Assembly (NCBI GenBank): GCA_016794565.1 | Contig: JAEUHQ010000154.1 | Coordinates: forward strand, 1 to 64,000 | Length of the DNA stretch: 64,000 nucleotides | From: Planctomycetota bacterium | Lineage (GTDB): Bacteria; Planctomycetota; UBA1135; UBA2386 | Reading direction: 5' to 3' | Part shown: piece by piece, positions 1 to 64,000 of the stretch | How the letters are laid out: each line of letters starts with the position of its first letter | Position numbering within the stretch: position 1 is the first letter of the stretch | Translations under genes and position numbers: made by a program | Notes under the pieces: model-generated | The model's input: the letters and a program-made list of their open reading frames with translations, nothing else | Database searches by the model: none | Told to the model about the DNA's origin: nothing

Positions 1-651
1 GCGGCCGCGGCCCTCGGCGCTGCGCCCGTCGCGCAGCTCGGCGCGGACGCGGAACTCCTGCTCGTGCTGGAGCCCGATCGTCTCGACGAGCTCGTACTTC
101 GGCTGGCCGATCTTGTGGTGCTGGCACCAGTGGAGGAGCGCCGTCTTGGTGTCCTTGCTGCGCGGCTCTGCGGGCTCTCCGCCGCGGCCCTTCGGCAGCA
201 CGTGGCGGCGAACGAATGCACGCGCCTTCGTGACGCCGCCGTCGAGCAGGATCGCGCCGATCACTGCTTCGACGAGATCGGCGAGGATGCGTTCGCCCTG
301 GCGCTCCGACTCGCGCAGTCCCTTGCCGGAGAGCAGGTGGTTCTGCAGGTCGAGGCGGCGGCAGACGGCGGCGAGCGGCCCGCGGCTCACGATGCGCGCC
401 CGCGTCTCGGTGAGCGCCCCTTCGGGCACCTCGTCGTGCGCGCGGAACAGCCAGTCTGCGACCGCGAAGTTGAGGAAGGCGTCGCCGAGGAACTCGAGGC
501 GCTCGTAGCTCTTCTTGCCCTCGTTGCCGAGCGACGAGTGCGACAGCGCGCGATCGAGCAGGCCGAGGTCCACGAACCGGTGGCCGAGGCGCTCGGCCAG
601 GGCGGCGAGCGTCTTCTTGCGGGCGTCTTCCTCGAGCGAGGGTCCGGGCAT
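1..651 (-). CDS. rnc: Ribonuclease III (3' end cut by window edge)
   Basis: Double-strand-specific endoribonuclease that processes rRNA precursors and structured mRNAs. The 217 visible residues begin at ATG 651. The RNase III signature ERLEFLGDA lies at residues 50-58, with catalytic Glu53 and Asp57, and the second acidic pair is Asp125/Glu128 in DLVEAVIG. A double-stranded-RNA-binding domain starts near residue 165 and runs off the left edge, so its C-terminal part is not visible. The usual length is about 220-240 aa, so only a little is missing. A TACCCT hexamer (673-668 on this strand) lies 16 bases before the ATG and may be its -10 box. The gene is divergent from the pseudokinase-caspase gene. 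Identification is secure. Confidence 0.95.
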   Translation of the reverse strand, partial: MPGPSLEEDARKKTLAALAERLGHRFVDLGLLDRALSHSSLGNEGKKSYERLEFLGDAFLNFAVADWLFRAHDEVPEGALTETRARIVSRGPLAAVCRRLDLQNHLLSGKGLRESERQGERILADLVEAVIGAILLDGGVTKARAFVRRHVLPKGRGGEPAEPRSKDTKTALLHWCQHHKIGQPKYELVETIGLQHEQEFRVRAELRDGRSAEGRGR

Positions 652-779
652 GGCGGGCGGACCGCGGAGGGTAGTGGCGTCGCCGGCGCATCTCCACCGC
701 GAGCCACGGGAGTTCTGCGCCGCGCATCCGTGTGCGGGACCCGTGCGGTTCGCCGGCTCGCGGTATGTTCCGGCCGCCC

Positions 780-2570
780 ATGCACCCGCAGCTGCCACCT
801 GCGATCGCCGCGCGTTTCCGCGTCGAAGGGGTCCTCACCGACACGCCCTTCGAGGTCACGTTGCGTGCGTTCGACGAAGTGCTGCAGCGGCCGGTCGTGC
901 TGAAGCTGCCGGCGCGCGAAGCGGCCGCGCACTGGACGGCGCCGGTGCGCGAACGGCTGCTCCGCGAGGCGCGGGCGCTGGCCCGCATCCGCCACACGGG
1001 TGTGGCTGCGATCCTCGACGTCGTCGAGACGGCCGACGGGCCGCTGCTCGTGCTCGAGGCGAACGAAGGCGAGCTGCTCGCCGATCGGTTGCGCGACGGC
1101 GCGCTCGCCGAGACCGCGACGGTCGCGCTCGGGATCGCGATCGGCGAAGCGCTGGCCCAGGTGCACGCGGAGGGCGTGGTGCATCGCGCGGTGGGGCCGT
1201 CGACGATCCGGCTTCTCGCCAGCGGCTCGGCGCGGCTCGGCGCGTTCACGTTCGCGAAGGAGTTCGGCCCGCGCGACCTCGGCACGTCGTTGCACCACCG
1301 TGCGGCCGGGACCGGACCGTTCGCCGCCGCGGGGCCGGACTACTCGGCGCCGGAGCAGGTCGCGGGCCGCGCCGCCGATCCCCGCGCCGACGTCTTCGCG
1401 CTCGGCTGCACTCTCTACCAATGCGTCGTCGGTCGCGAGCCCTCGTTCGTCGACGGCACACAGATCGAACTCGGCGCCCTGCGCACGAAGCAGCCGCGCG
1501 TCGATCCCCGCCTCGTCGAAGTGATCCGCACGTGCACGCTGTTCGCGAAGACCGCGCGCTTCTCGACGGCGGCGGACGTCGTGGCGGCGCTGCGTCGGAT
1601 CGACGGCACGGAGCGGCGGGGTGCGGCTTCGTGGTCGCCGGGAAGACGAGGCGTGCTCCTCCTGGCGGCCGCCGGACTCGTCGCGATCGGCGGCGCGTGG
1701 CTCGGGCCGTGGTCGCGCGCGGCGACGGGAGCGGACGGCGGGCGCAGTGACGGCGGCCAACGCGATCCGCGCTACACGCGCGAGTTCTCGGCCGAATACC
1801 GCAACGTGCACGGCTTGTTCGTCGGCATCGACGACTACCGCGGCACCGGGATGCACGATCTCGCGAACCCCGTGCACGAGATCGAGACCGTCGCTGCGCA
1901 GTTGCGGGCGAACGACGCCGCGTGGAAGCGCGACGGGGCCCAGGTCCTGCTCTGCGACACGTCGGCGAGCGACGCGGCGATCCGGCGCGAGTTGCAGCGC
2001 TTGCGCGGCGTCGGGACCGACGATGCGGTGCTCGTGTGGCTCGCGGGCCACGGCGTGCGGCAAGGCCGTTCGTTCGGGTTCTGCGCCCGCGACATGCGCG
2101 GTCCGTTGGAAGGCGGCAGTGGCTACCTGCGCTCCGCCGAGATCTGGACGTTCCTCGACGAATGCCCGGCGAAGCACGTGCTCGTGGTCCTCGACTGTTG
2201 CCACTCCGGAGCCGTGCTCGAAGAAGAAGCCGCGGCGGTCCGTCGTGGTCGAGCCGTCGTCGAGCAGGACGTCGTCGCGGCGCACCATCGCCGACTCTTC
2301 AGCCGCGAGTTCCTGTGTTCGAGCAGCGCGAACCAGGAAGCGAGCGACGGGCTGGGCCTGTCGCCGTTCTGCGCGCTCGTGCTCGAGGAGCTGCGGCGCC
2401 CCGCCACGCGCGAGCGGCCCTACGTCGTCGGGCGGTTCTTGTCGAGCCGCGTCGAGGAAGGCATGGACCATCGGCTCGCGCGCTTCGGTGTGCAGCAGAC
2501 GGCGCGATTCGCGCAGACCGCGACCGATGCGGGCAGCTTCGTGTTCATGCTGGCGCCGGCCGGCCGGTGA
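780..2570 (+). CDS. Pseudokinase - transmembrane - caspase-like (C14) fusion protein
   Basis: 596 aa from ATG 780 (in-frame ATGs at 765 and 732 are possible). Residues 10-275 have the fold of a Hanks-type Ser/Thr kinase: Lys42 (VLK), an alpha-C Glu in REA, APE at 190-192 and a DVFALG helix. The catalytic features are lost: the Gly-rich loop is absent, HRD is HRA at 135-137, the following Asn is Thr, and DFG is replaced by LGAF at 153-156. It should therefore be a pseudokinase. One membrane helix follows (about 291-310). Residues 340-590 form a peptidase C14 (caspase/metacaspase-like) domain with the intact dyad His424 (LAGHG) and Cys474 (DCCHSG). The dead kinase should be cytoplasmic and the protease outside, or the reverse; the sequence does not fix orientation. 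Substrate unknown. TATGTT at 764-769 is a candidate -10 box, 10 bases before the ATG. Confidence 0.85.
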   Translation: MHPQLPPAIAARFRVEGVLTDTPFEVTLRAFDEVLQRPVVLKLPAREAAAHWTAPVRERLLREARALARIRHTGVAAILDVVETADGPLLVLEANEGELLADRLRDGALAETATVALGIAIGEALAQVHAEGVVHRAVGPSTIRLLASGSARLGAFTFAKEFGPRDLGTSLHHRAAGTGPFAAAGPDYSAPEQVAGRAADPRADVFALGCTLYQCVVGREPSFVDGTQIELGALRTKQPRVDPRLVEVIRTCTLFAKTARFSTAADVVAALRRIDGTERRGAASWSPGRRGVLLLAAAGLVAIGGAWLGPWSRAATGADGGRSDGGQRDPRYTREFSAEYRNVHGLFVGIDDYRGTGMHDLANPVHEIETVAAQLRANDAAWKRDGAQVLLCDTSASDAAIRRELQRLRGVGTDDAVLVWLAGHGVRQGRSFGFCARDMRGPLEGGSGYLRSAEIWTFLDECPAKHVLVVLDCCHSGAVLEEEAAAVRRGRAVVEQDVVAAHHRRLFSREFLCSSSANQEASDGLGLSPFCALVLEELRRPATRERPYVVGRFLSSRVEEGMDHRLARFGVQQTARFAQTATDAGSFVFMLAPAGR

Positions 2571-2680
2571 CGCGCGCGCTGCCGGCCCGCCCCTGCCGTT
2601 GTCCGGCTCGTCCTGCGCCCCGTCGCCGGATCGGTCGCCATGGTCTTGCTTTGACACCGAAGTCCGATACCTGTCGTGCC

Positions 2681-3823
2681 ATGCACGCTCTTCGGCTCGG
2701 GGTCGGCCTCCTCGCACTCGTCGCGGGCTTGCGTGCACAGGCGGTCCACGTCGTCGGCGCGGGCGGGTTCTCCAGCATCGACGCGGCACTCGCGGCCTCG
2801 TCGCCGGGCGACGTGATCGACGTGCAGGCCGGGACGTGGCCGAGGTTCACCGCGGGGATCGGCGTCGTGATCCGCGGTGCATCGGGCGCGAACGTGCAGG
2901 GTGTCAGCGTCAGCGTCGCGGCGGTGCCACCGGGCCAGACGCTGCACCTGGTCGGACTGCAAATCGCCGGTCTCGCGGTGATCGGTGGCACGGTGACCAT
3001 CGACAGTTGCCAGGTGCGGCCGTTCCCGAGCGCGACGACGGAAGCCGCGCTCACGGTGGTCGGTGGTCGGGTGCACGTGCAGGGGTGCGACGTGACCGGT
3101 GCGTGGTCCGCGACGGCGCTGCCGCAGGTCGCGGCGATGAGGTGCGCGGCGAACGCGGTCGTGACCGCGATCGACAGCCAGTTCCTCGGCGGCGGTTCCG
3201 CGACGGTGTACTTCCCCGTCGCCGCGCCGGGCATCGACCTCGACCACGCGCTCTTCGAAGGCAGTCACGTCGTGGTGCGCGGCGGCTCGAGCGTCGGGGC
3301 GATCCTGGCGGCGAACGCGCTTCGCTCCGTCGCGAGCACCGTGTGGATCAGCGACTCCACCCTGCAGGGCGGCACCGAGCCGTGGGGGACCGAGTGCTGG
3401 CTCGATCCCTGGGTGTCACCCGGCGGCAACCCCGGTCGCGTGGTGCGCAGCACGCTCGTCCCCGCCGCGTGTTCGAGCGCGGTGCCGACGAACGGATCGC
3501 TGCTCGGCGTCCATCGTGTCGCGCCGTTGTCGAGCCCGGGTCCGGTGACGCTCGCCTTCACCGCCGATCCGAACGAACTCGTGGCCGTCGTGTTCGGCGT
3601 CGCGACGGGCTTCGCGGACGTGCCGGGCATCGAGCAGCCCGTGCTGGTCGATCTCGCGGGCATCGCGGTGCTCGATCTCCTGCTCGCCGATGCCGCCGGC
3701 AATGCGAACGGCGCGTGGACGATGCCGCCCGGCTTCACCGGCACGACGGTCTGGCTGCAAGGCATCGCGATCGGCGCCGGCGCCTGGCAACCGAGTCCGT
3801 TGGCCGGCGGTGTGATCCGGTAG
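2681..3823 (+). CDS. Secreted protein, probable right-handed beta-helix, with shared C-terminal module
   Basis: 380 aa starting at ATG 2681 with a signal peptide (LGVGLLALVAGLRAQA, cleavage near residue 20). The mature N-terminus (VHVVGAGGFSSIDAALAAS, then GDVIDVQAGTW) is the typical opening of pectin-lyase-fold proteins, in which periodic short strands build a helix. Repeated V/I-x-G-G-x-V steps continue to about residue 260. The last 90 residues (PVLVDLAGI..., then LQGIAIG and PLAGGVI) resemble the end of the secreted protein at 31968-33884 and may be a sorting or attachment module. No catalytic residues are recognisable and the function is unknown. It lies 110 bases after the caspase fusion gene. 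Confidence 0.75.
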   Translation: MHALRLGVGLLALVAGLRAQAVHVVGAGGFSSIDAALAASSPGDVIDVQAGTWPRFTAGIGVVIRGASGANVQGVSVSVAAVPPGQTLHLVGLQIAGLAVIGGTVTIDSCQVRPFPSATTEAALTVVGGRVHVQGCDVTGAWSATALPQVAAMRCAANAVVTAIDSQFLGGGSATVYFPVAAPGIDLDHALFEGSHVVVRGGSSVGAILAANALRSVASTVWISDSTLQGGTEPWGTECWLDPWVSPGGNPGRVVRSTLVPAACSSAVPTNGSLLGVHRVAPLSSPGPVTLAFTADPNELVAVVFGVATGFADVPGIEQPVLVDLAGIAVLDLLLADAAGNANGAWTMPPGFTGTTVWLQGIAIGAGAWQPSPLAGGVIR

Positions 3824-3840
3824 CGCGGCGGCCGCGGCGA

Positions 3841-5676
<1,836 letters not shown>

Positions 5677-5790
5677 GTGCGGCGGGCGATCGGGGCGCGT
5701 GGGCGCCGTTCGGGGGGCGAGGATTGTCGCCAACGGCGCATGCGGGTCAACCGGGGAACGGCATCCTCGAGCGGATAGAGTGCCGCGCCG

Positions 5791-6423
5791 ATGCAGGCGG
5801 GCGTTCCGAAGCGACGGCGGTGGTGGCGACGGATCGCCGTTGGCGCGCTGGTGCTCACGCTCGTCGCGGGAGCGATGCACGAACACGTCGTGCGGAGTGC
5901 GGCGCACGCGATCTTCACGATCGACGCCGTCGCGCCCGCCGACTGCATCGTCGTGCCCGGTGCGCGCATCCTGCCGGACGGACGCCCGTACCACCTGCTC
6001 GAAGACCGGCTCGCGACGGCGCACGAACTCTTCGTGCGCGGCAAGGCGCCGTGCATCCTGCTGAGCGGTCGCGGCGGTGCCGGCATCGCGGAGGACGAGG
6101 TGGCATCGATGCGGCGCTGGCTCGCCTCGCGCGGCGTGCCCGATGCGGCGATGCGCGACGACCCGCTCGGCCTGCGCACGATCGACACGATGCGCCGGTG
6201 CCGCACCGACTTCGGGATGCGATCGGCGATCGTCGTCACGAACCCGTTCCACGTGCCGCGCGCGGTGTTCCTCGGCGAACACCTCGGCCTCGACGTGCGT
6301 GGCGTCGAGGCGCCGTACGGCCGCGACTACTCGGCCGGCACGATGGTGCGGAACCGCGTGCGCGAGGTCTGCGCACGCATCTTCGCGTGGTGCGAGGTCT
6401 TCCTCGGCGGTGCCGCGAGCTGA
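5791..6423 (+). CDS. SanA/YdcF-like DUF218 membrane protein
   Basis: 210 aa. A basic N-terminus and one membrane helix (about 15-32) precede a DUF218 domain. The family motif is [16 protein letters not shown] (near residues 51-66), followed by LSGRGG and NPFHVPRA. SanA-type proteins affect envelope permeability and vancomycin tolerance in enterobacteria; the biochemical reaction is uncertain. TAGAGT at 5776-5781, 9 bases before the ATG, is a likely -10 box, and there is no Shine-Dalgarno sequence. Convergent with the methyltransferase gene, 4 bases apart. Confidence 0.82.
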
Positions 6424-6427
6424 CGAT

Positions 6428-7237
6428 TCAGGCGGTGCCGGCCACTTCCCGATGCCGGAAGAAGATCGCCGGATTCGCATCGCTCGTGTGGATGCGGTCG
6501 GAGATCCGCAGCGTGACGCGATGGCCGCGCAGGGCGTTGAGCGCCGAAGGGTTCTTCGCCTTCGCGCAGGTGAACCACGGCACGCCGCGCTTCTGCAGCC
6601 AGTCGAGCACGACCGGGCCTTCGCCGTCGAACTTGGCCGGATCGGCATGGTGGAACACGTCGTCGACGCACACGATCGCGCCCGGGCGCACCAGCGGCAT
6701 GACGTTGGCGAGGTACCACTCGGCGAACTCGGCGCTGTGGTCCGAGTCCATCAGCAGGAAGTCGATCGGTTCGCCGTCGCGCCGCACCTGCTGCCGCGCG
6801 TCGCCGAGCACGAGTTCCCAGCGGCCGGCCGCGAGTTCCGCGGGCACGTTGCGCCGTGACGCGTCGATCAGGTCGTACGAAACGAGCCTGCCGTGGCCGT
6901 TGTCGCGCAGCGCCGACAGGATCCAGCTCGTCGACCAGCCGTGGAACGGACTGATCTCGACGACGCGGGTCGGCCGTTCGGCGCGCAGCATCAGATACGG
7001 GAGCTCGCAGTGTTCGTCGTCACTCTGCGCGAGCATGCGCGGCTCGAGGCCGACCGGACCGGCGAACGGCTGGACCATCCGTGCGGCGACCTTGTGCAGC
7101 GGCGAGCGGTTGCGCCACGGCACGCAGCGAGTGCGGTAGAGACGCCGCATCTGCGCGCGCACGACGCGAAGGGCTTCACCGTGCTCGCGGTACAGCTCCA
7201 GGATCCAGGGCGTGTCCGGCACTTCCTTCGTTTCCAT
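6428..7237 (-). CDS. Class I SAM-dependent methyltransferase (Methyltransf_24-like)
   Basis: 269 aa. The SAM-binding core is seen as motif I VVEISPFHGWST at residues 92-103, a shape used by the Methyltransf_24 group instead of a classical GxGxG loop. The acidic end of strand 2 (SYDLID) and motif LLMDSDHS follow. About 85 N-terminal residues precede the core and are not recognisable. The substrate is unknown. TAGCGT (7249-7244 on this strand) ends only 6 bases before the ATG, so a leaderless transcript is plausible. It lies 50 bases downstream of maf on the same strand. Confidence 0.72.
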   Translation of the reverse strand: METKEVPDTPWILELYREHGEALRVVRAQMRRLYRTRCVPWRNRSPLHKVAARMVQPFAGPVGLEPRMLAQSDDEHCELPYLMLRAERPTRVVEISPFHGWSTSWILSALRDNGHGRLVSYDLIDASRRNVPAELAAGRWELVLGDARQQVRRDGEPIDFLLMDSDHSAEFAEWYLANVMPLVRPGAIVCVDDVFHHADPAKFDGEGPVVLDWLQKRGVPWFTCAKAKNPSALNALRGHRVTLRISDRIHTSDANPAIFFRHREVAGTA

Positions 7238-7287
7238 GGCGGCACGCTACGGCGACCCGCCACGAATGCCATCCCCCGAAGGACGGG

Positions 7288-7869
7288 TCAGGGCAGTGCC
7301 ACACCGAGCGGGCGCAGGGCCGCGCAGAGTCGGAGCAGCGGCAGGCCGACGATGGCCGTCCAGTCGGAGCACTCGATGCGATCGAAGAGAGCGATGCCGA
7401 GCGCTTCGATCTTGTAGCTGCCGGCGCAGTCGAGCGGCGACTCGGCGGCGACGTAGCGGGCGATTTCGTCGGCACCGAAGGCGCGCATCGTGAGGCGCGT
7501 CGTGTCCACGAACTCCGCGACGACGCGGCCGTCCTGCGCGAAGGCCACGGCGGTCAGCAGTTCGTGGGTGCGGCTCTGCAGGCGCTGCAGCTGGGCCTCC
7601 GCGTTCGCCGCGGTGCCGGGTTTGTCGAGCAGCGCACCGTCGAGGCACGCACCCTGGTCGCTGCCGATCACGATGGCGCCAGGTCGGCGCCTTGCGACGG
7701 CGAGCGCCTTCCTGCGAGCGAGTTCGACGACGACCGCGCGCGGATCGGCGATCGTCGCTTTCACCTGTGCCTCGTCGACGCCGGGCGCTTCGCAGGTGAA
7801 CGGCACGCGGAGGCGCTCCAGCAGCTGACGGCGGTACGGCGACGTGCTGGCGAGCACGAGGTCTGGCAT
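7288..7869 (-). CDS. maf: Maf/YceF-type nucleotide pyrophosphatase
   Basis: 193 aa, full family length. Maf proteins hydrolyse non-canonical or methylated nucleoside triphosphates to monophosphates, a house-cleaning role. The N-terminal ASTSPYRRQLL motif, the VIGSDQ catalytic Asp segment and the C-terminal GSYKIEALG...GLPL segment are present. The SPYRR start and the GSYKIEALG wording match the YceF branch (7-methyl-GTP pyrophosphatase) better than dTTP/UTP Maf; this subfamily call is inference. A TGCAAT hexamer lies shortly upstream. Divergent from the cytochrome gene at 7964. Confidence 0.9.
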   Translation of the reverse strand: MPDLVLASTSPYRRQLLERLRVPFTCEAPGVDEAQVKATIADPRAVVVELARRKALAVARRRPGAIVIGSDQGACLDGALLDKPGTAANAEAQLQRLQSRTHELLTAVAFAQDGRVVAEFVDTTRLTMRAFGADEIARYVAAESPLDCAGSYKIEALGIALFDRIECSDWTAIVGLPLLRLCAALRPLGVALP

Positions 7870-7963
7870 CGCGGCATTGCAGCGTGCACGCCGTCGGCCT
7901 GCGCGCGAAATCCCGCGCGCCGAGCGGAGTTGTCCGGCAGTTCCCTAGACTTCCGGACCCACC

Positions 7964-9007
7964 ATGACGACCCGCTTCTTCCCGTGCGGCGCGATCGCGC
8001 TGCTCCTCACCACGTTGTGCAACGGTCTCCCCGCGTCCGTCGCGGCGACGCTCGACACGGCGCTCGTGCCCGTGCCCCAGGAGCCGGGGCCGGCGGCGAA
8101 GAAGAAGCCGGTGCGCGTCAACTACGACCTCGCGAAGCAGCTCTTCGGCACCGAGCCGGCGGCGCCGGCCGCGAAGGTCGAATCGAGCAAGGAGAAGGTC
8201 GATCTCGGCAAGTCGCTCTACGAAGCGAAGCTCGGCAAGGCGCAGCAGAGCTGCGCGTCGTGCCACGACGTCGCGAAGTACGGGCAGGACGGCGCCGTGC
8301 ACGACCGCAACACGCTCTCGACCGTGAACGCGGCGCGACACTACGCACAATTCTGGGACGCACGCGCCGCGTCGGTGGAGGACGCCGCGGTGATCGCGCC
8401 GAAGAACGGCGTCGAACACGGCGTCGGCGACGAAGCCGAAGTGCTCGCGTCGCTGCAGGCGTCGGCCGACCTCGGCAAGGCGTTCGCGGCGGCGTTCCCC
8501 GGCGATGCGAACGCGGTCAGCGTCGCGAACTTCCGGGTCGCCATCGGCGCCTACCTGCGCACGCTCGTGACGAAGTCGAAGTTCGACGCGTACCTCGACG
8601 GCGACCAGAAGGCGCTCAGCAACGACGAGAAGCTCGGCCTCAAGCTGTTCATGGACACGGGGTGCATCACGTGCCACACCACGCGCCTGCTCGGCGGCCA
8701 CATGATCCAGAAGAGCGGCCTGCTGAAGCCGTACCCGACGGAGGACACCGGGCGCATGCGTCTCTCCGGCAGCGAGGCCGACAAGGGCTTCTTCAAGGTG
8801 CCGACGTTGCTCAACGTCGAGAAGACGGCGCCGTACTACCACGACGGCAAGGTGGCGACGCTCGAGGACGCTGTGACGCACATGGCCGACATGCAGCTCA
8901 ACAAGCAGCTGCCGCCCGACGACGTCGCCGCGATCGTCGCGTTCCTGAAGACACTCACGGGGCCGCTGCCGGGCGCGATCGACGCCAGGGACGAGAAGAA
9001 GCAGTAG
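7964..9007 (+). CDS. Di-haem cytochrome c peroxidase (MauG/CcpA family)
   Basis: 347 aa with a signal peptide, so exported. Two haem c sites are present: CASCH at residues 97-101 and CITCH at 234-238. The order, spacing and the FWDAR and VPTLLNVEKTAPYYHDG motifs are those of bacterial cytochrome c peroxidases, which reduce hydrogen peroxide with electrons from small c-type cytochromes. A 60-residue low-complexity stretch (PAAKKKP..., PAAPAAKVESS) separates the signal peptide from the first haem domain. TAGACT at 7946-7951 is a candidate -10 box, 12 bases before the ATG. Its electron donor is not in the window. Confidence 0.9.
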   Translation: MTTRFFPCGAIALLLTTLCNGLPASVAATLDTALVPVPQEPGPAAKKKPVRVNYDLAKQLFGTEPAAPAAKVESSKEKVDLGKSLYEAKLGKAQQSCASCHDVAKYGQDGAVHDRNTLSTVNAARHYAQFWDARAASVEDAAVIAPKNGVEHGVGDEAEVLASLQASADLGKAFAAAFPGDANAVSVANFRVAIGAYLRTLVTKSKFDAYLDGDQKALSNDEKLGLKLFMDTGCITCHTTRLLGGHMIQKSGLLKPYPTEDTGRMRLSGSEADKGFFKVPTLLNVEKTAPYYHDGKVATLEDAVTHMADMQLNKQLPPDDVAAIVAFLKTLTGPLPGAIDARDEKKQ

Positions 9008-9029
9008 TCGCGCGCGGCGCCGCGGGCCT

Positions 9030-10811
9030 TCAGCCCACGTGCGCGACCATGCCGGCGTAGACGCCGCGCTTCGCCACGAGCTGCTCGTGCGTGCCGGCCT
9101 CGACGACGCGGCCGCGCTCGATCACGAGGATGCGGTCGGCGGCGCGCACAGTGGACAGGCGGTGGGCGACGACCAGTGCGGTGCGGCCGCGCAGCGACTT
9201 CTCGAGCGCCTGCTGCAACCGTGCTTCCGAAGCGCTGTCGATGCTCGCGGTCGCTTCGTCGAGCACGAGCACGTCGGGCTCGACGACGAGTGCTCGCGCG
9301 AACGCGAGCAGCTGCCGTTCGCCCTGCGAGAACGTGCCGCCGCGTTCTTCGACCTGTGATCCGAGCCCCTGCGGCAGCGCCCGCACGAAGTCGGCGGCGC
9401 CGACCGTCTCGAGCGCCCTCCAGACGCGTGCCTCGTCGATCGACGGATCGAACAGGCGCACGTTGTCGAGCACGGTGCCCGTGAAGAGGAACAGGTCCTG
9501 CGCGACGAACGCGATGCGGCGGCGCAGGGAACCCGTGTCCAGGTCGCGCACGTCGTCGCCGTCGATGCGCACGGCCCCGCTGGTCACGTCGCGCAGTCGC
9601 GACACCAGCGACAGCAGCGTCGTCTTGCCCGCACCGGTCGGTCCGACGACGGCGATCGTCTGGCCCGGCTCGGCCGTGAACGACACGCCGTCGAGCACCT
9701 GCGTCCTGCCGTCGTAGCTGAAGCACACGTCGGCGAACTCGATGCGCGCCTTGCCGCGCTTGCCCGTGCGCTTCGCATCGGCCTTCGGCGGCGGGAAGCG
9801 CGGTTCACCGAGCAGCTGGAACACGCGTTCGCAGCTCGCGAACGCCGCCTGCAGCACGTTGTACTTCTCGCCCAGCTCCTTCACGGGCCCGGACAGCAGG
9901 CCGTAGTAGAGCCAGAACTGCACGAACTGCCCGGGCTGCATCGTGCCCTCGAGCACCGCCGAGCCGCCGAACCACAAGAGGCCGATCGTCGTCGCGCGGA
10001 GGGCGAAGTCGACGAGCGCGAAGAAGAGCGAGAAGTGCAGCACCGTGTCGCGCCACGCATCCGACGTCGCGGCGTTGCGTTCGGCGTACTTCGCGGCGGT
10101 CGCGGCCTCGCGGCCGAACGCGCGCGTCGTGCGCACACCGCCGATCAGTTCGGTGGTGTAGGCGTTCTGCAGCGCGAGGCGGCCGCGGACCGCGCGGTAG
10201 GCGCGCTGCGCGTTGCGGCGGAAGAGCACGCTGATGAGCACGACGATCGGCGTCGTCGCGACCGTGAAGACCGCGAGCTTCACGTCGAGGAAGAACAGTA
10301 CGACGAGCACGCCGACGATCTTGAGCAGGTCGAAGACCGACTGCAGGACGCCGGTCGCGATCAGTTCGTTCAGGTTCTCGACGTCGCTCGTGACGCGCGT
10401 CGTCAGCTTGCCGGCGGTGTTGCGTTCGTGGAACGCGAGTGCGGTGCCGAGCAGGTGGTCGAAGAGATGCCGCCGCACGTCGCGGATCACGCGCTGGCCG
10501 TTCCACGCGGTGAGCTGGCCGTAGACGTAGCCGAGCAGCGCGCCGCCGAACGTGGTGCCGAGGAACGCGAACCCGATCCACGTCAGTGACGTGAGTCGCT
10601 CGCCCGTCGCGATGTCGTGCGCGCGCATCGGGCCGTCGATCGCGTGACGCAGGAGCCACGGTCCTGCCATCTCGAGCCCGAACGACACGAGGAGGATCGC
10701 GAGGCAGCCCGCGAAGCCGCGCCGGTAGGGCCGCACGTACGGCCACAGCTTCTTCACGAAGTCGAGCTGGAAGCGGCCCTCGAGCGCGTCGTCGTGGTAG
10801 GGGTCGCTCAC
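9030..10811 (-). CDS. ABC exporter half-transporter, MdlB-like (catalytic Walker B)
   Basis: 593 aa with GTG start at 10811, which overlaps the stop of the upstream partner (GTGA). The six-helix exporter domain spans about 20-310 and the nucleotide-binding domain about 345-590. Walker A is GPTGAGKTT and Walker B LVLDEATAS with the catalytic Glu kept, but the signature motif is FSQGE instead of LSGGQ. This split of intact Walker B with altered signature is what MdlB-type subunits show. It should pair with the product of 10808-12586 as a heterodimeric exporter of lipid or drug. The substrate cannot be told from sequence. Confidence 0.92.
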   Translation of the reverse strand: MSDPYHDDALEGRFQLDFVKKLWPYVRPYRRGFAGCLAILLVSFGLEMAGPWLLRHAIDGPMRAHDIATGERLTSLTWIGFAFLGTTFGGALLGYVYGQLTAWNGQRVIRDVRRHLFDHLLGTALAFHERNTAGKLTTRVTSDVENLNELIATGVLQSVFDLLKIVGVLVVLFFLDVKLAVFTVATTPIVVLISVLFRRNAQRAYRAVRGRLALQNAYTTELIGGVRTTRAFGREAATAAKYAERNAATSDAWRDTVLHFSLFFALVDFALRATTIGLLWFGGSAVLEGTMQPGQFVQFWLYYGLLSGPVKELGEKYNVLQAAFASCERVFQLLGEPRFPPPKADAKRTGKRGKARIEFADVCFSYDGRTQVLDGVSFTAEPGQTIAVVGPTGAGKTTLLSLVSRLRDVTSGAVRIDGDDVRDLDTGSLRRRIAFVAQDLFLFTGTVLDNVRLFDPSIDEARVWRALETVGAADFVRALPQGLGSQVEERGGTFSQGERQLLAFARALVVEPDVLVLDEATASIDSASEARLQQALEKSLRGRTALVVAHRLSTVRAADRILVIERGRVVEAGTHEQLVAKRGVYAGMVAHVG

Positions 10812-12586
10812 GGTGCATCCTCCGAGCCGCGCTCGAGCGCGCGCGCTTCGCTCTGCAAGCGGAAGGCGTGGGCGTAGAGGCCGTGCTGCGCGAGCAGCGC
10901 CGCGTGGTCCCCACGTTCGCGGATGCGCCCGCCTTCGAGCACGAGGATCAGGTCGGCGTCGCGCACGACGGAGAGGCGGTGCGTCGCGACGAGCACCGTG
11001 CGGCCGCCGCGTGCGCGCTGCAGTCCGCGCAGGATGCGCTGCTCGGTCAGCGGATCGACCGCCGACAGCGTGTCGTCGAGCAGCAGGCCAGGGCGGTCGC
11101 TGAGGATCGCGCGCGCCAGCGACACCCGCTGCTTCTGGCCGCCCGACAGCGTCACGCCGCGCTCGCCGACGATCGTGCCGAGGCCTTCGTTGAGCTGCGG
11201 CAGGTCCTGGTCGAGCGCCGCGTCGGCGACGGCGGACTCGACCAGGTCGTCGGCGACGGAGTCGTGCGCGAACCCGACGTTCGCGGCGACCGTGTCGGAG
11301 AAGAGGAACGGCTCCTGCGGTGCGAGCGCGAAGAGCCGCCGCAGGTGCGCCGGTGCGAGGTCGAGCACGTCGTGGTCGTCGACGAAGACGGTGCCGCGCG
11401 GCGGGTCGTAGAAGCGCATCAGCAGCGCCAGCACCGTCGACTTGCCGCTGCCGACCGGGCCGACGAGACCGAGCTTCTGCCCCGGCTCGAGCGTGAACGA
11501 CACGTCCTGCAGCGACGGCTTCGCGGCGCCCGGGTAGGTGAACGTGAGCCCCTCGACGCGGATGCGGCCCTGCAGGGGCGGCGACGCTCCCGTCTGCGCT
11601 TCCGGCTGCACTTCGAAGAGTTCTTCGATGCGGATGCCGGCCGCGTACGCCCGCGGCAGCGTCGCCAGCGTCCATCCGAGGATCTCGAGCGGGAACGTCA
11701 TCAGGCCGAGGTAGCCCGTGAACTGGAACAGCTGGCCGATCGTGATCGCGCCGTCGATCACCTGGTGGCCGCCGACGATGAGCACGCCGAGCATCACGAC
11801 GCCGCTCGTCGAGTGCGACATCGCGTGCAGCAGCGAACGCAGGCGCGTCGCACGCAGGTTGGCGAGCAGGTAGCGGCGGTTCTTCGTCGCCATTGCCGCG
11901 CGTTCGCGTGCGACGGCGTCGAACTGCTGGACGACCCGGATGCCGGCGAAGTCCTCCTGCGCGCGCTGCGACACGTCGGCGATCGCCTCCTGCGACTTCT
12001 TGCTCCACTGGTGGAGGCGCGGCATCAGGAGCCGCATCGCGAGGAACAGCACGGCGAACACCGCGATGCACGACAGCGTGACCGGGACGTCCATCGTCGC
12101 CATCAGCCACGTGCCCGCGGGCAGGAGGCACAGTGTGCTGCCGCCGTGCAGCAGCAGCGGGCCCATCACGAAGCGCACGAGTTCGATGTCCTGCGTGAGC
12201 CGGCTGATGATGTCGCCGGTGCGCGACCGGTCGAACCATGAAACGGGCAGCTTCTGGAGGTGCGCGACGAGGTCGTTCTTCAGGGCTTGCTCGACGTGCC
12301 TCGACGCGTCGATCAGCGTCTTGCGGGACACGTAGCGGCTGGCAGCCTCGACGAGCGCCAGCACCGCGAGCAGCCAGCACGTCTCGCGCAGGCGGTCGGC
12401 CGAGCCGCCGGCTTGCAGCTGGTCGAGAGTGTCGCCCAGGAGACGCGGCATCCACAACGTCACGGCGGCGTGCACCGGTACGAGCGCCGTTCCGAAGAGG
12501 ACGAGCCCGGCGTGGCGGTGCAGCAGGGCGGCAGGACGCCCGAAGGCGCGCGCGAGCGGACGGAACCAGGACAAGGCGCGCAGCAT
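10808..12586 (-). CDS. ABC exporter half-transporter, MdlA-like (degenerate Walker B)
   Basis: 592 aa from ATG 12586; an upstream in-frame extension to 12775 is rejected because it is not transporter-like. The exporter membrane domain is about 20-310. The nucleotide-binding domain has Walker A GPVGSGKST and the canonical signature LSGGQKQR, but Walker B is LLLDDTLSAVD, so the catalytic Glu is Asp. That makes one ATP site of the heterodimer degenerate, as in MdlA and TM287-type subunits. First gene of a two-gene operon with translational coupling to the partner. Divergent from the giant prepilin gene. Confidence 0.92.
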   Translation of the reverse strand: MLRALSWFRPLARAFGRPAALLHRHAGLVLFGTALVPVHAAVTLWMPRLLGDTLDQLQAGGSADRLRETCWLLAVLALVEAASRYVSRKTLIDASRHVEQALKNDLVAHLQKLPVSWFDRSRTGDIISRLTQDIELVRFVMGPLLLHGGSTLCLLPAGTWLMATMDVPVTLSCIAVFAVLFLAMRLLMPRLHQWSKKSQEAIADVSQRAQEDFAGIRVVQQFDAVARERAAMATKNRRYLLANLRATRLRSLLHAMSHSTSGVVMLGVLIVGGHQVIDGAITIGQLFQFTGYLGLMTFPLEILGWTLATLPRAYAAGIRIEELFEVQPEAQTGASPPLQGRIRVEGLTFTYPGAAKPSLQDVSFTLEPGQKLGLVGPVGSGKSTVLALLMRFYDPPRGTVFVDDHDVLDLAPAHLRRLFALAPQEPFLFSDTVAANVGFAHDSVADDLVESAVADAALDQDLPQLNEGLGTIVGERGVTLSGGQKQRVSLARAILSDRPGLLLDDTLSAVDPLTEQRILRGLQRARGGRTVLVATHRLSVVRDADLILVLEGGRIRERGDHAALLAQHGLYAHAFRLQSEARALERGSEDAP

Positions 12587-12738
12587 CGACCTTGGCGCCG
12601 CGTGTTGCAAATGCCGACGGCAGCGCGCTGCGAGCGTCACCGATCCCGGAACGGGACCGCGGCCATGGATCGGCACCACCGGGGAGACCCCGAATGCCGA
12701 TAGCGCCGAGCAACCATGCCGAGGCCCGAACTCTCCCT

Positions 12739-12742
12739 GGAG
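12739..12742 (+). promoter_or_regulatory. Shine-Dalgarno GGAG that fixes the giant prepilin start
   Basis: GGAG lies 9 bases before ATG 12752 and supports that start over the in-frame ATG at 12716, which would put 12 charged residues before the prepilin leader. Confidence 0.6.
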
Positions 12743-12751
12743 ACCAAGCCC

Positions 12752-15700
12752 ATGCGATCTTCTCCTGTTCGCCAAGAGTCAGGATTCACGTTCGCCGAAC
12801 TCGCGTTCGGGATGCTGGTCCTGGTCATCGGCGCCGTCGTGCTGATCAACCACCTGTCGGTCAACTACCAGACGACCGCCACGGAGCGCGACCGTGTCTT
12901 CGCCTACACGAAGGCGCAGGCGATCCTCGCGGAGGTGCAGGGCTACGTCGACCGCGGCCTCGTCGACGCGGCGGTCGACCTCGACGTGCTGGACGACGGC
13001 ATCGTCAACAAGTCGACGCTGTCGATCACGCAGGACTCGTTCGGCGCGCTCGTCGTGCCCGACCACATCGCGTCCAACAACTACCAGCGCAACGGGCAGT
13101 GGGTGTGGTCGCGCCGCATCACGGTGCAGCCGCTCGTCGGTCTCAACAACCGCAACGTCCGTTACGTGACCGTGCGCATCTTTCGCAAGGACCCGGCGGG
13201 CAACGACCACCCGATGGCGGACCTGTCGGCGGTCATCAACTCCGCGGGCAGCGCGTTCCCGACGACGCAGGTCTTCGACCTCTACCTCCTCGCGATCGAG
13301 AACATCCCGGGCTGGTGGGTCTTCATGGACTCGATCAAGCCGTTCGTCGAATCGATGATCACGGACCTCGAGACCAGAAACCCGGGTCTGTCGTTCCGCA
13401 CGCACTGGATCACGAAGGCGAGCTTCGGCCGCAACCAGGGCTACCGCCCGTACACGAACGACACGACGGACAGCTACGCCGTGATCCCGGACGTCTACCA
13501 CTACCCGGGTCGCATGCCGAGCGGCAATGCGTCGACGTACTACTACGTGCCCGACAACATGCGGGCGCGCGTCAACGTCGACGGCGTCGAACGCAACGGC
13601 TACAGCGGCGGCTCGACCGGCACGAACCCCGTTCCGTACGCGTTCGCGGACTACTTCAACCACGCGATGCGCTACCCGGACGAACTCGCCCTGTGGCAGG
13701 CGCGCGTGAAGGCGATCGAGGACCGTGAGCAGGACATCGCCGACGCGATCGCGGGCGGCACGACGCCGCCCCCGGAGCTCGACGACATGTCGAAGGAGCC
13801 GACGCTGCGCCTCTTCCTCGAGGATCTCAACAGCAACCCGAGCAAGTACAAGAACGCACTGCTCATCAACCTGCACGGTGAGCTGCTGCCGATGCCCGCG
13901 CTGCGCAACTACAGCGACGCGGCGAGGGACCCGGTGAACCACCCCGGCTGGCGCGTCGTGACGCACCCGGAGGAGCTGCGTACGAAGCGCAACGAGGGCG
14001 GCGTCACGGACCCGATGGTTCTCCGGATGTACGCGTACGGCAACGCGCCTTCCTGGACCGGTTCGGATCGCATGACCGACCCGATGGTGGTCGAGATCGA
14101 GGGCATGAACCTCACCGACCCGTCGGACGAGACGAAGATCGACATCGTCAACAACCCGTTGGAGATGATCCGCGGCGGCGTCCCCGTGCCGAACAGTGGC
14201 GCTGGCAGCCCCGGCCCGGTGACGTACGACACTGGTTGGACTGCGGCCACGCACGCGAGTGCGAGTCCGCAGGCCGGTGCGATGTACTACCGCTCGGACT
14301 TCGTGCCGGCCGGAGAAGAGGGCAACGCGGTCCCGTTCACGCGCATCTACTTCTACAACACGCCGCTGCACTGCAACTACGACTCGACGACCAACCGCGG
14401 GCTCACGCGAGCGAGCGCGGCGGCGATCAAGAAGTCGCACCTCTACCAGATTCCGTACATCCCGAGCCCGCTGGTTGCCGGCCCGACGTTCACGGGACGC
14501 GAACTGTTCAGCACCAGCAGCACGCTGCCGAAGAACACTGCCCGCTGGAGGCTGACGATCCGCAACACGGCCTTCACGACCGCCCAGGCGTTCGTGGACA
14601 ACACGGGTGCGGCCTACACGCCGACCACCGATCAGGTCCTGAAGATCCGCACTCGCATCGCGAGCAACTACGTCGCGAGCGGTGACACGACCTGGCACGC
14701 GAGCGGCACCGTCTACCCGACGCCGATCCAGCCCGACAACCTGTCGACCACCTACGCGTGGTGGGCGGACAGCCGGGAGGGCGTGCCGATCACCGAACGG
14801 GCGCAGTTCAACGGCGACCCGCGGCACGAGCCGTACCGCGACTGCTTCAACAACGACGCGGACTTCCCGAACGCCTACAACTGGTACCACGACAACCTCT
14901 CCGACGGTTCGGAGACGGCGAGCGGCACCGACTACGCGAGCATCGACACGGCGCGTCTGCGCGACCGCTGGAACAGCGAGATGACCGCGGACGTGCCGCG
15001 GTACATGCAGCTGCTGCGCCAGGGCCTGACCAAGAGCCAGGTCGTCTACACGACGCTCACCGGCTTCTCGTACTACTACCTCGGCCTCGGCCAGGACATC
15101 GGCTACGACGCGGCGAACGGCTACGCCTCGTCGATCCCGAGCAACATGGTGCCGCACGGCAGCACGGGCAACGGCTACATCGACACGATCATCGGCGCGC
15201 GGCGCCTCGTGCGCGAAGGCGGCGGCGGCTCGACCTACTGGTGGAGCCAGCCGTGGCTCGGGGAGCTGTATCCGGACAGCCAGGCCGCGATGTGGCTCGA
15301 CACGACCGGCGGCATCGAGATGCGCGGCAACCTGACGCCGGGAACGTCGAGCGGCCAGTTCTACCAGGACCGCTGCCGCACGGTGTACTCGGGCAGCAAC
15401 CGCCTCGCGTACGGCACGTACATGTACGACAACATGCAGCGCACCTCCGGGCCGGGCTGCACGACGCTGTTCAACATCGGCACGTCGACCTCGTCGTTCC
15501 ACCACGTGAGCAGCTCCGGCAACGGCACGCTGACCTCGGTCGGGCTGGAACTGGCCGGCAACTACAACATGACGATGCCGACTTCGGCGCCGATCACGCG
15601 CCCGTTCGGCCTCACGTTGAACGCCGCGTGCGGCGACCAGTGGTCGTACGCACCGTACGACACGAAGTACACCGCGAGCCTCTTCCGCACGTACTACACG

Positions 15701-16306
15701 CACGCGTCGGGCACGGGCTCGGGCCTCGTGAAGCTCGTCAACAACGCGGGTACGGACGCGGCGTACATCGTCGTGAACGGCATCAGCAACGCCGTCGACA
15801 ACGGCACGACGTTCATCAGCAAGTTCGCGATGCTGTCGCTGGTGCACTCGTTCTTCGAGGCGGGCAGCACGAGCAACACGCTGCGCATCCCGCAGCCGGC
15901 GCGCCTGGAGATCGAGTCGCCGACGGACATCACGGAGCTGAACGACCCGTCGACGATCGACATCCAGTACAGCGCCACGTGGACGCGCTGGGACGGCTTG
16001 CCGTACTCGGCGACCGGCACGTTCTCCGAGAACGAGGCCCTGCTGGACTACGTGCTGATGTACTCGAACGACAACGGCACCGTCTGGCGGTACGTGCAGG
16101 ACGATTCGGTCGCGACGCCCGGTACGCGTCCGACCGACCCGACCTACATCGTCGCGGACGCCGGCGCTGGCACCGAGACCTACACGTGGTCCGTGCCGTC
16201 GGGCGCGTTCCCGGAGGGCAGCTACCTGCTTCGCATCGACTGCTTCCGGCAAGGCTCGGCGCTGCACTACTCGTTCCACAAGACGAAGATCTTCATCCAG
16301 CGGTGA
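12752..16306 (+). CDS. Giant prepilin-like protein (type IV N-methylation site, 1184 aa)
   Basis: Starts MRSSPVRQ with a short basic leader, then a prepilin peptidase site SG/FTFAELAFG: cleavage after Gly11 and Glu at +5, followed by a hydrophobic helix to about residue 33. The remaining 1150 residues are extracellular in prediction and rich in Thr, Asn, Tyr and Asp. The last 120 residues (DPSTIDIQYSATW...TYTWSVP...LLRIDCFR) read like an immunoglobulin-type domain. Ordinary prepilins are 130-300 aa, so this would be a pilus-tip or surface-display protein, not a bulk pilin. The following prepilin gene starts 8 bases after the stop and shares its Shine-Dalgarno sequence with it. Function beyond export through a pilus or type II-like machine is unknown. 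Confidence 0.75.
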   Translation: MRSSPVRQESGFTFAELAFGMLVLVIGAVVLINHLSVNYQTTATERDRVFAYTKAQAILAEVQGYVDRGLVDAAVDLDVLDDGIVNKSTLSITQDSFGALVVPDHIASNNYQRNGQWVWSRRITVQPLVGLNNRNVRYVTVRIFRKDPAGNDHPMADLSAVINSAGSAFPTTQVFDLYLLAIENIPGWWVFMDSIKPFVESMITDLETRNPGLSFRTHWITKASFGRNQGYRPYTNDTTDSYAVIPDVYHYPGRMPSGNASTYYYVPDNMRARVNVDGVERNGYSGGSTGTNPVPYAFADYFNHAMRYPDELALWQARVKAIEDREQDIADAIAGGTTPPPELDDMSKEPTLRLFLEDLNSNPSKYKNALLINLHGELLPMPALRNYSDAARDPVNHPGWRVVTHPEELRTKRNEGGVTDPMVLRMYAYGNAPSWTGSDRMTDPMVVEIEGMNLTDPSDETKIDIVNNPLEMIRGGVPVPNSGAGSPGPVTYDTGWTAATHASASPQAGAMYYRSDFVPAGEEGNAVPFTRIYFYNTPLHCNYDSTTNRGLTRASAAAIKKSHLYQIPYIPSPLVAGPTFTGRELFSTSSTLPKNTARWRLTIRNTAFTTAQAFVDNTGAAYTPTTDQVLKIRTRIASNYVASGDTTWHASGTVYPTPIQPDNLSTTYAWWADSREGVPITERAQFNGDPRHEPYRDCFNNDADFPNAYNWYHDNLSDGSETASGTDYASIDTARLRDRWNSEMTADVPRYMQLLRQGLTKSQVVYTTLTGFSYYYLGLGQDIGYDAANGYASSIPSNMVPHGSTGNGYIDTIIGARRLVREGGGGSTYWWSQPWLGELYPDSQAAMWLDTTGGIEMRGNLTPGTSSGQFYQDRCRTVYSGSNRLAYGTYMYDNMQRTSGPGCTTLFNIGTSTSSFHHVSSSGNGTLTSVGLELAGNYNMTMPTSAPITRPFGLTLNAACGDQWSYAPYDTKYTASLFRTYYTHASGTGSGLVKLVNNAGTDAAYIVVNGISNAVDNGTTFISKFAMLSLVHSFFEAGSTSNTLRIPQPARLEIESPTDITELNDPSTIDIQYSATWTRWDGLPYSATGTFSENEALLDYVLMYSNDNGTVWRYVQDDSVATPGTRPTDPTYIVADAGAGTETYTWSVPSGAFPEGSYLLRIDCFRQGSALHYSFHKTKIFIQR

Positions 16307-16314
16307 GGTGCACC

Positions 16315-17343
16315 ATGAACGCTCGAACGACGAACGGGGTGGCCGGCTTCAGCTTGATCGAAGTGGTCATCGCTGCGGCGCTGCTCGCGATGATGATCTT
16401 CGCGGTGTCGACGCTGTCCGTGTCCGGCATGGAGGCGCAGGACTACTCGAAGCGGCTCAGCCGGGCGACCGAGCTGAACCAGGAGATCCTCGACCGCATC
16501 CGGCTCGAGCTCGTCTCCTCGGTTCGCACGTTCGGCAACGACACGGAAGGCAATGCGAACATCGGCGTGTTCGATCTGACCGGGGCGCCGACTCCGTTGC
16601 CGGGGTCGCGCTTCGCGACGATCGCGACCACCGGACAGGTGCAGCAGGACACCGTGTCCTCCCAGATCACGGGCAATGCGCTCTTCTTCACCAAGCTCGC
16701 GTGGAGCGACCGCATCCAGTGCCACAGTGGCGCGATGTACATGGTCGACGTGTACCGCTGGCACCTCTACTACCTGACCGCCGCCGCCGGAGGACCGACT
16801 TCCGGCAGCGCCACCGGTCTCGATCTCGTTCGCGTGGTGAGCGAACCGCTCATCGATGCGACGGGCATCGACCGCATCACGGACCCGACGGATCTCGAGG
16901 AGGTTCTCGAGCACTTCCATACTTCGAGCCCGGACGCCAACGGCGTCACGCACCCGCAGGCCATCGTGGTCTGGCGTCGCGGCGCCGACCCGGCCATCTC
17001 CAAGACTCTCCGGCAGATCGACGACAGCGACTGGTCGCTGAGCGACTCCCCGTTGTCCGGGCGGCCGAATCCGTGGCGCGTGCTGCGGGACGAGACCGAC
17101 GGACTCCTGGAGTATCGGCAGCACTCGGTCGCGACGAACTTCGCGCGGTCGGCCCTCGGGGTCGGGCGCTACAGCGTCGTCTCCACGTCCGGCAGCGGCT
17201 TCCCGCACGGGTTCGAAGTCCAGGTGGTCGGGCCCAGCTCCGCCCGCCAGGTCCTGATCCACCTGGTCGTGGCCGGCACCCAGCGGCGCGGCCAGTTGGC
17301 CTGGAGCGACATGCGCGTCGTGGTCGACGGCCGCGAGCTGTAG
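16315..17343 (+). CDS. PilW/GspJ-like prepilin
   Basis: 342 aa. The leader MNARTTNGVAG is followed by F/SLIEVVIAAALLAMM, a standard type III/IV prepilin peptidase site (Gly11, Glu at +5) and helix. The remaining 300 residues match no domain I know; the length and order after a larger prepilin suggest a minor pilin of the PilW/GspJ kind. A GAGG at 16305-16308, overlapping the stop codon of the giant prepilin gene, lies 6 bases before ATG 16315, so translation is coupled. The two products probably assemble together. Confidence 0.78.
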   Translation: MNARTTNGVAGFSLIEVVIAAALLAMMIFAVSTLSVSGMEAQDYSKRLSRATELNQEILDRIRLELVSSVRTFGNDTEGNANIGVFDLTGAPTPLPGSRFATIATTGQVQQDTVSSQITGNALFFTKLAWSDRIQCHSGAMYMVDVYRWHLYYLTAAAGGPTSGSATGLDLVRVVSEPLIDATGIDRITDPTDLEEVLEHFHTSSPDANGVTHPQAIVVWRRGADPAISKTLRQIDDSDWSLSDSPLSGRPNPWRVLRDETDGLLEYRQHSVATNFARSALGVGRYSVVSTSGSGFPHGFEVQVVGPSSARQVLIHLVVAGTQRRGQLAWSDMRVVVDGREL

Positions 17344-17380
17344 ACGGGAACGGCCCGCCGCACGCGGCCGAGACCGCGAT

Positions 17381-17396
17381 TCCGGCCCGGGCCGGA
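17381..17396. repeat. 16-bp perfect palindrome
   Basis: TCCGGCCCGGGCCGGA reads the same on both strands. It lies 38 bases after the prepilin stop and 75 bases before rpoZ. It could be an operator half-site pair or the remnant of a terminator stem, but there is no loop and no T-run. Confidence 0.4.
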
Positions 17397-17471
17397 GTCG
17401 CCCATTGATCGGCCGGGGGCACGTCCCTACTCTGCTCGGCCCTCCCAGGTCCCCGTTCGCAGCAAAACCCC

Positions 17472-17696
17472 ATGGAACAGAGCCTCCCGCAGGAGCTCGT
17501 GAAGCAGGTCGGCGGTTCGTTCCGCCTGACGGCGCTGTTGCAGAAGCGCGTCCGCGAACTCGTTCGCGGCCAGAAGCCGCTCTTCGAGACGCGCGAACGC
17601 AACTACATCAAGATCGCCAGCGAAGAGCTTCGCCGCGGCCTGATCGAGCTCGTTCCCGACGAGGAACAGGGCGGCCCGACGCGCCTCGAGGTGTGA
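17472..17696 (+). CDS. rpoZ: RNA polymerase omega subunit
   Basis: 74 aa, at the small end for omega (70-100 aa). The helix pair RLTALLQKRVRELVRGQKPLFE at 18-39 is the part that clamps the beta-prime C-terminus, and IKIASEELRRGLIEL is the second conserved helix. It assists RNA polymerase assembly. TACTCT at 17428-17433 is a candidate -10 box 38 bases upstream. Convergent with the DUF255 gene. The call rests on helix pattern and length; a random small helical protein is the alternative. Confidence 0.75.
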   Translation: MEQSLPQELVKQVGGSFRLTALLQKRVRELVRGQKPLFETRERNYIKIASEELRRGLIELVPDEEQGGPTRLEV

Positions 17697-17719
17697 GCCG
17701 CCGCTCGGCCATCGGGCCT

Positions 17720-19468
17720 TCACGAACGCGACTGGCGTCGTTCGCTCTCGATGGTCTCGATCGCGAGCAGTAGTTCGTCCGGAGTGCGCGCCGTGCCGCG
17801 CCGCGTGCGACCGACGGTCAAGTGGACCACGGGTGTCGCTTCGACGGTGAACCCGCTGCGGCCCAGCAGCACGGGGTCGTGGCGCGGGTCGAGCATCTGC
17901 ACGATGCGCGACGGTACGTAGGTCGACAGCGCCGTGCGCCGCAGTTCGACCGACGCGGCTTCGTCGCGGTTGCCGACGATGGTGAGGAACAGCGGCTCGT
18001 AGAAGATGAGGTCGATCGCGCGCCCGTAGCCCGCGACGTAGTAGCCGTACTCCTTGTAGTCCTGCGCGAACGATTCGAGTGCGGCGACGGCCTCGTCGTA
18101 GAACTCGGGCCGCCGCGACAGGTAGGAGAGGCGCACGAGGGACTCGGCCAGCGTCGCGTTGTCGAGGATGGAACGGTTGCGCCGGCGCATCGACCCCTTG
18201 TTGCCGGGATCGTGCAGGATGTCGAAGAAGCCGCCGTTCGGCGCCTTGTGGCGTGCGATGACTCGCTCGGCGATGGCTTCGGCGGGCAGCAGGAGGTCGG
18301 CGTCGCCGGTGTTCTGCGACGCGTCGATCAGCGCGCGGATCAGCAGGGCCTGGTCGGCCAGCATCCCGGGCAGGTGGTAGGTGCCGTCCCAGTAGTGGAA
18401 GACGTCCTGTCCGTCGTAGAGGTTCTCGAGCAGGAAGCGCAGCGTCTCCATCGCGGTGTCGCGCCACTCCGGGTGTCCGAGCACCGCCGCGGCCTTGAGC
18501 AGGCTCGAAACGGCCAGTGCGTTGGCGCCGCAGTACACCGTGCGATCGATCGACGGCTGCTGTCGTTCGCGCATCGCACGACTGCCGGCGAACGTGTCCG
18601 CGTCCCCGTGCTGGCTGCCGGCGAAGGCTCCCGTGTGCGCATCGCGCATCACGAGGAGCATCCACCCCGCGATGCCCTCGGCGGTGGAGCGGTACGCGTC
18701 GCGACCGAAGACCTGGTACCCCTCGAGGTAGGCGCGCATCACGAGCGCGTTCTGGTCCAGCAGCTTCTCGTGGTTCGGAGTCTGCCAGTCGGGAGTGCGC
18801 GAGTAGCGGAAGAAGCCGCCTTCGACCGTGTCGTGCAGCGGGCTCTCCATCATGCGATCGAGGGTCAGCGTGACGACCTCGCGCATGCGTTCGTCGTCGC
18901 GCTTGCTGACCTGTACGAGCGCGAAGTCGAGCGCTTCAGGGTGGGGGAACTTGCTGCCTTCGCCGAAGCCGCCGTAGCGGTGGTCGAGCTTCTCGTAGAT
19001 CGCGTCGACGATGTCGTCGACCATCTCGCGGCGCAGCTTCGTGCGCGGCGGCGCGGGCGAACGATCGTCGCGATGGGCCCACAGCTCCCGCAGACCGCGC
19101 CGGATGTCCTCCTTGTTGGTCTTCCAGGTGGTTCGCACGCGTTCGATCTGCGCACGAAGCTGTTCGGCGGACAGCCAGTTCTGGTGCGCGATGAGTTCGC
19201 CGTCCGGCGTGAGCCACGCGATCGTCGGCCAGCCACCGGTGCCGTAGCGCTGGTTCACGTCGGGCCGGCGTTCGGCGTCGACGTGGACCGGGACCACCGA
19301 GTCGTGGACCGCGGCGACGACCTGCGGGTCGGCGAAGCTCGTCGCGAGCAGCTCGCGGCAGTGCTGGCACCATGGCACCGTGAGGAGCATGAGCATCGGA
19401 CGGTCCGCGGCCGCGGCGGCCTTCAGGGTCGCCGGTTCGAAGTGCTGCCAACGGATGGACTCGGTCAT
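17720..19468 (-). CDS. DUF255 protein, thioredoxin fold plus six-hairpin domain (YyaL/SSP411-like)
   Basis: 582 aa from ATG 19468. An N-terminal thioredoxin-like domain (about 1-120) carries the redox motif CQHC at residues 34-37 and the cis-Pro loop GGWPT. From about 150 to 580 an alpha/alpha toroid follows with repeated aromatic-Gly helix pairs (RYGGFGEGSKFPHPE, GGFFRYS, DQNALVMRAYLEGYQ). YyaL and human SPATA20 share this architecture; the role is poorly defined. Typical members are 600-690 aa, so this one is slightly short. It lies 67 bases downstream of the ribosome silencing factor. Confidence 0.88.
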   Translation of the reverse strand: MTESIRWQHFEPATLKAAAAADRPMLMLLTVPWCQHCRELLATSFADPQVVAAVHDSVVPVHVDAERRPDVNQRYGTGGWPTIAWLTPDGELIAHQNWLSAEQLRAQIERVRTTWKTNKEDIRRGLRELWAHRDDRSPAPPRTKLRREMVDDIVDAIYEKLDHRYGGFGEGSKFPHPEALDFALVQVSKRDDERMREVVTLTLDRMMESPLHDTVEGGFFRYSRTPDWQTPNHEKLLDQNALVMRAYLEGYQVFGRDAYRSTAEGIAGWMLLVMRDAHTGAFAGSQHGDADTFAGSRAMRERQQPSIDRTVYCGANALAVSSLLKAAAVLGHPEWRDTAMETLRFLLENLYDGQDVFHYWDGTYHLPGMLADQALLIRALIDASQNTGDADLLLPAEAIAERVIARHKAPNGGFFDILHDPGNKGSMRRRNRSILDNATLAESLVRLSYLSRRPEFYDEAVAALESFAQDYKEYGYYVAGYGRAIDLIFYEPLFLTIVGNRDEAASVELRRTALSTYVPSRIVQMLDPRHDPVLLGRSGFTVEATPVVHLTVGRTRRGTARTPDELLLAIETIESERRQSRS

Positions 19469-19535
19469 GCGGAGGGGGATGAGGCCCGCGCGACGATCGC
19501 GTCGTGGTGCGGCGACCGGGCGCGTGGCCCGCGGT

Positions 19536-20087
19536 TCAGCGGGGCGGCGGCGTCTTCGGGTCGCGTGGTTCGAGGGCGCCCAGCGATCCGAGGCCGAAGC
19601 CTTCGAGCGTCGGGTGACGGATCTCGACCTTGGCGGATTCCTTCGGCGCGCTCGGGGTGAACGGCACGCGAGGCACGTCGGCCCACAGGGCTTCGAGCCC
19701 GTAGTACTCACGCGCCTCTGGCAGGAACAGGTGCACCACGACGTCGTCGAAGTCGAGCAGGACCCAGTTCGACTCCTCGGTCTCGAGGCCGCCCGTGTTG
19801 CGGCGGCGCCGGCCGCGGGTGGCCTTGCTCTCGAGGTCGAGTTCCTTCGCGAGCGACTGTCCTTGCCGGGTGCTCTGCACGGTGGCGATCACGAAGTAGT
19901 CGGCGATCACGAGCGGGCCGGAGACGTCGAGGATCGTGATGTCCTTCGCTTGTTTCTCGTCGAGCCGCTGCGCGATCGAGAGGGCCATCTGCAGCGTGGC
20001 GGGGTCGGGGGTGCGGGCGGGGCGACGTGAACGCTCGGGTGCGGTGGAGCTCAACGATGGGTTCTCTCTGCGTGGTGATGGACGCAC
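19536..20087 (-). CDS. rsfS: Ribosome silencing factor RsfS
   Basis: 183 aa if started at GTG 20087, or 150 aa from ATG 19988. The DUF143 core begins near MALSIAQRL and includes DITILDV, DYFVIATVQSTRQ, NWVLLDFDDVVVHLF and EAREYYGLEALWAD, all family landmarks. RsfS binds L14 and blocks subunit joining when nutrients are short. I keep GTG 20087 because TATCCT (20103-20098 on this strand) lies 10 bases before it, as at other starts here; the 33-residue extension is Arg/Pro-rich and unlike the family, so the ATG start remains possible. A 50-residue acidic-basic tail (PSAPKESAKVE...) is also additional. Confidence 0.9.
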   Translation of the reverse strand: MRPSPRRENPSLSSTAPERSRRPARTPDPATLQMALSIAQRLDEKQAKDITILDVSGPLVIADYFVIATVQSTRQGQSLAKELDLESKATRGRRRRNTGGLETEESNWVLLDFDDVVVHLFLPEAREYYGLEALWADVPRVPFTPSAPKESAKVEIRHPTLEGFGLGSLGALEPRDPKTPPPR

Positions 20088-20097
20088 GACTGCGGGA

Positions 20098-20103
20098 AGG
20101 ATA
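20098..20103 (-). promoter_or_regulatory. Candidate -10 hexamer TATCCT for rsfS
   Basis: TATCCT on the minus strand ends 10 bases before GTG 20087. It is one of many TANNNT hexamers just before start codons in this window. No clear -35 element is visible. Confidence 0.35.
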
Positions 20104-20154
20104 GCGGGGTGGCCGGGGCCAGGAACCCCCTCGATCCGGGTTCGGGACTTCCGG

Positions 20155-20198
20155 AGACGAAACGGCCCCGGCGCGGCTGGTTCGCCGCCCGGGGCCGT
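20155..20198 (-). terminator. Rho-independent terminator of hppA
   Basis: A 10-bp inverted repeat (ACGGCCCCGG at 20162-20171 and CCGGGGCCGT at 20189-20198) encloses a second 5-bp stem (GCGGC/GCCGC) and a 6-base loop. Reading the minus strand, the hairpin is followed by TTTCGTC. It starts 74 bases past the hppA stop codon. Confidence 0.7.
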
Positions 20199-20271
20199 GA
20201 GACTTCATCGCGCCTTTGCGCGGAAACAGGAAAGCGCTGCCGAGCCGGTCGCCCGCGGTGGCGGACGGATT

Positions 20272-22359
20272 TCAGCGGAACAGCGGCAGCGCGATGAGCG
20301 ACGCGATCGTCATCAGCTTCATCAGGATGTTGATCGACGGACCGGCGGTGTCCTTGAACGGATCGCCGACCGTGTCGCCGGTCACCGCGGCCTTGTGCGT
20401 GTCACTGCCCTTGCCGCCGAGGTGGCCCGCTTCGATGTACTTCTTCGCGTTGTCCCACGCGCCGCCGGCGTTCGCCATGAAGAGCGCCATCATCACGCCC
20501 GCTGCCGTCGACCCGCCGAGCAGGCCGCCGACCGCTTCCTTGCCGAAGATCATGCCCATGGCGACCGGCGCCAGCACGGCGAGCAGGCCGGGCACGACCA
20601 TCTCGCGCAGTGCGCCTTCGGTCGAGATCGCGACGCAGCGGGCGTAGTCGGCCTCGCCGCCGGTGCCGTCCTTCAGGCCCTTGATCTCGCGGAACTGGCG
20701 GCGGACTTCTTCGACCATCGCGTTCGCGGCCTTGCCGACGGCCTTCATCGCCATCGAGCTGAACACGAACGGCAGCATCGCGCCGACCAGGAGGCCCATC
20801 ACGACGTTGGCGTCGTCGAGACCGAGTTGCACTCCCGCCGCGACCTTGTAGGCGGAGAACAGCGCGAGCGCGGTGAGCGCGGCCGAGCCGATCGCGAAGC
20901 CCTTGCCGATGGCAGCGGTGGTGTTGCCGGTCGCGTCGAGCGAGTCCGTGCGCTTCCTGACCTCGGGCGGCTGGTGCGACATCTCGGCGAGACCGCCGGC
21001 GTTGTCGGCGACCGGGCCGTAGGCGTCGACGCCGAGCGAGATGCCGAGCGTGCTCAGCATGCCGACCGCCGCCACGCAGATGCCGTACATCCCCGCGAAG
21101 TGGTTGCACAGGAAGATCGCGAGCGCGATCAGGAGCGTCGGGATCCACGTCGACGCCATGCCGGTCGCGAGGCCGTAGATGATGTTCGTCGCCGCGCCCG
21201 TCTGCGACTGCTGCGCGATCGTCTGCGCCGGCGCCATCTTCTCCGACGTGTAGTACTCGGTCACCTTGCCGATCAGAACGCCGGCGACGAGGCCGATCAC
21301 CACCGACAGGTACACGGCCCAGTGCGACACGACCCGCGCCGACCCGAGGTCGTGCAGGGGCTGCGGCTTCACCAGCAGCGTGACGAACGCGGCGCCGAGG
21401 ATCAGGAACGCCGACGCCGCGATCAGGCCGCCGAACAGCGCCGACGACAACTTGCTCTCGTCGTCCGCCTTGACCCGGAACGTGCCGAGGAAGCTCGCGA
21501 TCACGCCGACCGCGGACAGCACCACCGGGTAGACGAGCAGCGACGAGAGCGCCGATGCGGACTCTTCGGCGCCGAGGCCGCCGGGCACGAGGCTCCAGCC
21601 GATGATGGCCGTCGAGATGATCGCGCCGACGTAGCTCTCGAAGAGGTCGGCGCCCATGCCGGCGACGTCGCCGACGTTGTCACCGACGTTGTCCGCGATG
21701 ACCGCCGGGTTGCGCGGATCGTCCTCGGGGATGCCGGCTTCGACCTTGCCGACGAGGTCGCCGCCGACGTCGGCCGCCTTCGTGTAGATGCCGCCGCCGA
21801 CGCGCGCGAACAGCGCGATCGAGCTCGCGCCGAAGCTGAAGCCGAGCACGTAGTTCATGAAGTTCGTGCCGGCGGGATTCAGGTCGCCCTTGTAGATCAG
21901 CATCAGGACCGTGATGCCGAGCAGGCCGAGGCCGACGACCGTCATCCCCATGACGGTGCCCGACTTGAACGCGATGTCGAGAGCGCCCCCGAGGCTCGTC
22001 TTCGCAGCCTGGGTCGTGCGCACCGCGGCGCGCGTCGCGCAGTGCATGCCGAAGTAGCCGGCGCCGGCCGACGCGGTCGATCCGAGCAGGAATGCCACCG
22101 CGGTCTTCACGCCGAGGAACTGGTCCTTGCCGTTGTCCGGTCCGAGGCACAGCAGCACGAACACCACCGCGACGAACACCGCCAGCCACTTGTACTCCGC
22201 GTGCAGGAACGCTCGTCCGCCCTGCTGAACGGCGGCCGCGATCTTCTGCATCGTGGCGTCGCCCTGGTCCTTCTGCATGATCTGCTTGAACAGGTGCACG
22301 GCGTACGCGATGCCGGCACAGGCGATGAGCAGGGAGAGAATGTTCCAGAGTACGTACAT
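20272..22359 (-). CDS. hppA: Membrane-bound ion-pumping pyrophosphatase (K+-dependent type)
   Basis: 695 aa with about 16 membrane helices, starting MYVLWNILSL at ATG 22359. It hydrolyses pyrophosphate and pumps H+ or Na+. The catalytic loop DDPRNPAVIADNVGDNVGD with GADLFESY is intact, and a second acidic loop (GDTVGDPFKDTAGPS) lies near the C-terminus. In the K+-site motif the sequence is GNTTAAIGKG: Ala and Gly at the positions that are Lys and Thr in K+-independent enzymes, so it should be K+-dependent. Whether it pumps H+ or Na+ cannot be decided here. TATCGT 52 bases upstream is a candidate -10. A strong terminator follows. Confidence 0.96.
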   Translation of the reverse strand: MYVLWNILSLLIACAGIAYAVHLFKQIMQKDQGDATMQKIAAAVQQGGRAFLHAEYKWLAVFVAVVFVLLCLGPDNGKDQFLGVKTAVAFLLGSTASAGAGYFGMHCATRAAVRTTQAAKTSLGGALDIAFKSGTVMGMTVVGLGLLGITVLMLIYKGDLNPAGTNFMNYVLGFSFGASSIALFARVGGGIYTKAADVGGDLVGKVEAGIPEDDPRNPAVIADNVGDNVGDVAGMGADLFESYVGAIISTAIIGWSLVPGGLGAEESASALSSLLVYPVVLSAVGVIASFLGTFRVKADDESKLSSALFGGLIAASAFLILGAAFVTLLVKPQPLHDLGSARVVSHWAVYLSVVIGLVAGVLIGKVTEYYTSEKMAPAQTIAQQSQTGAATNIIYGLATGMASTWIPTLLIALAIFLCNHFAGMYGICVAAVGMLSTLGISLGVDAYGPVADNAGGLAEMSHQPPEVRKRTDSLDATGNTTAAIGKGFAIGSAALTALALFSAYKVAAGVQLGLDDANVVMGLLVGAMLPFVFSSMAMKAVGKAANAMVEEVRRQFREIKGLKDGTGGEADYARCVAISTEGALREMVVPGLLAVLAPVAMGMIFGKEAVGGLLGGSTAAGVMMALFMANAGGAWDNAKKYIEAGHLGGKGSDTHKAAVTGDTVGDPFKDTAGPSINILMKLMTIASLIALPLFR

Positions 22360-22456
22360 GGGGGTCGTTTTCGCCGGCGAGCGAAGCCTGGCGCTCGAAA
22401 AGGGCGCGGCACGATAGCCGGGCCGGCGCCGTGGGGGCAAGCAAGACTGCCGGCGA

Positions 22457-23194
22457 TCAAGCGCGCGATTCGTCCGCCGGCGTTTCCGGCGCGGCGGGCG
22501 GCTCGGGCGGCGCTGCGAGCGGATCGTCGGCGGTCTGGATCGGGCGCTGCGGCTCGACGAACGACTCGCCGGGGCGCGCCTGCATGAGCCGCGTTCGCCG
22601 GCGCCGCCACAGCCAGTACCAGAGGCCGAGCACCACGGCGCCGCCGAGGGCGCCCCACAGGATCCCGCGCTCGACCCGGCGCGCGGTCTCGACGACGTGC
22701 TCGATGAACGCCGCGCTGTGGAACCCGAGCAGCGTGAGCGACGGGACGATCAACGCGATGCCGAGTCCGTCGAGGAGCAGGAAGCGGCGCCACGGCATCT
22801 TCATCGTGCCCGCCGTGAAGAACGCCACCATGCGCAAGCCCGCGAGGAAGCGAGCGATCAGGATCACGTAGTCGCCGCGCCGACGGAACCAGCGGTCGAA
22901 GGTGGCGAGGCGCTGCTTCGTGATCACCAGCCGCAGCCAGCGGAGCCGGAGAAGCCGCACACCGAACACGCGGCCGAGCACGTACGGCAGCAGGTCGCCG
23001 CCGAGGATCGCCGCCGCCGACCAGCCCATCATGACCGGCAGCGACACCGTGTCCGGGAACTTCGCGCAGAGGTACCCCGCGGCGAGCAGCACCAGTTCTT
23101 CCGGCAGCGGCATGCCCATGCCGCACAGCAGGAACACGATCACCGCCCCGAGGTACGGGTTGTTCTGCAGCGCGGCGACGATCTGGTCGAACAT
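22457..23194 (-). CDS. DedA/VTT-domain membrane protein
   Basis: 245 aa. The DedA landmarks are present: an early MGMPLPEELVLLAAGYL segment, GDLLPYVLGRVFG, and the RFLAGLR...GTMKMPWRRFL arginine motif. DedA proteins act as lipid scramblases or undecaprenyl-phosphate flippases and need the membrane potential. A 45-residue Pro/Glu-rich cytoplasmic tail follows the last helix and is longer than usual. Last gene of a four-gene operon, 6 bases after its neighbour. Confidence 0.9.
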   Translation of the reverse strand: MFDQIVAALQNNPYLGAVIVFLLCGMGMPLPEELVLLAAGYLCAKFPDTVSLPVMMGWSAAAILGGDLLPYVLGRVFGVRLLRLRWLRLVITKQRLATFDRWFRRRGDYVILIARFLAGLRMVAFFTAGTMKMPWRRFLLLDGLGIALIVPSLTLLGFHSAAFIEHVVETARRVERGILWGALGGAVVLGLWYWLWRRRRTRLMQARPGESFVEPQRPIQTADDPLAAPPEPPAAPETPADESRA

Positions 23195-23200
23195 GGCCCG

Positions 23201-23983
23201 TCAGCGGAGGAAGGGGAGGAGCGGGGCCATTCGCGGGTCGGCGCGCACTGCGCCGAGGTCGACGCCGTGTTCCCCGCGCAGGTGGCGGCGCACCTCGTCG
23301 AGCCGGGCCGCCCATTCGGCGGCGAGGTCGTGTTCGCGGACGTCGGCGGCGCGCGCGATCGCGGTGTCGAGGACGAGGATGGCCCGCGGGCGATCGCCGG
23401 CCGCGAGCAGTCCCGCGGCGAGGCGCGGCAGGAAGAACGTGCGCTGCTCGCGGATCGACGCGCTCGGCCGCAGCCGTTCGGCGGCGTCGAGGTAGCGATC
23501 CGCGATCGCGGCCGAACCGCCCTCGGGCGCCAGCACGGTTTCGAGGGCGGGTTCCTGCATCGCGGCGGCCTCGGGCAGGAACGCCATCGCCTGCAGGAGT
23601 TCGATCTCGCGCGGGCCTGCCGATCGCCGCGCATCCTCGAGCCACGCGAGCGCGGTCCGCAGGCGGCGCAGGGCCGACCGCGCGCGTTCGTCCGGCGAAG
23701 TGCCGCGCTCGGTCGCGTCGAGCACGTGCCTGTACGCGAACACGGCATGACCGTCGGTCCAGGTGGGCAGGAGCTGCAGCACCTGCTGTCCGCGAGCGAA
23801 CGCCTCCGCCGGTTCGCCGGCCCGCGCTGCCTCGTCGTGCGCTGCCCAGGCGAGCGGCAGCAGGATCGGGCGCGCGAGCCAGGCACCGAACTCCCGCAGG
23901 TTCGCCCACGTCGGCGGCACGAGCGCCGGCGCGGCTGCGGCCAGCACGACGGCCGCCGTGCGCAGCAGCACGCGAGCGGTCAT
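23201..23983 (-). CDS. Unknown helical protein with N-terminal membrane segment
   Basis: 260 aa from ATG 23983. An N-terminal hydrophobic stretch (VLLRTAAVVLAAAAPALV) is a signal anchor or signal peptide. The rest is Ala/Leu/Arg-rich helix pairs with a TPR-like look (EAFARGQQVLQLLPTW, RALRRLRTALAWLE and RPRAILVLDTAIARA), but no family is recognisable. Its start overlaps the stop of the permease gene by four bases, so it belongs to the ABC operon, perhaps as an accessory subunit. Function unknown. Confidence 0.65.
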   Translation of the reverse strand: MTARVLLRTAAVVLAAAAPALVPPTWANLREFGAWLARPILLPLAWAAHDEAARAGEPAEAFARGQQVLQLLPTWTDGHAVFAYRHVLDATERGTSPDERARSALRRLRTALAWLEDARRSAGPREIELLQAMAFLPEAAAMQEPALETVLAPEGGSAAIADRYLDAAERLRPSASIREQRTFFLPRLAAGLLAAGDRPRAILVLDTAIARAADVREHDLAAEWAARLDEVRRHLRGEHGVDLGAVRADPRMAPLLPFLR

Positions 23984-25020
23984 CGGCGCGGAAACCGGGA
24001 CGTCGACATGGCGAGGATCATCGCCGTGGACCCGGCGGCGAGGAAAGGGAGAGTCGACGGGAAGAGTCCCGCGGTGAGGAGCCAGCGCCCGCGCATCAGT
24101 TCGCGCAGTGCGTCGCCGGCCGGGCCCACACCGCCGAACGACTGTACGAAGAGCAGCACACCCGTGACCCCGAGCACGGTCGGGAGCGCCGCTGACACGC
24201 CGCACAGGCATGCGAACGCGAGAGCCACGAACGTCGGCACGCACCACACCACAGCGGCGAGGATCGCGTTCGTGCAGGTCCAGTGCACCGGCGGCCCGAC
24301 TGCCACGACGCTGCCGCGCGGGAAGAAGAGCGGCACGTTGCCCGCAGCAGCTTCGATGCGGATCGCGCCGATCGGGCGGGATGCCACCGCGATGCGCAGC
24401 AACTGACCGCTCTGGTCGACCGCGAGCGTCGCCGGGTCCGCGAGCGGGACGTCGTCACCGTCGGCGAAGACGCGGAGCGTCGTCGCGTGCAGCGATCCGC
24501 TCGGAGGTCCCGCAAGGGGCCGCACGTGCAGTTCGACCGCGGGCACCGGCGTCGCGACGGTGAAGCGCACGGCCGCTCCTTCCGTCAGCAGCGCGTCGGA
24601 ACCCGGTTCGAAGGCGACCTGCGCCGCCGCCGCCGCGGGACCGCCGAGGATCGGCGTCAGCACCAGCAGCACGGGCGCGGTGAGCATGAACTGCGCGACG
24701 AGCGCGGCCCCGACGACGGCGCCGCGGCCGGCGAGCGGCCCCGGTTGCAGCCGCACGATCCATGCGTCTCCCGGTCGTCGCGCCGCGAACACCGGCCAGA
24801 AGGCGGCCGCCACGAATGCGCACACCACGGCGGTCACGAACAGCGGGAGCTGCAGCCATGGCGTGTTCGCGGCCGGGGCCACGGCATCGGCGGCGACCGG
24901 AGGCGCGAACCAGCGGCTCGCCGCGATTCCGGCGAGGCCGCTCGCGAGGGCTGGCACGAACGCGGCGGACAGGCACCGCCGCAATGCGAGAGCGAACGGG
25001 GATCGTGGCACTCGGGTCAT
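23980..25020 (-). CDS. Probable ABC-2-type permease with large external domain
   Basis: 346 aa from ATG 25020, which overlaps the stop of the ATPase gene (ATGA). Six membrane helices are visible: three in residues 10-130 and three in 255-335. Between them about 110 residues form a beta-rich soluble domain (LLTEGAAVRFTVATPVPAVELHVRPL region). Position directly after an ABC ATPase, and three-plus-three helix layout, suggest the permease of an export or ABC-2 system. The family could not be named, and the external domain is not one I recognise. Confidence 0.65.
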   Translation of the reverse strand: MTRVPRSPFALALRRCLSAAFVPALASGLAGIAASRWFAPPVAADAVAPAANTPWLQLPLFVTAVVCAFVAAAFWPVFAARRPGDAWIVRLQPGPLAGRGAVVGAALVAQFMLTAPVLLVLTPILGGPAAAAAQVAFEPGSDALLTEGAAVRFTVATPVPAVELHVRPLAGPPSGSLHATTLRVFADGDDVPLADPATLAVDQSGQLLRIAVASRPIGAIRIEAAAGNVPLFFPRGSVVAVGPPVHWTCTNAILAAVVWCVPTFVALAFACLCGVSAALPTVLGVTGVLLFVQSFGGVGPAGDALRELMRGRWLLTAGLFPSTLPFLAAGSTAMILAMSTSRFPRR

Positions 25021-25874
25021 CCGCGGTGCGGTTCGCCGGCCGATCCGGCGAGGCGGCGGAAGAGCGCGAACAGATGACTGCGTCGCCGTTCGACGCCGAG
25101 CACTTCGCCGCCGCGGGACTTCGCAAGGTCGGCGAGCGCATGCATCGCGGCGGCGTCGAGGCCTTTCACCACGAGCGAACACGCGTCGGTGCCGAGCAGC
25201 TCGTCGAGCGAGCCGCGCGCGCACAGTCGCCCGCCGTGGAGCACGACCACTTCGTCGCAGATCTCCTCCACCTCGGACAGATGGTGCGAGGCCATCAGGA
25301 CCGTGGTGCCCGCCGCGGCACGCTCGCGCAGGATCTGGATCACTTCCGCGCTCCCGAAGGGATCGAGGCCCGACGTGGGTTCGTCGAGGAGCAGCACCTC
25401 GGGATCGCCGATCAGGACGGCAGCCAGCGCGAGCCGCTTCTGCATGCCGGTGCTGAACGTGCGGACCCAGCGTTTGCCGGCGTGGCGCAGGTCGAGGCGT
25501 TCGAGCCAGCGCGCCGCGCGTTCGTCGCTGTCGCGGTTGTCGAGGCCGATCGAGGCGCCCACCCACGCGAGGAACTCCGGTGCCGAGAGCACGCCGATCG
25601 GCAGCGGACCTTCGGGCTGGTAGGCGGCGCGGCGGCGCAGAGGTCTTGCCGTCGGCGGCAGGCCGAGCACGGTCGCGGTGCCCGACGTCGGCGGCTGAAG
25701 GCCGGCGAGAACGCGCAGCAACGTCGTCTTGCCGGAGCCGTTGGGGCCGAGCACGCCGACCACGCGACCGGCCGGGATCTCGAGGTCGAGCTCCGCCAGC
25801 GCCTCGAGTCCGCGCTTCCTCCCGCGACCCGGGAACGTGACCGCGAGGCGCTGCGCGGAGATCGCGGTGACCAT
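25017..25874 (-). CDS. ABC transporter ATP-binding protein (CcmA/ABC-2 type)
   Basis: 285 aa. Walker A is GPNGSGKTT, the signature is FSTGMQKRLALAA, Walker B LLLDEPTSGLD and the switch His is in ASHH. The FSTGMQKR signature and short C-terminal extension (about 215-285) are typical for ABC-2 exporters. It leads an operon with the permease, the helical protein and DedA. TACCAT (25889-25884 on this strand) lies 9 bases before the ATG and shares bases with a TATCCT on the other strand for the FHA gene. Confidence 0.92.
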   Translation of the reverse strand: MVTAISAQRLAVTFPGRGRKRGLEALAELDLEIPAGRVVGVLGPNGSGKTTLLRVLAGLQPPTSGTATVLGLPPTARPLRRRAAYQPEGPLPIGVLSAPEFLAWVGASIGLDNRDSDERAARWLERLDLRHAGKRWVRTFSTGMQKRLALAAVLIGDPEVLLLDEPTSGLDPFGSAEVIQILRERAAAGTTVLMASHHLSEVEEICDEVVVLHGGRLCARGSLDELLGTDACSLVVKGLDAAAMHALADLAKSRGGEVLGVERRRSHLFALFRRLAGSAGEPHRG

Positions 25875-25883
25875 GCGGGCGCG

Positions 25884-25893
25884 ATGGTATCCT
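25884..25893. promoter_or_regulatory. Overlapping divergent -10 boxes (ATGGTATCCT)
   Basis: On the plus strand TATCCT (25888-25893) faces the FHA gene; on the minus strand TACCAT (25889-25884) faces the ABC operon. The two hexamers share the central TA, so both promoters cannot be melted in full independence. Confidence 0.45.
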
Positions 25894-25942
25894 GCGCCGC
25901 TCTCCTTTCCTTCTGTGCGTCCGAGCGGCGCGGAGTGGTTCG

Positions 25943-26728
25943 TTGACAGGGTACCTGCAGTTGATGGATGGGCGCGTCGTGCCGGTGCGCGACGGCATCG
26001 TCATCGGACGCGTCGCCGGCTGTGACTGTGTCATCGACGATCCGAAGGCGTCGCGCCGGCATGCGCGCGTCGTCGTGGAAGCCGGAGTCGTCGAGATCGA
26101 GGACCTCGAGAGCAGCAACGGCACGATGCTGAACGGCAAGCCCGTGACGCGGCGCCTGATGCGCGCCGGCGACGAGGTGCAGATCGGCAAGACGGTGATC
26201 GTCTATCGCGAAGGGGCGCCGCCCGGCGCCGCGGCGAACGCACCCGGGAAGGGTGCCGTCGCTGCGCCGAGTTCGTCGTTGCTCGACGACGGCGACGATC
26301 TCTTCGCGGACACCGAACCGGCGATCGCGAAGCCCGTGGTGACTTCTCCGGCAGCGCCTCCTCCCGCCGCTCCGGCGCCGCCGGTGGTGTCGGCTCCGAG
26401 TGTTCCGCGGGCCGTCGCGCCGCCCTTGCCGCCGCCGCGAAGCGCCACTCCGCCGCCTGCACCGAGCGTCGTCGAGTTCGCGGACGAGGTCGTCGAGGTG
26501 CGCAAGGCCGAGCCTCCGGCGGCGAAGGCCGCTGCGAGCGCCCCGACCGGACCGCAGATCGTCGCGACGGGCTCGCGCGTGCTGCAGTTCCAGAAGCACG
26601 CGGGCAAGGGCGGACTTCTCGGCGACGACATGGGCCAGATGAGCGTCGGCATGCGTTCGCTCCTCTTCGCCGGCGTGCTGCTGCTCGGCGGCGCGATCGT
26701 GTTCGGCATCGTGCACTTCGTCCGCTGA
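25943..26728 (+). CDS. Tail-anchored FHA-domain protein
   Basis: 261 aa from TTG 25943, with GGAG 7 bases upstream. The first 92 residues are a forkhead-associated domain: GRVAGCDCVIDD, the SRRHARV phospho-binding loop and SSNGTMLNG. It should bind phosphothreonine. A 135-residue Pro/Ala-rich disordered linker with acidic patches (DDGDDLFAD) follows, then one hydrophobic helix at the very end (LLFAGVLLLGGAIVFGIVHF). The layout places the FHA domain in the cytoplasm near the membrane. The next in-frame ATG (25964) would cut the first beta-strand, so TTG is preferred. No kinase gene is adjacent. Confidence 0.85.
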   Translation: MTGYLQLMDGRVVPVRDGIVIGRVAGCDCVIDDPKASRRHARVVVEAGVVEIEDLESSNGTMLNGKPVTRRLMRAGDEVQIGKTVIVYREGAPPGAAANAPGKGAVAAPSSSLLDDGDDLFADTEPAIAKPVVTSPAAPPPAAPAPPVVSAPSVPRAVAPPLPPPRSATPPPAPSVVEFADEVVEVRKAEPPAAKAAASAPTGPQIVATGSRVLQFQKHAGKGGLLGDDMGQMSVGMRSLLFAGVLLLGGAIVFGIVHFVR

Positions 26729-26745
26729 GATCGACCGGCGCCGCG

Positions 26746-27813
26746 TCAGCGCCCCGCGGCATGTGCTTCGCGCCACACGGCGACGAGGCGCTGTGCCGCG
26801 ACGTCCCAGGAGAACGCCGCGGCGCGGGCGCGGCGGCGTTCGCGCGCAGGTTCGTCGTCGGGCGGCAGGCTCGTGAGCGCGGTTGCCCACGCATCGACGT
26901 CGTCGGGCGGCAGCAGAGTGCCCGCGTCGCCCAGCACTTCGGGCAAGGCCGCGGCGGCGCTCGCGAGCACCGGGCGGCCGTGCGCGAGGCCCTCGAGTGC
27001 GCACAGGCCGAAGCCTTCGTGCCGCGACGGAACCACGACCGCGTGTGCGTTCGCGTACAAGACGGCGAGTTCCGCGTCGTCGACTTCGCCGAGCCGGCGC
27101 ACGTCGTCCCGGACGCCGAGTCGCGCGGCGAGCCGATCGAGGCGGCGGCCCGAGCCCGCGTCGCGTCCCACGAACTGGAGCAGCGGCCGTCGTTCGTTCG
27201 GCAGGCGCGCCAGGGCGCGCACGAGGACCGCGAGGTTCTTGCGCGGTTCGAGATGGCCGACGTGGAGCAGGGCCGCGCGCGGCTCGAGGCGCGGCGGCGC
27301 GGCGGGCACGGGCTCGACCCCGTTCGGGACCACGATCGCGTCGGGCCGAGCAGCGAGTCGCGCCAGTTCTCCCTTCGTCCACTCGCTCGGGACCACGACG
27401 CGCGTCGCGCGCGAACACGAAGCGCGCAGCTCGGCGCGCGCGACGAACCGCGGCCAGAGCGACAGTCCGGCCGCGCCGCGCACGTCGTGCACGAGCAGGC
27501 ACGTGGCGATTCCGACGCGCGGCAGCGGCAGGAACCCGTGGTCGAGCACCGTGGCGCCGAGTCCGCGCAGGAGAGGCGCGAGGAAGGCGCGCTCGGCGAG
27601 CACACGACGCAGCGGCGGTCCGGGCGGGATTGCGACCGCCTGCATCCGGATCCCGGCAATCTGCGGCGGGCGATGGCCTTCGCGGTGGAGCAGCGTGACC
27701 GCTTCGTTCGCCGCGAGGTGGCGCCCGACGCGCCGCAGCAGTGCGACGAGGCGGCGGTTCGCGCCCGAGGGCGGTCCCAGCAGCCAGCCCGACACGGCGA
27801 CGTGCATCGTCAT
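26746..27813 (-). CDS. Glycosyltransferase family 4
   Basis: 355 aa from ATG 27813, which overlaps the stop of the preceding GT gene (ATGA). GT-B fold: an N-terminal Rossmann half, then the GT4 donor half with HVGHLEPRKN and the E-x7-E motif in HEGFGLCALEG. The most likely donors are GDP-mannose or another NDP-hexose. Third of three overlapping GT genes, so it probably adds one sugar of a surface glycan. Convergent with the FHA gene. Confidence 0.88.
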   Translation of the reverse strand: MTMHVAVSGWLLGPPSGANRRLVALLRRVGRHLAANEAVTLLHREGHRPPQIAGIRMQAVAIPPGPPLRRVLAERAFLAPLLRGLGATVLDHGFLPLPRVGIATCLLVHDVRGAAGLSLWPRFVARAELRASCSRATRVVVPSEWTKGELARLAARPDAIVVPNGVEPVPAAPPRLEPRAALLHVGHLEPRKNLAVLVRALARLPNERRPLLQFVGRDAGSGRRLDRLAARLGVRDDVRRLGEVDDAELAVLYANAHAVVVPSRHEGFGLCALEGLAHGRPVLASAAAALPEVLGDAGTLLPPDDVDAWATALTSLPPDDEPARERRRARAAAFSWDVAAQRLVAVWREAHAAGR

Positions 27814-28793
27814 CGGTGCGCTCCGGCGACGGCGCGATGCAGTTCGCGCCAGCGTGCTGCCGTCGCCGCCGTCGACAGCTCGCGCGCGCGCGCGCGCCCG
27901 GCGGCGATCCGTTCCGGCGCGGTCGCGAGTGCCCGCACGATTCCGTCCGCGATCGCCCGCTCGTCGCGCGGGTCGACGAACGTCGCGATGCCGTCCGCGA
28001 TCTCGCGGAACGGCGGGATGTCGGAACACACGAGCGGCGCGCCGAAGGCCAGCGCCTCGAGCACCGGCATGCCGAATCCCTCGAACAGCGAGCACTGCAC
28101 CACGGCGCGGCACGTGCGCAGCAGGCGCTCCTTCTCTGCTTCGTCGACGTAGTCGTCCGGCGGGCCGACGAAGCGCAGCGGCGGCAGCGACGCGGTCTTC
28201 GCCGCGAGTTGGTGCGCCCGCGCCACGCGCACGCGGTTCTTGCGCGGGCGGTCGTCGCCGAGCGCCACGAGCGGACCCGAGCGGCTCTCGGCCGCCGTGT
28301 CGTCCGGCAGGTTCACACCGTGCGGTACGACGTGTACGACATCGGTGCGGTCCACGATGCGCAGCACGTCGTCACGCGTGAAACGCGACGGCGCGACGAT
28401 CGCGGTGGCGGCCCGCAGCGCGGCACCGGTCGCAGCGCGGCGGCGCCAGCTCGAGCGTTCGCCGCTCTCCTCGTGCAACCACGGCAGGTCGTGCGCGGTC
28501 GCGATCGTCGCGCATCGCGCTCGCAGCGGTACGGCGACGACGGAACTGTGCAAGACGTCGGCGCCGAGATCGCGCAGCAGCCGCGGCAGCACGAACTGCC
28601 GCCGCAGCGCGCCGCGCGGAGCGCCGACGATCCGCAGGCCCTCGATCGACGGACGTTCGGCGCCGTTCGGGAGCAGCAACGTGGCGGCGCCGGGAGAGAG
28701 CCGCACGTACGCAGCGAGGGCGCCGAGGAACGCGCGGCCGACGCCGGTGATCGGTGCGTCGGCGAGGCAGACGCCGTCGAAGACGACGTTCAC
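27810..28793 (-). CDS. Glycosyltransferase family 4
   Basis: 327 aa from GTG 28793, which overlaps the previous stop (GTGA). GT-B fold with LLRDLGADVLHSS in the acceptor half, ALGDDRPRKNR for the donor loop and the E-x7-E motif in FEGFGMPVLEAL. It is shorter than its neighbours by about 30 residues but keeps both halves. Middle gene of the GT trio. Confidence 0.87.
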   Translation of the reverse strand: MNVVFDGVCLADAPITGVGRAFLGALAAYVRLSPGAATLLLPNGAERPSIEGLRIVGAPRGALRRQFVLPRLLRDLGADVLHSSVVAVPLRARCATIATAHDLPWLHEESGERSSWRRRAATGAALRAATAIVAPSRFTRDDVLRIVDRTDVVHVVPHGVNLPDDTAAESRSGPLVALGDDRPRKNRVRVARAHQLAAKTASLPPLRFVGPPDDYVDEAEKERLLRTCRAVVQCSLFEGFGMPVLEALAFGAPLVCSDIPPFREIADGIATFVDPRDERAIADGIVRALATAPERIAAGRARARELSTAATAARWRELHRAVAGAHR

Positions 28794-29872
28794 CCGAGGA
28801 CCTCGTGGTAGATCGCCGCGTGCCGTTCCGCGCATCGCCGCCACGTGAACGACGCCGCGCGCGTGCGCCCCCGCGCGGTCATGTCGCGACGGAACGGCTC
28901 GTCGCGGAGGGCGCGGTCGAGCGCTGCGGCGAACGCGCCGGGATCCGTGGCGTCGCAGTACGCCATGGCGTCGTCGCCGAGTTCGCGCAGCGGCGCCGCT
29001 GCGTTGGCGAGCACGGGCACGCCGGCCTGCATCGCCTCGAGCGGCGGGAAGCCGAAGCCTTCCCACAGCGACGGATACACGACGAGACGGGCGTGGTGCA
29101 GCAGCGCCCAGAGTTCGTCGTCGCTGCTTCGCTGGCGCCAGTCGACGACGCCGTCCCGGCCGGCGGCCGCGAGTTCCGCGACGGTGTCCTCGCACGCCCA
29201 GCCGATGCGGCCGACGACGACCAGCAGCGGGCGCGGTTCGCGCAGGAGCCGCCACGCGGCGAGCAGGGCGCGGTGGTTCTTGCGTGGCTCGATCGTGCCG
29301 ACGCAGAGAACGAACGGCCGCCCCGCGAGCGGGTCGGGGCGCCCCGTCGGCGGGACGTGATCGGCACCGAACGGTACGACGCTCGGTGCGGGGGCGTTCG
29401 GAGCGAACCGGCGCACGTCGTCGGCGGTCGTTCGCGACGGCACCACGATCGCCGCTGCGGCAGCGATCGCCGCGCGCGTGCGTTCGCGCAGGGTCGCCGC
29501 GTCGTCGCCGTGCCACGAAGGATCGTGTTCGAACGCGAGGTCGTGCACGGTCAGCACGACCCTCGCTCGCGACACCGGCGGATGCACGTAGTCGAACCAG
29601 TGGAAGACTCGCGCGCCGCCGGCGAGCCGGTCGGCGCCGATGCCCGCACGGCGCAGCGCCGGCAGGCTCCGCCCCGGGATCGGCAGGCGATGCAGGTGCG
29701 CGCGCGGCGGAACGTCGATCGCGCGGCGGGCGCGCGCGAGGCTGTGCGCGAACAAGTGCAGTTCGACATCGTCCCGTGCGGCGAGCGCGCGCGCGAGTTC
29801 GCGGCATGCGCGGGCGATCCCGGAGTCGGACAGCAGCGCCGGGCGGTAGTCGAGGGCGATCGAAGGTGGCAC
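28790..29872 (-). CDS. Glycosyltransferase family 4
   Basis: 360 aa from GTG 29872 (reading MPPSIALDYRPALL), the only suitable start near the first GT-B strand. The donor half has CVGTIEPRKNH and the E-x7-E motif in WEGFGFPPLEAM. First gene of the GT trio. A TACCGT (29924-29919 on this strand) lies 46 bases upstream and shares its TA with the TATCCT of the divergent gene at 29948. An AAGGAGG sequence further upstream precedes no start codon and is probably chance. Confidence 0.86.
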   Translation of the reverse strand: MPPSIALDYRPALLSDSGIARACRELARALAARDDVELHLFAHSLARARRAIDVPPRAHLHRLPIPGRSLPALRRAGIGADRLAGGARVFHWFDYVHPPVSRARVVLTVHDLAFEHDPSWHGDDAATLRERTRAAIAAAAAIVVPSRTTADDVRRFAPNAPAPSVVPFGADHVPPTGRPDPLAGRPFVLCVGTIEPRKNHRALLAAWRLLREPRPLLVVVGRIGWACEDTVAELAAAGRDGVVDWRQRSSDDELWALLHHARLVVYPSLWEGFGFPPLEAMQAGVPVLANAAAPLRELGDDAMAYCDATDPGAFAAALDRALRDEPFRRDMTARGRTRAASFTWRRCAERHAAIYHEVLG

Positions 29873-29918
29873 GAGGAGTCGCGGCGGCGAGTGCCGGCGC
29901 GGCGCAGGGACGGCGGCG

Positions 29919-29928
29919 ACGGTATCCT
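29919..29928. promoter_or_regulatory. Overlapping divergent -10 boxes (ACGGTATCCT)
   Basis: Plus-strand TATCCT (29923-29928) lies 19 bases before the ATG at 29948; minus-strand TACCGT (29924-29919) faces the glycosyltransferase trio. The arrangement repeats that at 25884-25893. Confidence 0.4.
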
Positions 29929-29947
29929 CCTTCCGAACCGGATCGGC

Positions 29948-31471
29948 ATGCAACGAAGCACCCCACTGCTCCTCCTGTCGCTGGCCGCCGTCGCGGTCGC
30001 ACTGGGAGTGGTGTTCGCGATGGCGGGGGAGAGCCCGCCGCCCGACGGCCCGGGAGCCGTCGGCGCCGAGCCCGAAAGCCCGTCGGATGCGGCCGCTCGG
30101 CAACCGGATCCGGAGATTCCGCCGCCGCGGGGCGCGCCGCACGTGCACGTGCAGGTCCGGTCGATCGAGACGTTCCTGCCGCCGCCGCCGGTGCGTGTGC
30201 GCGCCTTCGACCCGCGCGGGCGCGAGCTGCCCGTCGCCGCTGTTGCGGGGGCGGGTGCGTGGTTCGACGAAGGAGACCCGCAGCCGGGCCTCGCGCTCGT
30301 CGCGGTCGGCATCGAGGGCGGGGGCAGTGTGCTGCGCCAGGTCGCGGTCGATGCGGCCGGTCCCGCGCGCGTCGATGTCGGTGCGCGCCTCGTCGTTCGG
30401 GGCGTCGTGCGCGATCGTGAGCAGAAGCCGCTCGGCGGCGCCAGCGTGTGGCTCGGCGAGTCCGACTCCACGGGTGTCCGGCGCGAGGTCGCGACGGACG
30501 ACGAAGGCGCGTTCGAATTCGACGTTCCCGCTGGCAGCGGAGTGCCCTTCGTCGTGCATGCGGAAGGCCACGCGTCGCAGTGGCTGCCGGTCGTCGTCAC
30601 CACACCGCCGCGCGAGATGTCGATGTCGATGTCGCCGTCGGCTCAGGTCGCGATCCAGGTCGTTGGTTCGTCGCACGGCATCGATGCGGTGCGCGTGTTC
30701 GTCGTGCCCGGGAACGAAGTCTCGACCGAGGTTGCGCAGTATCCGTTCTTCCTCCAGGCGCTCACGGACGGGACCGCGGTCGAAGCGAACGGGCGCGCGA
30801 CTCTCTCGGATCTCCCGCAGCGCGGCGCGGTCGGCATCGTGGTGCGGCATCCGTTGGTGCCCGCGGATGCGCCAGTGCAGGTCGCGCTCTCGAGCCGCGG
30901 CGTGCGTGTTCCCGTTCCGATGTCGCTCGCGGCCAACGTCTGCACGCTGCGGGTCGTCGACGAGAGCGGTGCGCCGTTGCCCGGTGTGGCGGCGTGGCTG
31001 CGCGACCGCCCGGACCCGGTCGGCGGAGCGCCGTCGCTGCGGCTCCTGCCGCCGGCCCTCGGCACCCGGGGTGCTTGTTTTGCTCGCAGCGGGGAAGCGG
31101 GAACCCTGTCGCTCGGTTGTGTCGCGGGAGCCGCTGCACTCGCGCTCCGCGCGCCGGGCCGCGCGGGACGCGAACTGCGCTGGCCGCTCGCGACCGACGA
31201 GCCGATCGTCCTGCACGCATGGCTCGGTGACGAATGTGCGTTCCGGCTCGCCCCGCCGAAGGAAGGGGTCGCGTGGAGCGCGTCGTCCGATCTCGGGTCC
31301 GGTGTTCGTGCGACGATCGCGGCGGATCGACCGTGGGTCGTGTCGTTTCCCGGTCCGGGACGTTTTGCGGTCGAGATCACGACGTCGATCGACGAACGGG
31401 TCGTCGCGACGGAGCAGCGAGTCGTCGACGTCACCGGCACGACCGACCTCGCGTCGCCGCGCGCGCCCTGA
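29948..31471 (+). CDS. Membrane-anchored/secreted protein with carboxypeptidase-regulatory-like domain
   Basis: 507 aa. The N-terminal helix (LLLLSLAAVAVALGVVFAMA) is a signal anchor or signal peptide, followed by a 45-residue Pro/Glu-rich linker. At residues about 145-220 the pattern VVRGVVRDREQKPLGGASVWLGES...TDDEGAFEFDVPAG is a carboxypeptidase-D regulatory-like beta-sandwich. A second weaker one (LRVVDESGAPLPGVAAWL) lies near 335. The remainder is beta-rich with no known enzyme motif. Such proteins are common on planctomycete surfaces. No function can be given. Confidence 0.75.
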   Translation: MQRSTPLLLLSLAAVAVALGVVFAMAGESPPPDGPGAVGAEPESPSDAAARQPDPEIPPPRGAPHVHVQVRSIETFLPPPPVRVRAFDPRGRELPVAAVAGAGAWFDEGDPQPGLALVAVGIEGGGSVLRQVAVDAAGPARVDVGARLVVRGVVRDREQKPLGGASVWLGESDSTGVRREVATDDEGAFEFDVPAGSGVPFVVHAEGHASQWLPVVVTTPPREMSMSMSPSAQVAIQVVGSSHGIDAVRVFVVPGNEVSTEVAQYPFFLQALTDGTAVEANGRATLSDLPQRGAVGIVVRHPLVPADAPVQVALSSRGVRVPVPMSLAANVCTLRVVDESGAPLPGVAAWLRDRPDPVGGAPSLRLLPPALGTRGACFARSGEAGTLSLGCVAGAAALALRAPGRAGRELRWPLATDEPIVLHAWLGDECAFRLAPPKEGVAWSASSDLGSGVRATIAADRPWVVSFPGPGRFAVEITTSIDERVVATEQRVVDVTGTTDLASPRAP

Positions 31472-31651
31472 GGGAAAGCGCCGCTGCCATCGAGGCCGAG
31501 ACGTTCTCGCCGCGGGACGCACGACAAGCCCCGGTGCGAAGGTCGACTGCGTGCGTGTCCTCGCCATCGCCGCATCGCAGCGCCGACCTTGCGAACGCGC
31601 CGCGGGTATCCTGCTTGCGTGCATCGCGTGTGAGCGCGATGTGCGCCTCGT

Positions 31652-31675
31652 GTGGGTCCGGTCCCCACTTTTTTT
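31652..31675 (+). terminator. Rho-independent terminator candidate with T7 tract
   Basis: GTGGG (31652-31656), loop TCCGGTC, CCCAC (31664-31668), then seven T. The stem is only 5 bp but the T-run is unusually long for this GC-rich DNA. It lies 180 bases past the stop at 31471. Confidence 0.55.
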
Positions 31676-31920
31676 GTCCCCGGCGCGTCGATCGTTGGTC
31701 GGTCCGCGCAATCAGCGAAGTCAGTTCACGCCAATCCGTGCACGCGTCATTGCCGCGCAATGCACTCGTGCGCGTCCTCGTTGCGCTCCGACGGATCGCG
31801 CACGGCGTCCGCATTTCTCGCGACTCCGCGCCGCGCATTCGCGCGGTTTCGAGGGGGTAGACTTTGAAAGTTCGGGCCGCATAGTTCCCGCCCGGGACGA
31901 CTCACCTCGTCTGGTTGGAT

Positions 31921-31940
31921 TGGCGATCGCGTGATCGCCA
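31921..31940 (+). promoter_or_regulatory. 5' leader hairpin before the duplicated-module secreted protein
   Basis: TGGCGATC (31921-31928), loop GCGT, GATCGCCA (31933-31940): a perfect 8-bp stem ending 27 bases before ATG 31968. A pyrimidine-rich stretch (TTCCCTTTCTCTC) follows. It may stabilise the mRNA or control translation. Confidence 0.45.
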
Positions 31941-31967
31941 GCGCTTCCCTTTCTCTCAGAAACGATC

Positions 31968-33884
31968 ATGAATCGCATCCTTGCTTCCCTCTCTGCCATC
32001 GGGCTGCTCGGGGTCGCTGCGCACGCGCAGTGCCTCGACGTCTCGAACATCGGCACGCAGATCACCACCTTCGTCACGGGTGACCCCGATGACGGCATCT
32101 ACACGCTGCAGCCGATGAATCTCTCGGCCGCGTTCCCGATCACCGGCGCTGCCACCGTCACCGGCGGCTACACGCACGTGTTCATCGGTTCGAACGGCTG
32201 GATCCTGCTGACGAACTCGGCCGGCGCGACGGCCGGCCGTCCGACGACCACGAACTACGGCAGCACCACGAACGCGGCTTCGGGCCTGCGCGGCGCGGCC
32301 GGCAACCAGCCGCTGCTCGCTCCGTACTGGGGCGACCTGGACAACACCGCGGGCGGCGTGTTCATCAACAACACCGACCCGAACGTCTGCAAGATCACCT
32401 GGCAGAACGTCAACGACTACACGACCGGCACGCCGACCCCCAAGAGCTTCAGCGCCGAGATCTTCGCCACGGGCGACGTGCGCTACAGCTACTCGGCCGG
32501 CATGAACTACGACCTCGGCGGCACGAAGTACGTCGGCGTCTCCGGCCGCAACGCTGTCGCCCTTCCGGCGGTGAGCGACCTGTCTCCCGGCCCGGCATCG
32601 TCCGCCGACCGCCTGATCTTCCAGTCGTTCGCCACCGTCGGCACGTTCGACCTCGGTGGCAAGAGCATCACCTTCGTCCCGACGCCGCCCGCCGGTACGG
32701 GTGTGGGCTGGAGCGAGTCGGTGACCTGCCAGGGCGCCTACCACCAGAACTACGGCGTCGGCTGCTACAGCTTCGTCGGTGCGCCCACGGACGCGTTCCA
32801 TGAGTTCTTCGCCACGCCGGCGCTCGCTTCGGCTGCCCTCCAGGGCAACGCGATGCAACTGACCGCGACGGGCACCGGTTACACCGGCACGTGGATCCCC
32901 GGTGGCGCCTCGGCCTACGTTGCCCCGGGTGGCGGCGCGCTGAACGTCTTCGCCACGCCGCAGGACGACAACAGCACGACGATCACGCCGTCGACGGCGT
33001 TCCCGGTCCCGGGCGGCTCGGCTTCCGTGCTCAACGTCATGAGCAACGGCGTCATCACGCCGGGCGCTACCGCGGCCACGGCCACGGACTTCTCGCCGAC
33101 TTCGGCCGAGTTCGGCGCGCACACCCTGTCGGCGTTCTACGCCTGGCACGACTTCAACGAGAACGAGACGACCCCGGCTGCCAGCGGTCGCATCAAGTGG
33201 GAAGAGGCTGCGGGAGTGATCTACATCACGTGGGACACGGTCGAGAACTACTCGAGCCCCGCGGCGACCAACCCGAGCACGGTCCAGTTCCAGCTCGACA
33301 CGGCCACGGGCAACGTTCTCGTCGTGTTCCCCGTGATCGACACGGACGGCACCTCGACGTTCCCGACGGGTATCCCGTACGTCGTCGGTGTCGGCGGCCC
33401 CGGCGCTGCCGCGCCCGCCCCGGTCACGCTGGCGACGGCCCTGCCGATCACCACGACCCCGATCGTCACCCTGAGCCCGCTCTCGCTGAGCGCGGCGCCG
33501 GCGCCGGTCTACTCGACCGGTAACCCGTCCGTCCCGATGACCTGGACGATCAACAACGTGATCGACGTCGCGCCTCCGTTCGGCGTCAGCATCCCGGTCC
33601 TGATGTTCTCCGTCGGCTCGATCCCCGCTGGCATCGACCTCGGTTTCATCGACATGCCGGGCTGCAACCTCTACGTCCCGACGTTCGACGTCATCATCGT
33701 GCCGAGCGGCACGGCGCCGGTCTCGACGTGGGGCCCGGTTCAGATCCCGCAGCCGCTGTCGCCTGGCCTGAGCTTCTACTCGCAGGCGTTCTCGCTGTTC
33801 GCCTCGAACAGCCTGCCGAACGGCCAGAACCTGGCCGGCATCATCTCGAGCAACGGCGTGCAGTCGTACTTCAACACGTTCTGA
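31968..33884 (+). CDS. Secreted protein with duplicated beta module and shared C-terminal module
   Basis: 638 aa with a signal peptide (ILASLSAIGLLGVAAHAQ). Two similar beta-rich modules are seen. The first (about 60-210) has HVFIGSNGWILL, LLAPYWGDLD, ITWQNVNDY, FATGDVRYSYS and YVGVSGR. The second (about 345-490) has VLNVMSNGVITP, AFYAWHDFN, ITWDTVENYS, TATGNVLVVFP and YVVGVGG. The final 110 residues (SIPAGIDLGFIDMPGCNL..., then LSFYSQAF, and IISSNGV) match the end of the protein at 2681-3823 in pattern. Codons are strongly C-ending and Asn/Thr are frequent, suggesting high expression. A long leader and strong terminator frame it as a single-gene transcript. Function unknown; a structural surface protein is plausible. 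Confidence 0.8.
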   Translation: MNRILASLSAIGLLGVAAHAQCLDVSNIGTQITTFVTGDPDDGIYTLQPMNLSAAFPITGAATVTGGYTHVFIGSNGWILLTNSAGATAGRPTTTNYGSTTNAASGLRGAAGNQPLLAPYWGDLDNTAGGVFINNTDPNVCKITWQNVNDYTTGTPTPKSFSAEIFATGDVRYSYSAGMNYDLGGTKYVGVSGRNAVALPAVSDLSPGPASSADRLIFQSFATVGTFDLGGKSITFVPTPPAGTGVGWSESVTCQGAYHQNYGVGCYSFVGAPTDAFHEFFATPALASAALQGNAMQLTATGTGYTGTWIPGGASAYVAPGGGALNVFATPQDDNSTTITPSTAFPVPGGSASVLNVMSNGVITPGATAATATDFSPTSAEFGAHTLSAFYAWHDFNENETTPAASGRIKWEEAAGVIYITWDTVENYSSPAATNPSTVQFQLDTATGNVLVVFPVIDTDGTSTFPTGIPYVVGVGGPGAAAPAPVTLATALPITTTPIVTLSPLSLSAAPAPVYSTGNPSVPMTWTINNVIDVAPPFGVSIPVLMFSVGSIPAGIDLGFIDMPGCNLYVPTFDVIIVPSGTAPVSTWGPVQIPQPLSPGLSFYSQAFSLFASNSLPNGQNLAGIISSNGVQSYFNTF

Positions 33885-33927
33885 ACGTGTGAGAAGACAC
33901 TGCTCCTCGACGGAGCGGTGACTGCCT

Positions 33928-33965
33928 ACGGGCCCGCGGCTCCGGTCGCGGGCCCGTCGCGTTTT
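33928..33965 (+). terminator. Strong rho-independent terminator
   Basis: Perfect 11-bp stem ACGGGCCCGCG (33928-33938) / CGCGGGCCCGT (33947-33957), 8-base loop, then CGCGTTTT. It lies 44 bases after the stop of the secreted protein gene. Confidence 0.8.
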
Positions 33966-34013
33966 CGGGGTCGAGTCGCGCAGGGCCCTAGCTGCGCCGC
34001 TACGGTCCGGGTC

Positions 34014-35354
34014 GTGACCATCCTGCGCGATCCCGTCCACGGCGACATCGAGCTCTCGCGCGACGAGCTGCGCCTCGTCGACACGGTCGAGTTCCAGCGC
34101 TTGCGTGGCGTGAAACAACTCGGCAGTGCCAGCCTCGTGTTCCCGGGCGCCGTGCACACGCGCTTCGAACACTCGATCGGGACGTTGCACCAGACCGAGC
34201 TGCTGATCGCCGCGTGCAATCGCCACGCCCTCCGCGACTCGTCGTGCCGGTCCGTTACCGAGGACGAGCGGCGGGTGCTGCGTGCGGCCGCGCTGCTGCA
34301 CGACGTCACGCACATTCCGTACGGTCACAACATCGAGGACCAGACGGGCCTCTTGCCGCGGCACGACCGGCCGGAGCGGTTCACCGCCGTGCTCGGCGAC
34401 ACCGAGGTCGGTCGCGAACTCGGACGCCAGGGCCTGCGCGACGCGGTGCTCGCGGTGCTGACCGGCGAGGGACGCGAGGTTCCCGCGTTCTGGCGCCAGG
34501 TCGTGAGCGACACGATCGACGCCGACCTACTCGACTACCTTCGTCGCGACGCGCACTACACGGGGCTCGAGCTGCGCTACGACCGACGGGTCGTCGACTA
34601 CTTCCGCATCGATCGCGCGAGCGAACGCATGTTCGTCGACTGCGAGAAGAACGGCATGCTGCGCGAGGACATCGTGTCCGAGCTGCTGCGTGTGCTCGAC
34701 TGCCGGTACCACTTCAGCGAACGCGTCTACTACCACCACGCGAAGGTCGCTGCCGGTGCGCTCCTGTCCCGCATGGTCGAACTCGCGCTGCGTTCGGGTC
34801 GACTCGGTGCGGACGAGCTGCAGCGGATGACGGACGAGTCCCTGGTGTGGCGGCTCCTCGAGCTGGACCTCGGCGACGAGAATGCGACCGCGCGGCTGCA
34901 CCGTTTCGTGCAGCGCTACCAGCGGCGCGCCTTGCCGAAGCGCGTCCTCGTGCTGCCGTACTACCAGAACCAGTCCGTGCAGGACGAACTGCTCGCCCGC
35001 TGGTTCGAGCCGGGCAAGCCGGATGCGCGGTTCGCGTGGGAGGCGACGATGGAGGCCGAGGCACAGAAACGCTTCGGGCGGCCGATCGACGTGATCCTCT
35101 ATTGCCCGAAGCGCCGCATGCAGCTGAAGGAGGCGAAGACGCTCGTACGCTTTCCCGGCGCGGGCGAGCACACGCTGCCGCTCGACGTGTTCACCGCGCA
35201 GATCCCGCGCCTGCGCGATCTCGCCGAGAGCTATCCGCGGATGTGGAAGCTGTACGTGTTCACGTCGGAGGCGGACCAGGACGTGCGCCGCGCGCTGCAG
35301 CAGATTTGCCTCGACGCGCTGCCGAAGGGCTGCCGCAACGCGCTCGTGCTCTGA
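34014..35354 (+). CDS. HD-domain phosphohydrolase (YdhJ/SAMHD1-like)
   Basis: 446 aa from GTG 34014. The opening ILRDPVHGDIELS and FQRLRGVKQLGSASLVFPGAVHTRFEHSIG are family landmarks, with metal-binding His in HTRFEHS and the HD pair in LLHDVTHIPYGH. A later DTIDADLLDYLRRD supplies the last Asp. Relatives are dNTP triphosphohydrolases or unassigned nucleotide phosphohydrolases. TACGGT at 34001-34006 ends 7 bases before the GTG, a leaderless pattern; a start further upstream would begin in the terminator of the previous gene and is rejected. Confidence 0.9.
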   Translation: MTILRDPVHGDIELSRDELRLVDTVEFQRLRGVKQLGSASLVFPGAVHTRFEHSIGTLHQTELLIAACNRHALRDSSCRSVTEDERRVLRAAALLHDVTHIPYGHNIEDQTGLLPRHDRPERFTAVLGDTEVGRELGRQGLRDAVLAVLTGEGREVPAFWRQVVSDTIDADLLDYLRRDAHYTGLELRYDRRVVDYFRIDRASERMFVDCEKNGMLREDIVSELLRVLDCRYHFSERVYYHHAKVAAGALLSRMVELALRSGRLGADELQRMTDESLVWRLLELDLGDENATARLHRFVQRYQRRALPKRVLVLPYYQNQSVQDELLARWFEPGKPDARFAWEATMEAEAQKRFGRPIDVILYCPKRRMQLKEAKTLVRFPGAGEHTLPLDVFTAQIPRLRDLAESYPRMWKLYVFTSEADQDVRRALQQICLDALPKGCRNALVL

Positions 35355-35357
35355 CCG

Positions 35358-36299
35358 TCACGGCGCGGCGCCGCGCCTCGTCGCGAGCAGGCGCACGACG
35401 GCGTACCGGCCCTTGTCGATCGGGTGCCGCGCGACCAGCCCGACGAGACCGGCGCCCGCGGCGTGCGCGCCGCGCGGATTCGCGACGAGCATGTCGATGC
35501 ACGCAGCGGCGTCTCCCTGCACCCGGAGGTTGCAGCGCGTGTTGCGGACTTCGCCGGCGAACCATGGTACGTCGACCTTGCGCGGCGGCGCGCCTTCGTT
35601 CGTCCAGCCCACCACCACCTTGACGCCGAAGTTGGCCGCGATCGACAGCAGCCCCGGTTTGTCGACGACGCGAAACAGCAGCTCTTCCAACAGCGGGTCG
35701 CTGGTCGCCAGTTCCTGCAGCGACAGCGTGAGCGCGAACGCGAGGTCGTTCCCGCGCTTCGGCGGCTCGGGCAGCGTGTAAGGCCACCAGCCGGTGCGCA
35801 GTGGTTCTTCGAACAGCATGGTCTCGGACGACGCGATCACGGAGCCGTCCGCGGCGCGCCGCGACAGCCGCATGCCGATCTGCGAGACGGAGTACTGCTT
35901 CGACTCGCTCCACTGGCGCGGCTGCTCCGTCGGCTCCGCATCGTGCACCGTCGTGTGTGTCGTCGTGATCGTGAACGTCTGCGTCACTCGGCCAGCCCGG
36001 CCGTTCGCACCGAAGCGCGGGATGTCCGCGACCTCGAGCAGCAGCGTCTGGCGTTCGATCGCGCCGTCGCGGTGGATCTCGACGCCGAGCAGCGCCGCGT
36101 CGCCGATTCGCATCGGGCCGTCGTCGGCGGCCGCGAACGCGAGGGGGATCGGCGGGCGGGAGAAGTCCTCCGGCTGCATCGCGAAGACCGGGGCGAAGTC
36201 GACATCCGGCAGCGGGGCGGATGGTGTCGCGCACGAGGCGAACACGAACGCGGCGAAACCTGCGATGCGCGGGCGGAGCGCCTCCGTCGCCGCGTTCAT
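35358..36299 (-). CDS. Lipoprotein of unknown function
   Basis: 313 aa from ATG 36299, overlapping the exonuclease stop (ATGA). The signal ends in a lipobox (FVFASC, Cys23), so the protein should be lipidated. The mature part is beta-rich (QTLLLEVADI, RVTQTFTITTTHTTVHD, KQYSVSQIGMRLSR) with no family I recognise. It is the last gene of the aminotransferase-exonuclease operon, but nothing links it to them functionally. Convergent with the HD gene, 3 bases apart. Confidence 0.65.
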   Translation of the reverse strand: MNAATEALRPRIAGFAAFVFASCATPSAPLPDVDFAPVFAMQPEDFSRPPIPLAFAAADDGPMRIGDAALLGVEIHRDGAIERQTLLLEVADIPRFGANGRAGRVTQTFTITTTHTTVHDAEPTEQPRQWSESKQYSVSQIGMRLSRRAADGSVIASSETMLFEEPLRTGWWPYTLPEPPKRGNDLAFALTLSLQELATSDPLLEELLFRVVDKPGLLSIAANFGVKVVVGWTNEGAPPRKVDVPWFAGEVRNTRCNLRVQGDAAACIDMLVANPRGAHAAGAGLVGLVARHPIDKGRYAVVRLLATRRGAAP

Positions 36300-37372
36300 T
36301 TCCAGTCGGCGCGGTAGCGCAGGATCAGGTCGCGGCAGCGGCGGTAGACCTCGCTCGTCGCCCGCACGTCGTGGGCGTTGTACTCCGCGATCTTCACGAT
36401 CTCGCCGCGTTCGTACGCCGGTGCCACCATCGAGCCGTCCATCACTTCCTTCGGACTCTCGATCCCGAGCGCCCAGCACACGACGTCGAGCTTGCTCGGG
36501 CCGCGGCCCCGCTGCGTCACCAGTTCGAACAGATCGAGGTGCGGCTTCAGTGCGAAGCGCTGCGACATCAGGTCGACGCGTGCGGGGATGCCGTGGATCA
36601 GGCTGCGGGTGACGAGGAACGGCACGTCGAAGCCGCGCCCGTTGAACGACACGACGCATTCGGCGCGGCTCGCCAGCGCCCAGAACGACCGCAGCAGGTC
36701 CGCCTCGGTCATCGGGCGCAGCCACTTCGGGCACTCGGTGATCGTCGTCCCGTCCGGCGGCACCGCGAGCACCGTGACTTCGTCGGTGCCGGGCTCCGCG
36801 TCGCCGTCGCCGATCGCGAGGGACACGACCTTGCCGAAGAACGGCGACATGCCCATCACGGCGGCCGGTTCCATCTCCTTGCGCGTCGCGTTGTCCGACA
36901 GCGCCTCGGCGACCGTCGGCGGCAGCTCGCGGCGATCGAACGCCGGCACGGTTTCGATGTCGAACACGAGTGTGCGGCAGCACAGGTCCTCGACCGGTGC
37001 CAGCGCCGGATCGACGAGCTGGTCGGGATCGAAGCCGTCCGGCTCTTCGCCCGGCGCGATGACCTTCAGTCGATCGATCACGAGCTGTGGCGCGCCGCGG
37101 TAGTCCTTCACGCGGCCGCGGACCTTCACCGGACCGCGCAGCGGCGCCTGCCGCACCGCGTCCATCGCTTCCTTGCGGTCGTCCCAGATCTTCGCTTCGA
37201 CGACGGCGTGGACGTCGGCGAGCTCGACGACGAAGAACGGGCGCTGGTCGCTCGTCTTCAGCTCCTTCCAGGAGTGGAGCCGCGCGAAGACGTCCCAGTC
37301 GTGGTCCGCGACCGTGAGCGCAGCGAGGTTCGCCGCCTGCACGATGCGCACCTTCTGCTCGTCGTCGTTCAC
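36296..37372 (-). CDS. OB-fold plus DEDD-type 3'-5' exonuclease (PolB-exo-like)
   Basis: 358 aa. Residues about 15-105 form an OB-fold of the YhaM kind (RPFFVVELADVHAVVEAKIWD, then GPVKVRGRVKDYRGAPQLVID). Residues about 130-355 are an exonuclease of the DNA_pol_B_exo2 family: Asp138 and Glu140 in FDIETVP, the second Asp in FNGRGFDVPFL, and the last in YNAHDVRATSEVY. It should degrade single-stranded DNA or RNA 3' to 5' with two metal ions. The OB-fold probably holds the nucleic acid. Middle gene of an operon with four-base overlaps on both sides. Confidence 0.85.
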   Translation of the reverse strand: MNDDEQKVRIVQAANLAALTVADHDWDVFARLHSWKELKTSDQRPFFVVELADVHAVVEAKIWDDRKEAMDAVRQAPLRGPVKVRGRVKDYRGAPQLVIDRLKVIAPGEEPDGFDPDQLVDPALAPVEDLCCRTLVFDIETVPAFDRRELPPTVAEALSDNATRKEMEPAAVMGMSPFFGKVVSLAIGDGDAEPGTDEVTVLAVPPDGTTITECPKWLRPMTEADLLRSFWALASRAECVVSFNGRGFDVPFLVTRSLIHGIPARVDLMSQRFALKPHLDLFELVTQRGRGPSKLDVVCWALGIESPKEVMDGSMVAPAYERGEIVKIAEYNAHDVRATSEVYRRCRDLILRYRADWK

Positions 37373-38556
37373 GACGCGCTCACGAATTTACGGAGACGAT
37401 CGATCGCCTTCTTCAGTTCGTCCATCGACGCGGCATAGCTGAGGCGTACGAAGCCGGGGATCGCGAACGCGCTGCCCGGCACCGCGGCGAGCTTCTGCTG
37501 GTCGAGCAGCTGCTCGCAAAGGACCACGTCGTCGATGCCGCGCTTGCGGCAGAGTTCGCGGGCGTCGACCAGCGCGTAGAACGCGCCGCGCGGTGCTGCG
37601 AGGCGCAGGCCGGGGATCGTGTTGATCTCCTTCACCAGGAAATCGCGACGCTCGCCGAACGCCTGCATGCGCTTTGCCTGGTCGTCCGGCAGGGGAGTGC
37701 GGCACGCCTCGAGCATCGCTTCCTGACTGATCGTGCACGGGTTGCCGAGCACCTGGCTCTGGATGCGGCAGCACGCGTCGATCACCGGCCGCGGTCCGGC
37801 GAGAAAGCTCGTTCGCCAGCCGGTGAGCGTGTGGCTCTTCGTGAACCCGTTCACGACGAGCGTGCGTTCGCGGCCGCCCGGCAGCGAGGCCGGTGAGACG
37901 TGGCGGGCGCCGTCGTAGAGCAGCGTGCCGTAGATTTCGTCCGACACGATCCACATGCCGTTCGTGCGGCAGACGTCGACGATGGCCTGGACCTGTTCGC
38001 GGTTCGGCACCGCGCCCGACGGGTTGTTCGGGAAGTTCACGACGATGCCCTTGGCGCCGTGCTGTTTGCATGCCGCGTCGATGGCCGCCGCGTCGTGCAC
38101 GAAGCCGCGATCCGGAACCGGTGGCACGACCACCGGCTTGCCGTCCGCCATCGTCACGAGCGCCGGGTAGGACACCCAGTACGGCGCGAGGATCAGCACA
38201 GGATCGCCGGGTTCGACGACCGCGTCGAGCGCCATGTGCAGCGCCGCCTTCGCACCGGCGCACACCATCACCTCGTCGGGCGTGTAGGCGAGGTCGAACG
38301 TTGCCTTCAGCCATGCGCTGCCCGCCGCGCGCAGTTCGGGCACGCCCGGCGCGGCGGTGTAGCGCGTCTTGCCCTGTTCGATCGCACGCACGCCGGCCTT
38401 CGCGATCGGCGCCGGCGTCGGGAAGTCGGGTTCGCCCGCGCCGAGCGAAACCACGTCGAACCCGGCCTGCTTCATCTTCGCAGCCTTCGCCGTGATCGCG
38501 AGGGTCGCGGACTCCTCGATGCGGCGGGAACGGGCGTTGGGGACGAGGCCGGCCAT
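37369..38556 (-). CDS. Class I/II aminotransferase (aspartate aminotransferase-like)
   Basis: 395 aa from ATG 38556. PLP fold type I: GAGEPDFPTP (substrate loop), PNNPSG, the SDEIYG segment, and the Schiff-base Lys240 in VNGFTKSHTLTGWR. The RLSYA near the end carries the carboxylate-binding Arg. Best fit is subgroup I-gamma aspartate/prephenate aminotransferase. First gene of an operon with the exonuclease and the lipoprotein, all joined by stop/start overlaps. Divergent from the 710-aa protein. Confidence 0.92.
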   Translation of the reverse strand: MAGLVPNARSRRIEESATLAITAKAAKMKQAGFDVVSLGAGEPDFPTPAPIAKAGVRAIEQGKTRYTAAPGVPELRAAGSAWLKATFDLAYTPDEVMVCAGAKAALHMALDAVVEPGDPVLILAPYWVSYPALVTMADGKPVVVPPVPDRGFVHDAAAIDAACKQHGAKGIVVNFPNNPSGAVPNREQVQAIVDVCRTNGMWIVSDEIYGTLLYDGARHVSPASLPGGRERTLVVNGFTKSHTLTGWRTSFLAGPRPVIDACCRIQSQVLGNPCTISQEAMLEACRTPLPDDQAKRMQAFGERRDFLVKEINTIPGLRLAAPRGAFYALVDARELCRKRGIDDVVLCEQLLDQQKLAAVPGSAFAIPGFVRLSYAASMDELKKAIDRLRKFVSAS

Positions 38557-38686
38557 CGTCGGAGTAGACCGCTGTCGGTGGGTGAAGGCAAACGGCCGCG
38601 AAGTCGCGGGAAGGTCCGCGGATCGTCGTCGTCGGTGGACTCGCGCTTCCGGACCCGTACTCCGGTCCGCTACGCTCGAACGTTCG

Positions 38687-40819
38687 ATGGCGAAGCAAAA
38701 GACGAAGCCGCGGCGCCGGATCCTGCGCGGCCTGCTGATCGCGATCACGTCCGTGGTCGTGTTCCTGCTCCTGTTCGTGGTGGCCTTCGTGTGGAACCCG
38801 CTCGAAGGGTCGCTGCCCGAACTGCGCGACGTCGTGCCGCGCGGCGTCAACTTCTTCGTCAGGAAGCAGCGCCTCGCCGCCGACTTCTCCGAGTTCCCGG
38901 AGCCGAAGTTCTGGGCGTCGTTCGCCGAGATCCGCGGCTTCGACGAGTTCATGAAGGGCGGGCTCGTCGCGCAGGCGAGGAGTGCCGGCGCCGAACGTGC
39001 GCTGCAGCAGGCCAAGGAGGCGTTCGACCGGGTGCGTGCGGACAGCAAGGGCTGGCTGGACCCGCTGCGCGACGTCTTCGGCGAAGAAGTGATCGTCGCG
39101 GGCTACGAACTGGACTACACGCAGCAGCCCGCTCGCCCGCTCTCGGAGCCCTGGTGGTGCTGCTACGCGCGGGTGAGCTGGCGTGTGCGCTTCGGCCACG
39201 GCGTGCTCGGCTTCGGGCTCGCGCAGGATCAGCTGCGGAAGAACGGGATCGACGTCACGCAGGACGGCGACCTGCTGGTCCTGAAACTCCCTGGCATGCC
39301 GACGCCGCTGTACGTGAAGCGCCACCTCGACGCGCTGATGGTCGGCAACCACAAGCTGTTGTTCGACCAGTCGCAGCGCCTGATCGACGGCAACCGCGAC
39401 GAGGACCCGATCGGGCAGATGCCCGCGTACAAGGACGGCGCGATAGAACGCATCGATCGCTGGGCTTCGCACAACGACGCCGAACCGCCCAACGTGCTCG
39501 AGTTCGTCGTCGAGCCGAACGCGTTCGATGGCTTCCGCCGGTTCGCGGCGAAGTGGCCGAATCCGGACAACCGCGAGAGCATGAACGAACGAGTTCTCGC
39601 GCGCTTTCTCAACCTGAAGGGCTGGGAACAGGTGACCGGAGGGCTCCTGTTCACCGAAGGCGGGCTCGTCGCGACCGGGCAGGTCGGACTGAACAGCCGC
39701 CAGCACACTCCGTTCCAGAGCACGTTCTACCAGGCCGAGCAGCGGAAGCGCGACGAGTGGCTCGATCCGTTCCTCGCGATGGTGCCCGCATCGGCCTGCG
39801 CGGCCGCGGCGCTGCGAATGCCGGTCGGCGACTTCCTCTACTCGATGTTCGACGCGCTCGATCAGCCCGAACGCGACCTGCTGAACGACCGCATGAAGCG
39901 CCTCACGTTCCAGGGTGCGCAGCTGAACGACACGCGCGACCTGATCGAGAAGCTGAAGCCCGCGTTCCTGCTGCGCACCGGCTTCGTGTTCCGCCGCAAC
40001 ACTCCGGATCGCGACCGCGACGAGAAGGGCAACCTCAAGGTGCCGGTGACGGCTCTGTCGCCGATGCCGCAGTTCGCGTGGGTCTTCTGGTTGCGGCCGG
40101 GCGCCGCACCCATGGTCGAGGACTTCGTCAAGACGATGCGGCAGAACTTCCAGAGCCTCGGTTTCCTCGGTGTCTGGAACCTCAAGGTCACGCACGGCGC
40201 GAGCACGTTCCCCGAGCCGGTCAGCGAGTTCACGAACCCGCAGATCCCGGCGACTGGTTCGATCGCGATGATCGTGTTCAGCGACTTCTTCGTCGTGTCG
40301 AACTCGGGTCCGTTCGTGCGCGACATCCTGACCACCCGCTACTCGGCGCAGACCGGCGCCAAGTCGCTCCGCGACATGCCCGAGTTCCTCGAGGTCGAGC
40401 GCGACCTGCTCGGCGAACTCAACGGGCTCGTGTGGTTGCACGGCGACAATCTGTTGCCGGTGCTCGACGACTACCGCACGTTCGCCGACGCGGCGAGCGA
40501 GATGCCGGACCCCGAATGGATGGCTCGAGCACGGGCGACCGCGGAAGAGCAGGTGCGGCGCGCGAGCTTCCCTCAGTATCCGAGCAAGGCGAGCATGCCG
40601 CGGACGATGACGGACCCCGGCGGCGACTTCGACCGCGCGGTGGTGAGCTACCTTCAGGAGAAGTGGCGCACCGATCGCACGAGCTTCACCGCCAGCGACC
40701 GGCAGCAGATGGAGCAGCTCCGGGCAGCGGTGCAGATGATGCGCAGCGCATGCGTGCAGGTGGAACTGACGAACAACTACATCCGCTTCCTGGCCCGTGT
40801 GATGGGGCAGGGTCGGTGA
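38687..40819 (+). CDS. Large membrane-anchored protein of unknown function
   Basis: 710 aa. A basic N-terminus (KQKTKPRRRILR) and one helix (LLIAITSVVVFLLLFVVAFVW) anchor the rest, probably outside the cytoplasm. The body is mixed alpha/beta with VPRGVNFFVRKQRL near 51-64 and ATGSIAMIVFSDFFVVSNSG near 525, and resembles no enzyme family I know. TACGCT at 38671-38676, 10 bases before the ATG, is a candidate -10 box. It lies directly before tRNA-Leu. Confidence 0.7.
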   Translation: MAKQKTKPRRRILRGLLIAITSVVVFLLLFVVAFVWNPLEGSLPELRDVVPRGVNFFVRKQRLAADFSEFPEPKFWASFAEIRGFDEFMKGGLVAQARSAGAERALQQAKEAFDRVRADSKGWLDPLRDVFGEEVIVAGYELDYTQQPARPLSEPWWCCYARVSWRVRFGHGVLGFGLAQDQLRKNGIDVTQDGDLLVLKLPGMPTPLYVKRHLDALMVGNHKLLFDQSQRLIDGNRDEDPIGQMPAYKDGAIERIDRWASHNDAEPPNVLEFVVEPNAFDGFRRFAAKWPNPDNRESMNERVLARFLNLKGWEQVTGGLLFTEGGLVATGQVGLNSRQHTPFQSTFYQAEQRKRDEWLDPFLAMVPASACAAAALRMPVGDFLYSMFDALDQPERDLLNDRMKRLTFQGAQLNDTRDLIEKLKPAFLLRTGFVFRRNTPDRDRDEKGNLKVPVTALSPMPQFAWVFWLRPGAAPMVEDFVKTMRQNFQSLGFLGVWNLKVTHGASTFPEPVSEFTNPQIPATGSIAMIVFSDFFVVSNSGPFVRDILTTRYSAQTGAKSLRDMPEFLEVERDLLGELNGLVWLHGDNLLPVLDDYRTFADAASEMPDPEWMARARATAEEQVRRASFPQYPSKASMPRTMTDPGGDFDRAVVSYLQEKWRTDRTSFTASDRQQMEQLRAAVQMMRSACVQVELTNNYIRFLARVMGQGR

Positions 40820-40843
40820 CCCGAGCGTCCCCGGGGAGCGGTG

Positions 40844-40871
40844 TTGCAATCGGCCCGGCCGTCGCTACTGT
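40844..40871 (+). promoter_or_regulatory. Candidate promoter of tRNA-Leu
   Basis: TTGCAA (40844-40849), 16-base spacer, TACTGT (40866-40871); expected start is about 12 bases before the tRNA. Confidence 0.45.
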
Positions 40872-40889
40872 CCTCGCCCTCGCCGGCCA

Positions 40890-40977
40890 GCCCAGGTGGC
40901 GGAATTGGCAGACGCACTAGCTTGAGGTGCTAGCGCCCCAAAAGGGCTTGCAGGTTCAAATCCTGTCCTGGGCACCA
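40890..40977 (+). tRNA. tRNA-Leu (anticodon GAG)
   Basis: 88 nt. The acceptor stem GCCCAGG pairs with CCTGGGC, the anticodon loop is TTGAGGT (anticodon GAG, reads CUC/CUU), and the T-loop is GGTTCAAATCC. The long variable arm (GCGCCCCAAAAGGGCT) marks class II tRNA-Leu. Discriminator A and the CCA end are encoded in the DNA. Confidence 0.95.
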
Positions 40978-41138
40978 CTCCTTCTCGGCCTGCGCGGTAC
41001 TCGCGGCGGGTCGTCCGGTCCGCGAACGCCCCGGTCCGCGCGCGCGGCGGATCCTGTCGCAAAGCTCGACAGCTTCTCGGCCGATCCGGTCGACCGTCGC
41101 CTAAGGCCCGGCCGTTGGCGTCGCCGATAGCCCGACGC

Positions 41139-41984
41139 ATGACGCGGAGCGAGCGAGGGTCGGCGGAGAAGGGGTTCACGCTGCTCGAACTCATGATCGT
41201 GGCTTCCATCCTCGCGATCATCGCGAGCATCGGCGTGCCCCAGTACGTGTCCGCGCTGCGCACGGCCCGCAACGGCAAGGCCAAGCACGAACTGCAGACG
41301 ATCTCGCACCAGATCGACTCGTACGCCGCGGCCAACGGCGGTCAGTTGCCGCTCACGCTGCACCAGGTCGGCTTCGGCGGCAAACGCGATCCCTGGGGCG
41401 TGCCGTACTGCTACCTCAACTACGGCGACGGCACCGGCGACGGCCTGCAATGGGCGATCGAGGCCGGTCTGGTCGATCCTTCCGCAGTGAAGGGGTATTC
41501 CCCGTCGAGCGGCGGCGGCTCGACTGGTGGCGGTGGGGCGCCGTCGGCCGGTCCCGCGCCGATGCGCGGCGGTTCGTTCCTGCCGTTCTCACCCGCTTCG
41601 GCCGCGCCGGCACGGCGAACTGGGGACGGCGCTCGCGTCCCGCAGGGCGACGACACCGGGCCGATCGCTGTGTCCGGCCGCGCGGAGGCGCGTGCGCTCG
41701 CGACTTCCGTGGCCGATTCGCTGCCGCGCGTCGTTCCTGCTACGGAGGTCGACGACCTCGCGGGCGCGATCGCCTCGTCGCTGTCCTTCTCGATCTTCGT
41801 CGGCGTGCCGGTCGCGTCCACGCGGCGCTGCGATCGCTTCATGTATCCGCTCAACACGGACTACGACCTGTTCAGTCTCGGGCCGAACGGCCGCACCGCC
41901 GTGTCGCTCGGAGAAGCGGTGGGGCAGGACGACGTCATCCGAGCCAACAACGGCGGCTTCTTCGGAGTCGCGTCCGACTACTAG
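41139..41984 (+). CDS. GspG-like major pseudopilin with large internal insertion
   Basis: 281 aa from ATG 41139. The prepilin site EKG/FTLLELMIVASILAII is perfect (Glu17 at +5). RDPWGVPYCYLNYG (near 84-97) is the GspG Ca-binding-loop region, and the matching C-terminal NTDYDLFSLGPNG lies about 140 residues later, near 240. In ordinary GspG these are 20-30 residues apart. The insertion is Gly/Ser/Pro/Ala-rich (GGGSTGGGGAPSAGPAP) and then helical (ALATSVADSLPRVVPATEVDDLAGAIA). It should be a fibre subunit of a type II secretion or pilus-like machine whose assembly genes are elsewhere. Confidence 0.82.
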   Translation: MTRSERGSAEKGFTLLELMIVASILAIIASIGVPQYVSALRTARNGKAKHELQTISHQIDSYAAANGGQLPLTLHQVGFGGKRDPWGVPYCYLNYGDGTGDGLQWAIEAGLVDPSAVKGYSPSSGGGSTGGGGAPSAGPAPMRGGSFLPFSPASAAPARRTGDGARVPQGDDTGPIAVSGRAEARALATSVADSLPRVVPATEVDDLAGAIASSLSFSIFVGVPVASTRRCDRFMYPLNTDYDLFSLGPNGRTAVSLGEAVGQDDVIRANNGGFFGVASDY

Positions 41985-42151
41985 TGCCATGAATCGGAAG
42001 ACACCTTGCGTTGCGCCGGCCCTCGTCGTCCCTGGCTGCGGTGCGCCTCCTCGACAGATCTCCCGGACATTCCTCTGCGGTCGCGCTTTGCCAGGACCGG
42101 CGATGACCTCGCGAGAACCCGAGGCCACTTTCAGTTCACGGCACTAGTCCC

Positions 42152-42805
42152 ATGGGCAAACGCATCCTGCGCTGGCGGTTCATCGTCGACTGGAAGCTGC
42201 AGGGCAGTCTGTGCGCGCACGGTCTGCTCTACGGCGGCCTCGTCCTGGTCGCAGTCTGCGTCGGCATCTTCGCTCCATTGCTGTGGAACCTGAGCGGCGG
42301 CGATCCGAGCGCCGCCCTCGAGGACCAGGCGATCGTCATGATCTACATGCACGATCGCTTCTGGCTGCTCGCGCTGTCGTGCTTCTTCATCCTCGTCCTC
42401 GGATCGATCCGGTTCTCGCACCGCATCGCCGGGCCGCTCGTCCGCTACAAGCGCAACTTGCGCCTCGTGGCCGCTGGCAAGCTGCCGACGCCGCTCCGGA
42501 CCCGCGACGGCGACTACCTGAAAGAGGAGGTCGTGTGCCTCAACGAGGCGGTCGCCGGCGTCGCGGTCCGCGTCGACGCGATCCGCGAGGCGCAGGCAGA
42601 AGTCGCGCGGGCGATCCACGTCCTGGCCGCCAGGGCACCGCGGCAGATGGCCGCCCTCCTCGAACCGCTCGCGGCAGCCAACGAGCACCTCGAACGGTGC
42701 GTGGGTGCGTTCGAGCACCACGACACGAAGGATTCGCGTCCCGTGACGGGCGACGAACAGCGACGTCCGCAGCTCGCGCTCGCGGGCACGAACGGAGGCA
42801 GCTGA
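42152..42805 (+). CDS. HAMP-type two-helix membrane protein
   Basis: 217 aa. Two membrane helices (about 22-48 and 72-86) bracket a short external loop, followed by a HAMP-like segment (RIAGPLVRYKRNLRLVAAGKLPTPLRTRDGDYLKEEV) and a coiled coil. No methylation or kinase domain follows. The same pattern recurs in the protein at 59766-60287. It lies between a pseudopilin and a histidine kinase gene, only 1 base before the latter, so it may be a signalling partner of the kinase. Confidence 0.72.
   Translation: MGKRILRWRFIVDWKLQGSLCAHGLLYGGLVLVAVCVGIFAPLLWNLSGGDPSAALEDQAIVMIYMHDRFWLLALSCFFILVLGSIRFSHRIAGPLVRYKRNLRLVAAGKLPTPLRTRDGDYLKEEVVCLNEAVAGVAVRVDAIREAQAEVARAIHVLAARAPRQMAALLEPLAAANEHLERCVGAFEHHDTKDSRPVTGDEQRRPQLALAGTNGGS
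42793..42797 (+). promoter_or_regulatory. Shine-Dalgarno GGAGG for the histidine kinase
   Basis: GGAGG inside the end of the HAMP-type gene lies 9 bases before GTG 42807 and supports that start. Confidence 0.6.
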
Positions 42806-42806
42806 C

Positions 42807-44597
42807 GTGCAACGACCGGCGGAGTCCCCTTCAGCGACCGGAATCCTGACGTCGCGCATCGGCCGACGATTCGTCGCCCTGTTCCTCGGCTGCGCGTTTC
42901 TCCCGCTGGTCGTCTTCGCGTGGATGACGCTCTCGCGGGTCACGACCCAGATGGACGCCGACTTGCGCGAATCGCTGCACAACGGCGCGAAGACCTCGGG
43001 AATGGGAATCGCCGCGCGCCTCAGTCAGGTCGCCGCCGACCTCGCGCGACTCGCGGACATCGTGCGTCAGACCGGCGACCCCGAGAGCATGCGCAAGGTC
43101 GCGCACGAAGTGGTGGCCGAGCGTTGCTCGAACATCTGGGTGCTCGCCGGCGAACGGGTGACGGCCCTGCGCGGCGACGCGCCGGCGCCGCGGCCCGATC
43201 TCGGCGGCTCCGAACGCACGCACCTCGCTGCCGGCAAGGCCCTGTTGCGCGTACTCGGTCAGCCGGCCCACCTCGTGATGGTCGTCGCGGTCGACCGCGC
43301 GGCGCCCGACGCCGGACTCCTGGTCGCCGACCTGCAAGGCGACGGCTTCTGGGACCCCCAGGAACTCCGCAGTCCCGGCGCCGAGTTCGTGATCTGCGAC
43401 GAAGACGGTGTGCCTCTGCGCCATTCGTTCCGCGCTCTGCCCTCGCTCGCGCCGTTGCTCGCCGAGAAGCGCGGCGCACCGTCGGCGGGCACGTTCGAGT
43501 GGACCGCCGACGGCGAGCCGCACGTCGCGCGCTACTGGCGCGCGTTCCTGCGCCCGCAGTACGACCTCGACCTGCTCATCGTCCAGTCGCGCTCGCGGAT
43601 CGTGGCCTACGAGGTCGCCGATGCATTCTCGCAGTGGTTCCTGCTGACGGCCCTCGGCACGCTCCTCTGTGTCCTGCTGGCGAGCCTCGTGCAGATGCGG
43701 CGCACGCTCGGTCCGATCGTCGTGCTGGGTGAGGCCACTCGTCTCGTCGCGCAGGGCGACTTGTCGGTGCGCGTGGCGATCCAGAGCCGGGACGAGTTCG
43801 GCGCGCTCGGCAAGGCGTTCAACCACATGACGGCGCAGATCGCGGAGAACGTGCGGCGGCGCGAACAGACCGAACGCGAACTCGTCGCGTCGCGCGATCA
43901 TGCGCTCGAAGCAGCGCACGCGAAGGCGGAGTTCGTGACCAACGTGTCGCACGAGTTCCGGACGCCGATGACGGAGATCCTCGGCGCGATCGAGATCCTC
44001 TCGCAGGTCGACGAGAACGACGCCTCGACGCGGCGGGAGTTCACCGCCATCGCAGTGCGTGGCGCGCGGCGTCTGGCTCGGCTCATCGACGACGTGCTCG
44101 AACTCGGTTCGCCGACGCCCTGGCAGTGCGAGCCGGTGCAGGTGAGGGAGACGATCGAGGACGCCGTCTCGCGTATGCCGGACTCGATCCGGGAGCGGGT
44201 CCGCCTGGACATCGCGAAGGATCTGCCTCCGGTGCTCGGCGACCCGGCCCGCCTCGGCGAGGTCTGGTGCCGCCTGATCGACAACGCCGCGAAGTTCAGC
44301 CCCGCGGATTCGCCGATCGAAGTGCACGCCCGATCGTGCGGGGAGGTCGTCGTGGAGGTCGTCGACCAGGGTGTCGGCGTGTCGCGCCTGGACCTCGATC
44401 GGATCTTCGAGCCGTTCATGCAGGTCGGTCGCGACCAGATGACGGACAAGGCGCAGGGCACCGGCCTCGGCCTCACGCTCGCGAGGAGCACGATCGAGAA
44501 GCACGGCGGGCGCATCGAGGTCGACAGCGAACTCGGCAACGGCGCGACGTTCCGCGTCCATCTGCCCGCAACCGCGAACGAGCCGATCGCCGTCTGA
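42807..44597 (+). CDS. Membrane sensor histidine kinase
   Basis: 596 aa from GTG 42807. Helix 1 (about 22-42), an extracellular sensor of 230 residues (Cache-like in length), helix 2 (about 276-297), HAMP (298-350), DHp domain with phospho-accepting His382 in VSHEFRTP, then the ATPase domain: N box RLIDNAAKFSP, G1 DQGVGVS, F box and G2 GTGLGLTLA. It autophosphorylates and should act on a response regulator, but none is adjacent. Coupling to the pseudopilin and HAMP-type genes suggests it senses or controls the surface machine. Confidence 0.93.
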   Translation: MQRPAESPSATGILTSRIGRRFVALFLGCAFLPLVVFAWMTLSRVTTQMDADLRESLHNGAKTSGMGIAARLSQVAADLARLADIVRQTGDPESMRKVAHEVVAERCSNIWVLAGERVTALRGDAPAPRPDLGGSERTHLAAGKALLRVLGQPAHLVMVVAVDRAAPDAGLLVADLQGDGFWDPQELRSPGAEFVICDEDGVPLRHSFRALPSLAPLLAEKRGAPSAGTFEWTADGEPHVARYWRAFLRPQYDLDLLIVQSRSRIVAYEVADAFSQWFLLTALGTLLCVLLASLVQMRRTLGPIVVLGEATRLVAQGDLSVRVAIQSRDEFGALGKAFNHMTAQIAENVRRREQTERELVASRDHALEAAHAKAEFVTNVSHEFRTPMTEILGAIEILSQVDENDASTRREFTAIAVRGARRLARLIDDVLELGSPTPWQCEPVQVRETIEDAVSRMPDSIRERVRLDIAKDLPPVLGDPARLGEVWCRLIDNAAKFSPADSPIEVHARSCGEVVVEVVDQGVGVSRLDLDRIFEPFMQVGRDQMTDKAQGTGLGLTLARSTIEKHGGRIEVDSELGNGATFRVHLPATANEPIAV

Positions 44598-44606
44598 GGC
44601 GGCACG

Positions 44607-46046
44607 TCAACGGACCGAAGCCTGCATCGCCTGCCAAAGGCGTTCGACGTCGCCGCGCTCGGTGGGCAGCGCGCCGATCGAGATGCGCACCATCCAGCGT
44701 CCGTCGATCTGCGCGGGCGTGAGCCACGCGGTGCCGCTCGCGTGGATCCGTTCGAGCCATGCGAGCGTGTGCCGGTCGAGGGCGTCGCCCGTGAGGCCGG
44801 TCGGTTCGTGCCGCACACACACGGTCTGCAGCGGAACGGGGGCGAGCACTCGCCACGGCGGCGTCGTCGCGACGCAGGAAGCGAGCCAGCGCGCGTTCTC
44901 GAGATCGCGGCGCAGTCGCACTCGCAGACGTTCGGCTCCCTGCGTGCGCAGCAGCGACCACAGCTTCAGTGCGCGAAAGCGCCGGCCGAGCGCGATGCCC
45001 CAGTCGCGGTAGTTCCTCACCTTGTCGTCGACCGCCGTGCGCAGGTAGCTGGGGTTCGTGCTCATCACCCGCACGAGGTGGAGTTCGTCCCGCACCCAGA
45101 AGACCGAGCAGTCGAACGACGCACCGAGCCACTTGTGCGGGTTCACCACGAGCGAGTCGGCGCGTTCGATGCCGTTCCACAGGTGCCGGCACTCCGGGAG
45201 GATCATCGCGGAGCCCGCCATCGCGGCGTCGACGTGCAGCCATGCGCCGTGGCGGCGCGCGAGGTCGGCGCAGGCGTCGATCGGATCCATCGCAGTGGTC
45301 GCCGTCGTACCGGTCGTCGCGACGATCGCGCACGGGCGTCGCCCGGCGGCGACGTCCTGTTCGATGGTGCCTCCGAGCTTCGCCGGATCGAGCGCCCGCG
45401 CCTCGTCGACGTCGATGCGGCGCACCTGGTCGCGACCGAAACCGGCCAGGAGCGCCGCCTTCTCCACCGAACTGTGCGCTTCCCGGCTGGTGTAGACGAC
45501 GAGGGGAACGGCTTCGCCCTGCAGCCCTCCGCGCGTGGCGCCGTGGGCCGTCGCCCGTTCGCGGGCGCAGACGAGGGCGAGCAGAGTGCTCGTCGACGCG
45601 GTGTCCTGGATCACGCCCCGCCACGAGTCCGAGAGTCCGGAGAGACGCCGCAGCCAGTCGACGGCGCGCTCCTCGAGTTCGGTGAGAGCCGGCGCCGACT
45701 GCCACGACAGCCCGAGGACGCCGAGCCCGGTGCTCAGCATGTCGCCGAGCACCGCGCCGAGATCGCCGTTCGAGGGGAAGTAGGCGAAGAAGCCCGGGTG
45801 TTGCCAGTGCGAGAGCGCGGGCAGCAGGAGTTGTTCGACGTCGCGGAGCACGTCGCCGAAGTCTTCGGGATGTTCGGGTGCATCCTGGGGGAGCGCCGCG
45901 AGGACGTCGCCCGGCGCCGTGGTCGACAGCACCGGACGTTCGGCGACGCGCGCCCGGTAGTCGGCGATCCAGTCGACGACGCGGTGTGCGTGGCGACGGA
46001 ATTCCTCGGGGCTCATCGTGAGCGGACGGCGGGCGTCGTTGTCCAT
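44607..46046 (-). CDS. Group II PLP-dependent amino-acid decarboxylase (aromatic type)
   Basis: 479 aa from ATG 46046. Landmarks of DOPA/tryptophan/tyrosine decarboxylases: HPGFFAYFPSN near residue 83, ASTSTLLALVCAR, HVDAAMAGSA with Asp273, and the Schiff-base Lys305 in NPHKWLGASFDCS. It removes the carboxyl group of an aromatic L-amino acid to give the amine; the exact substrate is not visible. Length is normal. It is convergent with the kinase gene (9 bases) and divergent from the SirB1 gene. Confidence 0.92.
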   Translation of the reverse strand: MDNDARRPLTMSPEEFRRHAHRVVDWIADYRARVAERPVLSTTAPGDVLAALPQDAPEHPEDFGDVLRDVEQLLLPALSHWQHPGFFAYFPSNGDLGAVLGDMLSTGLGVLGLSWQSAPALTELEERAVDWLRRLSGLSDSWRGVIQDTASTSTLLALVCARERATAHGATRGGLQGEAVPLVVYTSREAHSSVEKAALLAGFGRDQVRRIDVDEARALDPAKLGGTIEQDVAAGRRPCAIVATTGTTATTAMDPIDACADLARRHGAWLHVDAAMAGSAMILPECRHLWNGIERADSLVVNPHKWLGASFDCSVFWVRDELHLVRVMSTNPSYLRTAVDDKVRNYRDWGIALGRRFRALKLWSLLRTQGAERLRVRLRRDLENARWLASCVATTPPWRVLAPVPLQTVCVRHEPTGLTGDALDRHTLAWLERIHASGTAWLTPAQIDGRWMVRISIGALPTERGDVERLWQAMQASVR

Positions 46047-46233
46047 GGCATCGTCGACACGAGGAGAGTCGCGATGCGAACGGACGTTGCGTGTCGCGCC
46101 TTCGGGTCGTCGCGCGAGCATCGCACCGCGCCGCAGGAACGACAACCACGTGCAGGACTCGCGAGCCGCCTCGTGTATGCTCCGCACTTCGTCGTCCGCA
46201 GTCTGGCGAGCGGAAGACGCGCACGTCCCGTCG

Positions 46234-47115
46234 ATGAACATTCCCGAAGGATCGCCCGGCCCGGAGTCTCCCTCGCCCGCGCACGTGGCCGCGACGATCT
46301 CGCTGCTCGCGGACGATTCGGCCCCGATTCACGCCGCTGCGCGGGAGAGACTCCTGCGCTGGGGTGAGGCAGCGATGCCGCAGTTGCGTGAAGGCGCCGA
46401 AGCCGATTCGGTGCGTGTCCGCGCCCGTTGCCGCGCGGTGCTGCGCACGATCGAGGTGCGGGCCTGCCTCCGGCGCTTTGGCCGCCTGCGGATCACCCGC
46501 ACGGGCCGCGCGTCGGCAGTGGCGCTGCTCGAAGGCGCCGTGCTGTTGTCGAACATGGTGCGCACGTTCGTGCCCGACGCCGCGGAGGTCGGTCAGCGGC
46601 TGCGCGCCGAAGCGACGCGGTTGCGGCGGTCGCTCGCCGGTCGCAGCCTGCCGACGTGTGCGCGCCTCCTGGCAGAGCGCCTGCACGACGAACTCGGGCT
46701 GCACGGTGGTGAAGCCAGCGCCACGGAACCCGACCACGTGCTCGTGGACCGCGTGCTCGATCGTCGGATCGGGACACCAGTCGCGCTCTCCTTGATCTAC
46801 CTGCTCGTCGCGCGCTGGGCCGGCCTGTCGGCCGCAGGTGTCGCGATGCCCGGGCACTTCCTCGTCCGTCTGCACGGCGTTCGTCCCGTGCTGATCGACC
46901 CGTATCACAGCGGCCGCACGATCACGAAGGCGGACTGTGCGCGCCACCTGCGCGCCAACGGCCACGACCGCGTCCGCGAACACCTGCGCGACCTGACCGA
47001 TCGCGAGGTCCTGATCCACTACCTGCGCAGTCTTCGTCGCGCCGCGCATCACCGCGGCGCCGCGGAGACGCAGGAGACTCTCGGTCGCGCTCTCGCACTC
47101 CTCGAGACCGACTGA
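46234..47115 (+). CDS. SirB1-family transglutaminase-like protein
   Basis: 293 aa. HEAT-like helices (about 15-80) precede the SirB1 core: LVDRVLDRRIGTPVALSLIYLLVARWAGL, then GVAMPGHFLVRL and LIDPYHSGR. The His of PGHF and Asp of IDPY are the usual conserved residues, but the catalytic Cys of true transglutaminases is not seen, so it is probably non-enzymatic. TATGCT at 46176-46181 is a candidate -10. Co-transcribed with the ceramidase-like gene, 4 bases downstream. Confidence 0.88.
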   Translation: MNIPEGSPGPESPSPAHVAATISLLADDSAPIHAAARERLLRWGEAAMPQLREGAEADSVRVRARCRAVLRTIEVRACLRRFGRLRITRTGRASAVALLEGAVLLSNMVRTFVPDAAEVGQRLRAEATRLRRSLAGRSLPTCARLLAERLHDELGLHGGEASATEPDHVLVDRVLDRRIGTPVALSLIYLLVARWAGLSAAGVAMPGHFLVRLHGVRPVLIDPYHSGRTITKADCARHLRANGHDRVREHLRDLTDREVLIHYLRSLRRAAHHRGAAETQETLGRALALLETD

Positions 47116-47119
47116 CGCG

Positions 47120-48421
47120 ATGCGCCGCGCCTTCGCCGCGACAAGTCTGTCGTTCGTCCTGGCGAGTTCCGGTTGCTCGGGCGTCTTCCAGCGCTCGATG
47201 CCCGACGTGCCCGAGGCTTACGATGTCGCGGTTCGTACGTCGTCGCCCTTGCGGGTCGGCAGTGCCGAACGCGACGTCACCCCACCGGTCGGCGGCTGGC
47301 TGGCCGGCTTCAGTCTCGCGCGCGCGAGCACGGGCGTCGCGTCGCCATTGAAGGTCCGCGTGCTCGTGGTCGACGCGGGCGAACGGCGCTTCGCGATCGT
47401 CGGCGTCGACAACCTCGGCGTGATGCGCGAGGACGTCGACTGGATCAAGTCCGGGCTCGCGGGGTTCGCGAACGGCGACGTCTTTCTCTGCTCGAGCCAC
47501 ACGCACGCCGGGCCCGATCTGGTCGGGTTGTGGGGCTACTACTTCCTGAGCTCGGGGCGCGACCGCGGGTATCTCGCGACTCTGCGGCGCGCCACTGCGG
47601 AGGCCGTGGGTGAGGCTCTCGCCGCGGCGCGGCCGGCGACGTTCGTTCTCGGGGAATCGCGCCTGCCGCCGCGAGGGCTCGTCAAGAACGCCAACCGCGC
47701 CGAGGTCTTCGATCGACGTGTGACGGTGCTGCAGGCGCGTGCCATCGACGATGGTTGTCCGCTCGGGACCCTTCTGCACCTCGCCTGCCATCCCGAAGTG
47801 CTGCGGCGCGGCAACACCGAGATCTCTGCCGACTTCGTCGGCGATCTGTGCGACGCATGGCGCGAGCGCGGCCACGGCCAGGCCGTGTTCGCGAACGGAG
47901 CGCTCGGCGCGATGATCTCACCGGACGTGTCGCCGCACGATCGTTCCGGGGTGCGGCGCATGGGGGAGGTGCTGTGCGACCTGTGCGAGCAGGCGCTCGC
48001 TGCAGCACAGCCGATCGCCTCCGACCCGATCGAAGTCCGTCGCGCAGACGTGTACCTGCCGATGGTGTCGCCGGGGTTCCGTATCGGCCGGCTCACCACC
48101 ACGTTGCAGCGCGAGGTCTTCGACGGGTGCGCGCGCAGCACCGTCGGCTGGCTGCGCATCGGTGGGTTCGAGGCGATCGCCGTTCCTGGTGAAGCGGAAC
48201 CTGCGCTCGCGGCTCGACTGCGTGCTGCGGTCCACCGCCCGAACGCACTGATCTTCGGCCTCTGCGACGACGAAGTCGGCTACCTGCTGCGGGAACAGGA
48301 GGCGATCGATCCGGAGTACGCGTACGAACGGTCGATGAGTCCGTGCCGGTCGGCGGGCGAGCGGGTCTCCGCCGCGATCGTCGGAGTCACGGACGGTACG
48401 GGTACGGCAGCCAGCCGTTGA
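47120..48421 (+). CDS. Neutral/alkaline ceramidase-like lipoprotein
   Basis: 433 aa with lipobox LASSGC (Cys19), so an exported lipoprotein. The N-terminal VGSAERDVTPPVGGWLAGF and CSSHTHAGPDLVG (zinc-binding His pair), plus NANRAEVFDRRVTVLQ and LLHLACHPEVL, match the neutral ceramidase N-terminal family. Whether it cleaves ceramide or another amide or ester is unknown; planctomycetes carry many such members. Its last 35 bases overlap the site-2 protease gene tail to tail. Confidence 0.85.
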   Translation: MRRAFAATSLSFVLASSGCSGVFQRSMPDVPEAYDVAVRTSSPLRVGSAERDVTPPVGGWLAGFSLARASTGVASPLKVRVLVVDAGERRFAIVGVDNLGVMREDVDWIKSGLAGFANGDVFLCSSHTHAGPDLVGLWGYYFLSSGRDRGYLATLRRATAEAVGEALAAARPATFVLGESRLPPRGLVKNANRAEVFDRRVTVLQARAIDDGCPLGTLLHLACHPEVLRRGNTEISADFVGDLCDAWRERGHGQAVFANGALGAMISPDVSPHDRSGVRRMGEVLCDLCEQALAAAQPIASDPIEVRRADVYLPMVSPGFRIGRLTTTLQREVFDGCARSTVGWLRIGGFEAIAVPGEAEPALAARLRAAVHRPNALIFGLCDDEVGYLLREQEAIDPEYAYERSMSPCRSAGERVSAAIVGVTDGTGTAASR

Positions 48422-49028
48422 CCGAGTCGAACACCGGCCAGAACAGGTACGGCAGGATGTTGCTCGCGACGACGAACGTGACGATCGTGATCCACGGCAG
48501 TCCCTCGATCGCCTCGAACGTCTTCCGCGCAGAAGGACCGAGCCCCTTCATCACTCCTGCGCCGTCGAGCGGCGGCAGCGGGATGCAGTTGAAGAGGGCG
48601 AGGATGAGGTTGAGGACCAGGAAGGTGCCGGCGATGCGGCGCACGGCTTCCGTCGTGTCCGATTCCGGGCGTCCCACGAACCACAGCACCGCGAAGGCGA
48701 TCGCCGCGACGACGACGTTCGCGATCGGGCCGGCGGCCGACATCAGCGCGGCCTTGCGCGGGTGGTGGTAGGCCCAAATCGGGTCGTAGGGCGTCCTGGC
48801 GAAGCCGAAGCACCAGTTGCCGCCGTTGACGTAGAGGCTCAACAGGGGGAGCGCGACCATGCCGATCGGCTCCTGCCGGATGTGCGGCACGGGGTTCAGT
48901 GACACCTGTCCGGTGCGGTACGCAGTCCGGTCGCCGCCGAGCAACGCGAAGAGCGCGTGCGCGGCTTCGTGCACCGTGACGCTGACGAGGAACGTCACGT
49001 ACCAGAGGATCGCGTGCTCCCAGTTCAT
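48387..49028 (-). CDS. Site-2 protease family M50 membrane metalloprotease
   Basis: 213 aa with about five helices. HEAAH in VSVTVHEAAHALFALL supplies two zinc ligands, and NCIPLPPLDGAGV near 165 supplies the third (Asp). It is a short member without PDZ domain, of the rhomboid-adjacent M50 group B. It overlaps the stop of xseB by four bases, and its 3' end overlaps the ceramidase-like gene. It may process membrane-bound regulators; the target is unknown. Confidence 0.88.
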   Translation of the reverse strand: MNWEHAILWYVTFLVSVTVHEAAHALFALLGGDRTAYRTGQVSLNPVPHIRQEPIGMVALPLLSLYVNGGNWCFGFARTPYDPIWAYHHPRKAALMSAAGPIANVVVAAIAFAVLWFVGRPESDTTEAVRRIAGTFLVLNLILALFNCIPLPPLDGAGVMKGLGPSARKTFEAIEGLPWITIVTFVVASNILPYLFWPVFDSVNGWLPYPYRP

Positions 49029-49288
49029 CGCGCCTCCTCCGCGGAGGCTCCGTCGTCCGGCGCGTCGTCCATCGCCGCAGCGAGTTCGGCGGTCACCTTC
49101 GTGACCTTCGTCTCGGTGGCGGCCAGCTTCTGGCGGCAGAGCGCGAGCAGCGCGGCCGCACGTTCGACCTTCTCCGCCAGCACGTCGAGGTCGATCTCGC
49201 CCGACTCGATGTCCTGGAGGATCTGCTCCAGCTCCGCGCTCGCCGCTGCGTACGTGGGTTCGTCGGCCTTCTTCTTCTTTTCACTCAT
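49025..49288 (-). CDS. xseB: Exodeoxyribonuclease VII small subunit
   Basis: 87 aa. EPTYAAASAELEQILQDIESGEIDLDVLAEKVERAAALLALCRQKLA is the characteristic helix pair (given here only as a description; the key residues are ELEQI, IESGEIDLD and LCRQKL). It forms the complex with XseA, whose gene overlaps its start by 8 bases. A 30-residue acidic tail follows. Confidence 0.94.
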   Translation of the reverse strand: MSEKKKKADEPTYAAASAELEQILQDIESGEIDLDVLAEKVERAAALLALCRQKLAATETKVTKVTAELAAAMDDAPDDGASAEEAR

Positions 49289-50936
49289 GAGGATCCTGCT
49301 GAACGTCGTCGATACGGCCGCTCGCGCGGCCGTCACGGAACTGGATCTGCACGGCAGTGCCCGCTGCGACCCGCGAGGCCGACGGCAGCACGCGGCCGTC
49401 TGCAGAGCGGACGAGAGCGTAGCCGCGCCCGAGCACGCGGCGGGGGTCGAGCAGGCGCAGTCGCGTCGTGCGCTGGTCGAGGGTCGCCGCGGCGCCATCC
49501 AACGAACGGCGCGCGGCGTCGCGGCCGCGGCTCATTGCGTTCTCGAGAAGGAAGCGCTGCCGCTGCAGGAACAGGCGGGCGCGGGCTTCGATCTCCCGTC
49601 CGGCCGCGGCCAGGGCGCCTCGGTGACGGACCAGCCGGAACGTGATGGCTCGCTGCAGGCTTCGCGTGAGTCGGTCGAGTTCGTCACGGTGGTCGTGCAC
49701 CCGTTCGGAAGCCGCGCTTCGGAGCCGCGCGCCGCGTGCATCGACGTCCTCGCGGGCGTCTTCGACACCGCGCACGAGCAGTTCCGCCACGGCGGTCGGG
49801 GTCTTCTCCGAGTGTGCGATCGCGTCGAGCACGGTCTGGTCGCGCTGGTGGCCGATGCCGACGACGATCTTCAGCGGGTGCTTCGCCACCGCATGTGCGA
49901 CGTCGCGATCGTCGAACCACGCGAGATCGGTGCGCGACCCGCCGCCGCGCAGTATGCAGAGCACGTCGTGGTCCGCAGCGCGCTGCGCGAACCACTCGAG
50001 GCCGCGAAGGAGGCTCGGCTTCATCTCGACCCCCTGCACCTTGATCGGCAGCAGCGTCACCGCCAGACCGGTTCGCGACTCTTCGAGGTGGCGCAGGAAG
50101 TCGTTCCAGCCGTCCGAGTCGGGACTCGCCAGCACGCCGATTCGGAGCGTCGGCACGGGGAACCCGAGCGAACGGTTGCGATCGGCGAGGCCCTTCTGCG
50201 TGAGGTCTCGCAGGATCTGCTCGCGGGTGAGGGCGAGCTTTCCGAGTGTGAAGCTCGGATCGATGTCCTCGACGACGACCTGGTACCGACCCGATGCGAT
50301 GTAGAGGTCGACCTTCACGAGGACGCGGACCTCGATCCCGTCGCGCAGTGTCAACGAAGGCTCGGAGGCGAGCAGGCGGGGCAGGACGCGCTCGGCCGTG
50401 CCGGCGAACAGGGCGACCTCCACCGCCGCGGTCGCGCGTGCTTCGCCTCGCAGCTTCTCCACGAGCTGGAAGAACCGGTGCTGGCGGCCCGCGGTCTTGT
50501 CGAAGTCGACGATCTCGCCGACGACCCAGAACGAGTCGGGGAACAGTTGGCGCATGCCGTCGCGCACGCGCCGGTTGAGCGCCGAGATCGAGAGCGCCTC
50601 GACTGGCCCCGGGGACGTCGTGATGGCGTCGCCGTCGGGTGTGGGCAGCGGCAACGTGCGCTGGCTTCGCTCGCGACCGTCCTTCGGCGATGGTGGCGGT
50701 TCGGCGCGCAACGTCCCCGCGAGCAGCGACGAGATCTCCGGCGCGAACTCGAAGAGGTGCCGGCTGAAGACCGAGAACACCTTCTCGACGTGGGTGGCCG
50801 GCACACGCCAGGTCTTGCCCTTCGGGTCCCAGCGGCGGCCGGGCAGATCCTTCACGAGGGCGACGAGGTCTTCACGGTACGGAAAACGGATCAGCAGGTT
50901 CGTGCCGTCCGGATCCAGTTCCACGGAACCCGTCAT
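49281..50936 (-). CDS. xseA: Exodeoxyribonuclease VII large subunit with N-terminal HARP-like domain
   Basis: 551 aa from ATG 50936 (GTG 50960 also possible, but inside lipB). The usual XseA (about 400-460 aa) starts near residue 115: OB-fold with LSISALNRRVRDGM and FWVVGEIVDF, then the catalytic region IGVLASPDSDGWNDF, ILRGGGSRTDL, VGIGHQRDQTVLD and TPTAVAELL, and the long coiled coil. The additional first 75 residues (LLIRFPYREDLVALVKDLP, then RRWDPKGKTWRVP) resemble the HARP domain of SMARCAL1/HepA-type helicases, which binds branched or single-stranded DNA. Operon lipB-xseA-xseB-site-2 protease. Confidence 0.92.
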   Translation of the reverse strand: MTGSVELDPDGTNLLIRFPYREDLVALVKDLPGRRWDPKGKTWRVPATHVEKVFSVFSRHLFEFAPEISSLLAGTLRAEPPPSPKDGRERSQRTLPLPTPDGDAITTSPGPVEALSISALNRRVRDGMRQLFPDSFWVVGEIVDFDKTAGRQHRFFQLVEKLRGEARATAAVEVALFAGTAERVLPRLLASEPSLTLRDGIEVRVLVKVDLYIASGRYQVVVEDIDPSFTLGKLALTREQILRDLTQKGLADRNRSLGFPVPTLRIGVLASPDSDGWNDFLRHLEESRTGLAVTLLPIKVQGVEMKPSLLRGLEWFAQRAADHDVLCILRGGGSRTDLAWFDDRDVAHAVAKHPLKIVVGIGHQRDQTVLDAIAHSEKTPTAVAELLVRGVEDAREDVDARGARLRSAASERVHDHRDELDRLTRSLQRAITFRLVRHRGALAAAGREIEARARLFLQRQRFLLENAMSRGRDAARRSLDGAAATLDQRTTRLRLLDPRRVLGRGYALVRSADGRVLPSASRVAAGTAVQIQFRDGRASGRIDDVQQDPHE

Positions 50937-50946
50937 CGCCGGGTTC

Positions 50947-51555
50947 TCATAGCGGATCACGCGCCGTCGTGAGCACGGAAACCGCAGCGCGCGCCGCGTC
51001 CTTGGCTTCGTCGAGCGTGACGGGACGACCGAGAATCGTCGCGAGGTCTGTCATCACGTCCGGCGACAGTCCGCATGGGCGCACTTCGAACCATGGGGCG
51101 CTGTCCATCGCGACGTTGATCGAGATCCCGTGCAGGTTGATCCAGTGCTTCACCGCGACGCCGATCGACGCGAACTTGCGACGACCGACGAATACACCGG
51201 TTCCGTCGACCGATGGGGTTGCTTCGGCGCCCAGCGCCGCGGCCACCCCGACGCCGAGAGCTTCGAGGCGGCGAAGCCAGTCGCGGACGTCGCGGCGCGG
51301 AAGGCGCACGATCGGATACACGACGAGCTGTCCCGGGCCGTGGAACGTGATCCGACCGCCTCGCTCGATGGGTACGATGCCCGGCCGGAGCTCTTCGGGC
51401 GGTGTCGCGCGGCCTGCGGTGTAGACGGGGTCGTGCTCGACCATGAGGATGCGGCCGGCCTCCGTGCCGGCGTGCACCGCGGCGTGGAGCTCGCGCATTC
51501 GTGCCAACACGTCCGCGTAGGGAGCGCGACCGAGATCCTCGACTTGGGCGAGCAA
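50947..51555 (-). CDS. lipB: Octanoyltransferase LipB
   Basis: 202 aa from TTG 51555. It moves octanoyl from acyl carrier protein to lipoyl domains. EHDPVYTAGR, GGRITFHGPGQLVVYPI, the catalytic Lys in RRKFASIGVAVKHWI and the catalytic Cys in PCGLSPDVMTDL are intact. TAGTCT (51567-51562 on this strand) ends 6 bases before the TTG. An ATG at residue 19 would remove the first strand, so TTG is preferred. First gene of the operon; only 19 bases separate it from the divergent gene at 51575. Confidence 0.93.
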   Translation of the reverse strand: MLAQVEDLGRAPYADVLARMRELHAAVHAGTEAGRILMVEHDPVYTAGRATPPEELRPGIVPIERGGRITFHGPGQLVVYPIVRLPRRDVRDWLRRLEALGVGVAAALGAEATPSVDGTGVFVGRRKFASIGVAVKHWINLHGISINVAMDSAPWFEVRPCGLSPDVMTDLATILGRPVTLDEAKDAARAAVSVLTTARDPL

Positions 51556-51574
51556 GAAGGCAGACTATCGCGTC

Positions 51575-51976
51575 GTGGTGCACACCGCGCTCTTCGAGGC
51601 CGTGCTGGCGTTCCAGGTGATCGTCGTGGCGCCGAGCCCGGCCACGATCGGCGAACAAGTCGTGGTCCGCGCGAAGGGGGTGGATGAGGAGCCGATCGCA
51701 GGACTCGCCATCGAGGTCGTTGAGCCGGATGGGAAGGTGCGTGCGATCGGCACCACGGACCAGCGCGGCGAAGTCTCGTGCACGCCTACGATTCCGGGCG
51801 AGCACGTGTTCGGGGCCGCGATCGGATCCGTTGCCGTGCTCGCACCGCACCATGTGGTGGGGAGTCGTCGGACGTGGTTCGCGGCGCTGGTGGCGGTTCC
51901 CCTGGGCCTCGCGGCACTCTGGGCGATGGGGCGCGCCTGTGCGCTCAGCCGATCACGCGGTCGACGTGACCCTTGA
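51575..51976 (+). CDS. Small Ig-like membrane protein
   Basis: 133 aa from GTG 51575. A short hydrophobic N-terminus precedes a single beta-sandwich-like domain (GEQVVVRAKGVDEEPIAGLAIEVVEPDG, then AIGTTDQRGEVSCTP) and one C-terminal helix (TWFAALVAVPLGLAALWAM). The pattern resembles one macroglobulin/Ig-like domain on a membrane stalk. Its last 32 bases overlap the trxA gene tail to tail. No function can be given. Confidence 0.55.
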   Translation: MVHTALFEAVLAFQVIVVAPSPATIGEQVVVRAKGVDEEPIAGLAIEVVEPDGKVRAIGTTDQRGEVSCTPTIPGEHVFGAAIGSVAVLAPHHVVGSRRTWFAALVAVPLGLAALWAMGRACALSRSRGRRDP

Positions 51977-52265
51977 CGGTGCGCAGGTCGACGTTGCCGG
52001 TGAAACGGTCGACCTCCTTGCCGTCCTTGAAGAACACGCACGTCGGCACGCTCATGATGCCGAAGCTGGCCGCGGCGTCCTGTGCCGCGTCGATGTCGAT
52101 CTTGTAGACGTCCATGCGGCCCTTGTACTCGCCGGCGACCTTGTCGATGGTCGGAGCGAGCGCTTTGCAGGGCTGGCACCAACTGGCCGAGAAGTCGACG
52201 AGCACCGGGACCTTTGCGGCTTGGATCGTCTTCTGGAAGTTGGCGTCGTTGAGTTCGGTGACCAT
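51945..52265 (-). CDS. trxA: Thioredoxin
   Basis: 106 aa from ATG 52265. Active site WCQPCK (WCGPCK in most thioredoxins, so Gly to Gln), the VDFSASWC strand, the cis-Pro loop SVPTCVFFKDGKEV. Length is standard. The Gln in the CxxC loop should alter the redox potential. It may be the reductant for the DUF255 and other periplasm-facing proteins, but no such link is shown. The plus-strand Ig-like gene overlaps its 3' end. Confidence 0.93.
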   Translation of the reverse strand: MVTELNDANFQKTIQAAKVPVLVDFSASWCQPCKALAPTIDKVAGEYKGRMDVYKIDIDAAQDAAASFGIMSVPTCVFFKDGKEVDRFTGNVDLRTVKGHVDRVIG

Positions 52266-52390
52266 TTGTAGGGAGGGGCGTCGAGGGTGGTCGACGGGCC
52301 CGCATTTTGGCTGGGCACTCCACCGGCGCAAGGGTCCGCCTCAAGTGGTTCGTCCACGGTGTCGATTCTCGGGAACGAGATCGTCCCGGA

Positions 52391-53278
52391 ATGAAGCTGG
52401 TCTCCCTGTCGATGGTGCGGAACGAGGAATACTGGATCTGGTATGCCCTCACCTCCGTCGCACCGCACGTCGACGAGGTCCTCGTCTTCGACAATCACTC
52501 CGAGGACCGAACGGTCGACATCGTGCAGGGCATGCGGCATCTCGGTGCGAAGCTGACCTTGTTCGAAGGATTCGGTGGCAGCGACGAGCACGCGAATCGA
52601 GAGGCGATGCTCGCCGAGGCGCGTCGCCGCGGCGCGACGCACGTGCTGACGCTCGATGGCGACGAGGTGTACGCCGACGACGTGCTGTCGTTCTGTCGCC
52701 GGCTCCTCGAAGTGCACGAGCACCTTCCCGCCTTGCACGATCCGCCGCTCGACCACGGACGGCCGTTCGACCCGGCGCCGACCGAAGGTGCTCTCGTCAA
52801 GAACCTCGGGCTGCGACCGATCTGCCCCGGGTTCGACGGGCCGGGCACGTGTCGGCCGATCGACTACGCGCTGCCCGACACCTACCACGGGGCATACAAC
52901 TACCTCGTCCGCATCTCGTCGCTCGCGAACCTGCGCGGCAACGGCCTCGGCTGGGGCCTCTACGGCCAGCTCGAGACCGGTGATCGCTACATCCAGGCTT
53001 CGCCGCACACGCTGTGGCTGCCGGGTTTGTGGTTCCTGCACTTCACCTACCACCCGCGCTCGAGCCGCCGAACCGCGGCGCCGATGCGCGATGGGGCGAT
53101 GCAGTGGCATCGCGGCGTGCGCGACCACGGCAACGCGCCGATCCACGCCCATGTGCACTGGCCGTCGGCGCTGCTGAGGCCGGACGGCCCCGGCAACCCG
53201 ACGCTCGAATCGTGGGGCGTCGTGGAACCGCCGGTCGGTCGGCCTCGCGTGCGCCTGACCGACCTGGTCGCTCCCTGA
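52391..53278 (+). CDS. Glycosyltransferase family 2-like
   Basis: 295 aa from ATG 52391. GT-A start: MVRNEEYWIWYALTSV, VLVFDNHSEDRTVDI, and the metal-site LDGDEVYADD (DxD variant). The C-terminal half contains the aromatic TYHGAYNYLVRIS. The acceptor is unknown. Single gene, divergent from trxA and convergent with the CxxC protein gene. No membrane helix. Confidence 0.82.
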   Translation: MKLVSLSMVRNEEYWIWYALTSVAPHVDEVLVFDNHSEDRTVDIVQGMRHLGAKLTLFEGFGGSDEHANREAMLAEARRRGATHVLTLDGDEVYADDVLSFCRRLLEVHEHLPALHDPPLDHGRPFDPAPTEGALVKNLGLRPICPGFDGPGTCRPIDYALPDTYHGAYNYLVRISSLANLRGNGLGWGLYGQLETGDRYIQASPHTLWLPGLWFLHFTYHPRSSRRTAAPMRDGAMQWHRGVRDHGNAPIHAHVHWPSALLRPDGPGNPTLESWGVVEPPVGRPRVRLTDLVAP

Positions 53279-53294
53279 GCCCGAACGGGCCGCG

Positions 53295-53528
53295 TCAGTT
53301 CGTGCGGTTCAGCGCCGCGAGGAGGCGATCGGTCGGGATGCCGTTTTGCGTCGCGACTTCTTCGATCGAGTCGTGCGGGTTGAAACCGCAGTTGCGGCAG
53401 CCGCCGAGATGGAAGTCTCGCATCAGCACCATGCCGAGCGACGGGTCGGCGGTGAGGGCTTCGAGCAGCGTCGTCTTCGCGTTGAAGCGCGCGTTCGTCG
53501 GGTTGTCGGTCTTCGTGGGGTTGTTCAT
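53295..53528 (-). CDS. DUF1858-like CxxC protein beside Mrp
   Basis: 77 aa. A short disordered N-terminus precedes the core TTLLEALTADPSLGMVLMRDFHLGG with CRNC near 50-53 and SIEEVATQNGIP. The pattern (helix, Gly, CxxC, ExxEEAA helix) is that of DUF1858 proteins, which are often encoded with iron-sulfur or nitrogen-metabolism genes. It follows mrp by 10 bases and may carry a cysteine pair for cluster transfer. Confidence 0.72.
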   Translation of the reverse strand: MNNPTKTDNPTNARFNAKTTLLEALTADPSLGMVLMRDFHLGGCRNCGFNPHDSIEEVATQNGIPTDRLLAALNRTN

Positions 53529-53538
53529 GGAACTCGTT

Positions 53539-54603
53539 TCACTCCGCGTTGAGGATGCTGACACGCTGCGCGACCTTGCCGGCGATGTCGGCGAGAGCCC
53601 GCGCGCTGGCCGAGCCCGGCTCGGCGACCGTGATCGGGCGTCCGGAGTCTCCGCCTTCCCGGACCGCCATCTCGATGGGAACCTGGCCGAGCAGCGGGAC
53701 GCCGAATTCGCGTTCGATCTTCGCACCGCCGCCCTGGCCGAAGAGGTGGTAGCGCTCCGTGTGGCCAGGCGGCGTGAACCAGGCCATGTTCTCGACGACG
53801 CCGAGAATCGGCACGTTCACGGTCTGGAACATCCGGATGGCCTTCTTCACGTCGAGCACGGACACGTCCTGCGGCGTCGTGACGATGATCGCGCCGATCA
53901 GGTGCGCCTGCTGGCTCAGCGACAACTGCGCGTCGCCGGTGCCCGGCGGCAGGTCGACCACGAGGTAGTCCAGGTCGTGCCACGCGACATCGAAGAGAAA
54001 CTGGCGCACCGCAGAGTGCAGCATCGGCCCGCGCCAGATCACCGGTTGGTCCTCCGCGACCAGCAGCGCCATCGACATCACTTGGAGCCCGTGCCGCTCG
54101 AACGGCACGATCTTCTTCTCGACGACCGCCGGTTGCCCGGTCAGGCCGAGCATCAGGGGCACGTTCGGGCCGTAGACGTCCGCGTCCAGGATGCCGACGC
54201 GTGCGCCGGTGCGCTGCAGGGCGCAGGCGAGGTTGACCGCAACGGTCGACTTGCCAACTCCGCCTTTGCCGGACGACACGGCGATCACGTTCTTCACGCC
54301 GGGGATCGTTCCCTTGTCGCCGAGCACGGGGCGGCTCGCGGTGACCTGTGCGGACATGTGCACGGACACGTTGGCGACTCCGGGGACCGCGCCCACGGCT
54401 CTCTCGGCTTGAGAGCGCATCAGGTCCTTCACCGGGCACGCGGGCGTCGTGAGTTCGATCGTGAACGCGACACCGCCGCCGCAGACTTTGAGGTCCTTCA
54501 CGAACCCGAGGCTGACGATGTCGCGGTGGAGATCCGGGTCCTGCACGCTGCGCAGGGCGTCGAGGATCATCGCTTCGGTTGGTTCCGTCTGCGGCACTGG
54601 CAT
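53539..54603 (-). CDS. mrp: Mrp/ApbC iron-sulfur carrier P-loop ATPase (without CxxC)
   Basis: 354 aa. An N-terminal MIP18-like domain (VQDPDLHRDIVSLGFVKDL, CP near 56) is fused to the ATPase: deviant Walker A SSGKGGVGKST, DADVYGPNVPLMLG and DLPPGTGD. The protein assembles or carries Fe-S clusters. The usual CxxC near the C-terminus (after ENM) is missing: the segment reads ENMAWFTPPGHTERY. Some Bacteroidota homologues are the same in memory. The neighbouring CxxC protein could supply cysteines. Identification is secure; cofactor handling is inference. Confidence 0.93.
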   Translation of the reverse strand: MPVPQTEPTEAMILDALRSVQDPDLHRDIVSLGFVKDLKVCGGGVAFTIELTTPACPVKDLMRSQAERAVGAVPGVANVSVHMSAQVTASRPVLGDKGTIPGVKNVIAVSSGKGGVGKSTVAVNLACALQRTGARVGILDADVYGPNVPLMLGLTGQPAVVEKKIVPFERHGLQVMSMALLVAEDQPVIWRGPMLHSAVRQFLFDVAWHDLDYLVVDLPPGTGDAQLSLSQQAHLIGAIIVTTPQDVSVLDVKKAIRMFQTVNVPILGVVENMAWFTPPGHTERYHLFGQGGGAKIEREFGVPLLGQVPIEMAVREGGDSGRPITVAEPGSASARALADIAGKVAQRVSILNAE

Positions 54604-54785
54604 GAGGGGGCGCAGAATTAGCCTCGTGTTGGGGCCAATTCAAGCGGCCGGGCCGGGGGCACTTCGGAAGAAGCTGGGCCCCTGGTTCGTCGAATCCCGC
54701 TTCGAGAACCGACGACCTTCCCTTGCGGCGGGCCGGGCGGTACGAGCCGTTCCCTGACGCGCATCCGCAGAGCTAGAGTCCATCC

Positions 54786-55748
54786 ATGTTGCGAGCGACA
54801 CTGTCTGTCTTCCTGTTCTCGGTGGCCATCCTTCCGGGCCAGGAGAAGACGGACGATGGAGCGCCCGGCCGGGTCGAGAAACGGATGCAGGCCGCGCGTG
54901 AACGGGCTCTGAAGGAGGGCAGGGACCTCGCGGAGATCCTCGGCGCCAAGGGCGGCAAGGAGGACCTCGAAAACGAGGAGATGACTCGGCTCGCGGAGAT
55001 GGCGAGGGTGGCGCGAGAGGGAATGCGCGGGGCAGGGTCGTTCGTCCGATTCGTCCCGTCGGTGAAGCCAGCGAAGCTGATGCCGGGTCAGTCCGGAACG
55101 CTCTTCGTGACCGCGACCCTGAGCGGCCAGGCCGTGCTGGAGGCGCCGCTCGCGATGGAGCGCCTGAGTGGTGAGCGCCAGGGGCACGTGACGCTCGGTG
55201 CGATGACGGTGCACGCGGCGGAGCCGGGTCGCCTCGCGGTCGCCTATCTCGGTCGGCCCGTCTACGACAACTACGTGGTCCTCGAAGTTCCCGTGACCAT
55301 GGCGCCGGATGCCGAGGTCGGTTCGCGGCAGAAGGTGCAAGTCGAGTGGCGCTTCGACATCCACGACGGCGCGAGCGCGCAGCTGGTGGGCAAATTCATC
55401 GACGGCACCGCCATCGACATCGAGGTCGGCCAGGCTTCCGATCCCGCAGTCAAAGGGGCAGCCAAGGCGACTCCGGCCGATGCTCCAGTCGCGACGGTCC
55501 CGCTCGCCGCGTCGCCGGCCGGACCCGCGTCGTCGGTGCGCGAATCCTCGCCGTCCGTGCCCCGCGTGGTGTCGGGGGTCGCTCCCCACGCGGTGCCCGA
55601 AGAGTCCGCGTCACTGGCCAACCCGCCTGCGGTCGACAGCGGCTCGGATCTGCCGCCCACCGACTCGCCGATCGGGGTCCTGCCCCTCGCAGTGGGTGGC
55701 GGTCTGCTGCTCCTCGTGATCGTGCTGCTGCTCGCACGGAAGCGCTGA
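54786..55748 (+). CDS. Secreted single-span membrane protein, unknown
   Basis: 320 aa. Signal peptide (LSVFLFSVAILPGQ), an acidic/basic coiled region (about 25-80), a beta-rich middle (KPAKLMPGQSGTLFVTATLSG, VVLEVPVTMAPDAEVGSRQKV), a Pro/Ser-rich spacer, and one C-terminal helix (GVLPLAVGGGLLLLVIVLLLARKR). The protein is thus a type I membrane protein. TAGAGT at 54774-54779 ends 6 bases before the ATG, a leaderless pattern. Not recognised. Confidence 0.65.
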   Translation: MLRATLSVFLFSVAILPGQEKTDDGAPGRVEKRMQAARERALKEGRDLAEILGAKGGKEDLENEEMTRLAEMARVAREGMRGAGSFVRFVPSVKPAKLMPGQSGTLFVTATLSGQAVLEAPLAMERLSGERQGHVTLGAMTVHAAEPGRLAVAYLGRPVYDNYVVLEVPVTMAPDAEVGSRQKVQVEWRFDIHDGASAQLVGKFIDGTAIDIEVGQASDPAVKGAAKATPADAPVATVPLAASPAGPASSVRESSPSVPRVVSGVAPHAVPEESASLANPPAVDSGSDLPPTDSPIGVLPLAVGGGLLLLVIVLLLARKR

Positions 55749-55995
55749 CCCCCGCTGGTGGGCGGCGCCCGCATGGGCGTGGCTCAGGGCTTCCCTCTCA
55801 GGCGCTGCTTCACCGGCCGCCGGGAAACGGGCTGGGCGATCCCGGTTCGTCGCCGTTCGGGCCCGCGGCCCAGCACGGCACGGCAGTTGTGCAAGGTCCC
55901 TTCGCTGCGATGCGTCCGCCGTCGGCGGGTCATCGAAGCCCTGATTCGCGGGAGGGTCGTATCAACGACCATCTCAACGCTCCCGAGGAACCCCG

Positions 55996-57201
55996 ATGGT
56001 GCTCTCCAAACTCCTTCCGCGTCGGCGCTTCAAGCTCTCGGACCACGAGAGTGTCGCCGTTTCCCTGCTCGATGCGATGCTCGACGTGGAGAGCGATCGT
56101 TTCGCCGGGACGATCGAGGCTCTCGCCAAGGAGTTCGCTCGGGCGAAGGCGACGGTCGCCGTGGCCCCCTACCGCGAGACCCGGGTCGCCAGTGACAATT
56201 CGGCAGTCGTTGCCGACCTGCCGGACCTTCGTGGCAGTCACTACCAGGCCGATCTGCGCCGCATCACTCCGATGGACCGCGAAGAGGAGTTCCGGATGGC
56301 GCGTCGGTACGAGTTCCTGCGTCACCTGGTTCGGCGGGAACTGGAGGCGGCGGGGTATTCGCTGGCCGAAGCCAGCGACCTCGCGAAGCGTCCGGCGATC
56401 CACGTGCTCGCGGCCCTTCGCAGTCGGCGGCTTCGCAAGGGAGTCGATCGGGCGTGGTTCGAGGCGACGATCCGGTTGTTCGAGGACCTGCGAAACCTGT
56501 ACGTCGAGGGATCCCTCTCGATCGTGCTCTCCACGGTGAACCGCTACCGCGGCCTCGGCGTGGACACGATCGATCTCATCCAGGAAGGCAACTCGTCCCT
56601 GTTCCAGGCGATCGAGGGCTTCGATTGGCGGCGCGACGTGCGCTTCCGTACCTACGCCCAGTACTGGGTGCACCAGGCCGTGTTGAAGATGCTCTACAAC
56701 AGTTCGCGCACGGTGCGCGTGCCGATCTGGGTGCAGAAGCTGCTCGGCAAGATCCGTCGCGCGCAGGACCAACTGCGTCGCGATGGCCGTGAACCGACGA
56801 GCGCGGACATCGCGCAGCGCGTGGGCGTCTCGCCGGAGAAGGTCGAGTGGATTCTGTCGACGCGCCGCTACGCCGTCAGTCTCGACGCCGAGCCGATGCC
56901 GGGCGAAGGCGGTTCGTTGGGCCAAAACCTACCGGACGAGACTCTGCTGCCGATCCCCGAGTCGATTCCTCCGGGCGACCTTCGCGAAGCGCTCGACACC
57001 GCGATGGCGGACCTGCCTCCGCGCGAGCAGAGGATCCTGCGTCGCCGCTTCGGGCTCGACGGGGGAGAGCCGCAGACCCTGGGCGAGATCGCGAGCGAAC
57101 TCGGCATCACGGCCGAGCGCGTGCGCCAGCTGCAGAACGCGGCTCTCGGCAGGATCAAGAAACCGGCGAAGCTGCAGCGCCTGCAGGCGTTCGTCGAGTG
57201 A
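55996..57201 (+). CDS. Sigma-70 family RNA polymerase sigma factor (RpoD/RpoS-like)
   Basis: 401 aa. After a variable 90-residue N-terminus, region 1.2 (PMDREEEFRMARRYEFLR), region 2 (SLSIVLSTVNRYRGLG, DLIQEGNSSLFQAIEGFDWRR, FRTYAQYWVHQAV), region 3 (SADIAQRVGVSPEKV) and region 4 (LPPREQRILRRRFGLDGG, then TLGEIASELGITAERVRQLQ) are in order. In region 2 several otherwise fixed residues differ (NLRLV is SLSIV), so it is probably a non-housekeeping group-2 sigma. No anti-sigma gene is adjacent. It follows a 247-base gap. Confidence 0.92.
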   Translation: MVLSKLLPRRRFKLSDHESVAVSLLDAMLDVESDRFAGTIEALAKEFARAKATVAVAPYRETRVASDNSAVVADLPDLRGSHYQADLRRITPMDREEEFRMARRYEFLRHLVRRELEAAGYSLAEASDLAKRPAIHVLAALRSRRLRKGVDRAWFEATIRLFEDLRNLYVEGSLSIVLSTVNRYRGLGVDTIDLIQEGNSSLFQAIEGFDWRRDVRFRTYAQYWVHQAVLKMLYNSSRTVRVPIWVQKLLGKIRRAQDQLRRDGREPTSADIAQRVGVSPEKVEWILSTRRYAVSLDAEPMPGEGGSLGQNLPDETLLPIPESIPPGDLREALDTAMADLPPREQRILRRRFGLDGGEPQTLGEIASELGITAERVRQLQNAALGRIKKPAKLQRLQAFVE

Positions 57202-57220
57202 ACCGCGCGCGCAGCGCGCG

Positions 57221-58117
57221 TCACTCGTCCGGTGAGTCGGCTGGGTCCTTGCCTTCCCGGCTGGCCGTCACCATCAGCGAGTAGGTCTCGTCGAAGAGGC
57301 GGCGGTAGACCGATGGGCGTTGGTCCCGATGCAGAGGCAGGATGCGGCGCATCGTGCGGACGTTGCGCAATTCGATCGTGGCGATGACGGCACCGGCTTC
57401 ACCGGAACCCGACGCGAGCACTTCGCCCGTCGGATCGACGATGCGACCGTCGCCCGGGAATGCCATGGCTTCGCCGTTCCGCTGCGAAGGCTCCTGGCCC
57501 GTCCGATTGCAGCCGATCACGAACATCTCGTTCTCGATCGCCCGCGCGCGGAGCAGCGTCCTCCAGTGCAGCGCGCGCGCTTCAGGCCACTGGCCGGGCA
57601 CGGCGAGCAGTTCAGCGCCCTTGCGGAAGTAGTAGCGCGCCAGCTCCGGGAACCGCAGGTCGTAGCAGATCAGGATCCCGATGCGTCCGAGCGAGGTCTC
57701 GGCAATGCATGGGTCGTGTCCCCACGCATGCAGTCGGTGCTCGAGGTTCGGCGAGAAGAGATGGATCTTGCGGTACTTGGCGCGAACTTCGCCCCGCTCG
57801 AAGACGACCGCGGTGTTGAAGAACTTGCCGTCCGCGGCCTCCAGCGCGCTGCCGATCGCGACGAGCCCGTGGCTCGCGGTCAACTCGCGCAGATCCTCTT
57901 CGGCGGCGGCCGAAGCGTGGAGGAGCGCCTCGTCCGGGTTCGCGACGAACGACGTCGGCCAAAGTTCGGGCAGCACGCAGAGCTGGGCGCCGCCGGCGAC
58001 GGCTTCTTCGACGCCCGTCCGCATGGCGGCGACGTTGGTGGCAACGTCACCCGGGCGCACGTCGAACTGGACACAGGCGGCCCGATACTCGTCCGGGGGC
58101 GTCGTGGAGGTCACCAT
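57221..58117 (-). CDS. Carbon-nitrogen hydrolase (nitrilase family)
   Basis: 298 aa. The catalytic triad is Glu51 (LPELW), Lys117 (YRKIHLF) and Cys151 (LICYDLRFPE). The DLRFPE wording and GHDPCIAETSLGRIGILIC fit the Nit/omega-amidase branch, which deaminates alpha-keto acid amides. TATCCT (58127-58122 on this strand) ends only 4 bases before the ATG, so the transcript could be leaderless. Convergent with the sigma gene; a terminator hairpin separates it from the HU gene upstream. Confidence 0.9.
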   Translation of the reverse strand: MVTSTTPPDEYRAACVQFDVRPGDVATNVAAMRTGVEEAVAGGAQLCVLPELWPTSFVANPDEALLHASAAAEEDLRELTASHGLVAIGSALEAADGKFFNTAVVFERGEVRAKYRKIHLFSPNLEHRLHAWGHDPCIAETSLGRIGILICYDLRFPELARYYFRKGAELLAVPGQWPEARALHWRTLLRARAIENEMFVIGCNRTGQEPSQRNGEAMAFPGDGRIVDPTGEVLASGSGEAGAVIATIELRNVRTMRRILPLHRDQRPSVYRRLFDETYSLMVTASREGKDPADSPDE

Positions 58118-58121
58118 GGGG

Positions 58122-58127
58122 AGGATA
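58122..58127 (-). promoter_or_regulatory. Candidate -10 TATCCT for the nitrilase gene
   Basis: TATCCT on the minus strand ends 4 bases before ATG 58117; with a normal -10 to start distance the ATG would lie at or within a few bases of the 5' end. Confidence 0.35.
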
Positions 58128-58192
58128 GCCGCCTGCCGGGCCGGTGGTCACTCACGCAGTTCCCGGTTCCCCGTTGGAGGCCGGAAACGACG

Positions 58193-58225
58193 ACGGGGAG
58201 TGCCGCGTCGCGCGTCACTCCCCGT
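58193..58225 (-). terminator. Terminator candidate after the HU-like gene
   Basis: 10-bp stem ACGGGGAGTG (58193-58202) / CACTCCCCGT (58216-58225) with a 13-base loop, 24 bases past the HU stop codon. Reading the minus strand it is followed by CGTCGTTTCC, a poor T-run. Confidence 0.5.
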
Positions 58226-58249
58226 GCGTTCGGGTCCGACCTGGTCGGC

Positions 58250-58675
58250 TCAGCCCTTGAACAGCATGTCGTCGGTCGGCAGGCCCTGCGGCTTCTTCGC
58301 ACGCGGCGCGGCGTTCGTGCGCGTCTCCACGATCAGCTGGTCGCTCGGCTTGAAGATGATCGTCTCCTTGTTGGCGACGTCGATGCTCTCGCCAGTGAGC
58401 GGGTGCTTGTATGCGCGGCCCTTGCGGATGCGGCGCTCGAACGTGCCGAAGCCCTTCACCGCGACCTTGCCGCGGCCTCGGAGCAGGTCACTGACCGCGT
58501 CGAGAACCGCGTCGAGGACGCGTGCCGCGGTGCGCCGCGGGACGTTGAGTTCCTCCGCGACCTTGTCGGCGAGGATTCCCTTGTTGGCTTGGCGGCCGAA
58601 GGCCTCCGCGCCGTTGTTGGTGCTCGTCGCGTGATCCATGCGTTCGGTCGCATCCTGCTTAGTCGTGCGAGTCAT
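58250..58675 (-). CDS. HU/IHF-family DNA-binding protein with extended ends
   Basis: 141 aa from ATG 58675, with GGGGAAGAGGG directly before it (Shine-Dalgarno). The core (about 30-118) has the HU features: the start helix KGILADKVAEELNV, GKVAVKGFGTFERR, the arm AYKHPLTGESIDV and the VANKETIIFKPS segment. A 30-residue N-terminal and a 23-residue C-terminal extension (APRAKKPQGLPTDDM) go beyond ordinary 90-aa HU. It bends and packs DNA. It lies downstream of the MinD-like gene, 79 bases apart. Confidence 0.9.
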   Translation of the reverse strand: MTRTTKQDATERMDHATSTNNGAEAFGRQANKGILADKVAEELNVPRRTAARVLDAVLDAVSDLLRGRGKVAVKGFGTFERRIRKGRAYKHPLTGESIDVANKETIIFKPSDQLIVETRTNAAPRAKKPQGLPTDDMLFKG

Positions 58676-58754
58676 CCCTCTTCCCCTGTTTGCCCGGTTG
58701 GCTCGTGTGCAAGCGGACTGAGTCGTCCGCCTCGAATTCTTGTTCGTCGTCCCG

Positions 58755-59570
58755 TCAGCTCTTGGCGACTTGCGGAGTGGACTTGGACCCTGCGACGAAT
58801 CGCTCGAGGCCCGAGACCAGCTTCGCGAGGTAGCGCGCCGCGACACTGCCGGGGAAGACTTCGCTGAATGGCGCGCGCTTCAAAACGGCGCCCTCAACGG
58901 AGCTATCTTCCGGCAGCAATCCGAGCCAGTTGAGGTCGAAGCCCAAAAAGCGCTCCGTGCAGCCCTTCAGCTTCAGGAACACCTGCTCGGCTTCTTCCGG
59001 CGAGCGCACGCGGTTGACGACGCAGTGGATCGGCTTGTTGTAGCCGTCCTGCACGACGACCTTGACGATGCCGTACGCATCGGCGATCGCCGCGAAGTTG
59101 CTCGTCGTCACCAGGATCGTGTGGTCGGCCATCGACACGAAGTCGGTGACGCCCCTCGACACGCCGGCGCCGGTGTCCAGCAGGATCACGTCGCAGAACG
59201 GCGACAGATCCTCGATCGCCACGCAGATGCGGGCGCGGCCGTTGTCGTCGAGATTCGCCATCTCCTTCACGCCGCTGCCGCCGCTGATGAACTTCACCTT
59301 GCAGGGGCCGTTCTCGATGATCTGCGCGAGCTCGGCCTTGCCCTCGATGTAGTCCGACAGCGTCTTCGCCGGCTTGATGCCCGCGAGGATGTGTGCGTTC
59401 GCGAGGCCGAGATCCGTGTCGACGATGATCGTGCGGTAACCCCTGCGACTGAACTCGCATGCGAGGTTGACCGACAGCGACGTCTTGCCGACGCCGCCCT
59501 TTCCTGATGTCACGGCGAAGATCGTCGCCTTCTTCCCCGTCTTGTCCGGTTGATTCGGTTGCTCGACCAT
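58755..59570 (-). CDS. MinD/ParA-type ATPase (FlhG/YlxH-like)
   Basis: 271 aa from ATG 59570. Deviant Walker A SGKGGVGKTS, the switch I Asp in DTDLGLANAHIL, and switch II DTGAGVSRGV. The LGLANAH wording and NRVRSPEEAEQVF segment fit FlhG/YlxH proteins, which control flagellar or other polar machine number, more than MinD proper. Whether it positions the pilus-like machines of the window or something else is unknown. Divergent from the HAMP-type protein at 59766, so a functional tie with the nearby membrane operon is possible. Confidence 0.88.
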   Translation of the reverse strand: MVEQPNQPDKTGKKATIFAVTSGKGGVGKTSLSVNLACEFSRRGYRTIIVDTDLGLANAHILAGIKPAKTLSDYIEGKAELAQIIENGPCKVKFISGGSGVKEMANLDDNGRARICVAIEDLSPFCDVILLDTGAGVSRGVTDFVSMADHTILVTTSNFAAIADAYGIVKVVVQDGYNKPIHCVVNRVRSPEEAEQVFLKLKGCTERFLGFDLNWLGLLPEDSSVEGAVLKRAPFSEVFPGSVAARYLAKLVSGLERFVAGSKSTPQVAKS

Positions 59571-59765
59571 GTTGTCACCGATCCGCGGTGGCGGAACTCC
59601 GGCGATCATCGGCAACCGCGTCCTTCGAGCTTGTGTCCAACTGCGGGACGATGCCGAGTGCCAGAACTCAACGGCGCGGCGTCGGCGACCGATCCCAGGC
59701 ACATCGCGGTTCGCGGCGTGCGTGCTGCGAAACGAGACAGTTCATTCTCGGTCCCCGGGGCAGCC

Positions 59766-60287
59766 ATGTCGTCGCGACTTCCGCGCACCAACGCTCGCAG
59801 TTTCCAGTTGCCTGTCGGTCTGTTGCGCGGGCGCCTGGCGCGAGTCGCCCTGGCGATGCCTGTCGCGGCGATGGTCAGCGCGGTACTGCTCCTGACGCTG
59901 TACTGCCGGAGCCTGCTGCTGGATGCGGCGACCGGCGGACCCGTGGCGATCGGCAATCTTCCGCTCTTGCTCGTGGCCGGCGGATTCCTCGCCGCGAGTG
60001 CTTCCGTCGTGCTGCTGCAATCGATGCGTCTCGCGGCACGGGTCGCGGGCCCGGAGGTGCGGCTCGTGCGCGCGTTGCAGCGGATCCGGTCCGGCGATCT
60101 CACGTTCCGCGTGCACCTGCGCCGCGGCGATCTCCTGACCGGCCTCGCCCGCGAATGCAACGCGCTGCTGGACTGGCTGAACGCGAACCCGCCGAGCGGC
60201 TCACGCACCGGCACCGACATCGTGCAGTTCGACGAGGCCACCGCGGCCGTCGTCGAGGAGAACGTCCCGATGGAGGTCGGTCCGTGA
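59766..60287 (+). CDS. HAMP-type two-helix membrane protein (paralogue of 42152-42805)
   Basis: 173 aa from ATG 59766. Two helices (about 26-52 and 60-82) are followed by a HAMP-like stretch with RVAGPEVRLVRALQRIRSGDLTFRV and RRGDLLTGLARECNALL, which matches the RIAGPLVRYKRNLRLVAAGKLPTPL part of the other protein position by position. No output domain follows. The stop overlaps the next GTG (GTGA). Together the two genes look like duplicated signalling stubs at two pilus-like loci. Confidence 0.72.
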   Translation: MSSRLPRTNARSFQLPVGLLRGRLARVALAMPVAAMVSAVLLLTLYCRSLLLDAATGGPVAIGNLPLLLVAGGFLAASASVVLLQSMRLAARVAGPEVRLVRALQRIRSGDLTFRVHLRRGDLLTGLARECNALLDWLNANPPSGSRTGTDIVQFDEATAAVVEENVPMEVGP

Positions 60288-60568
60288 GCTGGCACGGGTC
60301 GTCGCGCGGCGAGTGGATCGCAGCGGTCCTCGTGCTCGCGACCTCGCTCACGGGCAGCGCACTGTTGCGGGTCTGGGCCGCCGATCTCGTGAGTGCCACC
60401 GACCGCCGTGATGCACAGGTCGAACGCTTCCGTGCAGACCCGAGGCCGAGCGTCGTGAAGGACGACGCATGGACCGGGCTCTTTCCGGGGCACGTTCTCG
60501 TGCCGGAGAAGGCGCCGTGGGGGCCGTTCTTGGCCGTGCATGCCGCGCCGCGGCGGGTGGAACGATGA
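60284..60568 (+). CDS. Small single-helix membrane protein
   Basis: 94 aa from GTG 60284, which overlaps the previous stop. The helix EWIAAVLVLATSLTGSALL starts at residue 11. The rest is hydrophilic (TDRRDAQVERFRADPRP) and ends in a basic tail. There is no prepilin cleavage site, although size and helix position are pilin-like. Middle gene of a three-gene coupled operon. Confidence 0.6.
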   Translation: MSWHGSSRGEWIAAVLVLATSLTGSALLRVWAADLVSATDRRDAQVERFRADPRPSVVKDDAWTGLFPGHVLVPEKAPWGPFLAVHAAPRRVER

Positions 60569-61746
60569 GCTCTCGCGGCGTCCGTTCGGGCGGGTGCTGG
60601 CGCGCCCTCGTCGATTCGCCCCTGCTGATGGCGACGTGGGTCGCGATCGTCGCGGTCTTCGCGGCGGTCTTCGAAGTGGCGCATGCGCTCGGCCGGGCGC
60701 ACGCGACTCGCATGGATGCGGCGGATGCGCTCGCCCATGCGGCGGCGGAGACGGCGCTGCTGCGGCGCGCGAGCGGTGACTGGACGATGCCGAGTGCGCG
60801 CATCGGCGAGGTGCAGCTCGCGGTCGGCAACCGGGCCGGCGAGTGGTTCGTCACTGCGACCGTCGAGGGTCGTTCGCTGGCCTTCCGTGCCGCCGACCTC
60901 CCCGGTGCGTCGCCCGTGGTGTTCGCGCGGCCCTGTTCGTACGTCGATCGGACCCTCGTCGGCTCGACCGTCGGGTGCCGGATCGATGGTGGCGAACTGC
61001 CGCGCTTCGACGAACGCGTGTTGTCCGATGCCGAGCGGGCCGACCAGTGCGCGATGCTCCGCCGCGACGGCGGCGTCGCGCTCCTGACGTTCGAGACCGG
61101 AACGGAGCGCGACGACTTCGTCTTCGACGCGGCCCGGACGAGGAGCGAAGTCTCCGTGTCGCGGGACATCCTCGTCGTGCCCGGTCACCTGTGGATCCAG
61201 CCGTCCGATCGGCCTCTGCACTTCGTACTGCAGAAGGACCTCGTCGTCGTCGTCCGCGGCAATCTCTACGTCGGTCGATCGATCGAGGTGAGCGGTCGTG
61301 GTCGCCTCGTGTTCGCGACGTGCGTCGATCCGGACGCGGCCGTGTTCGCGGACATCGACGGCAATGGCCGCTGGTCGCCCGGGGACCGGCTGCGGCGCGG
61401 CGCGGAGTTCCGTGGGCCGATGGAAGGCACCGGCAACGTGTACCTGGGGCTGCGCGGCGAGCCGTCGGTGCTGCGCGTCGACGCGGGCCTCGTCGTCGCC
61501 GGTGAGGCGCACCTCGCGGCGGATGCCCACGTCGAGGGGCCGGTCGTCCTCTCGTTCGGCGTCACCGAGGCGCGGTCGCGTCCCTGCCGTCTCGTCCCCG
61601 AGGGTCGGTGGTCGTTCCAGATCGAGCGCGAGGTCGTGCCGGGCTTCGTGGTGCACGGCGGGCGTCGGCCGGGTGTGCTACGCGACGCGGCGGATCCCGG
61701 GTCATCTCGCGAACAGGCTCTTTACGTCGCGACCCCCGCTCGCTAA
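60565..61746 (+). CDS. Membrane-anchored beta-rich protein, unknown
   Basis: 393 aa from ATG 60565 overlapping the previous stop (ATGA). A helix (about 21-43) and a coiled stretch precede a repetitive beta domain with [58 protein letters not shown]. The repeats look like a beta-helix of the polymer-forming kind. An EF-hand-like loop [12 protein letters not shown] lies in the middle. It could be the passenger or scaffold of a surface filament. The 3' end contains the candidate promoter of tRNA-Ala. Confidence 0.65.
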
Positions 61747-61749
61747 CGT
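61721..61749 (+). promoter_or_regulatory. Candidate promoter of tRNA-Ala
   Basis: TTTACG (61721-61726), 17-base spacer, TAACGT (61744-61749), 14 bases before the tRNA; it overlaps the end of the upstream gene. Confidence 0.4.
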
Positions 61750-61763
61750 CCCGGCCCCCTCGC

Positions 61764-61839
61764 GGGGTCGTAGCTCAGTTGGTAGAGCGATGCGTTCGCA
61801 ATGCATAGGTCAGGGGTTCGACTCCCCTCGACTCCACCA
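61764..61839 (+). tRNA. tRNA-Ala (anticodon CGC)
   Basis: 76 nt with encoded CCA. The acceptor stem GGGGTCG/CGACTCC has the G3-U70 wobble pair that defines alanine tRNAs. The anticodon loop is TTCGCAA, giving CGC (reads GCG). D arm GCTC/GAGC and T-loop GGTTCGACTCC are standard. Confidence 0.95.
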
Positions 61840-62066
61840 GGAAGTGCGGCCTGCAGGATGCGCAAGTGTCCGGCAGGCCGCATGCATTTCGGCGACGGTG
61901 TCTCGCTGCGGTGGGCGCGCGCCCGGCTGACCAGCCGCGGGCCCAACGCGGCAGTCGACGTTCTGCGGATGGCGGCCGTCCGGGTCGCTACCTAGAATCC
62001 TCGCCCTCCACATTCGACCGGGGCCGGCCAGCACCGGTCCCGAACCCGCAACAGACAGGAAGCAAC

Positions 62067-63251
62067 ATGGGTCGCCCAGTGATCGTCTCCGCCTGCCGAA
62101 CGCCGATCGGCAAGTTCCAGGGTGCCCTTCAGTCCTTCACCGCGCCGCAACTCGGCGGCCTTGCGGTCGCCGAGGCCTTGCGCCGCGCGAAGGTCCCGGG
62201 CGATCAGGTGGAGGAGGTGCTGATGGGCAACGTGCTCCAGGCCGGCCTCGGCCAGAACCCGGCGCGGCAGTCGTTGCGCGCCGCGGGCATCCCGGACGCC
62301 GTCGCCGCCGTGACCATCAACAAGGTCTGCGGCTCCGGCCTCAAGACTGCCATGCTGGCCGCCCAGGCGATCAAGGCCGGTGATCTGAAGGTCGCGGTCG
62401 CGGGCGGCATGGAGTCGATGTCGAACACTCCGTACTACCTGCCGTCGGCGCGCGGGGGCGCGCGTCTTGGCCACACCCAGGCTCTCGACGGCATCGTGTG
62501 GGATGGTCTGTGGGACCACTACAACAACTTCCACATGGGCAACACTGGCGAACTGGTGGCCCAGAAGTACGGCGTGACGCGCGCCGAACAGGACGCGTAC
62601 GCCGCGGAGAGCCATCGCCGCGCGGTTGCCGCGCAGAAGGCCGGCGCGTTCGATGCCGAGATCTTCGGCGTCGAGATCAAGCAGAAGAAGGGCGATGCCG
62701 TGACGGTGCGCGTCGACGAGGGTCCGCGCGCCGACAGCACCGTCGAGGCGCTCGCGAAGCTGAAGCCGGCCTTCCAGCCGAACGGCGGCACCGTGACGGC
62801 GGGCAACGCCAGTTCGATCAACGACGGCGCTGCTGCGGTCGTCGTCTGCGACGAGGACTGGGCCAAGGCCCACGGCATCGCGCCGCTCGCGCGCATCACC
62901 GGCTACGCGACGGGCGGGCTCGCTCCCGAGTGGGTGATGATGGCGCCCGAGGTCGCGACGAAGAAACTGTGCGCGCTGCTGCGCTGCTCGCCGCGCGACT
63001 TCGACCTCGTCGAGATGAACGAGGCGTTCTCCGTGCAGATGGTGGCTTTGCAACGCCAGCTCGAGATCGACGCCGCGAAGTGGAACGTGCACGGCGGCGC
63101 GGTCGCGCTCGGTCACCCGATCGGCTGCTCCGGCACGCGCGTCCTCGTCACGCTGCTGCACGCACTGCAGCGCCACGGCAAGACGCGCGGCATCGCCGGG
63201 CTCTGCCTCGGCGGCGGCAACGCCGTCGTGATGAGCGTCGAACGCGTCTAG
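62067..63251 (+). CDS. Acetyl-CoA acetyltransferase (thiolase)
   Basis: 394 aa. Nucleophile Cys88 (NKVCGSGLK), general-base His in [14 protein letters not shown], and second Cys in CLGGGNA; NEAF is also present. Length and wording fit the biosynthetic/degradative acetoacetyl-CoA thiolase class II. AGGAAG 6 bases before ATG 62067 is a Shine-Dalgarno sequence, and TAGAAT at 61993-61998 is a good -10 box 68 bases upstream. It forms an operon with the dehydrogenase gene, 23 bases downstream. Whether the pathway runs toward butyrate or polyester, or in reverse, is not visible. Confidence 0.94.
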
Positions 63252-63274
63252 GCCCGAATCCCGCAAACAGACCC

Positions 63275-64000
63275 ATGACCACTCCCTCCCTTCCCAAAGC
63301 TGTCGCCGTGATCGGCGCCGGCACCATGGGCAACGGCATCGCTCAGGTCTTCGCGACCTGTGGCGTCACCACGCACCTGATCGACGTCAAGTCCGAGTTC
63401 GTCGAGAAGGGCGTCGCGAACATCCACAAGAGCCTCGCGAAGTTCCAGGAGAAGGGCACGCTCACCGCCGACCAGGTCGTGTCGACGAAGGCGCGACTGA
63501 AGGCGGGCACCGACATGGGGGCTCTCGCGGGCGTCGACCTCTGCATCGAGGCGGTCACCGAGAACCTCGCCGTGAAGACGAAGGTGTTCCAGGACGCCGA
63601 CGCGGCGCTGCCTGCCGCGTCGATCCTCGCGAGCAACACTTCGTCGATCTCGATCACCGTGCTGGCGGCGAAGACGAAGCGCGCCGATCGCGTCATCGGC
63701 ATGCACTTCATGAACCCGGTGCCGTTGATGAAGCTCGTCGAAGTCATCCGCGGCAACGACTCGAGCGACGCGACGACCGACGCGGTGCTCGGCTGGTCGA
63801 CGGCGCTCGGCAAGATCCCGGTGCCCGCCAACGACTACCCGGGCTTCGTCGCGAACCGCATCCTGATGCCCATGATCAACGAAGCCGCGTTTGCCCTGAT
63901 GGAGGGCGTTGCGACGCGCGAGGCGATCGACGAGATCATGAAGCTCGGCATGAACCACCCGATGGGCCCGCTCACGCTGGCGGACTTCATCGGCCTCGAC
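63275..64000 (+). CDS. hbd: 3-hydroxyacyl-CoA/3-hydroxybutyryl-CoA dehydrogenase (C-terminus cut by window edge)
   Basis: 242 residues are visible and the frame stays open to the right edge. The NAD-binding loop VIGAGTMGNGIAQ is at residues 12-24, with substrate residues Ser in SNTSSISI and His in GMHFMNP, then NDYPGFVANRILM. The missing part is about 40 residues (family about 285 aa). It oxidises 3-hydroxybutyryl-CoA with NAD or the reverse, the step after or before the thiolase encoded upstream. Confidence 0.93.
   Translation, partial: MTTPSLPKAVAVIGAGTMGNGIAQVFATCGVTTHLIDVKSEFVEKGVANIHKSLAKFQEKGTLTADQVVSTKARLKAGTDMGALAGVDLCIEAVTENLAVKTKVFQDADAALPAASILASNTSSISITVLAAKTKRADRVIGMHFMNPVPLMKLVEVIRGNDSSDATTDAVLGWSTALGKIPVPANDYPGFVANRILMPMINEAAFALMEGVATREAIDEIMKLGMNHPMGPLTLADFIGLD

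Follow-up and report, generated by a model that had tools for sequence, protein, structure and literature searches.

A pseudokinase joined through a predicted transmembrane helix to a caspase-like protease in Planctomycetota

The window considered here, a 64,000-nucleotide stretch of a planctomycete contig, contains close to its beginning a gene for a 596-residue protein, whose start codon is backed by orthologues that begin in register. Pfam searches recover two domains in this protein, namely Pkinase at residues 35-228 (E 9.9e-20, above the cut-off) and Peptidase_C14 at residues 346-522 (E 1.3e-6; 28.7 bits against a cut-off of 21.4). The features of the gene are listed below, with counts referring to the 20 full-length members of the family:

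780-2570, forward strand: whole gene, pseudokinase - transmembrane helix - C14 protease (596-aa open reading frame)
804-1634, forward strand: pseudokinase domain, residues 9-285 (Pfam PF00069; Foldseek matches to PknA, PknB and the Rv3910/MviN pseudokinase)
903-905, forward strand: β3 Lys42, retained in the window protein (Lys in 14/20)
1182-1190, forward strand: HRA (H135-R136-A137) replacing HRD (Asp lost in 18/20)
1242-1250, forward strand: AFT (A155-F156-T157) replacing DFG (Asp lost in 20/20; G in 14, A in 5, S in 1)
1287-1289, forward strand: Ser170, putative phospho-acceptor in the hypervariable activation loop (S in 19, T in 1)
1650-1706, forward strand: predicted transmembrane helix, residues 291-309 (positive flank on the kinase side)
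1797-2549, forward strand: C14 caspase-like domain, residues 340-590 (PF00656; metacaspase profile matches; Foldseek)
2049-2051, forward strand: catalytic His424 in AGHG (20/20)
2193-2201, forward strand: Asp472-Cys473-Cys474, with Cys474 catalytic (Cys474 in 20/20; Asp472 invariant)

The gene is preceded by a divergent ribonuclease III gene (1-798, reverse strand), the longest frames of the two slightly overlapping, and is followed by an open frame (2627-3823, forward strand) that lacks a Pfam match and whose start resembles a signal peptide (MHALRLGVGLLALVAGLRAQA). Farther downstream on the forward strand, long open frames at 12716-16303, 16308-17405 and 17822-19657 (1196, 366 and 612 aa) returned no Pfam match at 0.001 and are regarded as putative genes.

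The N-terminal half adopts a Hanks-type kinase fold: a sequence search of the PDB gave PknB and PknA as the best matches, and a Foldseek search with an AlphaFold model of this half recovered PknA, PknB and the Rv3910/MviN pseudokinase. The AlphaFold models are of moderate quality (mean pLDDT 61.8 and 62.9), with a poor activation loop and p10 region, and are used here for the fold only; a full-length model, built from 4 sequences, is too weak for judging the ATP pocket. The first-pass annotation had described a kinase that has lost the Gly loop, the HRD Asp and DFG, and all three losses are seen: the Gly-loop stretch reads VLTDTPFEVTL, HRA stands in place of HRD, and AFT in place of DFG (the 'LGAF' of that annotation being L153-F156). 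The protein thus combines the two general hallmarks of bacterial Ser/Thr pseudokinases, a Hanks-type fold and the loss of both the HRD and DFG aspartates. In addition to Lys42, it retains the αC Glu63, the APE motif and Asp204. It is the sole readable kinase fold of its genome without a catalytic-loop Asp; all the other kinases with a readable catalytic loop have this residue (as HRD, HCD, HLD or HFD), and DFG or a close form is found in nearly all of the others. The earlier view that direct phosphorylation is unlikely is reasonable for the domain as an enzyme, but the same domain may well be a substrate.

The C-terminal half displays a caspase-like p20 fold, whose p10 part is not resolved in the model, and His424 and Cys474 lie at exactly the positions first reported. 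Profile searches with the C14 domain recovered plant, trypanosome and yeast metacaspases, the bacterial protein GSU0716 and MALT1; Foldseek with the model of this half likewise retrieved GSU0716, MALT1 and metacaspases. Asp472 would be expected to mark a basic P1 pocket, and its invariance is compatible with cleavage after Arg/Lys. The protease would probably cleave after basic residues, a P1 preference described for the C14B group (PMC6426788). With the model for the EACC1-associated caspase (NF047832) the protein scores 67.8 bits, below the cut-off of 140.

In a profile search covering 154 genomes from the order, 16 full-length proteins were recovered, after which the next score falls from 468 to 261 bits. 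The class and the order comprise the same 154 genomes, so a class-level search adds nothing, and a sample of 392 genomes from the phylum yielded four further members, from other families. All 20 of these Planctomycetota proteins have the same layout, in agreement with the initial description of a pseudokinase and an intact caspase-like protease in a single-pass chain. The DFG Asp is absent from every member and the HRD Asp is present in only two; the Gly loop and the catalytic-loop Lys are missing in all 20 and the Asn in most, whereas the protease His and Cys are present throughout. In the two proteins with HRD (L059 of G141 and L143 of G197) the DFG Asp is missing, as are the Lys and Asn of the catalytic loop; these two may be intermediate or reverted states. 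The replacements at the lost kinase sites form no common set except for [GAS]F. None of the members from which the search profile was built has HRD; querying with the C14 half only, which is blind to the state of the kinase, likewise brought up no member of the clade with an intact kinase. As the first reading had anticipated, the kinase residues are lost clade-wide while the His-Cys dyad is kept, and neither a homologue with both HRD and DFG nor one without the dyad occurs (0/20 in each case).

As the relatives are too diverged for dN/dS, selection was gauged by the relative conservation of the two halves. Pairwise identity among the 20 members averages 41.2% for the kinase half and 34.9% for the C14 half, dropping to 19.6% across the linker and transmembrane region, and the kinase half is the more conserved of the two domains in 167 of the 190 pairs. 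The pseudokinases group together as a single clade (support 100/99) in a tree that includes 50 kinases of the genome. The pattern across the 20 members and the better conserved kinase half rule out a lone decayed copy. On these comparisons we judge that the loss of kinase residues is old and clade-wide and that the kinase half is under selection; because the design is kept in at least 20 Planctomycetota proteins, the dead kinase is best regarded as a working part, not a wreck.

One strong hydrophobic stretch separates the two domains in all 16 members from the order (at about residues 291-309 in the window protein). The 15 residues preceding it are net positive in 15 of the 16, and the 15 following it carry about no net charge on average. 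Because the positive flank is on the kinase side, the positive-inside rule predicts, from charge and hydropathy alone, that the kinase is probably cytoplasmic and the C14 protease extracytoplasmic. Such a topology fits both the PknB-type receptors and related C14 proteases with signal peptides. The suggestion of a self-destruct switch acting in the cytoplasm is accordingly not borne out, as the charge pattern puts the protease outside and the sister C14 proteases are exported.

These sister proteases are associated with active kinases. The same genome codes for a second kinase-transmembrane-C14 fusion (G000 contig C162, L078, 1563-5315; 1251 aa), in which the kinase, here termed kinase A, is intact and the C14 domain is of a longer type. 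Kinase A represents a clade of 14 in the order, recovered by the tree. The exported C14 protease of this second type is fused to kinase A in this genome and adjoins the kinase A gene in seven relatives (on the same strand in four, divergent in three); signal peptides are found on the sister C14 proteases that go with active kinases. Kinase A is also linked to the pseudokinase itself. In G014 a single 712-aa chain contains kinase A and, after it, a pseudokinase from this clade, with neither helix nor C14 domain (L060 / L137, 9059-11197), a layout reminiscent of the JAK-type kinase-pseudokinase tandems, and in G013 the kinase A gene adjoins the pseudokinase-C14 gene on the same strand. Within the family, 9 genomes have both, one has the pseudokinase only, one kinase A only and 23 neither (Fisher 1.8e-6); correction on a TypA tree leaves 3 independent pairs (3:0, p 0.25, not significant), which agree with the expectation in most draws and contradict it in none. 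With only these 3 informative pairs, co-occurrence is weakened as proof of partnership, and kinase A is undetectable in six of the 16 pseudokinase genomes of the order. We take kinase A as the best candidate partner of the pseudokinase.

Four further genomes have an active kinase gene tail-to-tail with the pseudokinase gene, across a gap of 10-390 bases. These kinases belong to different subfamilies, which rules them out as one orthologous partner. Three of them come from three distant families (G028, L135 5326-8148; G061, L139 4342-6594; G375, L222 2539-4905); Pfam detects an FGE-sulfatase domain in the first, and the C-termini of the other two look similar. Because none of the 52 kinase domains of the window's own genome has another within 4 kb, a kinase gene next to the pseudokinase gene would appear to be an unusual neighborhood, with this one-genome control being a weak one.

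Ser170 stands out in an otherwise hypervariable activation loop, and the position before it is Ser/Thr in 19 of the 20 members. The active kinases of the genome have a conserved Thr nearby, the loop alignment being uncertain, and the conserved Ser is absent from the G014 tandem copy. As a catalytically dead domain retains Ser/Thr at this position, the pattern suggests that Ser170 is phosphorylated by another kinase. Two residues, Arg12 and Leu35, do not vary among the 20 members, and by our own count of positions we take them to occupy the places of Arg10 and Leu33 in the N-lobe dimer of PknB. The position of PknB Asp76 is more variable (D in 9, E in 5, W in 5 and T in 1).

These observations lead us to favor, tentatively and at somewhat less than even confidence, a model in which the protein is a PknB-like receptor through which an active kinase gates an extracytoplasmic protease. 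It would be a single-pass, receptor-like protein with the PknB layout, in which the dead kinase fold in the cytoplasm serves as a docking, dimerization and phospho-acceptor module and the C14 protease outside as the output. An active Hanks-type kinase would pair with the pseudokinase and phosphorylate it; the pairing or a conformational change would be conveyed across the membrane, and the C14 domains would be drawn together or apart, switching the protease. The domains, the residue losses, the dyad, their clade-wide conservation, the charge bias around the helix and the fusion and neighbor relations are the sequence-level basis of this model, which goes beyond them in positing a particular partner, phosphorylation, a direction of signaling, protease activity and a substrate. 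A more doubtful extension is a paired transmembrane switch, in which the active kinase and the pseudokinase would pair in the cytoplasm and each control its own caspase-like protease outside. If true, proximity on one side of the membrane would set proteolysis on the other, in a bacterial kinase-pseudokinase-caspase relay without a described counterpart.

The flow from kinase sensor to protease output, as first proposed, is one of two possible directions. In the main rival to the receptor model the signal would run outside-in, with the C14 domain acting as an extracytoplasmic sensor, through self-cleavage or ligand binding, and the pseudokinase allosterically switching a cytoplasmic active kinase. 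The PknB-type receptors, with the same layout, do sense with their outer domain, and the kinase A-pseudokinase chain of G014 would suit an allosteric kinase regulator; however, the invariance of the dyad implies selection for catalysis, with which a pure ligand sensor could dispense, and we consider this direction rather unlikely. A little further down the scale, and also unlikely, is a role for the pseudokinase as nothing more than a scaffold or oligomerization module at the membrane, serving a housekeeping extracytoplasmic protease with no regulated phospho-signal. The retention of residues at the dimer positions would agree with such a role, as would the finding that the pseudokinase-C14 gene has no conserved operon partner outside one genus, but neither the conserved Ser/Thr in an otherwise free activation loop nor the ties to active kinases would be expected of it.

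That the protease acts inside the cell as a self-destruct switch appears improbable: while cell death is the role commonly given to caspase homologues, and predictions have put C14 domains on one side of the membrane or the other (PMC3501461), the net positive charge flanking the helix lies towards the kinase in the family as a whole, the sister C14 proteases have signal peptides, and the helix-less G014 chain sets the pseudokinase beside a cytoplasmic kinase. Residual activity of the kinase fold through a different chemistry or with atypical residues, like that of SelO or SidJ, would be consistent with the β3 Lys in 14/20 members and the αC Glu in 18/20, but we deem it very improbable in view of the absence of the Gly loop, the DFG Asp and the catalytic-loop Lys from all members and of the Asn from most, with no replacement set shared besides [GAS]F. 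It is scarcely credible, despite the lost catalytic residues, that the kinase domain is decaying debris borne by a useful protease, as, over 20 open reading frames, this half is conserved better than the protease half, and it forms one clade with conserved new motifs.

Among known systems a close parallel to the receptor model is provided by mycobacterial MviN/Rv3910 (ActPs3; PDB 3otv, 3oun, 3uqc): PknB phosphorylates its pseudokinase, which recruits FhaA and dimerizes back-to-back (PMC6180346, PMC12599244). It too is a cytoplasmic Hanks-type pseudokinase in a membrane protein, and is among the best Foldseek matches, but it is actinobacterial and is borne on a proposed lipid II flippase instead of a protease; moreover, the activation-loop deletion of ActPs3 is absent here, the loop being at least as long as in the genome's own active kinases. 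The PknB/PknA-type receptors, the best matches in both sequence and fold, share the cytoplasmic kinase fold, single helix and extracytoplasmic C-terminal domain, and differ in that here the catalytic residues are lost and a C14 protease is found, with no PASTA domains. The C14 metacaspases/orthocaspases and paracaspases (GSU0716, MCA2, AtMC4, MALT1) have the same p20-like fold, His-Cys dyad and Asp two residues before the Cys, whereas the present version is tethered behind a pseudokinase across the membrane. The kinase A-C14 module of contig C162 and its relatives resembles it in combining a kinase fold, a helix and an exported C14 domain, but kinase A is catalytically intact and its C14 domain is longer, of another type and with its own tail. 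Inactivated kinases among the effectors of vWA-MoxR conflict systems, and the EACC1-caspase systems (Kaur et al., PMC7159879), offer a precedent for non-enzymatic kinase domains and caspases in bacterial signaling; no vWA, MoxR or EACC1 partner was seen here, EACC1 having been sought without a dedicated model. Matches to PADLOC PD-T4-6 and other defense kinases reflect generic kinase similarity, as the same models score active kinases in this set of genomes much higher.

Bacterial pseudokinases are almost unstudied. A 2025 review describes seven families and mentions neither Planctomycetota nor a protease partner (PMC12599244); for none of the families reported (ActPs1-3, GLW, CP1, DYD and DLHK) are planctomycete members or a caspase or peptidase partner described. 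A survey of planctomycete kinomes excluded any kinase domain lacking the Lys-Asp-Asp sites before it turned to domain architectures (PMC11032199), and proteins of this kind would therefore be missing from it. In the open-licence literature, subscription papers lying outside this coverage, we found no metacaspase-pseudokinase fusion and no planctomycete pseudokinase family. The covalent junction of a dead kinase and an intact enzyme means that pseudokinase function would be measurable through the protease activity of the same chain. A further suggestion from this family is that certain caspase homologues of bacteria work outside the cytoplasm, as proteases controlled by kinases, and not as death enzymes within the cell.

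A comparable design is found in a second lineage, in family f5 of the order, which has three complete proteins (L223, L225 and L226, from G087, G067 and G037) with a degenerate kinase (HRN or HRG, and a β3 Arg) followed by a helix and a C14 domain with an intact dyad; DFG is present in one of them and GFG in two. Because the f5 kinase domains, two of which were included in the tree, fall outside the 20-member pseudokinase clade, the combination of a dead kinase with a live C14 protease seems to have arisen at least twice.
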